NCBI GenBank assembly: GCA_903902915.1
Contig: CAIUWR010000074.1
Location: 1 to 48,753, forward strand
DNA length: 48,753 bases
Direction: 5' to 3'
Source of the DNA: an uncultured Hyphomicrobiales bacterium
GTDB taxonomy: Bacteria > Pseudomonadota > Alphaproteobacteria > Rhizobiales > Beijerinckiaceae
In this document: positions 1 through 48,753 of the stretch, piece by piece
Layout of the letters: every line of letters begins with the position of its first letter
How positions within the stretch are numbered: the stretch's first letter is position 1
Made by a program: the position numbers and the translations under genes
Notes under the pieces: model-generated
What the model was told of the DNA's origin: nothing
The model's database searches: none
Seen by the model: only the letters and a program-made list of their open reading frames with translations

Positions 1-1
1 A

Positions 2-133
2 TCGTCAGTGACAGATACTGAACTTGCTCAAATTGAAGACTTGTTGAATAATCGCCCCCGGAAACGACTGGCGTTCAAAACACCACACGAACTTTTCAGT
101 CAGTCATTAAACCGTGTTGCACTTCGAATGTGA
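2..133 (+). CDS. IS30-family transposase, C-terminal end (cut by window edge)
   Basis: An open frame enters from the left edge and stops at 131-133. The last 43 residues contain the sequence NNRPRKRLAFKTPHELF, which matches the conserved C-terminus of IS30-family DDE transposases (usual form LNNRPRK-x-L-x-x-x-TP-x-E). The protein inserts and excises an insertion sequence through terminal inverted repeats. Only the tail is visible, so intactness cannot be judged. The right inverted repeat should lie at about 110-160 but cannot be delimited without the left end. It lies in the same accessory region as the integrase at 2261-2830. Confidence 0.85.
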   Translation, partial: SSVTDTELAQIEDLLNNRPRKRLAFKTPHELFSQSLNRVALRM

Positions 134-275
134 ATCTAGGAGATGTTTCGCGTTAGGCTAGCGGCAAAGAGTCGGGCATCGCTACGTAGGGTGCGCCGTG
201 CTGTGCTGATCGCGACGCGATTGTCATAGGGTTCCAAAAGTTCGATAATCCCGGGCAACAAAGGGAGGCGCAGCC

Positions 276-1736
276 ATGGATGCCCAGAAACAGATGCATG
301 TGTTCGATCGTCGGCTTTTTCTGGCCGGCGTGAGCTCGCTATCACTTCTCGGCGCCAGTAGCGCAGCAGCGCAAAACACCGCCTCTGGCAAGGAACTCCG
401 CCAGCTATTGGCAGAGTTCGTCGTCGCCTTCGACGTCAGGAGGGTCCCGGCTGATGTGATAGAACTCGCGCGCCTCGCGTTCATCGATTCCATCGGCGTC
501 GCTGTCGCTGGCAGTCACGAAAAGGTCGCCCACATCGCTGCCGATATAGTGAGGATGGAAGGCGCGACGCAACAATGCACTATCATTGGACAATCCTTGC
601 GCACATCACCGCAGCTCGCGGCATTCGCCAATGGCGTTAGCGCCCATTCAATGGACTATGACTTCACCTACATGAGCGGCCAGTCTGTGGCGCCGGTCTT
701 CCCCGCGCTGCTCGCCATAGCAGAAAGCACAGGCGCGACGCCTCTGGACGTCATTGGCGCTTTCATAATTGGCTGCGAGGTTTCCGCGCGCATCGGACGC
801 TCTGTGCCAGACCTCGGCAACAACGGCGGCTGGCACATCACCGGCATCGTCGGGGGCATTTGTGCGGCCGCGACCTGCGCAAAACTTTTGAAGCTTCCCG
901 TCGAACAGGTAGCGCATGCGATTGGCGCCAGTGTCTCGATGTCGGCGGGTATAGCGGTGAACTATGGCACTATGACAAAACCGCTGCATTGCGGTAATGC
1001 CGCGCGCAACGGCGTGTTAGCTGCTCTGCTGGCGAGCAAGGGCTTCACATCTCACGTTGCTGCGTTCGAAGGCGATAATGGCTTCTTCGCCAGCTTCGGG
1101 CGCGCGATGCCCTCGAATTATGAGCCATTTAAAGATCTCGGTTCGCGCTGGGACCTCAAGGAGATAGGCTACAGCATCAAATATTATCCCTGCGGCGGAC
1201 GAGGGCACACCGCCATCGAGGCTGCATTGATTTTGCGGGACAAAGCGCGCGTGGAGGATATCGCCAACGTCCATTGCTGGATGTCGCCCTCAAGCGCCAA
1301 GCGCGTCAACACCAAATATCCCGGCGACGTCGAGGCAGCGAAATTCTCCGCTGCCTATGTGCTCGCCTATTCGCTTATCCACGGCATACCTAAAATCAAC
1401 GCCTTCACGACTGAGGCGCTCCAGGATGCGCGCGTGAAGGCCCTTGCTGGGCTGGTCACCGCCAGCGCCGATCCCAACCTTAGCGACGCCGTCGGCGAGA
1501 ACCCGACGCGCGTGAAGATTACGTTGAAGAATGGTCAAAGCTTCGAGCAACAAAGTGACTACGCCACAGGCTCCAAGCAAATGCCGATGACGCCAGCGCA
1601 GGTCGAGGGCAAGTTCATGGATTGCGCAGCACAGACGATTAACGTGGACGCAGCGAAGAAGTTATTCACTATCGTTAGCACAATGCCTGACCGCCCGACT
1701 TTTGGCGAGTTCTGGTCGCTGGTGCGGAAGGCATGA
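276..1736 (+). CDS. MmgE/PrpD family protein with Tat-type signal peptide
   Basis: This 486-residue protein belongs to the MmgE/PrpD superfamily, which includes 2-methylcitrate dehydratase, cis-aconitate decarboxylase and uncharacterised relatives. Family features include the N-terminal helical region with FIDSIGVAVAG (about 69-79), the segment FANGVSAHSMDYDF (about 116-129) and KYYPCGGRGHTAIEA in the C-terminal half. The N-terminus is unusual for a family that is normally cytoplasmic. It has DRRLFLAG with arginines 12-13, a hydrophobic stretch and an ASSAAAQ cleavage-like site near residue 33, so Tat export is likely. The start has a good ribosome site (GGGAGG, 262-275 region). It stands alone between the IS30 remnant and a small membrane protein. 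The substrate is unknown. Confidence 0.88.
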   Translation: MDAQKQMHVFDRRLFLAGVSSLSLLGASSAAAQNTASGKELRQLLAEFVVAFDVRRVPADVIELARLAFIDSIGVAVAGSHEKVAHIAADIVRMEGATQQCTIIGQSLRTSPQLAAFANGVSAHSMDYDFTYMSGQSVAPVFPALLAIAESTGATPLDVIGAFIIGCEVSARIGRSVPDLGNNGGWHITGIVGGICAAATCAKLLKLPVEQVAHAIGASVSMSAGIAVNYGTMTKPLHCGNAARNGVLAALLASKGFTSHVAAFEGDNGFFASFGRAMPSNYEPFKDLGSRWDLKEIGYSIKYYPCGGRGHTAIEAALILRDKARVEDIANVHCWMSPSSAKRVNTKYPGDVEAAKFSAAYVLAYSLIHGIPKINAFTTEALQDARVKALAGLVTASADPNLSDAVGENPTRVKITLKNGQSFEQQSDYATGSKQMPMTPAQVEGKFMDCAAQTINVDAAKKLFTIVSTMPDRPTFGEFWSLVRKA

Positions 1737-1848
1737 CCTGCCTTGGCACGCAGCCACTCAAGACCAGCTCCACAGTGGCCCGAAATACTTGAACGCTGCG
1801 TCGCTGCCCGCATATCGCCTCATCCGAATAATTAATGCAGCGCAGCAA

Positions 1849-2124
1849 TCAGCGCACAGGCACCCGTACGGCGCTCGAGGGCGGCGTCTCGATCTTTACG
1901 CAGTCACGTCGACCAGAATTGATACACCGTTGCATCCGCTCGCTCTCGTTGATGGCATGCACCGTCCAGATGATCGCCGCTGAGATGACGAGAAGGAAGA
2001 CGACAGCGAGCAGGTTCACAATTTTCCGATGTTCATAGTCCGTTTCGTCGACGCGAGCAGGGGCTAGCGCTGTACTATGAGCGCCCGGATCAAGATCAGT
2101 GATGTCGCTGGGTTTCTCTTGCAT
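1849..2124 (-). CDS. Small single-pass membrane protein, unknown function
   Basis: This 91-residue protein is not recognised as any named family. I chose the internal ATG at 2124 because GGGAAGG lies just upstream on the minus strand; the open frame extends further but without a better start. Residues 1-33 are polar and acidic. Residues 35-56 form one membrane helix (IVNLLAVVFLLVISAAIIWTV). The C-terminal tail has two cysteines (67 and 75) in the pattern RCINSGRRDC, which could form a disulfide if the tail is periplasmic. It lies 136 bases downstream of the integrase on the same strand. Coding status is supported by the ribosome site and the clear membrane segment, but not by homology. Confidence 0.5.
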   Translation of the reverse strand: MQEKPSDITDLDPGAHSTALAPARVDETDYEHRKIVNLLAVVFLLVISAAIIWTVHAINESERMQRCINSGRRDCVKIETPPSSAVRVPVR

Positions 2125-2260
2125 CACAGCCACCTTCCCACCGGGGCATACTGACGGGCAACCCGTTTGATCAAGTACTACCGATAAACTTTTTGCTTCA
2201 ATCTCAATCGAAAGCATCAAGTCTCGAAGGGGAGACGCTCGGGTGTCCCCGCAGCCTGTA

Positions 2261-2830
2261 TTAAACCAGCTCCACAGCAGCTCGCAGCACATGGTCATTC
2301 AGCTCAATATAGCGCTGCGTCGTTGCTATGTTTCTGTGTCCAGCAAGCGCAGCTAACACACGCACGTTGACACCCTTGTGCGCCAGCCCTGTGATAAAGG
2401 TGCGCCGTCCACTATGGCTTGTGACCTTGTCCAGCCCCGCCTCGTCGTACAGCTGCAGGAAACGCTGGCACAGCCCATTTGCGGAGAACCGCTTGCCCGT
2501 CTTGCTTGCTATAAGAGGGCGCTTTGGGTCCAACTGTTTCCTAATCACATTAATGTAAAGATCAAGTTCGTTTTTCATATAACTGTTGACCAACACAGTG
2601 CGAGATTGATCTCCCTTCATCTGGTCCGCTGTCAACTGGATCTCTGCGCGGATAGCACCATTGGGTGCAACAACATCCCCGACATTTAGCGCAGCTATCT
2701 CCCCAACACGCATGCCCGCCAACCAGCTCAGCTGCAACATGCAGCGGTTGCGGGCTGCGTAGCTGGTGCGCTGCAAGTGTTGCAGCATCCGTTGCTTTTC
2801 CCTGTCGTTCAAAACTGGTGCCTGTTTCAT
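2261..2830 (-). CDS. Short tyrosine recombinase / integrase (catalytic domain only)
   Basis: The 189-residue protein carries a complete tyrosine-recombinase active site: Arg41 (GMRVGE), Lys72 (MKGDQSR), His139 and Arg142 (HSGRR), His165 (AGHRN) and the nucleophile Tyr174 (TQRYIE). It lacks the N-terminal SAM-like core-binding domain of full-length integrases and so is about the size of FimB/FimE-type enzymes. I see no start or clear domain upstream in frame; the extension is open for about 35 codons before a stop. It is transcribed away from the tRNA-Leu fragment at 3161-3213, the expected place for the integrase of an element inserted there. Whether this short enzyme did the integration, or is a survivor of a larger one, is inference. 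Confidence 0.88.
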   Translation of the reverse strand: MKQAPVLNDREKQRMLQHLQRTSYAARNRCMLQLSWLAGMRVGEIAALNVGDVVAPNGAIRAEIQLTADQMKGDQSRTVLVNSYMKNELDLYINVIRKQLDPKRPLIASKTGKRFSANGLCQRFLQLYDEAGLDKVTSHSGRRTFITGLAHKGVNVRVLAALAGHRNIATTQRYIELNDHVLRAAVELV

Positions 2831-3160
2831 TTCAGCTACTCTTGGCTCATCGTTTAACTGTAAGCAGTATGCGCCCTGAGCCGGGTGCTGGACGACCTGA
2901 ATTTTTCGGTATTTTCCGTAATGATTTCAAGAGACTAGTGATCTGGCTCATCTTTGTTGGATTTCGTGACGTTGAGCTGTAGAGTTTATGTAACTTTTTA
3001 TGTAAATGACTGGACAGCAGGGCAAGAAGTTCGCGGGATGGGGAATTTTTCGAAAAAGCTCATCATTTCAGGTACTTAGAAAAACCTTGGCTACACAGGT
3101 GGGCTACACAGAGTTTTTTAAAACATTGATTTTATTGTTTTATTGGCTAAAACGACCGCA
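2831..3160. other. Gene-free end of the integrated element with paired direct repeats
   Basis: No convincing gene lies here. The stretch is more AT-rich than the core and holds two pairs of short direct repeats: TTTATGTAA at 2985-2993 and 2997-3005 (12-base period), and GGCTACACAG at 3089-3098 and 3102-3111 (13-base period). Paired short repeats between an integrase gene and its attachment core resemble arm-type integrase or excisionase binding sites. That role is inferred from position only. The integrase promoter should also lie here, on the minus strand. Confidence 0.4.
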
Positions 3161-3213
3161 CTCAAAATCGGATTCCGCAAGGAGTGCTGGTTCGATTCCG
3201 GCTAGGGGCACCA
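3161..3213 (+). other. Attachment site: 3' fragment of tRNA-Leu(CAA)
   Basis: The 53 bases reproduce the 3' part of a leucine tRNA: anticodon loop CTCAAAA (anticodon CAA), the long variable arm (TTCCGCAAGGAG), a T-arm GCTGG-TTCGATT-CCGGC, the acceptor 3' strand TAGGGGC, then A and encoded CCA. The sequence to the left (3130-3160) is not a tRNA 5' half: there is no acceptor or D-arm partner and the left anticodon stem does not pair. This is the typical product of tyrosine-integrase insertion at the anticodon loop. The intact tRNA should be restored at the other end of the element, left of this window. The thiolase gene ends 20 bases further on. Confidence 0.85.
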
Positions 3214-3233
3214 AAAAGCTTTCCGTGACTTGC

Positions 3234-4409
3234 TCAACCCAAGAGTTCAACCGCCACCGCGGTCGCTTCGCCGCCGCCGATGCACAGGGTCGCCACCCCC
3301 CGCCGCAGGCCGCGCCTTTGCAGGGCGGCCAGCAGGGTGACGAGGATGCGGGCGCCTGAGGCGCCGATGGGGTGGCCGAGCGCGCAGGCGCCGCCGTTCA
3401 CATTCACCTTCTCATGCGGCAGGCCCAGCTCGCGCATGACTGCCAGCGCCACCACCGCGAAGGCCTCATTGATCTCGAAGAGATCGACCTGATCGAGGCT
3501 CCAGCCGGTCTTTTTCATCAGGGCCTCCACCGCGCCCACGGGGGCTGTGGTGAACCATGCTGGCGCGCGCGCATGGCCCGCGTGGCCGCGAATCGCGGCA
3601 AGCGGCCGCACGCCCCTTCGCCGCGCCTCCGACAGGCGCATCAGCGCCAGAGCGGCCGCGCCGTCCGAGATGGAGGAGGAATTGGCCGCCGTCACGGTCC
3701 CTTGCGGATGGAAGGCGGGTTTCAGCTGGGGGATCTTGTCAGGACGGGCTTTGCCCGGCTGCTCGTCCACCGCCACCTCGACGCCGCCGACGGTCACCGG
3801 CGCGATTTCGTCGATGAAGGCGCCGTTGGCGATGGCGGCTTTGGCGCGCTCCAGAGAGGCCAGCGCATAGTCGTCCTGCATCTGACGACTGAACTGGAAA
3901 TGTCGCGCTGCGTCTTCGGCGAAGGCGCCCATCAGGCGGCCTTTGTCATAGGCGTCCTCGAGGCCGTCGAGGAACATGTGGTCGAGGGCGCGGCCATGGC
4001 CGAGCCGATAGCCCGTGCGGGCGCGGTCGAGCAGATAGGGGGCGTTGCTCATGCTCTCCATGCCGCCCGCCACCACGATGTTGGCGCTGCCCGCTACGAG
4101 TAGATCATGGGCCAGCATCACGGCCTTCATGCCCGAGCCGCAGACCTTGCTGATGGTGGTGCAGGGAACCGAAGTGGGCAGGCCAGCGCCCAGCGCCGCC
4201 TGACGGGCGGGCGCCTGGCCCAGCCCAGCTGGCAACACATTGCCCATCAGCGTCTCGTCCACCGCTTCCCCGGCGATCCCGGCGCGCGTGAGGGCGGCGG
4301 CTATGGCCACGGCGCCAAGCTGCGGCGCCGCACAAGCTGCGAGGGCGCCCTGAAAGCCCCCCATGGGCGTGCGGACGGCGGAGGCGATCACGATGGGGTC
4401 ATTGGGCAT
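3234..4409 (-). CDS. Acetyl-CoA C-acetyltransferase (thiolase)
   Basis: The enzyme condenses two acetyl-CoA to acetoacetyl-CoA, or runs the reverse thiolysis, supplying polyhydroxybutyrate or fatty-acid metabolism in the cytosol. The 391 residues show the usual thiolase landmarks: the acyl-accepting cysteine in [10 protein letters not shown], the NEAFA block, the [10 protein letters not shown] loop with the catalytic histidine, and the second catalytic cysteine in [10 protein letters not shown]. The ATG at 4409 is preferred because of GGGAG just upstream and because family members start with a similar [12 protein letters not shown] sequence; the open frame extends further up. It lies convergent to the truncated tRNA-Leu, so the insertion left the gene intact. 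Exact substrate (acetyl versus longer acyl) is not certain, and phaA, atoB or thlA names would all fit. Confidence 0.92.
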
Positions 4410-4530
4410 GGCGTGTCTCCCGACGGTGCTGCGCGCCCGCGCGCCACGAAAACCGCGCGGGCCGGCGCCGCCGAACGGACGCCGCACAGCAAAGCTTATG
4501 CGCCGGAGCCCCGAGGGCGCAAGAGGCGGC

Positions 4531-5040
4531 TCAGCCGGCCTTTGCCGCAAAAGGCGCGAAATCCGCCACCACTTTTTCGTAGACGGGCCGCTTGAAGGGA
4601 ATGATCAGCCCCGGCAGATTGGCCATGGGCTCCCAGCGCCAGTCGTCGAACTCCGGCTTGTGAGCGCCTTGCCCGGGGGTGTGGATGTCGATCTCGCTGT
4701 CCTGCCCCTCGAAACGCAGGGCGAACCATTTTTGCCGCTGCCCCTGATAGCGGCCGCGCCAGGCCTTGTCCGCCACATCGTTGGGCAGATCATATGCATA
4801 CCAATCCGGCGCCTCGGCCAGCAGGGAGGCGGACCGCACATTGGTTTCCTCGTGCAGTTCGCGCAGGCAGGCGGCCCAGGGATCTTCTCCCGGATCAATG
4901 CCGCCTTGCGGCATCTGCCACTCGTGGCCGGGCGCCACATGTTCGACCAGCCTCTTGTTGCGGCGTCGGCCGATGAAGACGAGACCTTCGCGATTGATGA
5001 GCATGACCCCCACGCAAGGGCGGTAGACGGGCTGCTTCAT
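4531..5040 (-). CDS. rppH: RNA pyrophosphohydrolase (Nudix hydrolase)
   Basis: RppH removes pyrophosphate from the 5' triphosphate end of mRNA and so starts RNase E-dependent decay. The 169-residue protein begins [21 protein letters not shown], the typical RppH opening, and has a full Nudix box at about 47-69 (G-x5-E-x7-REL-x-EE). WQMPQGGID just before the box is also typical of the RppH (former NudH/InvA) branch. The start at 5040 has GAGGAGA upstream, and the longer open frame runs into the neighbouring gene. It follows the polysaccharide deacetylase gene by 31 bases, so the two are probably cotranscribed. Confidence 0.93.
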
Positions 5041-5071
5041 GCTGATCTCCTCGCGCCAACTTTGACGCCGT

Positions 5072-6313
5072 TCAATTCGCCAGGCCTGCGGAGGCCGTTC
5101 CGCGCGCCGCCAGCGCGCTGAGCGGCACGAGCGCCACGCCGCGCTTCTCGAGCCCCTGCGCGAACCGCGCGACGGCATCAATCGACCCGGGCAGGCCAGC
5201 GGCATAGCCGATGGCGAAGCCCTTGGTCCGGGCCGCCGTTTCAAGCCGCCCCAACGCCGTCTCGATGGCGTCCAGCCGCCCGTTGGCGTCCAGCACCACA
5301 TCGGCGCGCGCCACCGGCATGCCGACCGCCCCCGCCAGGCTCGAGGCCATGCTCAGCGTCGCGGTGCCGTCGTCGAAAAACAGCAGCCCGCGCGCAGAAA
5401 TCTCGCGCAGCACCGGCGCCAGATCAGCTTCGCGCGCCATGAGCCGGGCGCCAAGAAAATTCGCCACGCCCACATAACCGCTCATGCGCGACATGACCCA
5501 GCGCAGCCCGTCGATGTTTTGCGCGGCGTCCGCCCCCGCAAGCAACGTATAGGGCCCCGGGATTGCGGATTTGTCCAGCGGCTCCATGGGAGCCTGAACG
5601 AGGATTTCGTGGCCAGCTTCCCGCGCGCGCGCGGCCTGCCGCTCCACATCCGCGCCATAGGGGGCGAAGCCGAGCGTCACCGCATCCGGCAGGGTTTCGA
5701 CTGCGGCTGTCGTGGCGGCCGGGTTGAGGCCCATGCCGCCCACCACGATGGCGATGCGGGGCGCTCCGGCCTTCAGCCTTGCGGCGCTGACCACAGGTCG
5801 GGCGTAAACTTCGGAGGGGCGCGACCCGTCGGCGCCGATCCGTGGCAGGGGGCCATGCGGACCTTTCTCCACAAGACGCGGATCGGGCGCGGGCGCGAGC
5901 TGCAAGCCGACCGGATCGTTGGGCGCCAGTTGGGGAAGCTTGAGGACAAGAGCGCCCGGCGCATTGCTCGTGGCCTGACGCCCCACGCGAACGCCCGTCG
6001 CCAAATCAAAAATGGCGGGACCGGATTCGTTTTCGGGCGCGCCCTCGCGCACGACCGGAAGCGCAGGCTGCGTCGTCGCTACGGCGGCCGGGGGCGCCGT
6101 CGCCGGGTCATCGGCGCGGATCGGTTGAACGGCGGCGTCCGCAAAGGGCCGCCCCCCCATGCCGACGTCCGTCATGAGGCTGAAGGCGACGAGGCCCAGC
6201 GCGAGCGCGCCGACACCGCCAATGATCATGAAGGCCCAGGGTGGATCCCGCCCCGGCGGGCCCGCAATGGGACCGTCAAGTCCCAGCGGATCATGCAGAT
6301 CATTGGCGGCCAT
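5072..6313 (-). CDS. Divergent polysaccharide deacetylase family protein
   Basis: This 413-residue protein is a YibQ-like divergent polysaccharide deacetylase. It has a membrane anchor at about 26-47 ([19 protein letters not shown]), a long proline/alanine-rich linker to about residue 175, then the deacetylase-like barrel starting at [10 protein letters not shown] and including [20 protein letters not shown] and LLFFDDGTA. Family members are associated with the cell envelope in Alphaproteobacteria and commonly sit just downstream of ctpA, as here. Its true substrate is not established. A terminator hairpin at 6465-6501 separates it from ctpA, so it probably has its own promoter in 6314-6460. 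Confidence 0.88.
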
Positions 6314-6464
6314 GGCTTTGAGTCTGTCCGGTTGCAGCCGGATATCCGCGAATCACACGCGCCCGGCGTATGATTTTGCTTTGACTTGGCCATTCCGTCG
6401 AGCCCTTAGGGAAGCTAATTTGAAACTTCGGGGCCACGGGCGCCCAAATGACGCGCGACAGGCC

Positions 6465-6501
6465 AAAATAAAACGCCGGCCTGGAGACCAGACCGACGTT
6501 T
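6465..6501 (-). terminator. Rho-independent terminator after ctpA
   Basis: Read on the minus strand, a 13-base-pair stem with a three-base loop (arms 6488-6500 and 6472-6484, including G-U pairs) is followed by TTATTTT. It lies 25 bases past the ctpA stop codon and would end the nadD-rsfS-rlmH-envC-ctpA transcript. Confidence 0.8.
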
Positions 6502-6525
6502 GACGACGATGGGAGCTCGCAGCCG

Positions 6526-7863
6526 TCAGTTCGGCGCGGTCTCGGGCTTTTTCTCGACGGGCTTCTCAGCAGGAACTTCGGCCTTCTTGACGCCGCGCAG
6601 AATGTCGAGGGCGGCGTTCAGCTGCTTGTCCTTGGCCTGATCCGGCGGCACATAGGCCTGCGAACCGCCCTTCTCGTCCTCGCCATTCTTGAGATGGCCC
6701 TTGAGCGAAGCCTCGCCCTTGGTCTCGTCCTTGCCCTTCAGTTCGTCCGGCACGTCCTGCAAGATCTGGATGTCAGGATCAATGCCCTTGGCCTGAATCG
6801 AGCGACCCGAGGGCGTGTAGTAGCGCGCCGTGGTGAGCCGCAGCGCGCCATTGTTCTGGCCGAGCGGGATGATGGTCTGCACCGAGCCCTTGCCGAAGGA
6901 GCGCGTGCCCAGGATGGTGGCGCGCTTGTGGTCCTGCAAGGCGCCCGCGACGATTTCGGAAGCCGAGGCGGAGCCGCCATTGATCAGGACGATCAAAGGC
7001 TTGCCCTTGGAGATGTCGCCGGGACGGGCGTTGTAGCGTTGCGTCTCGTCGGCGTTTCGGCCACGGGTCGAGACGATCTCCCCCTTCTCGAGGAAGGCGT
7101 TGGAGACGGAAACCGACTGATCGAGCAAGCCGCCGGGATTGTTGCGCAGATCCAACACATAGCCCTTCAGCTTGTCGCCGGGCATGTCCTGCTGGAACTT
7201 CTGCAAGGCCTGCTTCACGCCGTCGAAGGTCTGTTCGCTGAACTGGGTGATGCGAATATAGCCGATGTCGTCGCCTTCCTGATGGGAACGCACGGACTTG
7301 ATCTGGATGACGGCGCGGGTCAGCTTCACCTCGCGCGTCTCTTTCTGGGCGCCGCGCAGCACGGTGAGCTTCACGCTCGTATTGACGGGGCCGCGCATCT
7401 TGTCGACGGCCTGATTGAGGGTCAGGCCCTGCACGGCCTCATCGTCGATGGCGCTGATGAGGTCGCCCGCCATGATGCCCGCGCGAGACGCCGGCGTATC
7501 GTCGATGGGGGTGACGACCTTCACGAAACCGTCTTCCTGGGTGACCTCGATGCCAAGACCGCCGAATTCGCCCCGCGTCTGCACCTGCATGTCGCGATAG
7601 CTTTTGGCGTCCATATAGCTCGAATGGGGATCGAGCGAGGTGAGCATGCCATTGATGGCGGCCTCGACGAGCTTTTGCTCATCCGGGGGCTCGACATAAT
7701 CCGAGCGAATCTTCTCGAAGACATCCCCGAAGAGATTAAGATTTCGATAGGTGTCTGTCGCGGCGGCCTTGGCCCCCGCAGCGAACAACAGCGTCTGACC
7801 GCCGACGGTGACCGCAGAAGCGCCCAGAATGGCGCCGAGCAGAACAAGAGAGACCTTACGCAT
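6526..7863 (-). CDS. ctpA: S41 family carboxy-terminal processing protease
   Basis: CtpA-type proteases cleave C-terminal tails of periplasmic or membrane proteins and often control peptidoglycan enzymes. The 445 residues show an N-terminal signal or anchor (about 4-30), a PDZ domain (about 95-180), then the S41 catalytic core with Ser300 (GGSASASE) and Lys325 (SFGKGSVQ). The spacing of 25 residues is the same as in known members. The C-terminal 60 residues are lysine- and glutamate-rich. Its ATG overlaps the envC stop codon by one base (TAATG), so translation is likely coupled. The pairing with envC suggests a joint role in cell-wall remodelling at division, which is inference. Confidence 0.94.
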   Translation of the reverse strand: MRKVSLVLLGAILGASAVTVGGQTLLFAAGAKAAATDTYRNLNLFGDVFEKIRSDYVEPPDEQKLVEAAINGMLTSLDPHSSYMDAKSYRDMQVQTRGEFGGLGIEVTQEDGFVKVVTPIDDTPASRAGIMAGDLISAIDDEAVQGLTLNQAVDKMRGPVNTSVKLTVLRGAQKETREVKLTRAVIQIKSVRSHQEGDDIGYIRITQFSEQTFDGVKQALQKFQQDMPGDKLKGYVLDLRNNPGGLLDQSVSVSNAFLEKGEIVSTRGRNADETQRYNARPGDISKGKPLIVLINGGSASASEIVAGALQDHKRATILGTRSFGKGSVQTIIPLGQNNGALRLTTARYYTPSGRSIQAKGIDPDIQILQDVPDELKGKDETKGEASLKGHLKNGEDEKGGSQAYVPPDQAKDKQLNAALDILRGVKKAEVPAEKPVEKKPETAPN

Positions 7864-9296
7864 TATCCGCGAACCTTTTCCAGCTCCGGTTTAGCCCACC
7901 ATGGGCCCGGATCGATTGCAGTCCCGTCTTTACGAAACTCAATATAGAGGATGGGCTGCGATGCGCCAATTGCTATCGCAGCCGCAGTCTTCGCGGAGCC
8001 ATCGCCCATGACGGCGACCGGCTCCCCGGCCAGCACGAACTGACCCACCTCGACATTGATCCGGTCCATACCGGCCAAGACGACATAGTAGCCTCCGCCA
8101 GCATTGATGATCAAGAGTTGTCCATAAGTCCGGTAGGGGCCTGAGAAAGCGATCCAGCCGTCGCTGGGGGACGCCACGACGGCCCGGGGCCGGGCGGCGA
8201 GGGACATTCCCTTCTCCGCGCCCCCAAAACCATCGGAAGCCCCGAAGGGTTTCAACACTGTTCCGCTGACGGGCAACGGCAGCAAGCCCCGCGCCTGGGC
8301 GAACGGAATGGCGGGAGACAGCCGCGCCGCATCCTTGAATGGCAGGGCGGCGGGGCGCGGGCGCGCCTCAAGCTTCTGCTCTTCATCCGCGCGCCGCGCA
8401 GCCTCGGCGCCCCGCGTCGCCGAAGCCACTTCGCTTTCCATGCGCGCGATCAGATCCTTGAGATCGGTGGCCTGACGCGCCAGATCGCTCGCGCGCGCGC
8501 GCTCATTGGCCAGCGCGCTTTCGGCTTCCGCAAGGGACTTCTGGCGTGCGTCGACCAAAGCGGCCACGCGTTCGCGCTCGGTGGCGAGGCTGAGCGCTTC
8601 CTTGCGCAACGCCTCGCCCTCGCTGACGATGCTTTTGCGGGCCTGCACAAGATCGTTGAGGTCGGAGGCCAAAGCCTCGATCTCCCCGCGCAATTCGGGC
8701 ACGACGGCGCCCAGCAGCATGGAGGTGCGAATGGCCTCCAGCATGTCCTCGGGCCGCACGAGAACGGCGGGAGGCGGCCTGCGGCCCATGCGCTGCAACG
8801 CGGCCAGCACATCCGCGATGACGTCGCGACGGCTTTCAAGGGAGCGGCGGATGGCCGATTCGCTGGCTTGCGAACTCTCAAGCCGCGCCTCGATCCCGGC
8901 GATCCGGCCTTCGCTGGCCTGCGCCCGCGCGGTCGTCTCGATCAGCGCTCCATTGAGCCTGGCGCGATCATTGCGGATCAGTTCGACCTCAGCCTCGATC
9001 TTGCGGCGGCGTTCCTCCGCCGCCTGACGGCTATCTTCGAGAGCGCGCAGATCGCTTTGCCCCTTGTCCAGCTGCTGGCGCAAATCGTCGGGCGCGGCCT
9101 GACCCAGCGCGACGCCCGCATGCAGCTGCGTCACGGCGGCGAGCGCAGCGGCGAGCACGGCATTGGAGCGCTTGGCGGGCGGGTGGCGCAGGCGTAGCCT
9201 CTTGCGAAATTCAGATCGAATCAGAACGCTACAAAGCCTGTACGAGTGTGGCGTCAGAGCGGCAAGGGGCTGGCCGCAAAGTGGCTCGCCCTTCAC
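7863..9296 (-). CDS. envC: EnvC-like murein hydrolase activator (degenerate M23 domain)
   Basis: EnvC-type proteins act in the periplasm to switch on amidases that split the septal wall. The protein has a signal-like segment (about 45-65), long coiled coils (about 70-320) and a C-terminal M23/LytM domain (about 345-470). The zinc ligands of active M23 enzymes are missing: the usual HxGxD is replaced by KGMSLA and the usual YxHL by LAGM, as in activators rather than enzymes. The annotated start is GTG at 9296, forming a GTGA overlap with the rlmH stop; a later in-frame start closer to the signal peptide is possible. Confidence 0.88.
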   Translation of the reverse strand: MKGEPLCGQPLAALTPHSYRLCSVLIRSEFRKRLRLRHPPAKRSNAVLAAALAAVTQLHAGVALGQAAPDDLRQQLDKGQSDLRALEDSRQAAEERRRKIEAEVELIRNDRARLNGALIETTARAQASEGRIAGIEARLESSQASESAIRRSLESRRDVIADVLAALQRMGRRPPPAVLVRPEDMLEAIRTSMLLGAVVPELRGEIEALASDLNDLVQARKSIVSEGEALRKEALSLATERERVAALVDARQKSLAEAESALANERARASDLARQATDLKDLIARMESEVASATRGAEAARRADEEQKLEARPRPAALPFKDAARLSPAIPFAQARGLLPLPVSGTVLKPFGASDGFGGAEKGMSLAARPRAVVASPSDGWIAFSGPYRTYGQLLIINAGGGYYVVLAGMDRINVEVGQFVLAGEPVAVMGDGSAKTAAAIAIGASQPILYIEFRKDGTAIDPGPWWAKPELEKVRG

Positions 9297-9775
9297 GCCC
9301 TATGGTAGGGGTGGCCCGCCAGAATGGTGATGGCGCGATAGATCTGTTCGGCCGCCATGATTCGCGCAAGCTGATGAGGCCAGGTCATGGCGCCGAAGGC
9401 CAGCACCTGCGCCGCCTGCGCCCGCAAGGCGGGATCAAATCCATCAGGCCCGCCCAGCGCCAGCACGAGCGCTGGCGCGCCTGCGTCGCGGGAGCGGCCC
9501 ATATCGGCCGCGAAAATCTCGCTGGTGATGGATTTGCCCCGCTCGTCAAGCAGGATCAGCCGCGCGCCCGGCGGCACAAGGGCCGTCAGCGCGCGCGCCT
9601 CTTCGACCTTGCGGTCTTCAGGCCGACGCGCACGACCCTCGTCGATCTCACGCAAGTCGACGCCGGTAAGGCCGACGCCCCGTGCGGAAGCCGCTGCGCG
9701 CTCCATGTAGCGCGCGCAGAGGTCTCGTTCGGGCCCAGCCTTCAGCCGCCCGATGGCGATCAGCGCCACACGCAT
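9293..9775 (-). CDS. rlmH: 23S rRNA (pseudouridine-1915 N3) methyltransferase
   Basis: RlmH methylates pseudouridine 1915 in helix 69 of 23S rRNA on the assembled 70S ribosome, using S-adenosylmethionine. The 160-residue protein has the SPOUT-type knot with LALGGPDGF (cofactor loop) and the end AEQIYRAITILAGHPYH, close to the family signature. Start at 9775 gives MRVALIAIGRLK, matching the usual N-terminus; the longer frame overlaps rsfS. It lies 14 bases after rsfS and its stop overlaps the envC start. Confidence 0.95.
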   Translation of the reverse strand: MRVALIAIGRLKAGPERDLCARYMERAAASARGVGLTGVDLREIDEGRARRPEDRKVEEARALTALVPPGARLILLDERGKSITSEIFAADMGRSRDAGAPALVLALGGPDGFDPALRAQAAQVLAFGAMTWPHQLARIMAAEQIYRAITILAGHPYHRA

Positions 9776-9789
9776 GGCGAGCGACCAGC

Positions 9790-10227
9790 CTAAACTGCGG
9801 CGCGCGCGCCCTGCGGGCTCCGCTCGCCCGGCCTGTCGCCGCCCCACATCTTTTCAAGATTGTAGAAGGCGCGAACTTCGGGTCGGAAAATGTGGACGAT
9901 CACATCGCCGACATCGACCAGAACCCAATCGCAATGGGGAACGCCTTCAACCTTGGGGGTTTGGACGCCAGCTTCCTTGCAAGCCTTGATGACGCGGTCC
10001 GCGATCGCGCCGACATGCGTGCTGGAACGGCCCGTCGCCACGATCATGAGATCGGCGATGGACGTCTTGCCGAGCAAGTCGATCGAGACGAGGTCTTCAG
10101 CCTTGGCGTCTTCGAGGCTGTGCAGGACGGTCCGCACGAGTTTACCGGTGTCCAGTACAGAACCATTCACCGGGTGAAGCGGCGCAGCGCTCGCTTCTGA
10201 GGTCATCGTGGGTGTCAGTGCCTTCAT
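9790..10227 (-). CDS. rsfS: Ribosome silencing factor
   Basis: RsfS binds ribosomal protein L14 and blocks subunit joining when nutrients are scarce. The 145-residue protein has the DUF143/RsfS core: KAEDLVSIDLLGKTSIADLMIVATG, then HCDWVLVDVGDVIVHIF and RAFYNLEKMWG. I chose the ATG at 10227 (AGGAG directly upstream, short spacing); a start nine codons earlier is possible. It lies between nadD and rlmH, the usual bacterial order. Confidence 0.94.
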   Translation of the reverse strand: MKALTPTMTSEASAAPLHPVNGSVLDTGKLVRTVLHSLEDAKAEDLVSIDLLGKTSIADLMIVATGRSSTHVGAIADRVIKACKEAGVQTPKVEGVPHCDWVLVDVGDVIVHIFRPEVRAFYNLEKMWGGDRPGERSPQGARAAV

Positions 10228-10284
10228 GCTCCTGTCACCGGCAAGCGCCGGCAAATTTCAATGTGGGCCAAAATCGCGGAAAAT

Positions 10285-10977
10285 TCAACCACCATTGCGC
10301 GCGAAGCCCTCATTTCCGGGCGGGAGCGTCTTTCCACTGCGCCGAAGGTCCGTGGAGGAGAGGTCCGACCGCCGCGCATGGATGAAGACAAAGGCTGGCG
10401 CACGGGCCTGCGCCAGCAGGGAACCGTCCGTTTCATCCATACGATGGGGCGCGAGCCAGGCCCCTGCGGGGCTGTTGATCGCCTTCAGGGTGGAGCCCGG
10501 CCGGTCGATGACGGCGATGGGGATCAATGCGGCGATGTCGCGCCAATGCTGCCAGCGATGGAAGCCCGCCAGATTGTCCGCGCCCATGATCCAGACGAAG
10601 CGCACGCCGGGGCAACGGCGCGTGAGCCAGGCGACGGTGTCGTAGGTGTAGCGCGTGCCGATCTGCGCCTCGAGGCCTGTGACCACGATGCGCGGATGGT
10701 CGGCGAGCGTGCGGGCGGCCTCCATGCGCAGGGCGAGCGGCGGCAGGCCGTCATTCGTTTTGAGGGGATTGCCCGGCGTCACGAGCCACCAGACCTGGTC
10801 GAGCCCTAGCCGGGAAAGCGCAATGGTGCTGACGAGGCGATGCCCCTCATGGGGCGGGTTGAACGTTCCGCCAAAGAGACCGACGCGCATGCCCGGCGCG
10901 TGGACAGGCAAGCGAACGGGCGCGTCCCGGCCATTGGCCGGGAGGGGAACGAGAAGGGATCTTCCAGTTATGCTCAT
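10285..10977 (-). CDS. nadD: Nicotinate-nucleotide adenylyltransferase
   Basis: NadD transfers AMP from ATP to nicotinate mononucleotide, the second-last step of NAD synthesis. The 230-residue protein has the nucleotidyltransferase motif GLFGGTFNPPHEGH (about 34-47), WWLVTPGNPLK and the C-terminal STDLRRSG block (ISSTxIR in other species). ATG at 10977 is preferred; a TTG three codons earlier is the only other nearby start. It opens the nadD-rsfS-rlmH-envC-ctpA run. The proA gene that normally precedes it is instead 1.6 kb upstream, beyond cspA and a dioxygenase gene. Confidence 0.94.
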   Translation of the reverse strand: MSITGRSLLVPLPANGRDAPVRLPVHAPGMRVGLFGGTFNPPHEGHRLVSTIALSRLGLDQVWWLVTPGNPLKTNDGLPPLALRMEAARTLADHPRIVVTGLEAQIGTRYTYDTVAWLTRRCPGVRFVWIMGADNLAGFHRWQHWRDIAALIPIAVIDRPGSTLKAINSPAGAWLAPHRMDETDGSLLAQARAPAFVFIHARRSDLSSTDLRRSGKTLPPGNEGFARNGG

Positions 10978-11190
10978 TTCCGTCAAAATGACGGCGCCTG
11001 AGCTTCAGCGCAAGGGGGATCGACGGGAAGCGACGCGGATTGCGTCAGGCAGGGCGCGCAGGCCCGCAGAAAAAGGAAATAAAGCAAATAAACAAAGCTG
11101 GAATCGACCGCGCCGCCCAACTCCACGAACCGAAAGCTCGGCAGCGTGGAGCGCGGCGGCGCGAACGCACGTCGACCCGTCAAGGGCGAA

Positions 11191-11216
11191 GGCTTCGCAA
11201 GAGACCCTGCGAAGCC
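11191..11216 (-). terminator. Hairpin downstream of the cold-shock gene
   Basis: A perfect 9-base-pair stem (GGCTTCGCA and its complement) with an 8-base loop lies 14 bases past the cold-shock stop codon on the minus strand. The following bases (TTCGCCCTT) are only weakly T-rich, so it may act as a terminator or as a 3' stabilising hairpin. Confidence 0.5.
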
Positions 11217-11229
11217 GCCATAAAGAAGA

Positions 11230-11439
11230 TCAGATCTTCTTCAGGCTGTCAGCGCTGGACTTGCCGCTGCGCTTGTCAGCGACGATTTCGTACGAAATCT
11301 TGTCGCCTTCGTTCAAGGTGCTGAAACCAGCCCGCTCAACGGCGCTGATGTGCACGAAAACGTCAGTTCCACCCTGGTCAGGCTCGATGAACCCGAAGCC
11401 CTTTTGACCGTTGAACCACTTCACTGTACCGGTAGCCAT
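11230..11439 (-). CDS. Cold-shock family protein
   Basis: A 69-residue single cold-shock domain. It begins [20 protein letters not shown], with RNA-binding motif RNP1 (KGFGFI) and RNP2 (DVFVHIS). Such proteins bind single-stranded RNA or DNA and act as RNA chaperones in the cytosol. The start at 11439 has GGAA upstream; the frame extends nine codons further without support. It stands alone, with a hairpin after it and about 160 bases of AT-richer leader before it. The leader could be a regulated 5' untranslated region, which I cannot demonstrate. Confidence 0.95.
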
Positions 11440-11602
11440 AGAATTTCCAATCGTCTTAGCCGGCAACTGCCGGAAACCTCTTATAGCACTGAAAATAGTT
11501 TTTTTACAAACGGAGCAGAAAATATTTATTTCCGCTCAGCCAAGACAAGCATACTGCCAAGTTCATCAAGCTCGTGGCGCGGAATTTCCGCAGTGTTTCA
11601 GT

Positions 11603-12550
11603 CTAATCCACCACCACTGATTCGAAGAATCGCGGCGACAGGGCGGGCCCCCATTGAGCCAGATTTTCTTCCGTCGCCGGATAATCGCCCGCAGGCATAT
11701 CCGCCGTCAAAAGGTCGCCATCGGCGTAATGTTCGAACATATAGCCCCAGGGGCTGCGCCAGTAATCGAAGATCTGGCTGCCAAGCAGATGACGCCCGAC
11801 GCCCCAGGCTGGCTTGTAGCCCTTCTCCTTGAGCCATTCGTGGCCGATATGGACCGCATCGGGATCCTGCACCTCGAAAGAGGCGTGGTGGACATTGATG
11901 TCGCCGGGCGTATGGAGGGCGAAGATCGTGTGATGGTCCGCCGGGCGCTCGCCCCTGTCGCAGCGCAGGAAATTGCCGAGCGTGGCGGCCTGATCTCCCG
12001 GCACATGCAGCCGATCCGTGACCAGCATGCCCAGCGTCTCCTGAAACCAGCGCGCGCCAGCGTCGCCATCATTGAATTTCAGCACGCAATGACCCAGCCG
12101 CACCACCCGGGCGGGCTCGTGGTCGGGACGCTGGAAGGCCTTCACCCTTTGCTTTTGCATCGCGAAATTGACTGGCAGCGGCGCGCGCACCGGCAGCGGA
12201 TCGGCCAACGCCATGCCATGGATAAGATCGATCCGGTAGCCGTCCGGCGCGGTGAGCCGCACGCGCTGGCCCCCGCCGGGGCCTTCGATCTCCTCCACGG
12301 CCGAGGCGCCCGGCAAGCGGCTTGCAAGGTCAAGATCGGCCGCCGAGCCGGCCAGCATGCCAAGGCCGGCGAAGCCCGGCGCGCCCAATTCGGTCACGTG
12401 GATGAATGGATAGGTTCCCGCGCCGCGCATATAGAGCCGGTCCGCCGTGCGGGCGGCCTCGACCATGCCGAAATCACGCAGGAATTGGGCGTGCAGATCA
12501 AGATCAGGCGCCCGATGGGCCACATAGACGATATCCTGCGCCTTGATCAT
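11603..12550 (-). CDS. VOC-family ring-cleavage-type dioxygenase
   Basis: The 315-residue protein has two vicinal-oxygen-chelate modules, as in type I extradiol dioxygenases that open catechol-like rings using Fe(II). The likely metal ligands are His154 (LGHCVLKF), His222 (HHASFEV) and Glu273 (YMFEHYADG), spaced as in catechol 2,3-dioxygenase and 2,3-dihydroxybiphenyl 1,2-dioxygenase. Start at 12550 has GGGGAGGA upstream. No other aromatic-degradation gene is next to it, so the substrate is open. It lies tail to head after proA on the same strand, inside an otherwise conserved core operon. Confidence 0.85.
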   Translation of the reverse strand: MIKAQDIVYVAHRAPDLDLHAQFLRDFGMVEAARTADRLYMRGAGTYPFIHVTELGAPGFAGLGMLAGSAADLDLASRLPGASAVEEIEGPGGGQRVRLTAPDGYRIDLIHGMALADPLPVRAPLPVNFAMQKQRVKAFQRPDHEPARVVRLGHCVLKFNDGDAGARWFQETLGMLVTDRLHVPGDQAATLGNFLRCDRGERPADHHTIFALHTPGDINVHHASFEVQDPDAVHIGHEWLKEKGYKPAWGVGRHLLGSQIFDYWRSPWGYMFEHYADGDLLTADMPAGDYPATEENLAQWGPALSPRFFESVVVD

Positions 12551-12632
12551 CGCATCCTCCCCTGCTGCGCCATTGCGGCGTTCATGCCCCATTATGGCGC
12601 AAGCGGAGAATTTGCAAAGAGCGGCGATTCGC

Positions 12633-13934
12633 TCAGGGCCGCGTCTGACCTGCGCCGCGCACGCGGTAATTGAAGGAACAGAGCTGCTCGAGGCCGACGG
12701 GGCCGCGCGCGTGCATCCGGCCCGTGGCGATGCCGATCTCGCCGCCAAAGCCGAACTCGCCGCCGTCGGCGAACTGGGTCGAGGCGTTGTGCAGCACGAT
12801 GGCCGAATCGACCTCCGCCAGAAAGCGCTCCGCCGCCTGCTCCGACTCGGTGACGATGCAATCGGTATGGTGCGAGCCATAGGTCGCGATATGGTCCATG
12901 GCGGCCTGCAAGCCCGCCACCACCTTCACCGAAATGATGGCTTCCAGATATTCCGTATGCCAGTCGGCCTCGGTGGCCGCGGTCACGCGCGCATCGAGCG
13001 CGCAGGCGAGCCTGTCGCCCCGCACCGCGCAACCTTTGTCGAGCAGCATGGCGACCAGCGGCGCAAGATGGGTTCCCGCCGCCGCCTCATCAACCAAGAG
13101 CGTCTCCGCCGCGCCGCACACGCCCGTGCGCCGAAGCTTGGAGTTCAGCACCAGCGATTTCGCCTTTTCGAGATCGGCGGCGCCGTCCACATAGACGTGC
13201 ACGACGCCTTCCAGATGGGCGAAGACCGGAACGCGCGCGTCTTCCTGCACACGCTCCACGAGGCTCTTGCCGCCGCGCGGCACGATCACGTCCACATTGC
13301 CGCCGAGGCCCTTGAGCATCTCGCCCACGGCCGCCCGGTCGCGGGTGGGCACCAGCGAAATCGCGGCGTCCGGCAGGCCCGCCGTGCGCAGCCCTTCCAC
13401 GAGGCAGGCGTGAATGATTCTGGAGGAATGGAAACTGTCCGAGCCGCCGCGCAGGATGGCCGCGTTGCCGGCCTTCAGGCAAAGCGCGCCCGCGTCCGCC
13501 GTCACATTGGGGCGGCTCTCGTAGATGACGCCGATGACGCCGAGCGGGGTCGCCACCCGCTCGATCTTCAGCCCATTGGGTCGTTCATAGGTGGCGAGCA
13601 CCCGCCCGACGGGATCGGGCAGCGCCGCGATGTCCTCAAGCCCCTTGGCCATGGCCTCGACGCGCGCCTCGGTGAGCAGCAGCCGGTCGAGATTGGCCTT
13701 GCTGGCGTTGGCGGCGGCCGCCGCCTCCATGTCGCGGGCGTTGGCGGCGAGCACGTCCTGCATCGAGGTGCGCAGCAGCCCCGCCGCCACCATCAGCGCG
13801 GCGTTCTTGCGCTGGGGCTGGGCAAGCGCGAGTTGCCGGGCGGCGCGGCGCGCCTCTCGGCCCAGCTCCAGCATGCTCTGCGCCATGTCGCGCTTCTCGC
13901 CGCCGCCTTCGATCACCCTGAACTTGTCCACCAT
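12633..13934 (-). CDS. proA: Gamma-glutamyl phosphate reductase
   Basis: ProA reduces gamma-glutamyl phosphate to glutamate semialdehyde with NADPH, the second step of proline synthesis. The 433-residue aldehyde-dehydrogenase-type protein has the catalytic Cys273 in [13 protein letters not shown], the [19 protein letters not shown] block and the C-terminal [20 protein letters not shown]. Start at 13934 is the most likely but has a weak ribosome site; Met17 is an alternative. Its usual partner proB is on the same strand but 4.4 kb upstream, separated by a plus-strand gene cluster. Confidence 0.95.
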
Positions 13935-14170
13935 GGCCCGAACCCGTCTTTCAAACACGCCGCACCTTACCCCATCCACAGCCCGCGTCACAGAACATCG
14001 TGGGGCTTCCAAGGGGCCTTCAGGCCATTTCACCCGTTCGGCGCCCGTTGAGCGTGGCGAGAACGCGGGGAAGACTTAGCCTTGCGGGCAAGGCTGGAAA
14101 GCGCAATCATGCTTGCAACAATGACGGAGGAGGCGGCCGCAGCGCGGCGCTCCCCACAGGAGGAGCGCCC

Positions 14171-15172
14171 ATGATCATCGCCCGCCGCAGCCTGTTGCAG
14201 GGAGGCGCAGCCCTTCTGACAACCCAAGCCCTCGCCCAGACTCGCGGCCGCGCGCGCATCGGCGTGCTGCAAACGGCAGGCGCCGGGCCCATGTATCTTG
14301 CGCTGGAGCGGGGCTATTTCGCCGCCGAAGGGTTGGACGCGGAGATTCTCAAATTCGACAGCGCGCAACCTCTGGCGGTGTCGCTGGCGGCGGGGGATCT
14401 CGATTTCGGCGCCACGAGCCTGGCCGTGGGCTTCTACAATCTGGCGGGTCAGGGCCTCATGCGCATCATCGCGGCGCAGGGGCGCGACAATCCGGGCTTT
14501 CCCAACAACGGCTTCGTGGTCTCTAACGAGGCCTGGGAGAAGGGCTTCCGCAGCTACAAGGACATGGCGGGCCATTCGGTGGGCGTCTCCACGCTGGGCT
14601 CCGCGCCGCATTATTGCGTGGGCCTGCTCGCCGACAAATATGGCGTGCCCATGAGCAAGATCGACGTGCAGACGTTGAAAACAAATCCCAATATCGTCGC
14701 CACCATAGCGGGCAACCGCATCGACGCCGCCATCACGCCCTCCACTTTCGCCTTGTCCCTGACGCGCAACAATCAGGGCAAGCTGCTGGGCTGGGTGGGC
14801 GACGAAAGTCCTTGGCAATTGGGCGCGGCCTATACGGCCACGAAGGTGGCCGATGAACGCGGCGAGGACGTGCGGAAGTTCCTGCGGGCCTACAAGAAGG
14901 GCATGGCCGATTACGCCGACGCCTTCATCGCTGCGGACGGTAAAAGGCGGGACGGCCCCACGTCGGAAGCCGTGCTCGCCATCTTGTCTAAACATCTCGA
15001 CCAGCCCGTGGAGTTGCTGCGCGCCGGCATCAGCTATGTGGATCGGCAGGCCCGCCTCGACGCCCCCGACATCCGCCGCCAGGTGAGCTGGTACAAGGCG
15101 CAGGGTCTGCTGGAAGGCAATGTGGATGTGGAGACGCTGATCGACCGGCGATATGCGGAGCTGTTGCCCTAG
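14171..15172 (+). CDS. ABC transporter substrate-binding protein, NMT1/SsuA type (orphan)
   Basis: The 333-residue periplasmic binding protein belongs to the NMT1/THI5-like group used for nitrate, sulfonate, taurine or pyrimidine-type substrates. It has an ARRSLLQGGAALL segment with arginines 5-6 that looks like a Tat signal, ending near ALAQ (about residue 22). The binding domain follows, with YLALERGYFAAEGLD and ALSLAAGDLDFG-like repeats. Start at 14171 has an excellent AGGAGG site. No permease or ATPase gene is nearby. The ligand cannot be told from the sequence. Confidence 0.87.
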   Translation: MIIARRSLLQGGAALLTTQALAQTRGRARIGVLQTAGAGPMYLALERGYFAAEGLDAEILKFDSAQPLAVSLAAGDLDFGATSLAVGFYNLAGQGLMRIIAAQGRDNPGFPNNGFVVSNEAWEKGFRSYKDMAGHSVGVSTLGSAPHYCVGLLADKYGVPMSKIDVQTLKTNPNIVATIAGNRIDAAITPSTFALSLTRNNQGKLLGWVGDESPWQLGAAYTATKVADERGEDVRKFLRAYKKGMADYADAFIAADGKRRDGPTSEAVLAILSKHLDQPVELLRAGISYVDRQARLDAPDIRRQVSWYKAQGLLEGNVDVETLIDRRYAELLP

Positions 15173-15173
15173 G

Positions 15174-15193
15174 GCCGGCGATTTTTCGCCGGT
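15174..15193 (+). terminator. Hairpin directly after the binding-protein gene
   Basis: The stem GCCGGCGA/TCGCCGGT with a TTTT loop begins two bases after the stop codon. There is no T-run behind it, so it may be a Rho-independent terminator of poor quality or a 3' protective stem. Confidence 0.4.
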
Positions 15194-15321
15194 AGCCTCC
15201 ACCGCAGCCAAAGTCCTATTGCCAAGCGAAATGGAATTTCTGATGCTTGGTCTTGACCGTCCGGCTTTCGATCCGAGCCGCGCACACGCGAAACAGCGGG
15301 CCTGCGTGAGGGAGATTACCG

Positions 15322-15621
15322 ATGTGCCATTTCTTCGCCTCCCAGTCGCCGGAGAGCTACGCCTTCGAGACCCGGTCCATCAGGCTCAACGGCCAGAGCA
15401 CCAGCCTGCGTCTGGAAAAGATGTTCTGGACCGTATTGGAGGCGATCGCTGCGCGGGAGGGCCTCACCGTGCCGAAATTCGTCTCCACCCTGCATAACGA
15501 AATTTTGATCATGCGTGGCGAAGCCCCCAATTTCACCTCGCACCTGCGCTGCGTCTGCCTCGTGGCGCTGGAAGGCGGATTGCAGGCGCCGGGGGCTGGC
15601 CAGCGGGCGCGGGCGGCCTGA
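15322..15621 (+). CDS. Ribbon-helix-helix domain protein
   Basis: A 99-residue protein of the RHH_4 type that is common in Alphaproteobacteria. Residues 18-34 form the ribbon strand (RSIRLNGQSTSLRLEKM), followed by two helices (FWTVLEAIAAREG and PKFVSTLHNEI) and an LRCVCLVAL end. Proteins of this type are presumed DNA-binding regulators; no target is known to me. GAGGGAG precedes the start at 15322. A short stretch without genes separates it from the binding protein. Confidence 0.8.
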   Translation: MCHFFASQSPESYAFETRSIRLNGQSTSLRLEKMFWTVLEAIAAREGLTVPKFVSTLHNEILIMRGEAPNFTSHLRCVCLVALEGGLQAPGAGQRARAA

Positions 15622-15739
15622 AATACAAATTTTCGCATGGTAGTAACCAGATAACACCTCGTCTGTCGCAGCTGACCTAGCTTTCGAACATGGGCGTGCG
15701 AATTGCCGCGCGCCTGGAGCGATGCGCGAGCGAGGGCTT

Positions 15740-16135
15740 ATGGCGAAAGCGATCCATTCGATGATTCGCGTCTTGGACGAAGCGCGCTCGGTTCGATTTT
15801 ATGAACAGGCCTTCGGGCTGATCGTCGCCGACCGGTTCGATTTTCCAGGTTTCACGCTGGTTTATCTGCGCAATCGGGACGCTGATTTCGAGCTGGAACT
15901 GACCATCAACAAGGACCAGACGACGCCCTATGACCTGGGCTCGGGCTATGGCCATCTCGCTTTCGCCGTCGATGATCTGGGCGCGGAACATGCGCGCTTC
16001 ACGGCGCTCGGATTCGAGCCGCGCAACATGGTTGATTTGAACTACGAGGGCGCTTTGCTCGCCCGCTTTTTCTTCGTGCAGGATCCGGACGGCTACAAGA
16101 TCGAGGTTCTTCAGAAGCACGGCCGTTACCGCTGA
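15740..16135 (+). CDS. gloA: Lactoylglutathione lyase (glyoxalase I)
   Basis: Glyoxalase I isomerises the hemithioacetal of methylglyoxal and glutathione to S-lactoylglutathione. The 131-residue protein contains the four metal ligands in order: His in IHSMIRV, Glu in FELELT, His in GHLAFAV and Glu in YKIEVLQ. The start at 15740 (MAKAIHS) has GAGGG upstream; a start six codons earlier is possible. It precedes the GMC dehydrogenase genes by 65 bases. A detoxification role next to an alcohol or sugar dehydrogenase is plausible but inferred. Confidence 0.88.
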   Translation: MAKAIHSMIRVLDEARSVRFYEQAFGLIVADRFDFPGFTLVYLRNRDADFELELTINKDQTTPYDLGSGYGHLAFAVDDLGAEHARFTALGFEPRNMVDLNYEGALLARFFFVQDPDGYKIEVLQKHGRYR

Positions 16136-16200
16136 GGGAACGTATCGCCAAGACTGGTGCAAAGCGCGTCAAGCGCGCACCCGAGCAGGAGGGAAACAAG

Positions 16201-16755
16201 ATGAACCATGATCATCAGCATGACCACGATCACGCCCCGGCGCTGACGCGCCGCAGCTTTCTGCAACGCTCCTCAAGCATCACGCTGGCCAGCGCGATCA
16301 CCGTGACCACAGCGGGCGCCCTGCTCCATTCGGGGGAAGCCTGGGCGCTGGAGGTTTCCGCCCTCCAACCGCAGACGATGAAGACCCTCATCCTGCTGGC
16401 CCGCGACATCTATCCCCACGACCGCATTCCCGACCGCTTCTACGCCGTCGCGGTGAAGGGCCATGACGCCAAGGCGGGCAAGGACGCGGCGCACAAGGCC
16501 CTGATCGAGGGCGGGATCGCGGCGCTCGACAAGGCGGCGGGCGCCAAGGGCTATCTGGGGCTGGGCTGGGAAGACGAGCGCGTGAAACTGCTGCGCAAGA
16601 TCGAAGGAACGCCTTTCTTCCAGACGGTGCGCAGCGGCCTGGTGGTCAGCCTCTACAACCAGCCCGACGTCTGGCCGATCTTCGGTTACGAGGGCGAGTC
16701 CTATTCCAAGGGCGGCTATATCGAGCGCGGGTTCAACGACATCGACTGGCTCTGA
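16201..16755 (+). CDS. Small subunit of a GMC dehydrogenase (gluconate 2-dehydrogenase subunit 3-like), Tat signal
   Basis: The 184-residue protein resembles the small Tat-exported subunits that accompany membrane-linked GMC dehydrogenases such as gluconate, fructose and sorbitol dehydrogenases. It has a Tat motif TRRSFLQR (arginines 17-18) and a hydrophobic stretch, then a conserved DIYPHDRIPDRFYA block. Before the Tat motif is a histidine-rich start (MNHDHQHDHDHAPA) that may bind metal. It lies 55 bases before the catalytic subunit. The small subunit is thought to carry the folded flavoprotein through the Tat pathway. Confidence 0.85.
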   Translation: MNHDHQHDHDHAPALTRRSFLQRSSSITLASAITVTTAGALLHSGEAWALEVSALQPQTMKTLILLARDIYPHDRIPDRFYAVAVKGHDAKAGKDAAHKALIEGGIAALDKAAGAKGYLGLGWEDERVKLLRKIEGTPFFQTVRSGLVVSLYNQPDVWPIFGYEGESYSKGGYIERGFNDIDWL

Positions 16756-16810
16756 GCCGCTCCGTCGCGAATGAGTCCATTTTAAACAAGAATGAAATTG
16801 GGGAACGACC

Positions 16811-18379
16811 ATGGCAGCGAAATATGACCTGAACGACGACCGCGTCGTCGTCATCATCGGTTCTGGCGCAGGCGGCGGCACGCTCGGCAATGAACTCGCC
16901 CAGAAGGGAGTCGATGTGGTGATTCTGGAGGCGGGCGCCCGCCACGAATACACGGATTTCCTGAATGACGAATGGGCCAGCTTTTCCCAACTCGCCTGGA
17001 CCGACAACCGCACCACCTCCGGCTCCTGGCGCGTGTCCAAGAACTTCCCCAATCTGCCCGCCTGGATCGTCAAGGCGGTGGGCGGTTCAACCACCCACTG
17101 GGCGGGCGCCTCGCTGCGCTTCCAGGCGCACGAATTCAAGACCCTGACGACTTATGGCAAGCTCGCGGGCGCCAATCTGCTGGATTGGCCGATCACGCTG
17201 GCGGAGTTGGAGCCCTATTACGCCCGCGCCGAAGAAAAAATGGGCGTGACCCGCACGGGCGGTCGCGAGGGCCTGCCCGGCAACAACAATTTCAAGGTGC
17301 TGAAGGCTGGCGCCGACAAGCTCGGCTACCAGGAATGCCACACCGGCAATATGGCGATCAATTCCGCCGAGCGCGACGGCCGCAATTCCTGCAAGCAGAC
17401 GGGCTTCTGCTTCCAGGGCTGCAAATGGGGCGCGAAATGGTCGACGCTTTATACGGAAATTCCGAAAGGCGAAGCCACCGGCAAATTGGAGGTCCGCCCG
17501 CAAAGTCAGGTGCTGAAAATCGAGCATGACAAGTCCGGCAAGGTGACGGGCGTCGTCTATGCGGACAAGGACGGCAAGATCCAGCAGCAGAAGGCGCGCA
17601 TCGTCGCGGTGGCGGGCAATTCCATCGAGAGCCCGCGCATCCTTCTGAATTCGGAATCGTCCATGTTCCCCGACGGCCTCGCCAATTCATCCGGTCAGGT
17701 CGGGCGCAACTACATGCGCCACATGACGGGCTCCGTTTATGCGGTCTTCGAGAAGCCGGTGCATATGTATCGCGGCACGACCATGGCGGGGATCATCCGC
17801 GACGAGGCGCGCTTTGATCCCAGCCGCGGCTTTGTCGGCGGCTATGAGATGGAGACCCTGTCGCTGGGCATTCCCTTCATGGCCGCTTTTCTCGATCCGG
17901 GCGGCTGGGGCCGCAACTTCACCAGCGCGATGGACGATTATCCCAACATGGCGGGCATGTGGCTGGTGGGCGAAGACATGGCGCAGGAAACCAACCGCAT
18001 CACGCTCAGCAAGCAGAAGGACAAATACGGGATGCCCGTCGCCGACGTGCATTTTGACGATCACCCCAACGACGTGGCCATGCGCAACCACGGCTACAAG
18101 CAGGGCAAGGCGATTTACGAAGCGGTGGGCGCCATCCGCACCCTGCCCACGCCGCCCTATCCCTCGACCCACAATCTGGGCACCAACCGGATGAGCGCCA
18201 AACCGCGCGACGGCGTGGTGAACGCCTATGGGCAAGCCCACGATGTGAAGAACCTGTTCGTGTCGGACGGCAGCGTCTTCACATCAGGCGGCGCGGAAAA
18301 CCCGACGCTGACCATCGTGTCGCTGGCGATCCGTCAGGCGGAACATATGGCGGGGTTGATGAAGGCGGGGGTGATCTGA
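16811..18379 (+). CDS. GMC family FAD-dependent oxidoreductase (catalytic subunit)
   Basis: The 522-residue protein has the FAD-binding GSGAGGGTLG motif (about 17-26) with the acidic end of the Rossmann unit (VVILEAGA), the substrate-domain segment GGSTTHWAGASLRF, a conserved histidine in STHNLGTNRM and the C-terminal FVSDGSVFTSGGAENPTLT signature. It oxidises an alcohol or sugar, probably in the periplasm, together with the Tat subunit encoded just before it. It has no signal of its own, which fits hitch-hiker export. No cytochrome c subunit, the usual third component, is adjacent. The electron acceptor is therefore unclear. Confidence 0.9.
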   Translation: MAAKYDLNDDRVVVIIGSGAGGGTLGNELAQKGVDVVILEAGARHEYTDFLNDEWASFSQLAWTDNRTTSGSWRVSKNFPNLPAWIVKAVGGSTTHWAGASLRFQAHEFKTLTTYGKLAGANLLDWPITLAELEPYYARAEEKMGVTRTGGREGLPGNNNFKVLKAGADKLGYQECHTGNMAINSAERDGRNSCKQTGFCFQGCKWGAKWSTLYTEIPKGEATGKLEVRPQSQVLKIEHDKSGKVTGVVYADKDGKIQQQKARIVAVAGNSIESPRILLNSESSMFPDGLANSSGQVGRNYMRHMTGSVYAVFEKPVHMYRGTTMAGIIRDEARFDPSRGFVGGYEMETLSLGIPFMAAFLDPGGWGRNFTSAMDDYPNMAGMWLVGEDMAQETNRITLSKQKDKYGMPVADVHFDDHPNDVAMRNHGYKQGKAIYEAVGAIRTLPTPPYPSTHNLGTNRMSAKPRDGVVNAYGQAHDVKNLFVSDGSVFTSGGAENPTLTIVSLAIRQAEHMAGLMKAGVI

Positions 18380-18381
18380 GG

Positions 18382-18408
18382 GGCGGGGGGAGATCCTACT
18401 CCCCCGCC
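18382..18408. terminator. G/C-rich hairpin between convergent genes
   Basis: An 8-base-pair stem (GGCGGGGG with CCCCCGCC) spans the junction between the end of the GMC gene and the end of proB. It could stop both transcripts, although no T-run follows on either strand. Confidence 0.35.
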
Positions 18409-19523
18409 AGCGCCATATCGTCCCGGTGGATCATCTCCGCGCGGCCCGGAACCCCCAGCACCGCCTCGATGTCGCGGGAGTTGCGGCCCACCAGTTGGCC
18501 CGCCTCGCCCGCGTCATAGACCACGAGGCCACGGCCGATTTCGGCGCCTGAAGGGTCGCGCAGGATCACGCAGTCGCCACGGTCGAAATTGCCTTCCACG
18601 CGGGTGACGCCTGCGGGAAGCAGGCTCTTGCCGGAAAACAGCGCGCGCGCGGCGCCTGCGTCCACATGCACCGTGCCGCGCGGCTCCAGCGATCCGGCGA
18701 TCCATTTCTTGCGGGCGGTGACGGGCGTCGAAGGGGTCAGGAACCAGGTGCAGGGCGCGCCTTGCGCGATGCGGCGGATCGGGTTGGACACGCGCCCGTC
18801 CGCGATGATCATATGGGCGCCGCCGGTGGTGGCGATCTTGCCCGCCTCGATCTTGGTGCGCATGCCGCCGCGCGACAATTCCGACGCCGCCCCGCCCGCC
18901 ATGGCCTCGATCTCGAACGTGATGCGCGGCACGACCGGGATCAGCCTCGCCGAAGGGTCGTCCTTCGGCGGCGCCGTGTAGAGGCCTTCGATGTCGGACA
19001 GCAGGATCAGCAGATCGGCGCTGGCCATGGTTGCCACGCGGGCGGCGAGCCGGTCGTTGTCGCCATAGCGGATCTCGGTGGTGGCCACCGTGTCGTTCTC
19101 GTTGATGACCGGCACGGCGCGCATGTCGAGCAGGCGGCCGATGGTCTCGCGGGCGTTGAGGTAGCGGCGCCGCTCCTCGGTATCGTTGAGCGTGACGAGA
19201 ATCTGACCCGCGGTGATGCCGCGCTGGCCCAGAGCCTGCGCCCAGGTGCGGGCAAGCTCGATCTGCCCGACGGCGGCGGCGGCCTGGCTGTCTTCCAGCC
19301 GTAACGGGCCCTTGGGCAGCTTCAGCACGCCGCGCCCAAGCGCGATGGAGCCGGAGGAGACCGCCAGCACATCGGCCCCGCGCCCATGCAGCTCCGCCAG
19401 ATCGTCCACCAGCGCCTCAAGCCACTCATGCTTGAGCAGTCCCGCCGCTTGATCCACCAGCAGGGATGAGCCGACCTTGACGACGATGCGGCGGAACGAG
19501 GCGAGGGAGGGCGTTGCGCTCAA
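18396..19523 (-). CDS. proB: Glutamate 5-kinase
   Basis: ProB phosphorylates glutamate, the first and feedback-controlled step of proline synthesis. The amino-acid kinase domain begins [14 protein letters not shown] and has [27 protein letters not shown]-terminal PUA domain (about 280-375) contains [13 protein letters not shown]. No ATG fits: the frame upstream overlaps obgE. The TTG at 19523, preceded by CTGAGGA, gives a normal length of 375 residues and lies 10 bases after the obgE stop. The TTG start is inferred. It is the last gene of the obgE transcript and is separated from proA by foreign-looking genes on the other strand. Confidence 0.93.
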
Positions 19524-19533
19524 GGGGCGGTCC

Positions 19534-20664
<1,131 letters not shown>

Positions 20665-21282
20665 TCAGGCGGTCTGCATCTGGGGCGGGAACAAATCCGC
20701 GCCGGTTGTGTCCGCCTCGGCAATGGCCGCTTGGCCCCGGGACAGAAGGAAACGATCGACGGCGATCGAGCCGCCACGCGCAGGCGCGAAATCGACCCCC
20801 GCCCCGACAGGGCGAAAACCGCATTTCGCCATCACACGCTTCGAAGGCGCATTGTCCTGCCGCGCGCAGCCATGGATTTCCGCCAGATCCGAGAGCGAAA
20901 AGACCATGTCGAGGAAAGCCTGGGCCGCCTCGCTCATGAGCCCCCGCGACCAGAAAGGCTTGCCAAGCCAATAGCCGAGATTTGGCTGCCCATCGCTTCT
21001 CAAATTCAGGCTGATGACGCCAATCAGCTCCGATGGTCGGGCCTTGGGCGCCAGCGCCAGAACAAGACCGGTCCCGCCCATATTGGCGGCACGCGCCTTC
21101 AGCACGAATTCCGCAGCCGCCCCGGGGGGATAGGGATGCGGAATATTGGCCGTCATTTCGGCCAGCTCGCGGTCGCCCGCAAGCCGCGCGATCAGCGCGG
21201 CGTCGGCGGCGCGCGGCCAGCGCAGCCACAACCGCCGGGTTTCCAGCCGAAAGACGTCGTCGCGCAACAAATCCGGGAACAT
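20665..21282 (-). CDS. GNAT family N-acetyltransferase
   Basis: The 205-residue protein is a GNAT acetyltransferase of the RimJ/RimL-like (Acetyltransf_3) kind: RLETRRLWLRWPRAADAALI at the start, LGYWLGKPFWSRGLMSEAA in the acetyl-CoA-binding region and APSKRVMAKCGFRPVG near the end. It sits between rpmA and obgE, where such a gene is common in this group, so a ribosomal-protein or small-molecule target is possible. Start at 21282 has GGAG and AAGGA upstream. Confidence 0.88.
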   Translation of the reverse strand: MFPDLLRDDVFRLETRRLWLRWPRAADAALIARLAGDRELAEMTANIPHPYPPGAAAEFVLKARAANMGGTGLVLALAPKARPSELIGVISLNLRSDGQPNLGYWLGKPFWSRGLMSEAAQAFLDMVFSLSDLAEIHGCARQDNAPSKRVMAKCGFRPVGAGVDFAPARGGSIAVDRFLLSRGQAAIAEADTTGADLFPPQMQTA

Positions 21283-21404
21283 GTCCTTGCTCCATCGAGA
21301 TACGCGGCAGGCGAGAGAACCTGGGCGCGTGAAAAAAGGGGCTGATGACTCAACCCCTTCGCTCTCAGAGCTTGGACTAGCAGTCCTTTGTGACAGGACC
21401 TCGT

Positions 21405-21446
21405 CCACCGGGGTTGAAAACCGGTGGAGAAGATCTGGTCTCCACC
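21405..21446 (-). terminator. Overlapping hairpins after rpmA
   Basis: Read on the minus strand, the 8-base-pair stem GGTGGAGA/TCTCCACC (21423-21446) starts at the rpmA stop. A second stem, CCACCGG/CCGGTGG (21405-21427), shares five bases with the first, so the two exclude each other. Neither is followed by a clear T-run. They could form a partial terminator limiting read-through into the acetyltransferase and obgE. Confidence 0.35.
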
Positions 21447-21716
21447 TTATTCGGCGGCCATTTTGGCGGCCGGTACGACCATTACGTAGGATCGAGCGCC
21501 CTTTTTCTTGAACTCGACCTTGCCTTCGGTCAGGGCGAACAACGTGTGGTCCACGCCGATGCCAACATTGGCGCCGGGATGCCACTTCGTGCCGCGCTGG
21601 CGAATGATGATGTTGCCGCCGATGACGCTCTCGCCACCGAACTTCTTCACGCCAAGACGGCGGCCGTCTGAGTCGCGGCCGTTGCGGGATGAACCGCCTG
21701 CCTTTTTATGAGCCAT
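21447..21716 (-). CDS. rpmA: 50S ribosomal protein L27
   Basis: This 89-residue protein starts [16 protein letters not shown], with the mature N-terminal tail that reaches the peptidyl-transferase centre. GVKKFGGE and [16 protein letters not shown] are standard L27 sequence. It has no N-terminal pre-sequence of the Firmicutes type. It lies 102 bases after rplU on the same strand, the conserved rplU-rpmA pair. Confidence 0.97.
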
Positions 21717-21818
21717 GGAACTGCTCCAAACCTCGCGCCCGCGACGCCATGCGCCAGACCGGACTGATGAACCTGATGAAGGGCTTCATACCCTGTTTTC
21801 GACGATTGCGGAACCCGT

Positions 21819-22133
21819 TCAGGCCGCCGAAATCCCCGTGATGCGCACGATCGTCAGATCCTGACGATGGCCGCGCTTGCGCTTCGAGTTCTTGCGGCGG
21901 CGCTTCTTGAAGGCGATGACCTTCGGGCCGCGCGCCTGCTCGACGATCTCGGCGGAGACGGTCGCGCCCGCAACGAGAGGGGCGCCGACGGTCGTGGCTT
22001 CGCCATCGACCAGCATCAGCACGGTGTCGAACGTGATCTTGTCGCCGGGCTCGCCGACAAGAGTCATGACTGTAATGGTATCCTCAGCGGCAACCTTGTA
22101 CTGTTTGCCGCCGGTTTTGATGACTGCGAACAT
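21819..22133 (-). CDS. rplU: 50S ribosomal protein L21
   Basis: The 104-residue protein begins [14 protein letters not shown] and contains [17 protein letters not shown] and the terminal TIVRITGI, all typical of L21, which binds 23S rRNA. A good site (GAGGATGAAAG) precedes the start. It opens the rplU-rpmA-GNAT-obgE-proB series, and a likely promoter lies about 145-170 bases upstream. Confidence 0.97.
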
Positions 22134-22276
22134 CTTTCATCCTCGTGTTCGATCCAGCCTGTCCGGAATCCCGGCGGCCGGCTTCTTTGCAGTTGACCAG
22201 CGAATGCCTCCATTTCGCCGCCGGAAAGACCGGCGCAAACGAAAACACGCGGCCGGAGCCGCGCGGGAGACGGGTT

Positions 22277-22305
22277 CTAATGGCTCAGAGCCCCGGATAT
22301 GTCAA
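22277..22305 (-). promoter_or_regulatory. Sigma-70-type promoter for rplU-rpmA
   Basis: On the minus strand, a perfect -35 hexamer TTGACA (22300-22305) is followed after 17 bases by CATTAG (22277-22282) as a -10 element. It lies between the end of minE and the start of rplU. The -10 match is weak, but the -35 and spacing are ideal. Confidence 0.5.
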
Positions 22306-22370
22306 CCAAAACCGGGAGCTTGGGCGCCACAGGGCCGAAAATGGAACCGGGCCCCGAAGGGCCCGGCGCG

Positions 22371-22664
22371 TCAGGCGGCGTTGGAGCGGCGCGGCGGCAG
22401 ACGATCCGCAGGCGGCATGGGCGTCGCGGGAAGCTCGATGTCGATCTCCAGCGTCGACATGGAGCCGGCGCCGCCCAGCTGAACCTTCACCCTTTCAGGA
22501 TCAAACTCCACATGGCGGGCGATGGTGGCGAGGATCTCCTGACGCAGGATCGCCACCAGATCCGTTTGCCCCATGGCCAGCCGCTCATGCGCGAGCAGAA
22601 TTTGCAGCCGTTCGCGCGCGACGGGGGCCGTCGATTTCGGGCGCAGGAAGCTCAGCAGTTTCAT
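22371..22664 (-). CDS. minE: Cell division topological specificity factor MinE
   Basis: MinE drives MinD off the membrane and creates the pole-to-pole oscillation that keeps the division site at mid-cell. The 97-residue protein has the N-terminal membrane-contact and anti-MinCD segment (MKLLSFLRPKSTAPVARERLQILLAHER) and the dimerisation domain with VAILRQEILATIARHV and STLEIDIELP. Its ATG overlaps the minD stop by four bases, indicating coupled translation. Confidence 0.95.
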   Translation of the reverse strand: MKLLSFLRPKSTAPVARERLQILLAHERLAMGQTDLVAILRQEILATIARHVEFDPERVKVQLGGAGSMSTLEIDIELPATPMPPADRLPPRRSNAA

Positions 22665-23476
22665 GCGGCCCTCCTGCCGAAAAGCCGACTGAAGAACGGC
22701 TTTTTCTGCCCCGGTATGACCATGGGCACACTCTCGCCCATGAGACGCCGACAGGCGTCGAGATATGCGCGGGCGGGCGCGCTGACCGCCTCGTTGAGCG
22801 TCACCGGGGCGCCGAGGTTGGAGGCCCTGAGCACTTCGTCGCTCTCGGGAATGATGCCCAGCAGCGGGATCGAGAGAATGTCGAGCACGTCGTCCACGCC
22901 CAGCATCTCGCCGCGCGCCGCCCGGCCTGCGTCGTAACGGGTCAGGAGAAGGTGCTTCTCCATCCGCTCGCCACGCTCGGCCATCAGGGTCTTGGAGTCG
23001 AGCAGACCGATGATGCGGTCGGAATCGCGCACCGACGACACTTCGGGGTTGGTCACCACGATCGCCTGATCGGCATGGCGCATGGCCAGCGTCGCGCCGC
23101 GTTCGATCCCGGCGGGGCTGTCGCAGATGATCCAGTCGAACATCTCGCGCAATTCGCCGATCACCCGCGCCACGCCCTCCTCCGAGAGGGCGTCCTTGTC
23201 GCGGGTCTGGGAAGCGGCCAGCAGGTACAGCGTCTCCACCCGCCTGTCCCGAATGAGGGCCTGCGAAAGCTTGGCCTCTCCGTTGGCGACATTGATGAAA
23301 TCATAAACGACCCGCCGCTCGGCCCCCAGAATGAGGTCGAGATTGCGCAAGCCGACATCGAAATCGACCACGCAGACATATTGCCCGCCCTTGGCGAGCG
23401 CCGCGCCGATGGCGGCCGTTGAGGTGGTCTTGCCCACGCCACCCTTGCCTGACGTCACTACGACGACCCTACCCAT
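22661..23476 (-). CDS. minD: Septum site-determining ATPase MinD
   Basis: MinD is a membrane-binding ATPase that recruits MinC. The 271-residue protein has the deviant Walker A motif SGKGGVGKTT (about 9-18), ICDSPAGIE in the switch region and a C-terminal amphipathic membrane helix (KKPFFSRLFGRRA). It follows minC by 20 bases and overlaps minE by four. Confidence 0.96.
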   Translation of the reverse strand: MGRVVVVTSGKGGVGKTTSTAAIGAALAKGGQYVCVVDFDVGLRNLDLILGAERRVVYDFINVANGEAKLSQALIRDRRVETLYLLAASQTRDKDALSEEGVARVIGELREMFDWIICDSPAGIERGATLAMRHADQAIVVTNPEVSSVRDSDRIIGLLDSKTLMAERGERMEKHLLLTRYDAGRAARGEMLGVDDVLDILSIPLLGIIPESDEVLRASNLGAPVTLNEAVSAPARAYLDACRRLMGESVPMVIPGQKKPFFSRLFGRRAA

Positions 23477-23496
23477 GTTCCCGACCTCTCCCGACT

Positions 23497-24207
23497 CTAT
23501 TCCAAAACGACGATGTGCATGTCCGCGCCATCCAGCCGCGCATGGATGGCGCGGCCCTCAAGCGATCCCATATGTTCAGCGGTCCTGTAGGCGCCGCCTA
23601 TGGACAGGAATTCCGCGTGAAGCTTCTTGCAAAAGATGCGCGCTCCGGGTGCGCCCGACACGCCGGCCATCGCCCGGCCCCGCAAGGCTCCATAGATATG
23701 GATGGAGCCGCCCGCGATGACTTCGGCGCCGGAGGCGACGGCCCCGACCACGGTGACGTCGCCCTCCGGGAAGCAGATCGACTGGCCTGAACGCACATTG
23801 GCGTCGATGACCAGCGAGGCTGGCTTCGCCTCCGGTCTGGCCTCCGCCTGCGGGTCCGGCCTTGCCGTTTGGTCCAGCAGGGCGGTTGCGCTCGCCGGTC
23901 GCCCGCTGGTCACAAGCGGGGGCAGATCATCGCCCAGATGCTCGGGCGCGGCCCCCTCTACCGCCATCACCCGCAAATTGCGACGGGCCAGATCGCCGAT
24001 CATCGCCCGATAGGCCTCGGCGCTGATCGTCAGGCCGGAAATCTCCAGCATGACGGGTTTCGCGTTGAAGAATCCGGGGGAACGGTCCAGCCAGGCGTCC
24101 ATTTCCGCCAGCCATGCCGCCACCGGAGCTCTGGGCGTCAGCACGAAGGCGAGGAGGGAGCGGCCCCGGAAACTGATGGCTTGCTGCTGGCGCGGATGGA
24201 GGGTCAC
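23497..24207 (-). CDS. minC: Septum site-determining protein MinC
   Basis: MinC inhibits FtsZ polymerisation away from mid-cell. The 236-residue protein has the N-terminal FtsZ-inhibiting domain (about 1-100), a charged proline-rich linker, and the C-terminal beta-helix with NVRSGQSICFPEGDVTVVGAVASGAEVIAGGSIHIYG, which binds MinD. The start is GTG at 24207. The region upstream carries a CtrA-type box at 24255-24269, which suggests cell-cycle control of the minCDE operon. Confidence 0.93.
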   Translation of the reverse strand: MTLHPRQQQAISFRGRSLLAFVLTPRAPVAAWLAEMDAWLDRSPGFFNAKPVMLEISGLTISAEAYRAMIGDLARRNLRVMAVEGAAPEHLGDDLPPLVTSGRPASATALLDQTARPDPQAEARPEAKPASLVIDANVRSGQSICFPEGDVTVVGAVASGAEVIAGGSIHIYGALRGRAMAGVSGAPGARIFCKKLHAEFLSIGGAYRTAEHMGSLEGRAIHARLDGADMHIVVLE

Positions 24208-24230
24208 GAGGTTGATCCCGTTGCGTGTTC

Positions 24231-24259
24231 GTTAACCAATTCATCCTCACATGGTTAAC
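24231..24259. repeat. Inverted repeat GTTAACCA / TGGTTAAC upstream of minC
   Basis: Eight-base arms at 24231-24238 and 24252-24259 are perfect complements around a 13-base spacer. The right arm overlaps the first half of the CtrA-type box. It could be part of the same regulatory site or a separate operator. Confidence 0.45.
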
Positions 24260-24269
24260 GGACCGTTAA
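24255..24269. promoter_or_regulatory. CtrA-type binding site (TTAA-N7-TTAA) between minC and comF
   Basis: The sequence TTAACGGACCGTTAA matches the full CtrA consensus (TTAA, seven bases, TTAA) and is also a perfect 15-base palindrome around a central A. It lies 48 bases upstream of the minC start. CtrA is the master cell-cycle regulator of Alphaproteobacteria, and control of min genes by CtrA has been reported in Sinorhizobium. Binding here is inferred from sequence only. Confidence 0.7.
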
Positions 24270-24397
24270 TCGGGGCCGGGCGTGCGAAGACTTCCTTCAG
24301 ATTCCTTTTCGAAACCTGAACATGTGGAGATCGCGCCACAGTGGCCTGTTGCGGTCGTTGCTTTTGTTGCTTAAACTTGGCTTCAGGAGGCAGGGCG

Positions 24398-25231
24398 ATG
24401 AGGTGGCTTCCCGTCAGCGCGGATGATCCGCCACATGCGGCCGACCCGCCTGCCGGACGCATGCGGACGCTGGCGCGCGGCGTCTGGCGGCCGTTGACTG
24501 TGGCCGGGCGCGCGGGACTGAACCTGCTTTATCCTCCCTCGTGTCTGGCCTGCCATGCCGCCGCCAGCGCGCCCGATACGCTGTGCGCCGCCTGCTGGCG
24601 ACAGGTGCGCTTTATCGAGCGGCCCTGGTGCGAGCGTCTGGGCACGCCCTTCGCACGGGATCTGGGGCCGGGGCTTTTGTCGCCAGAGGCCATGGCGGAT
24701 CCGCCCGTCTGGGCCCGGGCGCGGGCTGTCGCCAGTTTTGACGAAGGCCCGGTGCGCCAACTGGTCTATCGGCTGAAATATTACGACCGGATGGAGCTCG
24801 CCCGCCCGCTGGGCCGCTGGATGGCGCGTGTGGGGGTGGAACTGCTGGAGGAGGCGGACCTGCTTGTCCCCATCCCCCTGCATCGGATGCGCCTCGCCAA
24901 CCGCCGGTTCAATCAGTCGATGAGTTTGGCGCGCGCGATTTCGCAGGTCTGCGGCGTGCCGGTCGAGGCTTTCGCGCTGGAGCGGGCGAAGCGCTCACAG
25001 CCCCAGGTGGGCCTCTCGCGCATTCAGCGCGCGGCGAATGTGCAAGGGGCTTTCAGGGCGCCGGAGGAGAAGCGACGCCTGATCGCCGGTCGGCGCATTG
25101 TGCTTGTCGATGATGTGCTCACCTCCGGCGCCACCAGCAACGCCGCCGCCCGCGTCTTGCTGCGCGCAGGGGCCGCTCAGGTCGATCTGCTGGTCTTCGC
25201 AAGGGTGATCACCGGCGAAGGGGCATTGTGA
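24398..25231 (+). CDS. comF: ComF family protein (phosphoribosyltransferase-like)
   Basis: The 277-residue protein has a zinc-ribbon-type start (Cys49-x2-Cys52 and Cys63-x2-Cys66), then a phosphoribosyltransferase-like domain with the PRPP-loop motif IVLVDDVLTSGATSNAAA (about 234-251). ComF-type proteins take part in DNA uptake in naturally competent bacteria and are widespread in others with unclear role. The start at 24398 has a strong AGGAGG site; an upstream ATG 19 codons earlier lacks one. It is divergent from minC and followed by grxC. Confidence 0.9.
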   Translation: MRWLPVSADDPPHAADPPAGRMRTLARGVWRPLTVAGRAGLNLLYPPSCLACHAAASAPDTLCAACWRQVRFIERPWCERLGTPFARDLGPGLLSPEAMADPPVWARARAVASFDEGPVRQLVYRLKYYDRMELARPLGRWMARVGVELLEEADLLVPIPLHRMRLANRRFNQSMSLARAISQVCGVPVEAFALERAKRSQPQVGLSRIQRAANVQGAFRAPEEKRRLIAGRRIVLVDDVLTSGATSNAAARVLLRAGAAQVDLLVFARVITGEGAL

Positions 25232-25288
25232 CGTAGGCGTGACTGACCATATATAAGAAATTGTCCTTGCAACGATCCTGGAACGCCA

Positions 25289-25543
25289 ATGCCCGCCGTC
25301 ACAATTTACACGAAACTCTGGTGCCCCTATTGCGACGCCGCCAAGGCGCTCTTGCAAAGAAAGAATGTCGCCTTTGACGAAATTTCCGTCGATGGCGACC
25401 CCAAGGCGCAGAACGCCATGGCCGAGCGGGCCAATGGTCGGCGCACCGTGCCGCAGATCTTCATCGGCGAGCGCCATGTGGGCGGCTGCGACGATCTCCA
25501 TGCGCTGGAAACCGCCGGCCAGCTCGATTCCCTGCTCGCCTGA
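25289..25543 (+). CDS. grxC: Glutaredoxin 3
   Basis: An 84-residue dithiol glutaredoxin with the active site Cys12-Pro-Tyr-Cys15, TVPQIFIG with the cis-proline, and GGCDDL that binds glutathione. It reduces disulfides and mixed disulfides in the cytosol using glutathione. It lies 57 bases after comF and 9 before the DUF1178 gene, a conserved trio in Alphaproteobacteria. Confidence 0.96.
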   Translation: MPAVTIYTKLWCPYCDAAKALLQRKNVAFDEISVDGDPKAQNAMAERANGRRTVPQIFIGERHVGGCDDLHALETAGQLDSLLA

Positions 25544-25552
25544 GCCCCCTTC

Positions 25553-26053
25553 ATGATCAAATATGCGCTCGTTTGCGATCAGGGCCACACATTCGAGAGC
25601 TGGTTCTCGAATGTGGACGGCTATGAAACCCAGGTCAAGCGCGGCTTTGTGGAATGCCCGGCCTGCCAGTCGAAGCAGGTCGCCAAGGCCATGATGTCGC
25701 CTTCGGTCTCGACCTCACGGCGCAAGGAAGCGATGCGGGCGCAAGCGGCCTCCATCGAAGCCAGCGCGCCGCAAACCGCCCCGGCGCCGCCCCTCGCCCC
25801 CGCGCAGCCCATGGCGCTGATGGACGAGGGCCAGCAGGCCATGCGCGCCATGGTGCGCGAGCTGCATCAAAAGCTGACCGAGAATTCCACCGATGTGGGG
25901 GACCGCTTCACAAGCGAAGCGCGCGACATGCAGAGCGGCGAGGCTCCCGCGCGTCCGATCCATGGCCGCGCCACGCTGGAGCAAGCCAAGGCGCTGATCG
26001 AGGAAGGCGTGCCCGTCATGCCGCTGCCGACCCTGCCGGATGAATGGAATTAG
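25553..26053 (+). CDS. DUF1178 family protein
   Basis: A 166-residue protein of unknown function. The start MIKYALVCDQGHTFESWF and ECPACQS (with Cys8, His12 and a CxxC pair) look like a small zinc-binding ribbon. The middle is alanine- and proline-rich and low in complexity, and the end (EEGVPVMPLPTLPDEWN) is conserved in the family. It is read right after grxC and is convergent with the BTLCP gene six bases away. Confidence 0.9.
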   Translation: MIKYALVCDQGHTFESWFSNVDGYETQVKRGFVECPACQSKQVAKAMMSPSVSTSRRKEAMRAQAASIEASAPQTAPAPPLAPAQPMALMDEGQQAMRAMVRELHQKLTENSTDVGDRFTSEARDMQSGEAPARPIHGRATLEQAKALIEEGVPVMPLPTLPDEWN

Positions 26054-26059
26054 ACGCGC

Positions 26060-26710
26060 TTATCGCGAGACGATCAACGGCGCGCTCATGGGTTCGCCGA
26101 TCTGTTCCCACACATTGGGATCGGTCTGGGACTGGCGTTTCACGAAACGATAGGGCAGCTCGTTCCAGGGCTTCACCTCATCGCGCATATTGTCGAGGAT
26201 GAAATCGCCCCGGTCGCTTTTCACGGTCAGGATCGCATGGCCATCGCCATTTTCATCCTTGACGATGGTGACGAGCAAGGCTTGGCGTGGAAACCCTTCG
26301 GCCATCAGCAGCTTGCGCTTGAGGAGCGCATAATCCTCACAATCGCCGTAGCCGTCGGTGGGGATGTCCCAGCGGTCGACGACGTTCCAGTGGTCCATGT
26401 CGGACAGGGGCTGGATAAGGGCGTTGACCAGCAGATTGACGCGCAAAAGCTCGCCCCAGCTTTGGGTCGTCAGCTCCAGATCCTCGGCGGGCAGGACGCC
26501 CGAGGCGCATTCGGAAGCGTAGCGGTTGCAGAAGTCAGCCCATCCCCAGGGGGTCAGAGTCTGGTCGCCAACGGGAATGGAGGTCGCGTGGGCGAGCCGC
26601 TCAGGGTGCGAATGCTGGTTCGAGGCCGCCTGTCCGCCCAGGCAGGACAGCAGCAAGGACAGCGCAACAACGCTCCCCGCCAGCGCGGGGCGACCCAGAA
26701 GCACACGCAT
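26060..26710 (-). CDS. Transglutaminase-like cysteine peptidase (BTLCP)
   Basis: The 216-residue protein has a signal peptide (about 1-30) and the bacterial transglutaminase-like peptidase fold with Cys124 (GDCEDYALLKR), His158 (GHAILTV) and Asp173 (LDNMRDEV). Homologues include LapG, which cleaves a large adhesin to release biofilms, although most members are uncharacterised. No LapD- or adhesin-like gene is adjacent. It starts at 26710 with good support from the signal sequence. Confidence 0.9.
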   Translation of the reverse strand: MRVLLGRPALAGSVVALSLLLSCLGGQAASNQHSHPERLAHATSIPVGDQTLTPWGWADFCNRYASECASGVLPAEDLELTTQSWGELLRVNLLVNALIQPLSDMDHWNVVDRWDIPTDGYGDCEDYALLKRKLLMAEGFPRQALLVTIVKDENGDGHAILTVKSDRGDFILDNMRDEVKPWNELPYRFVKRQSQTDPNVWEQIGEPMSAPLIVSR

Positions 26711-26899
26711 GTACTTTACCCACGCTCAAACTACGCCCTGATTTCCAGGCTCCCGGACCCGCAGCTGACGCCGCAGGGCCACCAGGTTGCGCTTGCGCAC
26801 AAGCCATTGGTTAAGAAACCGTAAACGAGAGAAGCTTGGGCGTCACCCCTGCCGGGAGACAAATCCCGGAGCGTGGTTAATCCGCCTCAGTGCGATCGC

Positions 26900-27622
26900 T
26901 CACAAGCGGCGGGCGGACATCATGTAGTTGATGTCGGTGTCGCGCGAGACGCACCATTTGTTGCGCAGGGGCTGGAATACGACGCCCGCGCGGGCCTGCG
27001 CCGCCAGCCCGGCGTCTTCGATCGCGTCTTCAAGTTCGGCCGGGGTTATGAATTTTTCCCATTGATGCGTGCCCTTCGGCACCCAGCCCAACACATATTC
27101 AGCGCCCACGATGGCCAGCGCGAAGCTCTTGAACGTGCGGTTGAGGGTGGCGGCGAAGAACCAGCCGCCGGGCTTCACCATGCGGCAAGCGGTGGCGACG
27201 AAGGCTGGCATGTCGACCACATGCTCCAGCACCTCCATGGCGCAGACCACGTCGAACTGCGCCCCGTCATCGGCCAGCGCCTCGGCGGTTTGCCCACGAT
27301 AATCAATGGTCAATCCATTTTCGGCGGCATGCTGGCGGGCCGCGCCGATCACGCCCGCGGAGGGATCGACGCCCGTGACCCTGGCGCCCGCTTTCGTCAA
27401 GGCTTCGCTGAACAGCCCGCCGCCGCAGCCGATATCAAGCACATCGAGTCCGGACAGGCGCGCCTCGCCCCGCGCCGCGATCTGCTCCTCGACGAAGCGC
27501 AGGCGCAGAGGGTTGATCTGATGCAGCGGCCGCATGGGGCCGCGCGGATCCCACCAGCTTTTCGCCAGCAGCTCGAACCGCTCGACGTCGGCAGGGTCGA
27601 TGGAGGCTGATTGTGCTTGCAT
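26900..27622 (-). CDS. ubiG: Ubiquinone biosynthesis O-methyltransferase
   Basis: UbiG performs two O-methylations in ubiquinone synthesis. The 240-residue protein has SWWDPRGPMRPLHQINPLR (typical UbiG opening), the SAM motif VLDIGCGGGLFSE and the membrane-binding region TLNRTFKSFALAIVGAEYVLGWVPKGTHQW. It lies back to back with the AT-hook-like gene, and the ubiG-lysC neighbourhood is common in this group. Confidence 0.95.
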   Translation of the reverse strand: MQAQSASIDPADVERFELLAKSWWDPRGPMRPLHQINPLRLRFVEEQIAARGEARLSGLDVLDIGCGGGLFSEALTKAGARVTGVDPSAGVIGAARQHAAENGLTIDYRGQTAEALADDGAQFDVVCAMEVLEHVVDMPAFVATACRMVKPGGWFFAATLNRTFKSFALAIVGAEYVLGWVPKGTHQWEKFITPAELEDAIEDAGLAAQARAGVVFQPLRNKWCVSRDTDINYMMSARRL

Positions 27623-27826
27623 GGGGAACCGCTCCGGATGGAGAGCGGCTTTTACTTCCTTTCGCCTGCGCAGCCAAACAGGCGGTTGTCTTCTGCTATT
27701 GCGCGTTATATTCTACGAATCGTTATCTGACCTGTATTGCTGATCGGATTTCAGAATTTCCCTTCAGGCTGTGAGTGGTCGGAACAAGGCGCATCCAGCA
27801 AACAAGCTTTGGAACGCAGAGGCATC

Positions 27827-28780
27827 ATGAAGCGTCCAATCAAGCCCTTCGTCGTCGAAGTGCGCAAGGGCCAGAAAAGCCAGAAGACCCAGAAGAAGAA
27901 AACCCCTGTGGTGGATTTGCTTCCGGTGGGCCTGGCCGACGAACAACCCCGTGAAAGCGACGCCCTACGCCGGGCTGAGGCCGCCCTTTTCGGCGGCTCG
28001 GCAAAGGCGGACACATCCGCGTCAGGCAGATCCGGCCGCATCCTTGAAACGATTCCTCTGGAAGAGCCGGAGATAGAGGCTCTCCAGGTCGAGACGAAGC
28101 GACGGGGCCGCCCGCCCGGGTCGCGCAACAAACCAAAGGAATTGCAGGAGGTCATCGTCGAGGCGCCCGCCGCGCCCAAGCGCCGGGGCCGTCCCCCACG
28201 CATTCTCGAAGGGTCGGTCCGCAAGGTCGAACTCACGCCCGAACTGGCCAACGCCGCGCTCGAAAGCATCGCCAGGGCGGGCGTGACGCGCCCTCTGGCG
28301 CCAATCATGTCGGCGCAAAAAGGTCGGGCGGCGCTCAGCCCCGGCAGGCCGAAGCGGGAGCCGCGTCCCGAGAAGCCTGAAAAATCTGAGGCGCGGCAGG
28401 CCAAACTACTGGTCAGGCAAGCGAAGCAACAAATCAAAGAAGCCAAATCCCAAGCAAGGGAAGCAAAACGGCAGGCCAGGGAAGCGAAACTGAAACCGGC
28501 ATTGACCGCCGCTCCACGCCACTCGGCCCCCCGACACGCAGCTTCAGAAACCCTGCCAGGATCGGCCTCTCCCGCGCCAGCCCTGCGGCCCGTGAACCCG
28601 CTCGACACTCTTCCCCGGCTGATTCGCCTGGCCATGGAAACGGCGCAGGACGACCCTGCCGCTCTGGCGGCCATCCTTCAGCGTCCCCGCGCCGGGGAGC
28701 GCTGGAGACGGCGCCTGCGCGGCGCCGCCTTCTTCGCTTATGAGCGTCGCCAGCGAAAAACCAGCGCCGCCCCGCGTTGA
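27827..28780 (+). CDS. Basic AT-hook-like protein, unknown function
   Basis: The 317-residue protein is very basic and largely low in complexity. It has AT-hook-type cores RGRPP at 93-97 and 120-124 and a related GRPKR at 173-177, which in other proteins bind the minor groove of AT-rich DNA. Residues 190-222 repeat QA(K/R)xAK and would form a charged helix. The C-terminus (about 258-317) is a conserved-looking segment with PLDTLPRLIRLAM and RWRRRLRGAAFFAYERRQ. Start at 27827 has AGAGG upstream; the open frame extends 30 codons further without support. I read it as a possible chromosome-associated protein. It lies just upstream of lysC on the same strand, 104 bases apart. Confidence 0.7.
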   Translation: MKRPIKPFVVEVRKGQKSQKTQKKKTPVVDLLPVGLADEQPRESDALRRAEAALFGGSAKADTSASGRSGRILETIPLEEPEIEALQVETKRRGRPPGSRNKPKELQEVIVEAPAAPKRRGRPPRILEGSVRKVELTPELANAALESIARAGVTRPLAPIMSAQKGRAALSPGRPKREPRPEKPEKSEARQAKLLVRQAKQQIKEAKSQAREAKRQAREAKLKPALTAAPRHSAPRHAASETLPGSASPAPALRPVNPLDTLPRLIRLAMETAQDDPAALAAILQRPRAGERWRRRLRGAAFFAYERRQRKTSAAPR

Positions 28781-28884
28781 CAGGCGCGAACGCGGCCGTC
28801 ATAGAACCGGCTCAACACGAGTCGGCGCCTCGCGCCGCGCTCGACTGACCTGCTCCAGGCAATCTAGACAAGCGTTCGGGATCA

Positions 28885-30120
28885 ATGGCTCGCCTCGTCA
28901 TGAAATTCGGCGGCACGTCCGTCGCCAACATCGAACGCATCCGCAACGTCGCGCAGCATGTGAAGCGCGAGGTCGACGCTGGCCATGAGGTCGCCGTCGT
29001 GGTCTCCGCCATGTCTGGCAAGACCAACGAGCTGGTCGCCTGGTGCGCCGACGCCTCGAAGCTTTACGACAAGCGCGAATATGACGCGGTCGTGGCGTCC
29101 GGCGAGCAGGTCACGTCCGGCCTTCTGGCCATCGCGCTTCAGGAAATCGGCATCGACGCCCGGTCGTGGCAGGGCTGGCAGATCCCCATCCGCACCTCCG
29201 ACGCCCACGGCTCCGCCCGCATCGAATCGATCGGCGACGAGCGCCTTGGCGAGGGCTTCGCCCGCAAGGAAGTGGCCGTGATCGCGGGCTTTCAGGGAAT
29301 TCACGAGGCGACGGGCCGCCTGACGACGCTCGGACGCGGCGGCTCCGACACCAGCGCGGTCGCCATCGCGGCCGCCATCAAGGCCGACCGCTGCGACATC
29401 TATACGGACGTGGACGGGGTCTATACGACCGATCCGCGCATCGTGCCCAAGGCGCGCAGGCTCGACCGCGTCGCCTTCGAGGAAATGCTTGAAATGGCGT
29501 CGCTCGGCGCCAAGGTGCTGCAGGTTCGCTCCGTCGAAGTGGCGATGGTGCACAAGGTGAAGACCTTCGTGCGCTCCTCCTTCGACGATCCGGCGGACCC
29601 CAGGCCCGGCACGCTCATTTGTGACGAGGAGGACATCGTGGAACAGCAGGTCGTCACCGGAATCGCCTTCTCGCGGGATGAGGCGCAACTGACCCTGCGC
29701 CGCGTGTCCGACAAGCCGGGCGTCGCAGCGGCGATCTTCGTGCCTCTCGCCGAAGCCAACATCAACGTCGACATGATCATTCAGGTCGTCTCCGACGACG
29801 CGAAATCCACGGACATCACCTTCACCGTGCCGCAGGCGGATTTCGAGCGGGCGCGCGCCATGCTCGAGGGGATGCATGGGGATATCGGTTACACGACCTT
29901 GCAGGGCGCGACCGACGTGGTGAAGATTTCCGCCATCGGCATCGGCATGCGCAGTCACGCGGGCGTCGCGGCCCGCGCCTTCAAGGCGCTCGCCGACAAG
30001 GGCATCAACATCCGCGCCATCACCACCAGCGAGATCAAGTTTTCGGTGCTGATCGACGCCGAATATACGGAGCTTGCGGTGCGCACGCTCCACACGCTCT
30101 ACGGCCTCGACAAGGCCTGA
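28885..30120 (+). CDS. lysC: Aspartate kinase
   Basis: LysC phosphorylates aspartate, the first step toward lysine, threonine, methionine and diaminopimelate. The 411-residue protein starts MARLVMKFGGTSV (kinase motif) and has TTLGRGGSDTSAVAIAAAI and YTDVDGVYTTDPR. Two ACT regulatory domains follow (about 265-411, with KPGVAAAIFVPLAEANINVDMI and HAGVAARAFKALADKGINIRAI), which suggests feedback control by lysine and threonine. Confidence 0.96.
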   Translation: MARLVMKFGGTSVANIERIRNVAQHVKREVDAGHEVAVVVSAMSGKTNELVAWCADASKLYDKREYDAVVASGEQVTSGLLAIALQEIGIDARSWQGWQIPIRTSDAHGSARIESIGDERLGEGFARKEVAVIAGFQGIHEATGRLTTLGRGGSDTSAVAIAAAIKADRCDIYTDVDGVYTTDPRIVPKARRLDRVAFEEMLEMASLGAKVLQVRSVEVAMVHKVKTFVRSSFDDPADPRPGTLICDEEDIVEQQVVTGIAFSRDEAQLTLRRVSDKPGVAAAIFVPLAEANINVDMIIQVVSDDAKSTDITFTVPQADFERARAMLEGMHGDIGYTTLQGATDVVKISAIGIGMRSHAGVAARAFKALADKGINIRAITTSEIKFSVLIDAEYTELAVRTLHTLYGLDKA

Positions 30121-30134
30121 GCGCTCCAGCGCGG

Positions 30135-30365
30135 TCAGAAATCGACCGCGCGGCCATCAATCTCCCAATCGCCGAAGCGCGAGGGGTCCAGCCCGCCGCG
30201 CCCGTTGATTTCGGTGGGCGCCGCCGCGCGGGCCTCGTCAGCGAGCCTGCGCCGTTCGGCGGCTTCCGCCAGAGCGCGCCGGGCCGCCGGGGAAAGTTGC
30301 TTTTCGGGCTGGCCGCTCTCTTGAGCCGGTCCGGACGCGTCCTGCTTCGGCTCGTCGGTCTGCAT
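30135..30365 (-). CDS. DUF1674 protein (SdhAF4-type succinate dehydrogenase assembly factor)
   Basis: A 76-residue protein with the conserved C-terminal block GGLDPSRFGDWEIDGRAVDF shared with SdhAF4, which helps insert FAD into the succinate dehydrogenase flavoprotein and protects it during assembly. The N-terminal part is alanine- and arginine-rich. The start at 30365 is preferred because GGGGA lies upstream; the ATG four codons earlier would overlap that site. It is convergent with lysC and divergent from rsmB. Confidence 0.88.
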   Translation of the reverse strand: MQTDEPKQDASGPAQESGQPEKQLSPAARRALAEAAERRRLADEARAAAPTEINGRGGLDPSRFGDWEIDGRAVDF

Positions 30366-30631
30366 CGCTGTCCCCATGTGCTCATTCGTCTGTCCCCCAT
30401 ATAATGGATCGCGGCGAAAAGTTCAGCCATTCGCTTCGCCGGCGCAGGGGCCGCCCTGCACAGAGCCTTGATTCAGGCCAAGGAACAAGCGGCGCTCAAG
30501 CGCGATCTCCCACGCTTCCCTTGCCTGACCCTGCTGGCGACCCTATGAATCAGCCAATGGCTTCACGAATGGCGGATGTGATTCGGCGCGTGTGAGCACC
30601 GTTTTCAAATTCCAATCAGAAAAGTTGCATC

Positions 30632-31993
30632 GTGACGAAACCGCCCCGATCTTTTCAGCAGCGTCAGGCTCAGGCCCCCGTTCCCCCGCCGCCCGGACTG
30701 AACGCGAGACTGGTGGCCGCCAGCGTGTTGGCCGATGTGGCGGGACAGGGTTCCACCCTCGACGAGCGCCTCGGCGCCGAAACCTCGACCCGCATGACCG
30801 ATCTGGACCCGCGCGACCGCGCGCTGGTGCGCTCCATCACCACGGTCGCCCTGCGCAGGCTGGGCACGATTCGCGCGGCGCTGGCGCGGTTTCTGGAAAA
30901 GGGCCTTCCGAAAAAGGCCGCCGCCGTCGAATGGACGCTGATCACCGCCGCAGCGCAAATTCTGTTTCTCGACGTGCCCGACCATGCGGCCGTCGATCTG
31001 GCGGTTCATGCGATCCGGCGCGACCCCAGAACGGCGGCCTTCGGCTCGCTGGTGAATGCGGTCCTTCGCAACGTGATCCGCGCGCGCGAGGAACTCCTTT
31101 CGCCCGCAGATCCCTTCATCGATACGCCCGCCTGGCTCGCCGCCCGCTGGCGCAAGACCTATGGGGACGAGATCGCCTCCGCCATCGTGCGCGCGCATCA
31201 GCTCGAGCCAACCCTCGACCTGACCGTGAAGCAGGATGCGCAGGCCTGGGCGGAAAAGCTGGGCGGTTTCGTGCTCCCCACCGGCTCGATCCGCCTCTTG
31301 AACCACGCGCCCATCGCCGATCTGCCGGGTTACGAAGAGGGCGCCTGGTGGGTGCAGGACGGCGCCGCGAGCCTGCCCGCCCGGCTGTTGCGCGCGGAGC
31401 CAGGCATGCGCGTGGCCGATCTATGTGCGGCGCCTGGCGGCAAGACCGCGCAGCTGGCCCATGCGGGCGCGCAAGTCATCGCCTTGGACCGTTCCGCCGA
31501 ACGCATGAAGCGCGTCAGCGCCAATCTCGAGCGGCTGAAATTGCAAGCCGACCTGTCCATCGGAGACGCCTTGAGCTTTGAGGCTCCGGCGTTTGACGCA
31601 GTGCTGCTCGACGCGCCCTGTACCTCAACCGGGACCATTCGGCGCCATCCGGATGTGGCCTGGACAAAGCGCGCGAGCGACATCGCAAGCCTCGCCAAGC
31701 TTCAGGCTGGCATGATCGACCATGCGATTGATTTGCTGAAGCCTGGCGGCGCGCTGGTTTATTGCACATGCTCGCTGGAGCCAGAGGAAGGCGAGTTGCA
31801 GATCAGCGCTCTATTGCGTCGCAATCCTGATGTCGCGCGCGTTCCGATCACCGCTGACGAACTCGGCGTTCCAAATGTGTGCATATCCCCTGTCGGGGAC
31901 TTGCGGACGCTTCCCTGCCATCTCTACGATGAAGATGCGCGGCGAAGTGGGTTTGATGGATTCTTCGCGGCGCGCGTCATGCGGCTCGTTTGA
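30632..31993 (+). CDS. rsmB: 16S rRNA (cytosine-967 C5) methyltransferase
   Basis: RsmB methylates C967 of 16S rRNA. The 453-residue protein has an N-terminal NusB-like domain (about 22-150) and a Rossmann methyltransferase domain with the SAM motif CAAPGGK (265-271), the release cysteine 330 (DAPCTSTG) and the catalytic cysteine 380 (YCTCSLEPEE). Start is GTG at 30632. It precedes the heparinase gene by about 30 bases and purH further on; this rsmB-heparinase-purH order is familiar in Hyphomicrobiales. Confidence 0.95.
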   Translation: MTKPPRSFQQRQAQAPVPPPPGLNARLVAASVLADVAGQGSTLDERLGAETSTRMTDLDPRDRALVRSITTVALRRLGTIRAALARFLEKGLPKKAAAVEWTLITAAAQILFLDVPDHAAVDLAVHAIRRDPRTAAFGSLVNAVLRNVIRAREELLSPADPFIDTPAWLAARWRKTYGDEIASAIVRAHQLEPTLDLTVKQDAQAWAEKLGGFVLPTGSIRLLNHAPIADLPGYEEGAWWVQDGAASLPARLLRAEPGMRVADLCAAPGGKTAQLAHAGAQVIALDRSAERMKRVSANLERLKLQADLSIGDALSFEAPAFDAVLLDAPCTSTGTIRRHPDVAWTKRASDIASLAKLQAGMIDHAIDLLKPGGALVYCTCSLEPEEGELQISALLRRNPDVARVPITADELGVPNVCISPVGDLRTLPCHLYDEDARRSGFDGFFAARVMRLV

Positions 31994-32026
31994 GTCGGCA
32001 ACTGAATCAGTAGCGCCCGGGGGCAA

Positions 32027-33733
32027 GTGAGAGTGACGCAATCGGTCGCGGAACGGGTTCAGTTCGCCCGCTTGGTGGCTGGCCATGGAATGGGGTGGCT
32101 GCGCCGCGGCGTCGGCTTTCCCATGCGTCTCGCCGACCTTTGGGGTCTGGGCGGCCCTGAGCGCCTTTTGATCGCGCCACAGGATATGCGAACCGCAGAT
32201 CCGACCATGGCCACCGATATATATGCTGGATATTTCGCCTTCTCCGGCAAGATGATCAACACCCATGGACGTTCGCCCTTCGACGTCGCGGCGCCATCGC
32301 CCGCATGGGCGGCGACGCTGGCTGGCTTTGGGTGGTTGCGTCATTTGCGCGCCGCTGACACGGCGCTGGCGCGCGCCAACGCGCAAGCGCTGGTGGAGGA
32401 TTGGATCAATCTGAGCGGGCGCCGCTCGAACGCCTGCGATTGGGAGACGCGGGTCGTGACCCGGCGCCTATTGTCTTGGCTGAGCCAGTCGCCCCTCATT
32501 CTGGAAGGCGCGGACAGGCAGTTCTATCGTCGCTTCATGAAAAGCATCACCCGGCAGTCCGCGTTTCTGCAACGCCGACTGAACGAAGGGCTGGCCGGGG
32601 AGCCGCGCCTCTTCGCCTTGATCGCGCTGGCGGAATTCGGCCTGTGCGGCGAAGGGCTGGATGGGTTGCAAAAGCGCATGAGCCGTCTGCTCGGGGACGA
32701 GCTTGGGCGCCAGGTGCTCGGCGACGGCGGACATATCGGGCGCAATCCGCAAACGATCATTGATCTGTTGCTCGATCTGCTGCCCCTTCGTCAGGTCTAT
32801 GCGGCGCGCGGCGTCAGCGCGCCCCCGCAATTGCTGAACTCCATCGACCGCATGATGCCAATGCTGCGGATGTTCAGGCTCGGCGACGGATCGCTCGCCC
32901 TGTTCAACGGCATGGGCCCGACCGCGCCCCATGACCTGGCCACCATTCTCGCCCATGACGACGCGCGCACGGCGCCTCTCATCAACGCGCCCTACAGCGG
33001 CTACCAGCGCATGGAGGCGGGCTCGACCATTCTCATCATGGACACAGGGGCCTCGCCGCCCGGCGATTTCTCGGATCGCGCCCATGCGGGATGCCTCTCC
33101 TTCGAATTTTCCGCCGGGGGCCAGCGGCTCATCGTCAATTGCGGCAGCCCGAACGAAAGCCGCGCCTCCATGCGCGACGCAGCCCGCGCGACGGCCGCTC
33201 ATTCTACGGTGACGCTGGCGGACACGTCGTCGTGCCATTTCGCCAAGGGCTCCGGGTTCAAAAGCCTGCTGGAGGATCGAATCATCAGCGGCCCGGTCAA
33301 GGTTCCGGTGAAGCGGCAATCGGCGGAGGATTGCATCGCGCTCGAATGCAGCCACGATGGCTATGCGCGCCAGTTCGGCATTGTCCATTCCCGCAGCATT
33401 TTCCTCTCGACCGAAGGCGACCGGCTCGAAGGGGAAGACCGTTTGACAGGATCCGGGAGCAAGGCGGCCAAAGCAGCCAGTTACGCGGTGCGGTTTCATC
33501 TGCATCCGACCGTGCGGACCCGCCTGCTGGATGACCGTCTGTCGGTTCAGCTATCGACCGCCTCGGGTCAAACCTGGCTCTTTCAGGCGGAAGGATTTCC
33601 GCTGGCCATTGAGGAGAGCATCTCTTTCGCCAGCGCGGAGGGCGTGCGGGGCGCGGAGCAAATCGTCATCCACGCGAAACTTGCGGACAACCCCAGCGTC
33701 AACTGGACGCTGGAAATGACCTCTGGCGATTGA
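32027..33733 (+). CDS. Heparinase II/III family protein
   Basis: The 568-residue protein belongs to the heparinase II/III family of polysaccharide lyases: an alpha-helical N-terminal domain and a C-terminal beta-sandwich with GGHIGRNPQTIIDLL, YSGYQRMEAGSTILIMDTG and HAGCLSFEFSAGGQRLIVNCG. The family member conserved in Alphaproteobacteria next to rsmB has no proven substrate and no obvious signal peptide here. Start is GTG at 32027; a second GTG two codons on is possible. Confidence 0.9.
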   Translation: MRVTQSVAERVQFARLVAGHGMGWLRRGVGFPMRLADLWGLGGPERLLIAPQDMRTADPTMATDIYAGYFAFSGKMINTHGRSPFDVAAPSPAWAATLAGFGWLRHLRAADTALARANAQALVEDWINLSGRRSNACDWETRVVTRRLLSWLSQSPLILEGADRQFYRRFMKSITRQSAFLQRRLNEGLAGEPRLFALIALAEFGLCGEGLDGLQKRMSRLLGDELGRQVLGDGGHIGRNPQTIIDLLLDLLPLRQVYAARGVSAPPQLLNSIDRMMPMLRMFRLGDGSLALFNGMGPTAPHDLATILAHDDARTAPLINAPYSGYQRMEAGSTILIMDTGASPPGDFSDRAHAGCLSFEFSAGGQRLIVNCGSPNESRASMRDAARATAAHSTVTLADTSSCHFAKGSGFKSLLEDRIISGPVKVPVKRQSAEDCIALECSHDGYARQFGIVHSRSIFLSTEGDRLEGEDRLTGSGSKAAKAASYAVRFHLHPTVRTRLLDDRLSVQLSTASGQTWLFQAEGFPLAIEESISFASAEGVRGAEQIVIHAKLADNPSVNWTLEMTSGD

Positions 33734-33756
33734 GCGGGGCGGCGCGTCAGTCGCCT

Positions 33757-34185
33757 TCAGCGACCGCCGAGACGGATCAGCGTGCGCGGCGCCCCTGCGA
33801 CGCCCAGACCCCGGAAAGGCTTGCGCTCGACCGTGACGCCCTCGCCACGCTCGAAACGGGGCGCAAACCCCCCGCTCTTGCGCTCAACCGTGACGGAGGG
33901 CTTGCGCTCCACCACCACAGCCCGCTGACCACCTGAACGATTGCTGGCGAAGGTGACCTCAGGCGCCGGCGTCCGCTTGGCGGCGGCGGCCCGCACCGCC
34001 ATTTTGGCGACCATCTCGCGAGCTTCTTCAATGGGGGCGCCCATGAGCTCGGCCGCAAATTCCGCCTGATGCTCGGCGTCATCCATGAAGCCTTGCGCAG
34101 CCAGAACCGCCTCCTCAAGGGTGGGGGGATCGTAGCGGACGCGAACGGGAGGACGGTTCTTCGCCTTGGAGGGGGTGGGGCGCAT
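33757..34185 (-). CDS. Conserved-looking hypothetical protein with VERK repeats
   Basis: A 142-residue protein not recognised. The first half has RVRYDPPTLEEAVLAAQGFMDD and EFAAELMGAPIEEAREMVAKM, predicted helical. The second half is basic with three imperfect copies of VERK (VVVERKPS, VTVERKSG, VTVERKPF) and ends RTLIRLGGR. Codon use resembles the core genes around it. It is convergent with the heparinase gene and divergent from purH; the spacer carries two palindromes that could control it. Confidence 0.65.
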   Translation of the reverse strand: MRPTPSKAKNRPPVRVRYDPPTLEEAVLAAQGFMDDAEHQAEFAAELMGAPIEEAREMVAKMAVRAAAAKRTPAPEVTFASNRSGGQRAVVVERKPSVTVERKSGGFAPRFERGEGVTVERKPFRGLGVAGAPRTLIRLGGR

Positions 34186-34238
34186 CGGCTTGTTCCGGTT
34201 TTATAGGTTGGCTGAAGCTAGTCGCGGAAGCAGGTCAT

Positions 34239-34253
34239 TTGTGCAGTGCACAA
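34239..34253. promoter_or_regulatory. Palindrome TTGTGCA-G-TGCACAA in the purH spacer
   Basis: A perfect 15-base inverted repeat lies 53 bases upstream of the hypothetical gene start (34185) and 220 upstream of purH. A dimeric regulator site is likely by symmetry. The TGCA-N-TGCA core is reminiscent of PhaR-type sites described in Alphaproteobacteria, but that is only a resemblance. Confidence 0.5.
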
Positions 34254-34371
34254 TAAAGCAATCCGCCCTTCAAGGCAAGATAATCCAGGCGAATCGGCAT
34301 GAGCGGAGCTGAATGCCACGCCGCAGCGTCATGCGCCAGCCTAGCTGACGGATTTTTTCCTCAATTGATTT

Positions 34372-34389
34372 AGATCATTAGCATGATCT
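34372..34389. repeat. Inverted repeat AGATCAT-TAGC-ATGATCT upstream of purH
   Basis: Seven-base perfect arms with a 4-base loop lie 84 bases upstream of the purH start. It could be an operator or a hairpin in the purH leader. Confidence 0.4.
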
Positions 34390-34473
34390 GACGTGGCGAT
34401 CGGCTGGTCTCGCCTTTTGTCGCGCGCCACATCGTGGTAAGCGCCCGCGTGCTCAAACAGAATGCAGGGTTCC

Positions 34474-36066
34474 ATGGCCACCGATCTCCGTCGCGTCTCG
34501 CGCGCGCTTCTGTCCGTCTCCGACAAGGCTGGCCTTGTCGATTTCGCCCGTGCGCTGAATGCGCTTGGCGTTGAACTGGTCTCGACAGGCGGCACATGCA
34601 AGGCCTTGGCCGACGCCGGCCTGCCCGTGAAGGACGTCTCCGACCTCACCGGCTTTCCCGAAATGATGGATGGGCGGGTGAAGACGCTGCATCCGGTGGT
34701 CCATGGCGGGCTGCTCGCCATCCGCGAAAATCCCGAGCATGAGGCGGCCATGCTCGCCCACGGCATCGGCCCCATCGACCTGCTGGTGGTGAATCTCTAT
34801 CCCTTCGAAGCCACCGTCTCCAAGGGCGCCGGCTATGACGACTGCATCGAGAATATCGACATCGGCGGCCCCGCGATGATCCGCGGCGCGGCGAAGAACC
34901 ACGGCGATGTGGCCGTGGTGGTCGAAGTCAGTGATTACGCATCCGTACTGGAGACGCTGGAAGCCAATGCGGGCGCGACCACCTTGGCCCTGCGCAAACA
35001 TCTGGCCCAGAAGGCCTATGCGCGCACCGCCGCCTATGACGCGGCGATCTCCAACTGGTTCGCTGCGCAAATCGGCGAGGCGACCCCGGACTATCGCGCC
35101 ATGGGCGGGCATCTGGCGGAGAAGATGCGCTATGGCGAAAACCCGCATCAGGCGGCGGGCTTCTACAAGACCCCCGAGCAGCGTTTCGGCGTCTCCACGG
35201 CGCGTCAGGTGCAGGGCAAGACCCTGTCCTACAACAACGTTAACGACACCGACGCGGCGTTCGAATGCGTGTCGGAATTCAACCCCGCGCGCACGGCCGC
35301 CGTCGCCATCATCAAACACGCCAATCCCTGCGGCGTGGCGGAGGGCGCCAGCCTGCGCGAAGCCTATGAGCGGGCGCTGCGTTGCGACCCGACCTCGGCC
35401 TTCGGCGGCATCGTGGCCCTGAACCGCACGCTGGACGCGGAGGCGGCTTTGGAGATCGTGAAGATCTTCACCGAAGTCATCATCGCTCCCGATGCGGACG
35501 AAGAGGCGATCCGCATCGTGGCGGGCAAGAAGAACCTGCGTCTGCTGCTGACGGGCGGCCTTCCCGACCCGCGCGCGCAGGGGCTCGTGCTGCGCACCGT
35601 CGCTGGCGGCATGCTCGTGCAGGGCCGCGACAATGCGGTGGTGGACGACATGGATCTGCGCGTCGTCACCAAACGCGCCCCCACGGCGCAGGAACTGGAA
35701 GACCTGAAGTTCGCCTTCCGCGTGGCCAAGCACGTCAAATCCAACGCCATCGTCTACGCCCGTCACGGCGCGACCGTGGGCGTGGGCGCGGGCCAGATGA
35801 GCCGTGTCGATTCCTCGCGCATCGCCGCCTGGAAAGCCTCGGAAGCCGCCAAGGCGGCCGGCCTGACCGAGAGCCTCGCCAAGGGTTCGGTCGTGGCCTC
35901 CGACGCCTTCTTCCCCTTCGCGGATGGGTTGCTGGCGGCGGCGGAAGCGGGCGCCACGGCTGTGATCCAGCCCGGCGGATCCATGCGCGACGACGAGGTG
36001 ATCAAGGCCGCCGACGAGGCCGGGCTCGCCATGGTTCTGACGGGACATCGCCACTTCCGGCATTGA
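34474..36066 (+). CDS. purH: Bifunctional AICAR formyltransferase / IMP cyclohydrolase
   Basis: PurH catalyses the last two steps of IMP synthesis. The 530-residue protein has the MGS-like IMP cyclohydrolase domain first ([40 protein letters not shown]) and the AICAR formyltransferase domain after about residue 200 ([13 protein letters not shown] [42 protein letters not shown]). Start at 34474 has AGGG upstream; an ATG four codons earlier does not. Confidence 0.96.
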
Positions 36067-36234
36067 TCAGAAGAACCATTCTGTTCATAAGGCGTTCACC
36101 AACAAGGCATATTCGTGGGTTCGGGCCTTCGGATCGGCCAAGCTTCACCTTAATTGCGGCGAAGCTTGGCCATGATGCTGCGCGACAAGTGAACCGGGCG
36201 GGAGGGACCGCCGCACTGAACAGGACTGGAATCA

Positions 36235-36522
36235 ATGCAGATCAGCTTCACCAACGAGGTCGAGGGCGGGCGCGAGTTCACCCCCATCGGCCGCGTTCAG
36301 GCCGCCTCCTCCTGGCATGGGGCCGCACAGCCCGAGGGCGCGCAGGACCACCAGAAAGCCGCCCTTCAGGCCTTGATCGAAATGGCGCGGGAGTTTGACG
36401 CCGACGCCATCATCGGCGTGGACTATGGCTATGACGCGGTGAAGCTGGCGGAGCTCGCCACCGTCGAGCTGCGCCGCGTGTCGGCCACCGGCATCGCGGT
36501 CAAGCTGGCGAAAGCCGCCTAA
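36235..36522 (+). CDS. YbjQ-like heavy-metal-binding domain protein
   Basis: A 95-residue protein similar to the YbjQ (UPF0145) domain: ALQALIEMAREFDADAIIGVDYGYDAV, VELRRVSATGIAVKL. This small pentamer-forming fold has no established role despite the heavy-metal-binding name. It follows purH by about 170 bases and overlaps the end of the MOSC gene by four bases on the opposite strand. Confidence 0.8.
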   Translation: MQISFTNEVEGGREFTPIGRVQAASSWHGAAQPEGAQDHQKAALQALIEMAREFDADAIIGVDYGYDAVKLAELATVELRRVSATGIAVKLAKAA

Positions 36523-37070
36523 ACTTTCTCCAGCGGGCGGTGAGGCTGCGGCGGCAATTCGACGTCGATGGCGTCGCCCGGCGCAATGTCGCCGCCCGCA
36601 ATCACCACGCCCATGACGCCGGATTTCATTCGCGCCTGCGGCCCGCTGCGGTCGATGAGCCGCTCCATCAGCCCCGGCTGGAACTTGTCGATCTGCGAAC
36701 AGGGACTGCGCAAGCCCGTCACCTCGATCACCGCAGCCCCGATGCGCAGGCGCGCGCCGGTGGGCAGATCGAGCAGGGCGACGCCGCGCGTCGTCACATT
36801 TTCGCCGATCTCGCCCGGCTTCACATCGAAGCCCGCCAGAGCCAGTTCGTCGAACAGTTCCGCGTGAATCAGATGCACCTGCCGCAGATTGGGCGCGTGC
36901 GGGTTTTTGCGCACGTGATAGCTGTGTTGCACGGTGACGCCCAGATGGGCGTCGCCCTCCACGCCCAGCCCTTCAAGCAGGCGGATCGACATTTCATTGG
37001 GCTTGCTGAAGCGATGGCCGCGCGCCCGGCTCACGGCGACGACGCTGGGGATTTGAACAGTCTGCGTCAT
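36519..37070 (-). CDS. MOSC domain-containing protein
   Basis: The 183-residue protein is a single MOSC domain, the beta-barrel found at the C-terminus of molybdenum-cofactor sulfurases and in YiiM/YuaD-like proteins. The conserved cysteine is Cys124 in GLRSPCSQI; VEGDAHLGVTVQHSYHVRK and GENVTTRGVALLDLPTGARLRIG are typical. It probably handles sulfur or metal-sulfur transfer, which is a family-level inference. AGGAAGG lies upstream of the start, 15 bases after the prfA stop. Confidence 0.9.
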   Translation of the reverse strand: MTQTVQIPSVVAVSRARGHRFSKPNEMSIRLLEGLGVEGDAHLGVTVQHSYHVRKNPHAPNLRQVHLIHAELFDELALAGFDVKPGEIGENVTTRGVALLDLPTGARLRIGAAVIEVTGLRSPCSQIDKFQPGLMERLIDRSGPQARMKSGVMGVVIAGGDIAPGDAIDVELPPQPHRPLEKV

Positions 37071-37085
37071 CCGCTCGCCTTCCTG

Positions 37086-38159
37086 CTACGTGTCGCTCGC
37101 CGCCATTTGCGCCGCCTGATGCTCGGTGATCAGCGGGTCGATCACATCGTCGAGCGCCTCGCCGGTAATGATCTTGTCGAGCTTGTAGAGGGTGAGGTTG
37201 ATGCGGTGATCGGTCAAGCGCCCCTGCGGGAAATTATAGGTGCGGATGCGCTCCGAACGGTCGCCTGAACCCACCTGCGACTTGCGGTCGGCGGCGCGTT
37301 CGCTATCCAGCTTCTGCCGCTGCATGTCATAGAGCCGCGCCTTCAGCAGGCCCATGGCCCGGGCGCGGTTCTTGTGCTGGGAGCGCTCGTCCTGCACGAA
37401 GACGATGGTGTTGGTGGGCAGATGGGTGATGCGGATCGCCGATTCCGTCTTGTTCACATGCTGCCCGCCCGCGCCCTGCGCCCGCATCGTGTCGATCTTG
37501 AGGTCGGCCTCGTTGATGTCGATGTCCACATCCTGCGCCTCGGGCAGAACGGCGACCGTCGCCGCCGACGTATGGATGCGTCCCTGCGTTTCGGTATCGG
37601 GCACCCGCTGCACCCGATGCACGCCCGATTCAAATTTCAGCCGGGCGAAGACGCCGCGTCCCGCGACGCTGGCGATGACTTCCTTGAAGCCGCCAGCGGT
37701 CCCCTCGCTCGCCGAAAGCAGTTCCACCTTCCAGCCATGGGCCTGCGCATAGCGCTCATACATGCGATAGAGATCGCCCGCGAAAATCGCCGCTTCGTCG
37801 CCGCCCGTGCCTGCGCGCAACTCCAGAATCGCGCCGCCCTCGTCCGCCGCATCCTTTGGCAGCAGCGCGATGCGGATTTCCTGTTCAAGCGCGGCGATGC
37901 GCGCCTGCGCCCCGCCTTTCTCCATCTCCGCGAGTTCGCGCATCTCCGCGTCGAGCGCGGGGTCAGCGAGCATGGCGTCGACCCCCGCCGCATCCTCCTG
38001 CGCCTGCCGCCAGGCGCGGATGGCGTCCACGATGGGGTTCAGATCCGACAATTCGCGCGACAGGGTGGCGAATTCCGGCCCGTTGACGCCCTCGGCGAGG
38101 CGCGCCGACAGTTCTTCGTGGCGACGCAGGATGAGGTTGAGTTTGTCGTCTGGCAGCAT
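37086..38159 (-). CDS. prfA: Peptide chain release factor 1
   Basis: RF1 reads UAA and UAG stop codons and triggers peptide release. The 357-residue protein has the stop-codon reading tripeptide in [14 protein letters not shown] (P-x-T type) and the universal GGQ at 231-233 ([15 protein letters not shown]). Start at 38159 matches other RF1 N-termini; the frame runs on upstream without support. Downstream lies a MOSC gene rather than prmC, the methylase gene that normally follows. Confidence 0.96.
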
Positions 38160-38214
38160 GATGGGCTCGATGGGTCGGCGGGGAGGCGGAGGGTGAACGA
38201 AGGCGGGGCCGCAG

Positions 38215-40491
38215 CTAAAGCGGCACGCCCTTGGCCTCCGCATAGGCCCGCAGTTCGTCCCGGATCGAGGCCGCTCCATCCTTGTGCGCCAGCAGCTGCT
38301 CCATGAGGGCGCGCAACTCTCCCTCGTGAACCGCCAGAACCATCGCCTTGACCGGGCCGATGGAGGAGGGCGTCATGGACAGGCCGCGATAGCCGATGCC
38401 GATGAGGGCCATGGCCTCCAGCGGATGGCCGCCGATCTCGCCGCACAGGGTCACCGGCGTATTCGTGGCGGCGGCCTTGTCGGTGATCAGCTTCAAGGCC
38501 CGCAGCGCCGGCGCTGACAGGGGATCGAAGCGGCTCGACACGCGCTTGTTGTCGCGGTCGGCGGCGAAAAGATATTGCATCAGATCGTTCGAGCCGACCG
38601 AGATGAAATCGACGCGGGCCAGAATCTCGTCGAGCTGCCAGAGGATCGAGGGCACCTCCAGCATCACGCCAAGCTTGAGGGCGCTGGGCAGCTCGTAGGA
38701 ATGGCGCGTGAGATGGGCGATCTCGCGCTGCACCAGATCCTTGGCGGCGTCGAATTCCGCCGCATGGGCGACCATGGGGAACATGATGCGCAATTCGCGG
38801 CCCGCGCCCGCGCGCAGCATGGCGCGCAACTGCGAGCGCAGCAGGCCCGGACGGTCCAGCCCGATGCGGATGGCCCGCCAGCCCAGCGCCGGATTCTCCT
38901 CCTCGAAGGTCTGCATGTAGGGCAGGATCTTGTCGCCGCCGATGTCGAGGGTGCGGAAGGTGACGGACCGATCCCCCACCGAATCCATGACGGCGCGGTA
39001 GAGGGCGATCTGGGCGTTCATGCGCGGGAAGGTGGACGCGACCATGAACTGAAGCTCGGTCCGGAACAGGCCGATGGAGGCGGCTCCCGTCTCCTCCACA
39101 TGGGGCAGATCGACCATCAGCCCCGCGTTCATGTGCAGGTCGATCGTCACGCCGTCCAGCGTTTGAGACGGCGCGTCGCGCAGCTTGCGATATTGCTCCT
39201 GGCGACGGGCGCGCAGGCGGGCTTTTTCGCCATAGGCCGTTTCCACGTCCGGCGGCGGACGCAGCTGCACCTCGCCGCTGGACCCATCCACGATGATGGC
39301 GTCGCCCTGCTCCACAAGGTCCGTGATGTTGGCGATGTCGCCGACGGACGGAATGCCCAGCGCCCGGGCCACGATGGCCACATGGCTGGAGGGGCCGCCC
39401 TCTTCCAGCACGAGGCCGCGCAGCTTCTTGCGATCATAGTCGAGCAAAGCCGCCGGGCCCATGGTGCGCGCCACGAGGATGGCGTTGTCGGGCAGATCGT
39501 CGTTCGCCGTGACGAAGGGCTGGCCGGTGAGCTGATGCAACAGGCGATTGGCCAGATCGTCGAGATCGTGCAGACGCTCGCGCATATAGGGGTCGGTGCG
39601 CCGTTGCAGCTTGGCGCGGGCGTCGTTCTGCACGCGCTCCACGGCGGCCTCGGCGGTGAGGCCCGTCATGACGGCTTCGCGCAGGCGCCGCAGCCAGCCC
39701 TGATCATGGGCGAACATGCGGAAGGTTTCCAGCACCTCGCGATGCTCGCCAGGGCCTGCCTGATCGCCGCGATCAATCAGCTTGTCGATGGAGTCGCGCA
39801 CGGCGCTGATGGCGTCTGCGAGCCGCCCCTCCTCTTTCTTGAGGTCTTCCGCAACGATGTGTTTCACCACCACGCGCGGCTCATGCAAGATCACATGGCC
39901 AAGGCCCACGCCTTCGGCGATGGCGGAGCCCTTCAGCGCAATGGGACGGCGCAGCGCGATGTCGGCGCCCGGCCGCACGATGGATTGCAGCTCGCCCGAG
40001 GCGATCATTTCCGCGATGAGCATCGCGGTGGTCTGGAGAACCTCGATCTCCTCCTCGGAATAGGTGCGGCGCGCGCGGTTCTGCACCACCAGCACGCCGA
40101 GCGTGTTGCCGCCCCGCAGGATCGGCACGCCGAGGAAGGAATGGTAGATCTCTTCGCCCGTCTCCGGCTTGTAGGAGAAGGCGGGATGGGACTGGGCGTC
40201 GGCGAGCGCCAACGGCTCGGCGCTCTCGGCGATGAGGCCAACGAGGCCTTCGCCCGCGCGCATGGTGGTCAGATGGACCGCCTCGCGGTTCAGGCCCTCG
40301 GTGGCGAACAGCTCCAGCCGTCCGTCAGACCGCAGCACATAGACCGAGCACACCTCGGCGACCATGTTGGATGCGATGTGAACGACGATTTTGTCCAGAC
40401 GCGCCTGTGGGCTGACCGGCTCCGCCATGACTTCGCGGAGACGGCGCAGCAACAGCCGCGGTCCGGCAAGTGCGCCACGCAATGGCATCAA
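38215..40491 (-). CDS. ptsP: Phosphoenolpyruvate-protein phosphotransferase PtsP (EI-Ntr)
   Basis: EI-Ntr takes phosphate from PEP to start the regulatory nitrogen PTS chain (NPr, EIIA-Ntr). The 758-residue protein has a GAF sensor domain (about 30-165), then the PEP-using core with the phosphorylated His370 ([17 protein letters not shown]) and the C-terminal PEP-binding barrel ([33 protein letters not shown]). GAF domains of this type sense nitrogen-related signals such as glutamine. It precedes prfA by 55 bases. Confidence 0.95.
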
Positions 40492-40718
40492 TCCCTCTCA
40501 GCGCCGCAGGTCATGGGCTTTGCAACGCGACTACTCAACTCGATGGCGGGCTTGCGCGCAACCATCCCCATGAGAGCCGTATAGGCAAGGGCCGACCGCC
40601 CGGCAAGCGTGACGGGAGCCATACCGCGCCATGCGACGCAGGAAAGACGAAGAATTCGACAAGGCTGGCCCGCAAGGGGGCCAACGGCCCCGTTGCGGAC
40701 CTGTTTGCGCGCCCGCGC

Positions 40719-41264
40719 CTATCGCACGGCCACAACCGAGGTTCCCACCGATACGCGGTCGAAAAGATCAACCACATCCTCGTTATACATGCGGATGCAC
40801 CCGAACGAGGCCGCCGAGCCGATGGAGGCGCGCATGGAATTGGTGGTGCCATGGATGGCGATCTCGTCGCGATCAAGGGTCAGGGCGCGCGCCCCCATGG
40901 GATTTCCGGGCGAACCGCCCCGGATCAGATTGGGCAGGCGCGGATTGGCCTGCTTGACCATGGCTGGCGGCGCCCAGTCCGGCTGGACGAACTTTCCGTT
41001 GATTCGCGCCCAGCCCGACCAGGCCTTGCCGGACATGCCGACGGCGATGGGATAGGCGAGCGCCATCCCATCGCCCTGAAGGAGGAACAGCTTGCGCTGG
41101 CTCTGGCTGATCACCAGCGTGCCTGCGGGCAAACCGGCCTCTTCGGCGGGTGCCCGCATCATGGCGGGCCGCGCCTGCGACGCGACGGGAAGCGCGAGCA
41201 GGACGGCGAGTCCGGCGATCGCGGACAGGGAAAGCGAAGAGAGGGACTTGCGGGGTGACGTCAT
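40719..41264 (-). CDS. L,D-transpeptidase (YkuD family)
   Basis: The 181-residue protein has a signal peptide (about 10-32, LSLSAIAGLAVLLALPVASQA) and one YkuD catalytic domain with His138 (IAIHGTT) and Cys156 in the signature SxGCIRMYNED. It makes 3-3 cross-links in peptidoglycan or links lipoproteins to the wall, in the periplasm. The start at 41264 is set by the signal peptide; the open frame is much longer upstream without support. It faces away from the tRNA-Arg gene. Confidence 0.92.
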   Translation of the reverse strand: MTSPRKSLSSLSLSAIAGLAVLLALPVASQARPAMMRAPAEEAGLPAGTLVISQSQRKLFLLQGDGMALAYPIAVGMSGKAWSGWARINGKFVQPDWAPPAMVKQANPRLPNLIRGGSPGNPMGARALTLDRDEIAIHGTTNSMRASIGSAASFGCIRMYNEDVVDLFDRVSVGTSVVAVR

Positions 41265-41447
41265 GGAGTGGATCCCGGCTGAGTGGCTTGACGGGAAATC
41301 AATGGCCAAGCCAGACGACGGTTCCCGCAAGCTGGACTGGATGGCCGGAAAGGGTGCGGTCATGCGCCGATTGGACGAGGCGCCTCCAAATTGCGGCGCC
41401 TGCGCCCGTTGAAGGGGGACCGCAGGTGGTGCTACAAGGCGCAGCGC

Positions 41448-41524
41448 GGTTCCGTAGCTCAGCAGGATAGAGCAGCGGTTTCCTAAACCGAAGGTCGGAA
41501 GTTCGAGTCTTCCCGGGACCGCCA
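41448..41524 (+). tRNA. tRNA-Arg (anticodon CCT)
   Basis: A complete 77-base cloverleaf: acceptor GGTTCCG with CGGGACC, D-stem GCTC/GAGC, anticodon loop TTCCTAA (anticodon CCT), T-arm GGAAG-TTCGAGT-CTTCC, discriminator G and encoded CCA. One mismatch closes the anticodon stem (G27-A43). It reads AGG codons. It stands at the edge between core genes and the right-hand accessory region, and tRNA 3' ends are common integration sites; no second copy of its 3' end is seen before the window ends. Confidence 0.95.
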
Positions 41525-41886
41525 GATTTGCAGCCTCCGCCGCGACCCGTCCGCCCATCCGTGTCCTTGCGCGCGCTCTTCGCCCCCGCAGACGCGCCAA
41601 AATCCATCCTTGAGCGGGTTCATGGCGGGAGAGTTCCTGTCCCCGATTGCGCCCTTGAGTTCCGGTCCATGCGACGTAAAAAGCCAGACGATTTGGCGGG
41701 CGGGAAATGGGGAAAGCCAGACAATAATTATGTGTCAAGGCATATGGCGGGGGAAGGGGGACGCGAACTGAACTCGCTTGGCGGGGAGCCGAGAAACCCT
41801 TCGGGGTCCTGCGGGGAGGTTAAATTGGGGGCAAGCGCGCAGGTTTTCGATGGGGCCCGCCGGGTAGAGACGACCACAACCAGACG
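41525..41886. other. Gene-free spacer between tRNA-Arg and the RES gene
   Basis: I see no convincing gene, RNA or hairpin. The open frames lack ribosome sites. A small repeated element AGCCAGAC appears twice (around 41684 and 41717). Confidence 0.5.
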
Positions 41887-42570
41887 TCAGGCGAAGTCCC
41901 TCTTTTCATAAATCGTGACTATCTTCTTGCCGTCCCAAACATAGCAGAGATGGCGCTCCTGGCGACAATTTGACAGAAGGCGTGGGCGGAACACAGCTGC
42001 GCACTCGCCACCTTCATGACGCACGCTTAGATATAGAATTCCGTTGGATCCATCGTCCCGGAGTTCAGTGGCAAGTGCCTGCGACATGCCGTAACTGCTG
42101 GGGTGGTAATAAGCAGCGTGACTTTCTCGCATCTGGCGGATGTCATGGAACTCGCCATTCAGATCGACGGCATAGACACGCATGTCGAGTTCTTGTGCTG
42201 GTTCATCAGTTGCCTGGAGGAACCTGATACGATGGTAGCGGGTCTCAGCAACGGCCGTCTCCACTGTCAAGCTGGCGTAAAAAACCCCATAGTCGCCGTT
42301 TGTGAAGCGATCTCCTTCTGGGTTTAAGTGCGTAAATGCAGCCATAATTGGCGTCGTGCCGGGACCAGAGACCCGATCCTCCGGCGCAACAAGGAAGATG
42401 TCGCCAACCTCCTCCCGGAGTCGGTCGTTCGTCATTGCTTCGATCTGATAGATGGCTTCCAGATCGCGGGGATCCGTGACGTCTTCAAATAGACTGATCG
42501 GCGGGAATCTGCTCGGCACGATCCGGAAGCAAGGACGCCAAGCTACGTGTGTTTTGGGGATTGCCGCCAT
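41887..42570 (-). CDS. RES-domain toxin
   Basis: The 227-residue protein has the RES fold of toxins that break down NAD+: an early arginine in FRIVPSRF, YASLTVETAVAETRY with the conserved glutamate, and the C-terminal SNGILYLSVRHEGGECAAVFRP. It pairs with the gene immediately upstream, which encodes the Xre/MbcA-type antitoxin; the antitoxin stop and toxin start overlap as TAATG. The active state cannot be confirmed from sequence. Confidence 0.85.
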   Translation of the reverse strand: MAAIPKTHVAWRPCFRIVPSRFPPISLFEDVTDPRDLEAIYQIEAMTNDRLREEVGDIFLVAPEDRVSGPGTTPIMAAFTHLNPEGDRFTNGDYGVFYASLTVETAVAETRYHRIRFLQATDEPAQELDMRVYAVDLNGEFHDIRQMRESHAAYYHPSSYGMSQALATELRDDGSNGILYLSVRHEGGECAAVFRPRLLSNCRQERHLCYVWDGKKIVTIYEKRDFA

Positions 42571-42956
42571 TATCCGCGCTGCGCATCAATGTATTGGCGC
42601 ACGACATAAAGATCCGAGACATTGCCGGAAGCCATTCGTTCTATGGCGGAACGTCCACCGAAGATCCCTGCCTTGTTAGGCTTACGTAACCACTGATCTG
42701 CAGTCTTGGGGAGAAGGATTTGCAGTCCTTTGTATATGCCCAGGATGTAGGAGATGCGCTCCAAAGTATCCTTGGGAACGGCCGCGACTGCACCGCGCTT
42801 CCACGATTGGAATGTGGACCGGCTCTCAAGCCCAAGCAGGCGCATCTGTTCCTGTTCTTTGAGGCTCCAAACCTCTGCAATGCGGAAAAAGGTCCGTAAA
42901 GCAGGTCCTGTAAGGTCCTTGCGATCAAGCGCCTTGGCGGTTGATGTCTCTGACAT
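42570..42956 (-). CDS. Xre/MbcA/ParS-type antitoxin (DUF2384)
   Basis: The 128-residue protein is the antitoxin partner of the RES toxin. It has a helix-turn-helix at about 40-75 (GLESRSTFQSWKRGAVAAVPKDTLERISYIL) and a C-terminal toxin-binding block (KAGIFGGRSAIERMASGNVSDLYVVRQYI). The start at 42956 has GAGGGGAT upstream; 17 codons of extra frame lack support. As is usual for this type it would repress its own promoter. Confidence 0.87.
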   Translation of the reverse strand: MSETSTAKALDRKDLTGPALRTFFRIAEVWSLKEQEQMRLLGLESRSTFQSWKRGAVAAVPKDTLERISYILGIYKGLQILLPKTADQWLRKPNKAGIFGGRSAIERMASGNVSDLYVVRQYIDAQRG

Positions 42957-43564
42957 GATTGCTATCCCCTCGACCAGCCATATGTTCATATTTCTCGTAA
43001 AAGTCAATAATATCCATAAAACTGAACAATGGTCACGCCCAGGTCAATTATGCTGCAAAAAGCTAAGATCATGTCTGGGCATTGTCTAGCCAAGACTGCT
43101 TCGCTGGTGGGCGATGATCGTGAAAACCAGTGACTGGCCATGAAAATTGGATATTTTCTCCCGACATACCGAAAAACAATAATGTGGAAGTTCACAGCCT
43201 GTTTCTCCCCGAAGTCCCAGGAACTCCGTTTATCGTGATGAAATCGGAGCAAAACCTGCGAATCCCGTCGATGCTGCCAGGCATCACGATTTGATGCCGC
43301 CTAGGTCGCGAGCCGTACAGGCCGATGGATTTGTGTCATCGGGCTGGATCTTGGGTTCAACCCACCAGCTCGTGTACTCCCTCGTCGGTCACGCCCCGCT
43401 CTCCTGCGCAGCGCCCCCGCCTGTCCAGATACTGGCCCCGCTGACTTGCGCTCCAGCCCGCCGAAAACCTGTGCGTTTACGCTGTGGGCCGCCAATGGGT
43501 ATCTGAAAAGCTCACCGAGACAAACTAGCCCCGCCTCAATCCCGAGGTCTTTACGGAGGTTAGC
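42957..43564. other. Gene-free stretch between the antitoxin and the HTH gene
   Basis: About 600 bases with no supported gene. The part near the antitoxin is AT-rich and should hold its promoter. The part at 43250-43560 is GC-rich with a short hairpin (GATGC-TGCCAG-GCATC). It may be decayed mobile DNA. Confidence 0.5.
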
Positions 43565-43792
43565 ATGTTAGTAAAGCATCTTAATCAGGTCGAACTCGCC
43601 AAACGCTGGACGATATCGCCGCGGACCTTAGAGCGCTGGCGGTTCCTCAAAACGGGGCCTTACTACCTGAAAATTGGGGGCAGGGTGGTTTACAGGGTTG
43701 AGGATGTCGAGGCGTACGAAGACGAAGTCATCAGAAGGACAACTTTCGAAACGACTCCACCGGCTAACACCATAATCAGACCTTTCAGATAA
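43565..43792 (+). CDS. Excisionase-like helix-turn-helix protein
   Basis: A 75-residue HTH_17/MerR-like protein: LNQVELAKRWTISPRTLERWR is the helix-turn-helix, followed by the wing GPYYLKIGGRVVYRVEDVEAYEDEVI. Such proteins act as excisionases or small regulators in mobile elements. GGAGG lies directly upstream of the start. It is followed by a hairpin and precedes the repressor-like and recombinase genes. Confidence 0.85.
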   Translation: MLVKHLNQVELAKRWTISPRTLERWRFLKTGPYYLKIGGRVVYRVEDVEAYEDEVIRRTTFETTPPANTIIRPFR

Positions 43793-43801
43793 TAGGCGCC
43801 G

Positions 43802-43837
43802 GCAACCCGCAAGTGGCGTTGGCGACTGGCGGGTTGC
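43802..43837 (+). terminator. Hairpin after the excisionase-like gene
   Basis: Arms GCAACCCGC and GCGGGTTGC pair perfectly over nine bases around an 18-base loop, starting ten bases after the stop codon. The T-run is short (TTCC), so its strength as a terminator is uncertain. Confidence 0.45.
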
Positions 43838-43915
43838 TTCCATGCTTTCAGGTGGAAGCTATCAACGGCGCCACCAGAAACGGCTAATTACACTTCGTTT
43901 AGTAATTTCAGAGGG

Positions 43916-44332
43916 TTACTCACCAATTTTGTCGGAAAGGTCAGTTACGCCTTCGTCAATCCGTGTGATACTTCGAACAGCCGCCAGCAGCTCGATTATC
44001 GCCTCCTCCGCCGCAGCCAACTTCAGGGCCGCCATGAGATCCTGACGGCCGGCCATCACCAGAAATGTTGTCAAAACCTCATCCGAGCACTGTACGAGGA
44101 CCGCAAGGTGCGCTCCACTCGGGCCATAGCGCCCGGAAAACCAGTTCTTCACGGTCTTCTCGTTGGCCCCAGTCCAATTGGCTACGATTTTTATGCCTGC
44201 ACTGCCTTTCCCGGCCGACCGGCGCAACGCAGCGGCGATCTCACCAGCAAAACTGCCAGCATGCTGAACTGCGACGGCAGGTGCATGCCCGTTTCGGCCT
44301 GGAAAGAACTTGCCCTTTTTCGGAAACGACAT
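43916..44332 (-). CDS. Repressor-like HTH protein
   Basis: A 138-residue protein with a phage-regulator-like helix-turn-helix at about 47-70 (KIVANWTGANEKTVKNWFSGRYG) and a helical C-terminal half (about 75-128). Start at 44332 has AGGAGGA upstream; the frame upstream lacks support. It is divergent from the serine recombinase operon, with only about 90 bases between the starts, so it probably controls both. The family is not named in what I can recall. Confidence 0.75.
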   Translation of the reverse strand: MSFPKKGKFFPGRNGHAPAVAVQHAGSFAGEIAAALRRSAGKGSAGIKIVANWTGANEKTVKNWFSGRYGPSGAHLAVLVQCSDEVLTTFLVMAGRQDLMAALKLAAAEEAIIELLAAVRSITRIDEGVTDLSDKIGE

Positions 44333-44425
44333 TCCATCCTCCTTGGCTCTACATAAGCAAGGAGATTTGAAGGGATCACGATGCGGGGCACACGATGGCC
44401 GCCGTGAAAACGAGAGGATGGGCGG

Positions 44426-46000
44426 TTGAGTGGACGATATGCGAAAACTCCGCAGACAGGTGAACAAGATGCCGACAAGGACATACCCGCTGTCGCCTAC
44501 GTCCGCATGTCCACCGATCACCAGAAGTACTCGACCGAGAACCAGTTCGACGTCATCCAGAATTATGCCAACACACGCGGCCTGACCATCTTGCGGGTAT
44601 TCGAGGACTCCGGCCGTTCGGGGCTACGATTAGACGGACGCGAAGCACTTCAGAAACTGATGTCAGAGGTAAAATCCGGCCAAGCGGACTTTAAGGCCAT
44701 CCTTGTCTATGACGTAAGCCGCTGGGGTCGGTTTCAAGACGCTGATGAGGGTGCCTATCATGAGCATGTATGCTCACGGGCAGGAATCCGGGTCCATTAC
44801 TGCGGTGAGCAATTCGAAAACGATGGTAGCATCGGTTCAAACCTATTGAAAACCGTCAAGCGAGTGATGGCGGGCGAGTACAGCCGCGAACTTTCCGTCA
44901 AGGTCTTCGCGGGTCAGTGTCGCCTCGTTGAACTCGGTTTCAGACAGGGAGGTGCTGCTGGTTATGGGCTCCGCCGCGTCCTCATCGATGAACATGGTAC
45001 GCCCAAAGGCGAGCTCTCGCGCGGCGAACAGAAAAGCTTACAGACCGACCGCGTCATTCTGCTCCCCGGCCCCGATGAAGAGCAGCGCATCGTGCAGTCG
45101 ATGTACCAGATGTTCGTCAACGAGAACCGGCCCGAACGTGAAATTGCCGAACACCTGAACGCTCAGGGATGTCGCACGGATCTCAACCGACCATGGACGC
45201 GAGCCACTGTTCACCAAGTCCTGACGAACGAGAAATACATAGGCAACAACGTTTTCGCCAAATTCTCATTCAAGCTGAAGCAGCGCCGCGTCCAGAATTC
45301 GAGGGAGATGTGGATTCGTGCCCAGGGTGTTTATCCCGCCATCGTCGATACCACACTGTTCATTCGCGCCCGAGAGATCGTCGATGCACGGAGCCGACAT
45401 TTCACAGATGAGGAGCTCCTCGCTACTTTGCGAGATATTCTCGTCCGAGAGGGAATGCTATCCGGCCTCACTATCGACGAGCAGGACCACGTCCCCTCTT
45501 CAAGCGCCTACAAAAGCCGCTTTGGGAGCTTGCTGCGTGCCTATCAACTGATCGGATATGAACCGGAGCGCGACTATCGCTACATCGAAATCAATCAGGC
45601 CCTTAGGAAAAGCCACCCTAAGGTCGTCGCGGAGATCATTAACTGCATCGCTCGTTCCGGCGGTAGCGTAGTCCCCGATCCCAAAACCGATCATATCCGC
45701 GTCAATGACGAATTCACGATTTCGGTCGTTTTATCGCGCTGTCAAGAAACACGGACAGGCTCTTTGAGATGGAAAATTCGGCTTGATACAGGTCTTGTTC
45801 CCGACATTACGATTGCTGTCCGCATGGACGAAGCAAACGAAGCGCCGAGGGACTACTACCTCCTCCCCAGCATCGATATGACGCGCGATCGCCTTCGGCT
45901 CTCGGAGCAAAACGGCTTCTCTCTCGACGCCTATCGGTTCGAAACGCTCGACTTTTTCTATGCGCTTGCTGGACGCGCGCGAATTGCGGAGGCTGCATGA
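44426..46000 (+). CDS. Serine recombinase with extended C-terminus
   Basis: The 524-residue protein has a resolvase-type catalytic domain with Arg27 and nucleophile Ser29 (YVRMSTDHQ), VFEDSGRSG (about 58-66) and DVSRWGR (96-102), then a Recombinase domain (about 175-290, with GYGLRR and LTNEKYIGNNV). After about residue 340 comes a 180-residue tail not found in simple resolvases, with PSSSAYKSRFGSLLRAYQLIG and RDYRYIEINQAL. The zinc-ribbon cysteines of large phage integrases are not evident. The likely start is TTG at 44426 (GAGAGG upstream); the nearest ATG leads to an early stop. Its stop overlaps the next start. Confidence 0.88.
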   Translation: MSGRYAKTPQTGEQDADKDIPAVAYVRMSTDHQKYSTENQFDVIQNYANTRGLTILRVFEDSGRSGLRLDGREALQKLMSEVKSGQADFKAILVYDVSRWGRFQDADEGAYHEHVCSRAGIRVHYCGEQFENDGSIGSNLLKTVKRVMAGEYSRELSVKVFAGQCRLVELGFRQGGAAGYGLRRVLIDEHGTPKGELSRGEQKSLQTDRVILLPGPDEEQRIVQSMYQMFVNENRPEREIAEHLNAQGCRTDLNRPWTRATVHQVLTNEKYIGNNVFAKFSFKLKQRRVQNSREMWIRAQGVYPAIVDTTLFIRAREIVDARSRHFTDEELLATLRDILVREGMLSGLTIDEQDHVPSSSAYKSRFGSLLRAYQLIGYEPERDYRYIEINQALRKSHPKVVAEIINCIARSGGSVVPDPKTDHIRVNDEFTISVVLSRCQETRTGSLRWKIRLDTGLVPDITIAVRMDEANEAPRDYYLLPSIDMTRDRLRLSEQNGFSLDAYRFETLDFFYALAGRARIAEAA

Positions 46001-46911
46001 TGGACCATGGAAATGATGTCACTTCAGAGAAACGCATTGTCCATATTCCACCCGAGCAGATTCGAGTACTCAATCCTCGGGTTCGTAATCGCCGCACCTT
46101 CGACGAGATTGTAGAAAATATTTCTCGGGTTGGCTTGAAGCGGCCAATAACCGTCAGTCGACGCGCTGATACGGACCCTGTCCAATATGATCTCGTATGC
46201 GGTCAGGGCCGCCTTGAGGCCTTTATAAAACTAGGCCAAGGGACGATCCCCGCCATCATCATCAATGCCGACGAACGCGAATGCCTTGTCATGAGTCTCG
46301 TAGAAAACTGCGCGCGGCGCCAGCACAAGGCTATCGACATTATGCGCGAAATTGGTGCCTTGCGAAAGCGTGGCTATAGTATCCGGCAGATCGGGGATAA
46401 GATCGGGTTTTCGTCGGAATATGTGAATATGATCGCCGGTCTCCTCGACCGTGGGGAGGAGCGCTTGGTGTCAGCAGTCGAGATGGGTGTCCTACCTCTC
46501 GGTCTCGCAGTCGACATATCAAAAGCCGCAGATGAGAATGCACAGCGCGCCCTGGTAGAGGCCTATACGGAAAAGAAGTTGCGCGGGAAAAAGCTCGCGA
46601 CCGTGCTGCGGCTATTGCAGCAGCGCCAACGGCGTGGGCGTCATCTGAGGGATACCGGCATGGGGCGCAAGGAAGGCTACAAGCGGCCGCTTACAAGCGA
46701 TGCCTTGGTGCGGGCTTACCGACAGGAAACAGACCGCCAGAAGCTAATGATCAAGAAGGCGGAACTTACGCAGGGCCGGCTGCTATTTGTTGTGGAAGCA
46801 TTCCGCTTGCTGCGCGATGATGAGAATTTTCTGACGCTACTGCGCGCTGAAGGACTGGAAATGATGCCCACCTATCTCGAAGATTCACTCCAGGTTCGGT
46901 CTCCAGCATGA
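45997..46911 (+). CDS. ParB/RepB-like protein 1 of the recombinase operon
   Basis: The 304-residue protein has a ParB N-terminal-type domain (about 14-110; PEQIRVLNPRVRNRRTFDEIVENI and the nucleotide-box region CGQGRLEAF at 68-76), a helix-turn-helix (about 126-150, YSIRQIGDKIGFSSEYVNMI) and a RepB-like C-terminal domain (about 175-300). In plasmid ParB proteins the box reads GERRxRA; here it is GQGRLEA, so CTP use is uncertain. Its ATG overlaps the recombinase stop by four bases. No ParA gene is nearby. Confidence 0.85.
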   Translation: MMDHGNDVTSEKRIVHIPPEQIRVLNPRVRNRRTFDEIVENISRVGLKRPITVSRRADTDPVQYDLVCGQGRLEAFIKLGQGTIPAIIINADERECLVMSLVENCARRQHKAIDIMREIGALRKRGYSIRQIGDKIGFSSEYVNMIAGLLDRGEERLVSAVEMGVLPLGLAVDISKAADENAQRALVEAYTEKKLRGKKLATVLRLLQQRQRRGRHLRDTGMGRKEGYKRPLTSDALVRAYRQETDRQKLMIKKAELTQGRLLFVVEAFRLLRDDENFLTLLRAEGLEMMPTYLEDSLQVRSPA

Positions 46912-47816
46912 CAAAGAACACCCAATCCAATGGCGCTGACGTATCTGTGGGCTTCGAAGGCGATTTCATCAGATTATCTATCGACTCCATTTTGCCAATC
47001 CGTTCCTTTCCAGCTGCAGTTAGGATCAGCAGAAAATTTAAGCAAATCGCTGCTTCAGTGCGGGAAGTCGGGCTCGTCGAACCACCTGTCATTGCGCGTA
47101 GCCCTGGCCAACCAGGAAGCTTCCTACTGCTGGATGGCCATCTTCGCATCGAAGTTCTGAAGGACCTCGGGATTTTGGAGGTCGATTGCCTTGTATCAAC
47201 GGATGACGAGGCTTTCACCTACAACAAGCGGATCAGCCGCTTGTCGCCCGTGCAGGAACACCGGATGATCGTAAAGGCGATTGAGCGCGGGGTGTCGGAA
47301 GACAAGATTGCGAAAGCGCTCGACATCTTACCCCAAAGCGTCAGGCGAAAGACCAAGATGTTGGATGGGATCAGCGATGAGGTCGCCAGTATCTTGAAGG
47401 ACAAGCAGTGCCCAACTGGTGTCTTCGAAATTCTCCGAAAAATGAAGATTCTTCGGCAGATCGAGACCGCCGAGCTACTTGTAAACGCAAATAATTATTC
47501 CATTGCCTATGCGTCAGCCATTCTCGCCGGAACCCCACAGGCCCAGTTGGTCGATAGCTCTAAGCCCAAGCTGCTGAAACGGATGACGCCAGAGGCAATG
47601 GCGCGGATGGAGGGGGAGCTTGCTCGGTTGCAGGAGAGCTTCACGTCCATACAGGACTCCTACGGCCAGGATCACTTAAAACTAACCGTCATCAAGGGAT
47701 ACGTAGCCAAGCTCCTCGGCAACGCCCGGATAGTCCGATACTTCATGCAGAATCGGCCGGATTTCATGGCAGAGTTTCAGACCATTGCAGAGATGACGTC
47801 GACACTCCCCCCTTAA
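46908..47816 (+). CDS. ParB/RepB-like protein 2 of the recombinase operon
   Basis: The 302-residue protein is a second, diverged ParB-fold protein: SIDSILPIRSF, IAASVREVGLVEPPVI, then LLLDGHLRIEVLKDLG (about 73-88) with DGHLR in place of GERRxRA, and a helix-turn-helix (about 129-150, VSEDKIAKALDILPQSVRRKTK). The C-terminal half is helical and RepB-like. The start overlaps the previous stop by four bases. The difference from protein 1 in the nucleotide box suggests the two do not do the same job. Confidence 0.83.
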   Translation: MTKNTQSNGADVSVGFEGDFIRLSIDSILPIRSFPAAVRISRKFKQIAASVREVGLVEPPVIARSPGQPGSFLLLDGHLRIEVLKDLGILEVDCLVSTDDEAFTYNKRISRLSPVQEHRMIVKAIERGVSEDKIAKALDILPQSVRRKTKMLDGISDEVASILKDKQCPTGVFEILRKMKILRQIETAELLVNANNYSIAYASAILAGTPQAQLVDSSKPKLLKRMTPEAMARMEGELARLQESFTSIQDSYGQDHLKLTVIKGYVAKLLGNARIVRYFMQNRPDFMAEFQTIAEMTSTLPP

Positions 47817-47946
47817 GCGTTGCAAACGGGCTAGTGCAGGATGGGGACCCGGACCCGACAAGCGCGGGGACCGCAGGAGACGCCGCACGGTGGGGCGGAT
47901 CGAGCGCGGCTGTGGGGACGACGGCGAACCCGTTCAGAGCCCACTA

Positions 47947-47992
47947 GGCCAGCATGAGCTTTCGCTGGCCGTATGGCTGAGGTTCGTCAGCC
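47947..47992 (+). terminator. Two hairpins downstream of the ParB genes
   Basis: GGCCAGC/GCTGGCC (47947-47970) and GGCTGA/TCAGCC (47975-47992) form neighbouring stems about 130 bases past the operon stop. No T-run follows. They may end the operon or be structured DNA of the element. Confidence 0.35.
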
Positions 47993-47999
47993 GTAAGGT

Positions 48000-48164
48000 A
48001 TGTGGGCGTGCTGGTTGAGCGCTGTTACGCTCCTGGCACGCCCCGTCAATCGGAAGATTCGTTTGGGGGACATATACCGATTGGAAGACATTGAAGCCTT
48101 CGTCATCGCCTCTTTAGGCCTGCGACAGTCGTTCCGATGCCGTGTGTCGAAAAATATTACATAG
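48000..48164 (+). pseudogene. Remnant of an excisionase-like HTH protein
   Basis: The frame from 48000 to the stop at 48162-48164 encodes a 54-residue peptide whose middle, DIYRLEDIEAFVIASLG, matches the C-terminal wing of HTH_17 proteins such as the one at 43565. The expected helix-turn-helix before it is missing from this frame but partly visible in another frame (LVERCYAPGTP), so a frameshift has probably destroyed the gene. AAGG precedes the ATG, so expression of the fragment cannot be ruled out. Confidence 0.5.
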
Positions 48165-48570
48165 CGCTCGATCCGCTAACCCAACCTCGGGTTTTATCGT
48201 TCCTGGTAGGCGGCGGGCATTACCAACTTGCGGGATCTAGAGTAGGGGCGGGTGACGGTCGCTCGAATTGGGCTGGACGCAAGCGTACCCAAGCGGCGGA
48301 TCGCATCTAACTGCTTAGAAGAGAAGAGTTTTTCTAGGCTGGAATGTCGATTCCAGCGGATCCCAGGGAGGGTCTTCGGGCTAGAGAGAGTTCGTTCGCA
48401 ACGCTGCGTAATGGCGGAAGGGGTGTCCGCCAGATAACTTGGAATAACAGCTACTTAGAATAGCTGTTATCTTTTGTCCCCTCCTTCATCCCCGCTTTTC
48501 TCGGCGGTATGGATCGATCGGATCTGAACAAGAAGACGAAAGCTCCGGATGCCGAGTCCTGTCTAACCCC
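48165..48570. other. Gene-free stretch near the right edge
   Basis: No supported gene. Apart from the hairpin at 48444-48478 I see no clear structure; one 61-codon open frame at 48252-48437 has no ribosome site and no family resemblance. Confidence 0.5.
48444..48478. terminator. Terminator-like hairpin (perfect 10-base-pair stem)
   Basis: ATAACAGCTA and TAGCTGTTAT pair perfectly around a 7-base loop and are followed by CTTTTGT on the plus strand. The minus-strand gene ending at 48571 also reads toward it, so it may serve transcripts from both sides. Confidence 0.6.
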
Positions 48571-48753
48571 CTACAAATGAATATTCGCTCCCACCCCAAT
48601 CAACCCCACAGCCGCCGACGTATCTGTGGGCGTCACAGCTAGGGCAATTGCCATCCCCTTGGTAATGGCATCTGTGGGGGAGCTGTAGTCCAGTCCATCA
48701 GTGACCGCGGCCTGATAGCCGACAGCGATCTTATTGTTCAGAAGCTGCGGGAC
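48571..48753 (-). CDS. C-terminal end of an unrecognised protein (cut by window edge)
   Basis: An open frame of 60 codons enters from the right edge on the minus strand and stops at 48571-48573. It reads KIAVGYQAAVTDGLDY, then AITKGMAIALAVTPTDTSAA and ends GVGANIHL. The composition (Ala, Gly, Thr, Val) suggests a beta-rich surface, phage structural or secreted protein, but I do not recognise a family. Confidence 0.5.
   Translation of the reverse strand, partial: VPQLLNNKIAVGYQAAVTDGLDYSSPTDAITKGMAIALAVTPTDTSAAVGLIGVGANIHL

Follow-up and report, generated by a model that had tools for sequence, protein, structure and literature searches.

The question raised by this locus is what two different ParB-fold proteins contribute to an operon that is headed by a serine recombinase. 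The window, i.e., the whole stretch of 48,753 nucleotides that was analyzed and that ends with its contig at position 48753, carries on its forward strand a serine recombinase ORF (44426..46000, 524 amino acids, TTG start). It is followed by RepB1 (45997..46911, 304 amino acids), in which Pfam recognizes a ParB N-domain together with a RepB domain (PF07506), and by RepB2 (46908..47816, 302 amino acids), a divergent ParB-fold protein with a DGHLR motif and a Pfam RepB match. An earlier note, made from the sequence alone, had described three genes with four-base ATGA overlaps, and the ORF coordinates agree (ATGA at 45997-46000 and at 46908-46911). The trio of its gene list stands, but a conserved divergent gene and a conserved non-coding element after RepB2 had been missed.

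The divergent gene (~43916..44332, reverse strand), labeled xre here, codes for a small HTH-like regulator without Pfam family. Although its ORF extends as far as 44521, the likely start, MSFPKKGK, is at ~44332 as judged from a relative, and an identical start is found in locus L199. To the left of the regulator, a small HTH gene labeled AlpA-like (43565-43792) matches HTH_17 (1.4e-5, just under the cut-off) and a PHROG excisionase (2.4e-5), and further left lies a RES-Xre toxin-antitoxin pair (41887-43007).

Proteins of the trio and their conservation

The recombinase exhibits the Resolvase (PF00239, 1.9e-20) and Recombinase (PF07508, 4.2e-22) domains; apart from these, Pfam reports only a weak HTH_62 match and no IS110-type transposase domain. 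The catalytic motif is intact, YVRMSTxxQ being invariant in 22 aligned rows. The extra C-terminal tail noted earlier is indeed present, but it measures 203 amino acids (residues 322-524, beyond the Pfam Recombinase match and without Pfam domain) instead of 180. No zinc-ribbon was matched by Pfam in the recombinase at E ≤ 0.1, and none of the tail cysteines is invariant, one being nearly so. The predicted structure is weak (pLDDT 70.9, pTM 0.41).

RepB1 matches RepB (7.9e-31) and ParB_N (4.1e-9), whereas in RepB2 the RepB match (8.7e-51) is accompanied by ParB_N at merely 0.098. GERRxRA is the CTP box of the ParB proteins of ParABS systems. In its place, RepB1 displays GxGRxxA and RepB2 displays DGHxR, as part of LLDGHxR, each kept in 13 of 13 aligned rows; the altered boxes GQGRLEA and DGHLR, already remarked upon from the letters, are thus features of each family. 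The DGHxR of RepB2 presumably resembles the free serine kinase motif. With its profile, RepB1 recovers Spo0J, ParB, Noc, and KorB chains and RepB2 does so more weakly, while the predicted structure of RepB2 (pLDDT 75.8) is closest to ParB, Noc, and KorB, with weaker matches to sulfiredoxin, PadC, and free serine kinase. ParB, Noc, and KorB are CTP clamps. RepB1 and RepB2 have the N-domain and fold in common with them but differ in the altered nucleotide box, in the linkage to a recombinase, and in that no ParA was found with them. From PADLOC, RepB2 received only weak matches (MTase_II 4.2e-5; CARF model 0.0025).

A scan of genome contigs with a single protein query found no relative. With a RepB2 profile, at least 594 stretches were found, at least 530 of them coding for relatives, and the 80 nearest to the RepB2 of the window were kept. 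Nine of these loci are cut by contig ends; in 70 of the other 71, which have at least 2,550 bp before RepB2, the order recombinase-RepB1-RepB2 is found, and in the single exception (L065) recombinase and RepB1 are only partial. Where the room is at least 3,100 bp (71 loci), a relative of the divergent regulator is present in 65 (tblastn, E ≤ 1e-3). RepB2 occurs in seven of 101 related genomes, and all ten matches, that of the window included, come with recombinase and RepB1. The three genes thus form a widespread and nearly obligate unit that has stayed together across large distances. The earlier note had held that ParB genes regularly found without the recombinase would speak against such a link; this does not apply to the close relatives, but it does to distant PF07506 proteins. 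Among 30 returned PF07506 loci, 17 carry the trio (in two of them, L312 and L313, with a recombinase identity of just 25-29%), two carry a recombinase and one RepB-like protein (L318, L322), and 11 gave no match, so that the Pfam name PF07506 also covers other proteins.

The family names RepB and ParB would suit a partition system without ParA that stands beside a resolvase by chance. This is very improbable, since the recombinase is nearly obligate, many trio contigs are chromosome-sized, and one ParA query found nothing in any of the 80 loci, where an adjacent ParA would mark a ParABS system. On the contig itself, no ParA, RepC, or relaxase was seen beside the trio in the subset of window ORFs searched, in line with the earlier remark that no ParA, replication initiator, or relaxase is in view, and the earlier view that ordinary plasmid partition fails to explain these genes is upheld by the near-obligate trio (70 of 71) and the ParA query. 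Sphingobium plasmids with the trio have their own ParA-ParB ~16 kb away.

According to record titles, the sources of the matches listed are mostly Alphaproteobacteria, together with MAGs labeled Gammaproteobacteria, Nitrospinaceae, Thermoanaerobaculia, and Verrucomicrobiales; such labels may reflect mis-binning, since contig L047, labeled Gammaproteobacteria, shares 97% identity with a contig of an Actibacterium MAG. Plasmid records with matches include Agrobacterium, Sphingobium, Roseomonas, Methylibium, and Pseudomonas, and in one stretch of S. meliloti RepB2 pieces alone are left. Toxin-antitoxin or defence genes are frequent neighbors in the trio loci inspected, and tyrosine integrases akin to the queries are found in nine loci of the set searched for the 3′ element, with short flanks. 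No description of the trio was found in the titles and abstract starts listed by searches of the open-licence PMC literature. Paracoccus prophages with serine recombinases, the sites of which are mostly not identified, have been described in a paper in which the word RepB does not occur (PMC6536676).

Mobility and candidate ends

pAtC58 and pAt1D1460 have in common a 3,904-bp block, 96.9% identical, which contains the regulator and the trio only and lies in different surroundings. Its homology starts and ends at ~21-bp imperfect direct repeats (CGCCTTGAnnGGAnTCGAACCnnCGnCC; 16/21 identical between left and right in pAtC58), which, reverse-complemented, may be read as a tRNA T-arm and 3′ end. 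The repeat is found, with up to two mismatches to the pattern, at the junction in six of seven stretches, taken from six plasmids, in which a neighbor gene is present but the trio is not there, namely in Shinella and A. vitis (Fic), A. salinitolerans and A. larrymoorei (AbiE), and CG920 and 1D132 (Fic, other side); on the sugar-binding-gene side of pAt1D132a there is no repeat at the junction. The pattern occurs in 13 of 18 plasmid records, with 68 sites vs 4 control hits, and many of these copies stand without the trio; in pAtC58, 14 of 14 sites are on one strand.

In the same-genus genome G018, which has no trio, the segment 43843..48169 is absent. The flanks 43521-43842 (235/322 identical) and 48170-48423 (193/254) are 26 bp apart there, and the junction adjoins a tRNA-Ser(GGA); G018 is 58% complete and may show a deletion, not an empty site, insertion and deletion being indistinguishable in this comparison. 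In the window, TGGCGGAAGGGGTG (48412..48425, forward strand) is shared with the 3′ end of the tRNA-Ser(TGA) on contig C54 of the same genome. As judged from these alignments, the module either is mobile itself or is carried by mobile DNA. In two Sphingobium plasmids, 51-bp repeats were considered as its own ends, a candidate that was weakened: these plasmids share a variable slot that is occupied by ars genes, by SLC13/nhaA genes, or by the module, and two copies of the repeat are found only in the two plasmids with both ars and the module. A tRNA T-arm pattern (at most one mismatch) occurs 56 times in 128.7 kb on the left, 38 times in 126.1 kb on the right, and 278 times in 1,015 kb farther away, so that the left side is mildly enriched at best.

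Left ends of a tRNA-Ser type can be found in part of the loci of the set. With a weight matrix, a 36-bp motif scoring above 18 lies left of the trio, in constant orientation, in 29 loci, 17 of which were among the sequences building the matrix; its outer part resembles the 3′ end of tRNA-Ser. In six loci (L012, L036, L038, L053, L055, L068), a gap of ~110-150 bp separates it from where the regulator match ends. In the window, a motif of this type (41745..41780, forward strand; score 19.5, control maximum 14.6) is at the start of the RES-Xre cassette and is the exact start of a 98.9% match to G036:C334. Among 297 genomes of the order, 32 have the motif, with no control hit (candidate scoring gave 17/297 as a lower bound, candidates being partly scored in many genomes), and the window's own genome is negative by the motif pattern. 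The trio is present in five of the 32 positive genomes vs one of 48 hand-picked negative ones. In several loci, such junctions have a second large serine recombinase, labeled LSR2 here, at a distance of 200-400 bp. Because of these two observations, the trio is not regarded as the sole driver of the left-end sites, which serve a wider set of elements.

It could therefore be asked whether the trio is a passenger, with an accessory role (e.g., immunity, exclusion, or host-element regulation), near the left end of prophage-like elements that are driven by LSR2 at tRNA-Ser 3′ ends. The distance from the end of LSR2 is 355 bp to tRNA-Ser in L057 and 391-400 bp to a left-end motif in L055 and L246, LSR2 fragments are 200-320 bp from junctions in L053, L201, and L253, and in L053 and L057 LSR2 is within the same element as the trio; ORFs near the left ends of genome G205 look phage-like by eye, and 38 stretches of viral contigs carry a word of the 3′ element. 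However, no more than 10 trio loci yielded LSR2, with flanks mostly of 10 kb or less, the motifs in the six loci above stand close to the regulator, and the pAt unit has nothing but regulator and trio between its repeats. On balance, a passenger role is considered somewhat unlikely.

The structured element downstream of RepB2

Downstream of RepB2, the DNA of the window is 80-93% identical to that of seven relatives over 60-200 nt. Iterated nhmmer, covariation, and a covariance model (R1) delimit a conserved structured non-coding element, a putative RNA with six helices (47837..47981, forward strand). It spans ~126 positions, begins 18-99 nt past the end of the RepB2 match, and was found by nhmmer in 71 of 97 trio tails, some near-identical and one a remnant; the other 26, Agrobacterium included, gave no element match. 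Over the whole loci, only one copy is away from a RepB2 tail, namely a second copy in L112, 6.8 kb to the right and behind an unrelated ORF. Past the element of the window, a GC-rich hairpin (48002..48044, forward strand), terminator-like by its fold but without a T run, resembles hairpins at which homology stops in several close copies. A search of 47700-48300 against Rfam returned nothing at E ≤ 1, and the putative folded 3′ RNA is first seen here.

From 68 nearly full matches, 53 rows were kept at 95% redundancy and 46 were aligned, seven longer rows (147-171 nt) being left out and the 147-nt row L037 being kept. RNAalifold predicts 31 pairs, 16 of them with double (compensatory) changes, and 97.3% of cells pair on this structure vs 89.4% in shuffles. 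Covariation is 0.301 vs 0.155 ± 0.007 in shuffles and 0.036-0.110 for slid versions, and doubly changed cells number 108 vs 27.0 ± 4.5 and 4-16, respectively; the structure derives from the same alignment and is thereby favored over its slid versions, and shuffles ignore kinship. Because the effect is large (108 vs 27.0 doubly changed cells), it is very likely that the structure is under selection. The element is more alike than the RepB2 DNA in 1346 of 1378 pairs, the rows having been picked for having it.

The pairing could be that of DNA, with clustered sites for ParB or the recombinase or with a recombination site that folds as a single strand, but this is considered unlikely. It would fit loops that are conserved as much as the stems, as well as the distant second copy of L112. 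On the other hand, copies are mostly co-directional and 3′ of RepB2, and one-sided G-U changes are many (17 and 9 sequences at two pairs), which suits RNA, G-T pairs in DNA being possible too.

Regarding the distribution of the putative RNA, the copy of the window scores 145.9 bits with R1, this copy itself being among the model rows. On 99 sources, which included many trio loci chosen for lack of an nhmmer match, R1 matched 13 times, in 12 sources that are all trio loci (L112 twice), and had no match in the given left-end loci or the given PF07506 loci without the trio. Among 23 distinct trio places from the less selected related-genome and PF07506 searches, R1 matches eight (G004, G052:C303, G087:C2, G087:C6, G159, G177, G199, and G203); many trios, but not all of them, thus include the RNA. 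In the 38 viral stretches with a diagnostic word of the element, RepB2 is just upstream in 29, six are cut by contig edges, and three have no RepB2 in the 497-1,560 nt visible upstream. The viral stretch L332 looks, by eye, like a deletion, because the sequence right before the element is similar to the beginning of the divergent gene. Guiding by the RNA, through words common to the element and the tRNA-Ser or site motifs, was dropped as an idea, with control words reaching the observed length in 15, 44, 79, 122, 203, and 266 of 300 cases.

A candidate recombination module

The explanation tentatively preferred here, at slightly less than even confidence, is that of a compact recombination module of mobile DNA, composed of the regulator, the recombinase, two ParB-fold proteins, and, in many copies, the 3′ RNA. 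The recombinase would cut and rejoin DNA at short repeats resembling tRNA 3′ ends, whereas RepB1, with its near-canonical ParB box, and RepB2, with its altered box, would load on the DNA of the element and assist the recombinase as directionality or architectural factors. The divergent regulator may control the operon, and the 3′ RNA could serve this machinery as a regulator or as a component of a ribonucleoprotein. That the ParB proteins set the target, direction, or regulation of the recombinase, the working idea of the earlier note, would be plausible from the linkage of the genes; that idea did not include the RNA. A stronger version, in which the 3′ RNA works as a subunit of a recombinase-ParB complex and recombination is directed or licensed by the RNA and ParB-type clamps, is quite unlikely, and was made slightly less likely by its presence in only eight of the 23 less selected places.

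Several known systems come close. Large serine recombinases are known for acting alone or with one directionality factor. With them and the phage serine integrases (PHROG 95), the recombinase has in common the Resolvase and Recombinase domains and the catalytic motif, but it differs by its other tail, the lack of a Pfam zinc-ribbon match, and the nearly constant company of two ParB-fold proteins. SCC cassettes, with CcrA/B/C, exchange at a short site. CcrB (9.7e-18) and CcrC (1.3e-11) are the best NCBIfam matches of the recombinase, yet its score of 64.1 bits lies far below the equivalog cut-off of 900, and the module further differs by its tRNA-3′-end-like repeats, its ParB proteins, and its RNA. 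The likeness to the IS110 bridge-RNA recombinases (PMC11208158) is a recombinase with an adjacent structured RNA; the recombinase family is another one, and the RNA loops are here conserved across loci and not matched to a target.

If the preferred explanation is true, a conserved partnership with two ParB-fold proteins and often a structured RNA would amount to a new way of controlling DNA integration. Many genes that plasmid records call "plasmid partitioning protein RepB" would then gain a meaning as well, at least 530 related stretches having come from one genome scan, and the trio may provide a new recombination tool.

Genes beside the module

To the left of the module, a RES-Xre toxin-antitoxin cassette (window 41745-43346) starts exactly at a left-end-type motif, the 36-bp site whose outer part resembles a tRNA-Ser 3' end, and is 98.9% identical to a stretch of G036:C334, which belongs to a different genome within the genus. 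A small HTH gene (window 43565-43792) has similar counterparts near the module in seven other compared loci, namely L035, L047, L063, L064, L068, L072, and L091 (E<=1e-4); across these eight loci, the window included, it can be found either to the left or to the right of the module. Sphingobium plasmids (L026-L029, L139-L142) display a slot with variable content: the module, accompanied by a CoiA-like or other gene, may occupy it, or else genes of the ars or SLC13/NhaA type.

Related architectures and dispersed motifs

A two-gene relative, where a recombinase (43-44% identity) adjoins a single RepB-like protein, is found in L318 and L322. L112 harbors a second copy of the structured element (17658-17800), 6.8 kb rightward of the trio and preceded by an unrelated long ORF. 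A 20-bp tRNA-T-arm-like motif is dispersed in a strand-polar manner over megaplasmids, including the plasmid record W01 (NC_003064.2) and other rhizobial plasmids. All 14 copies on pAtC58 lie on a single strand; on pAt1D1460 and a pSymA, the motif changes strand from one end of the record to the other.

A second large serine recombinase

Some tRNA-Ser or left-end junctions have, 200-400 bp away, a large serine recombinase distinct from that of the trio, either as a gene (L057, L055, and L246) or as fragments (L053, L201, and L253). This enzyme is probably the integrase of an element family of its own.
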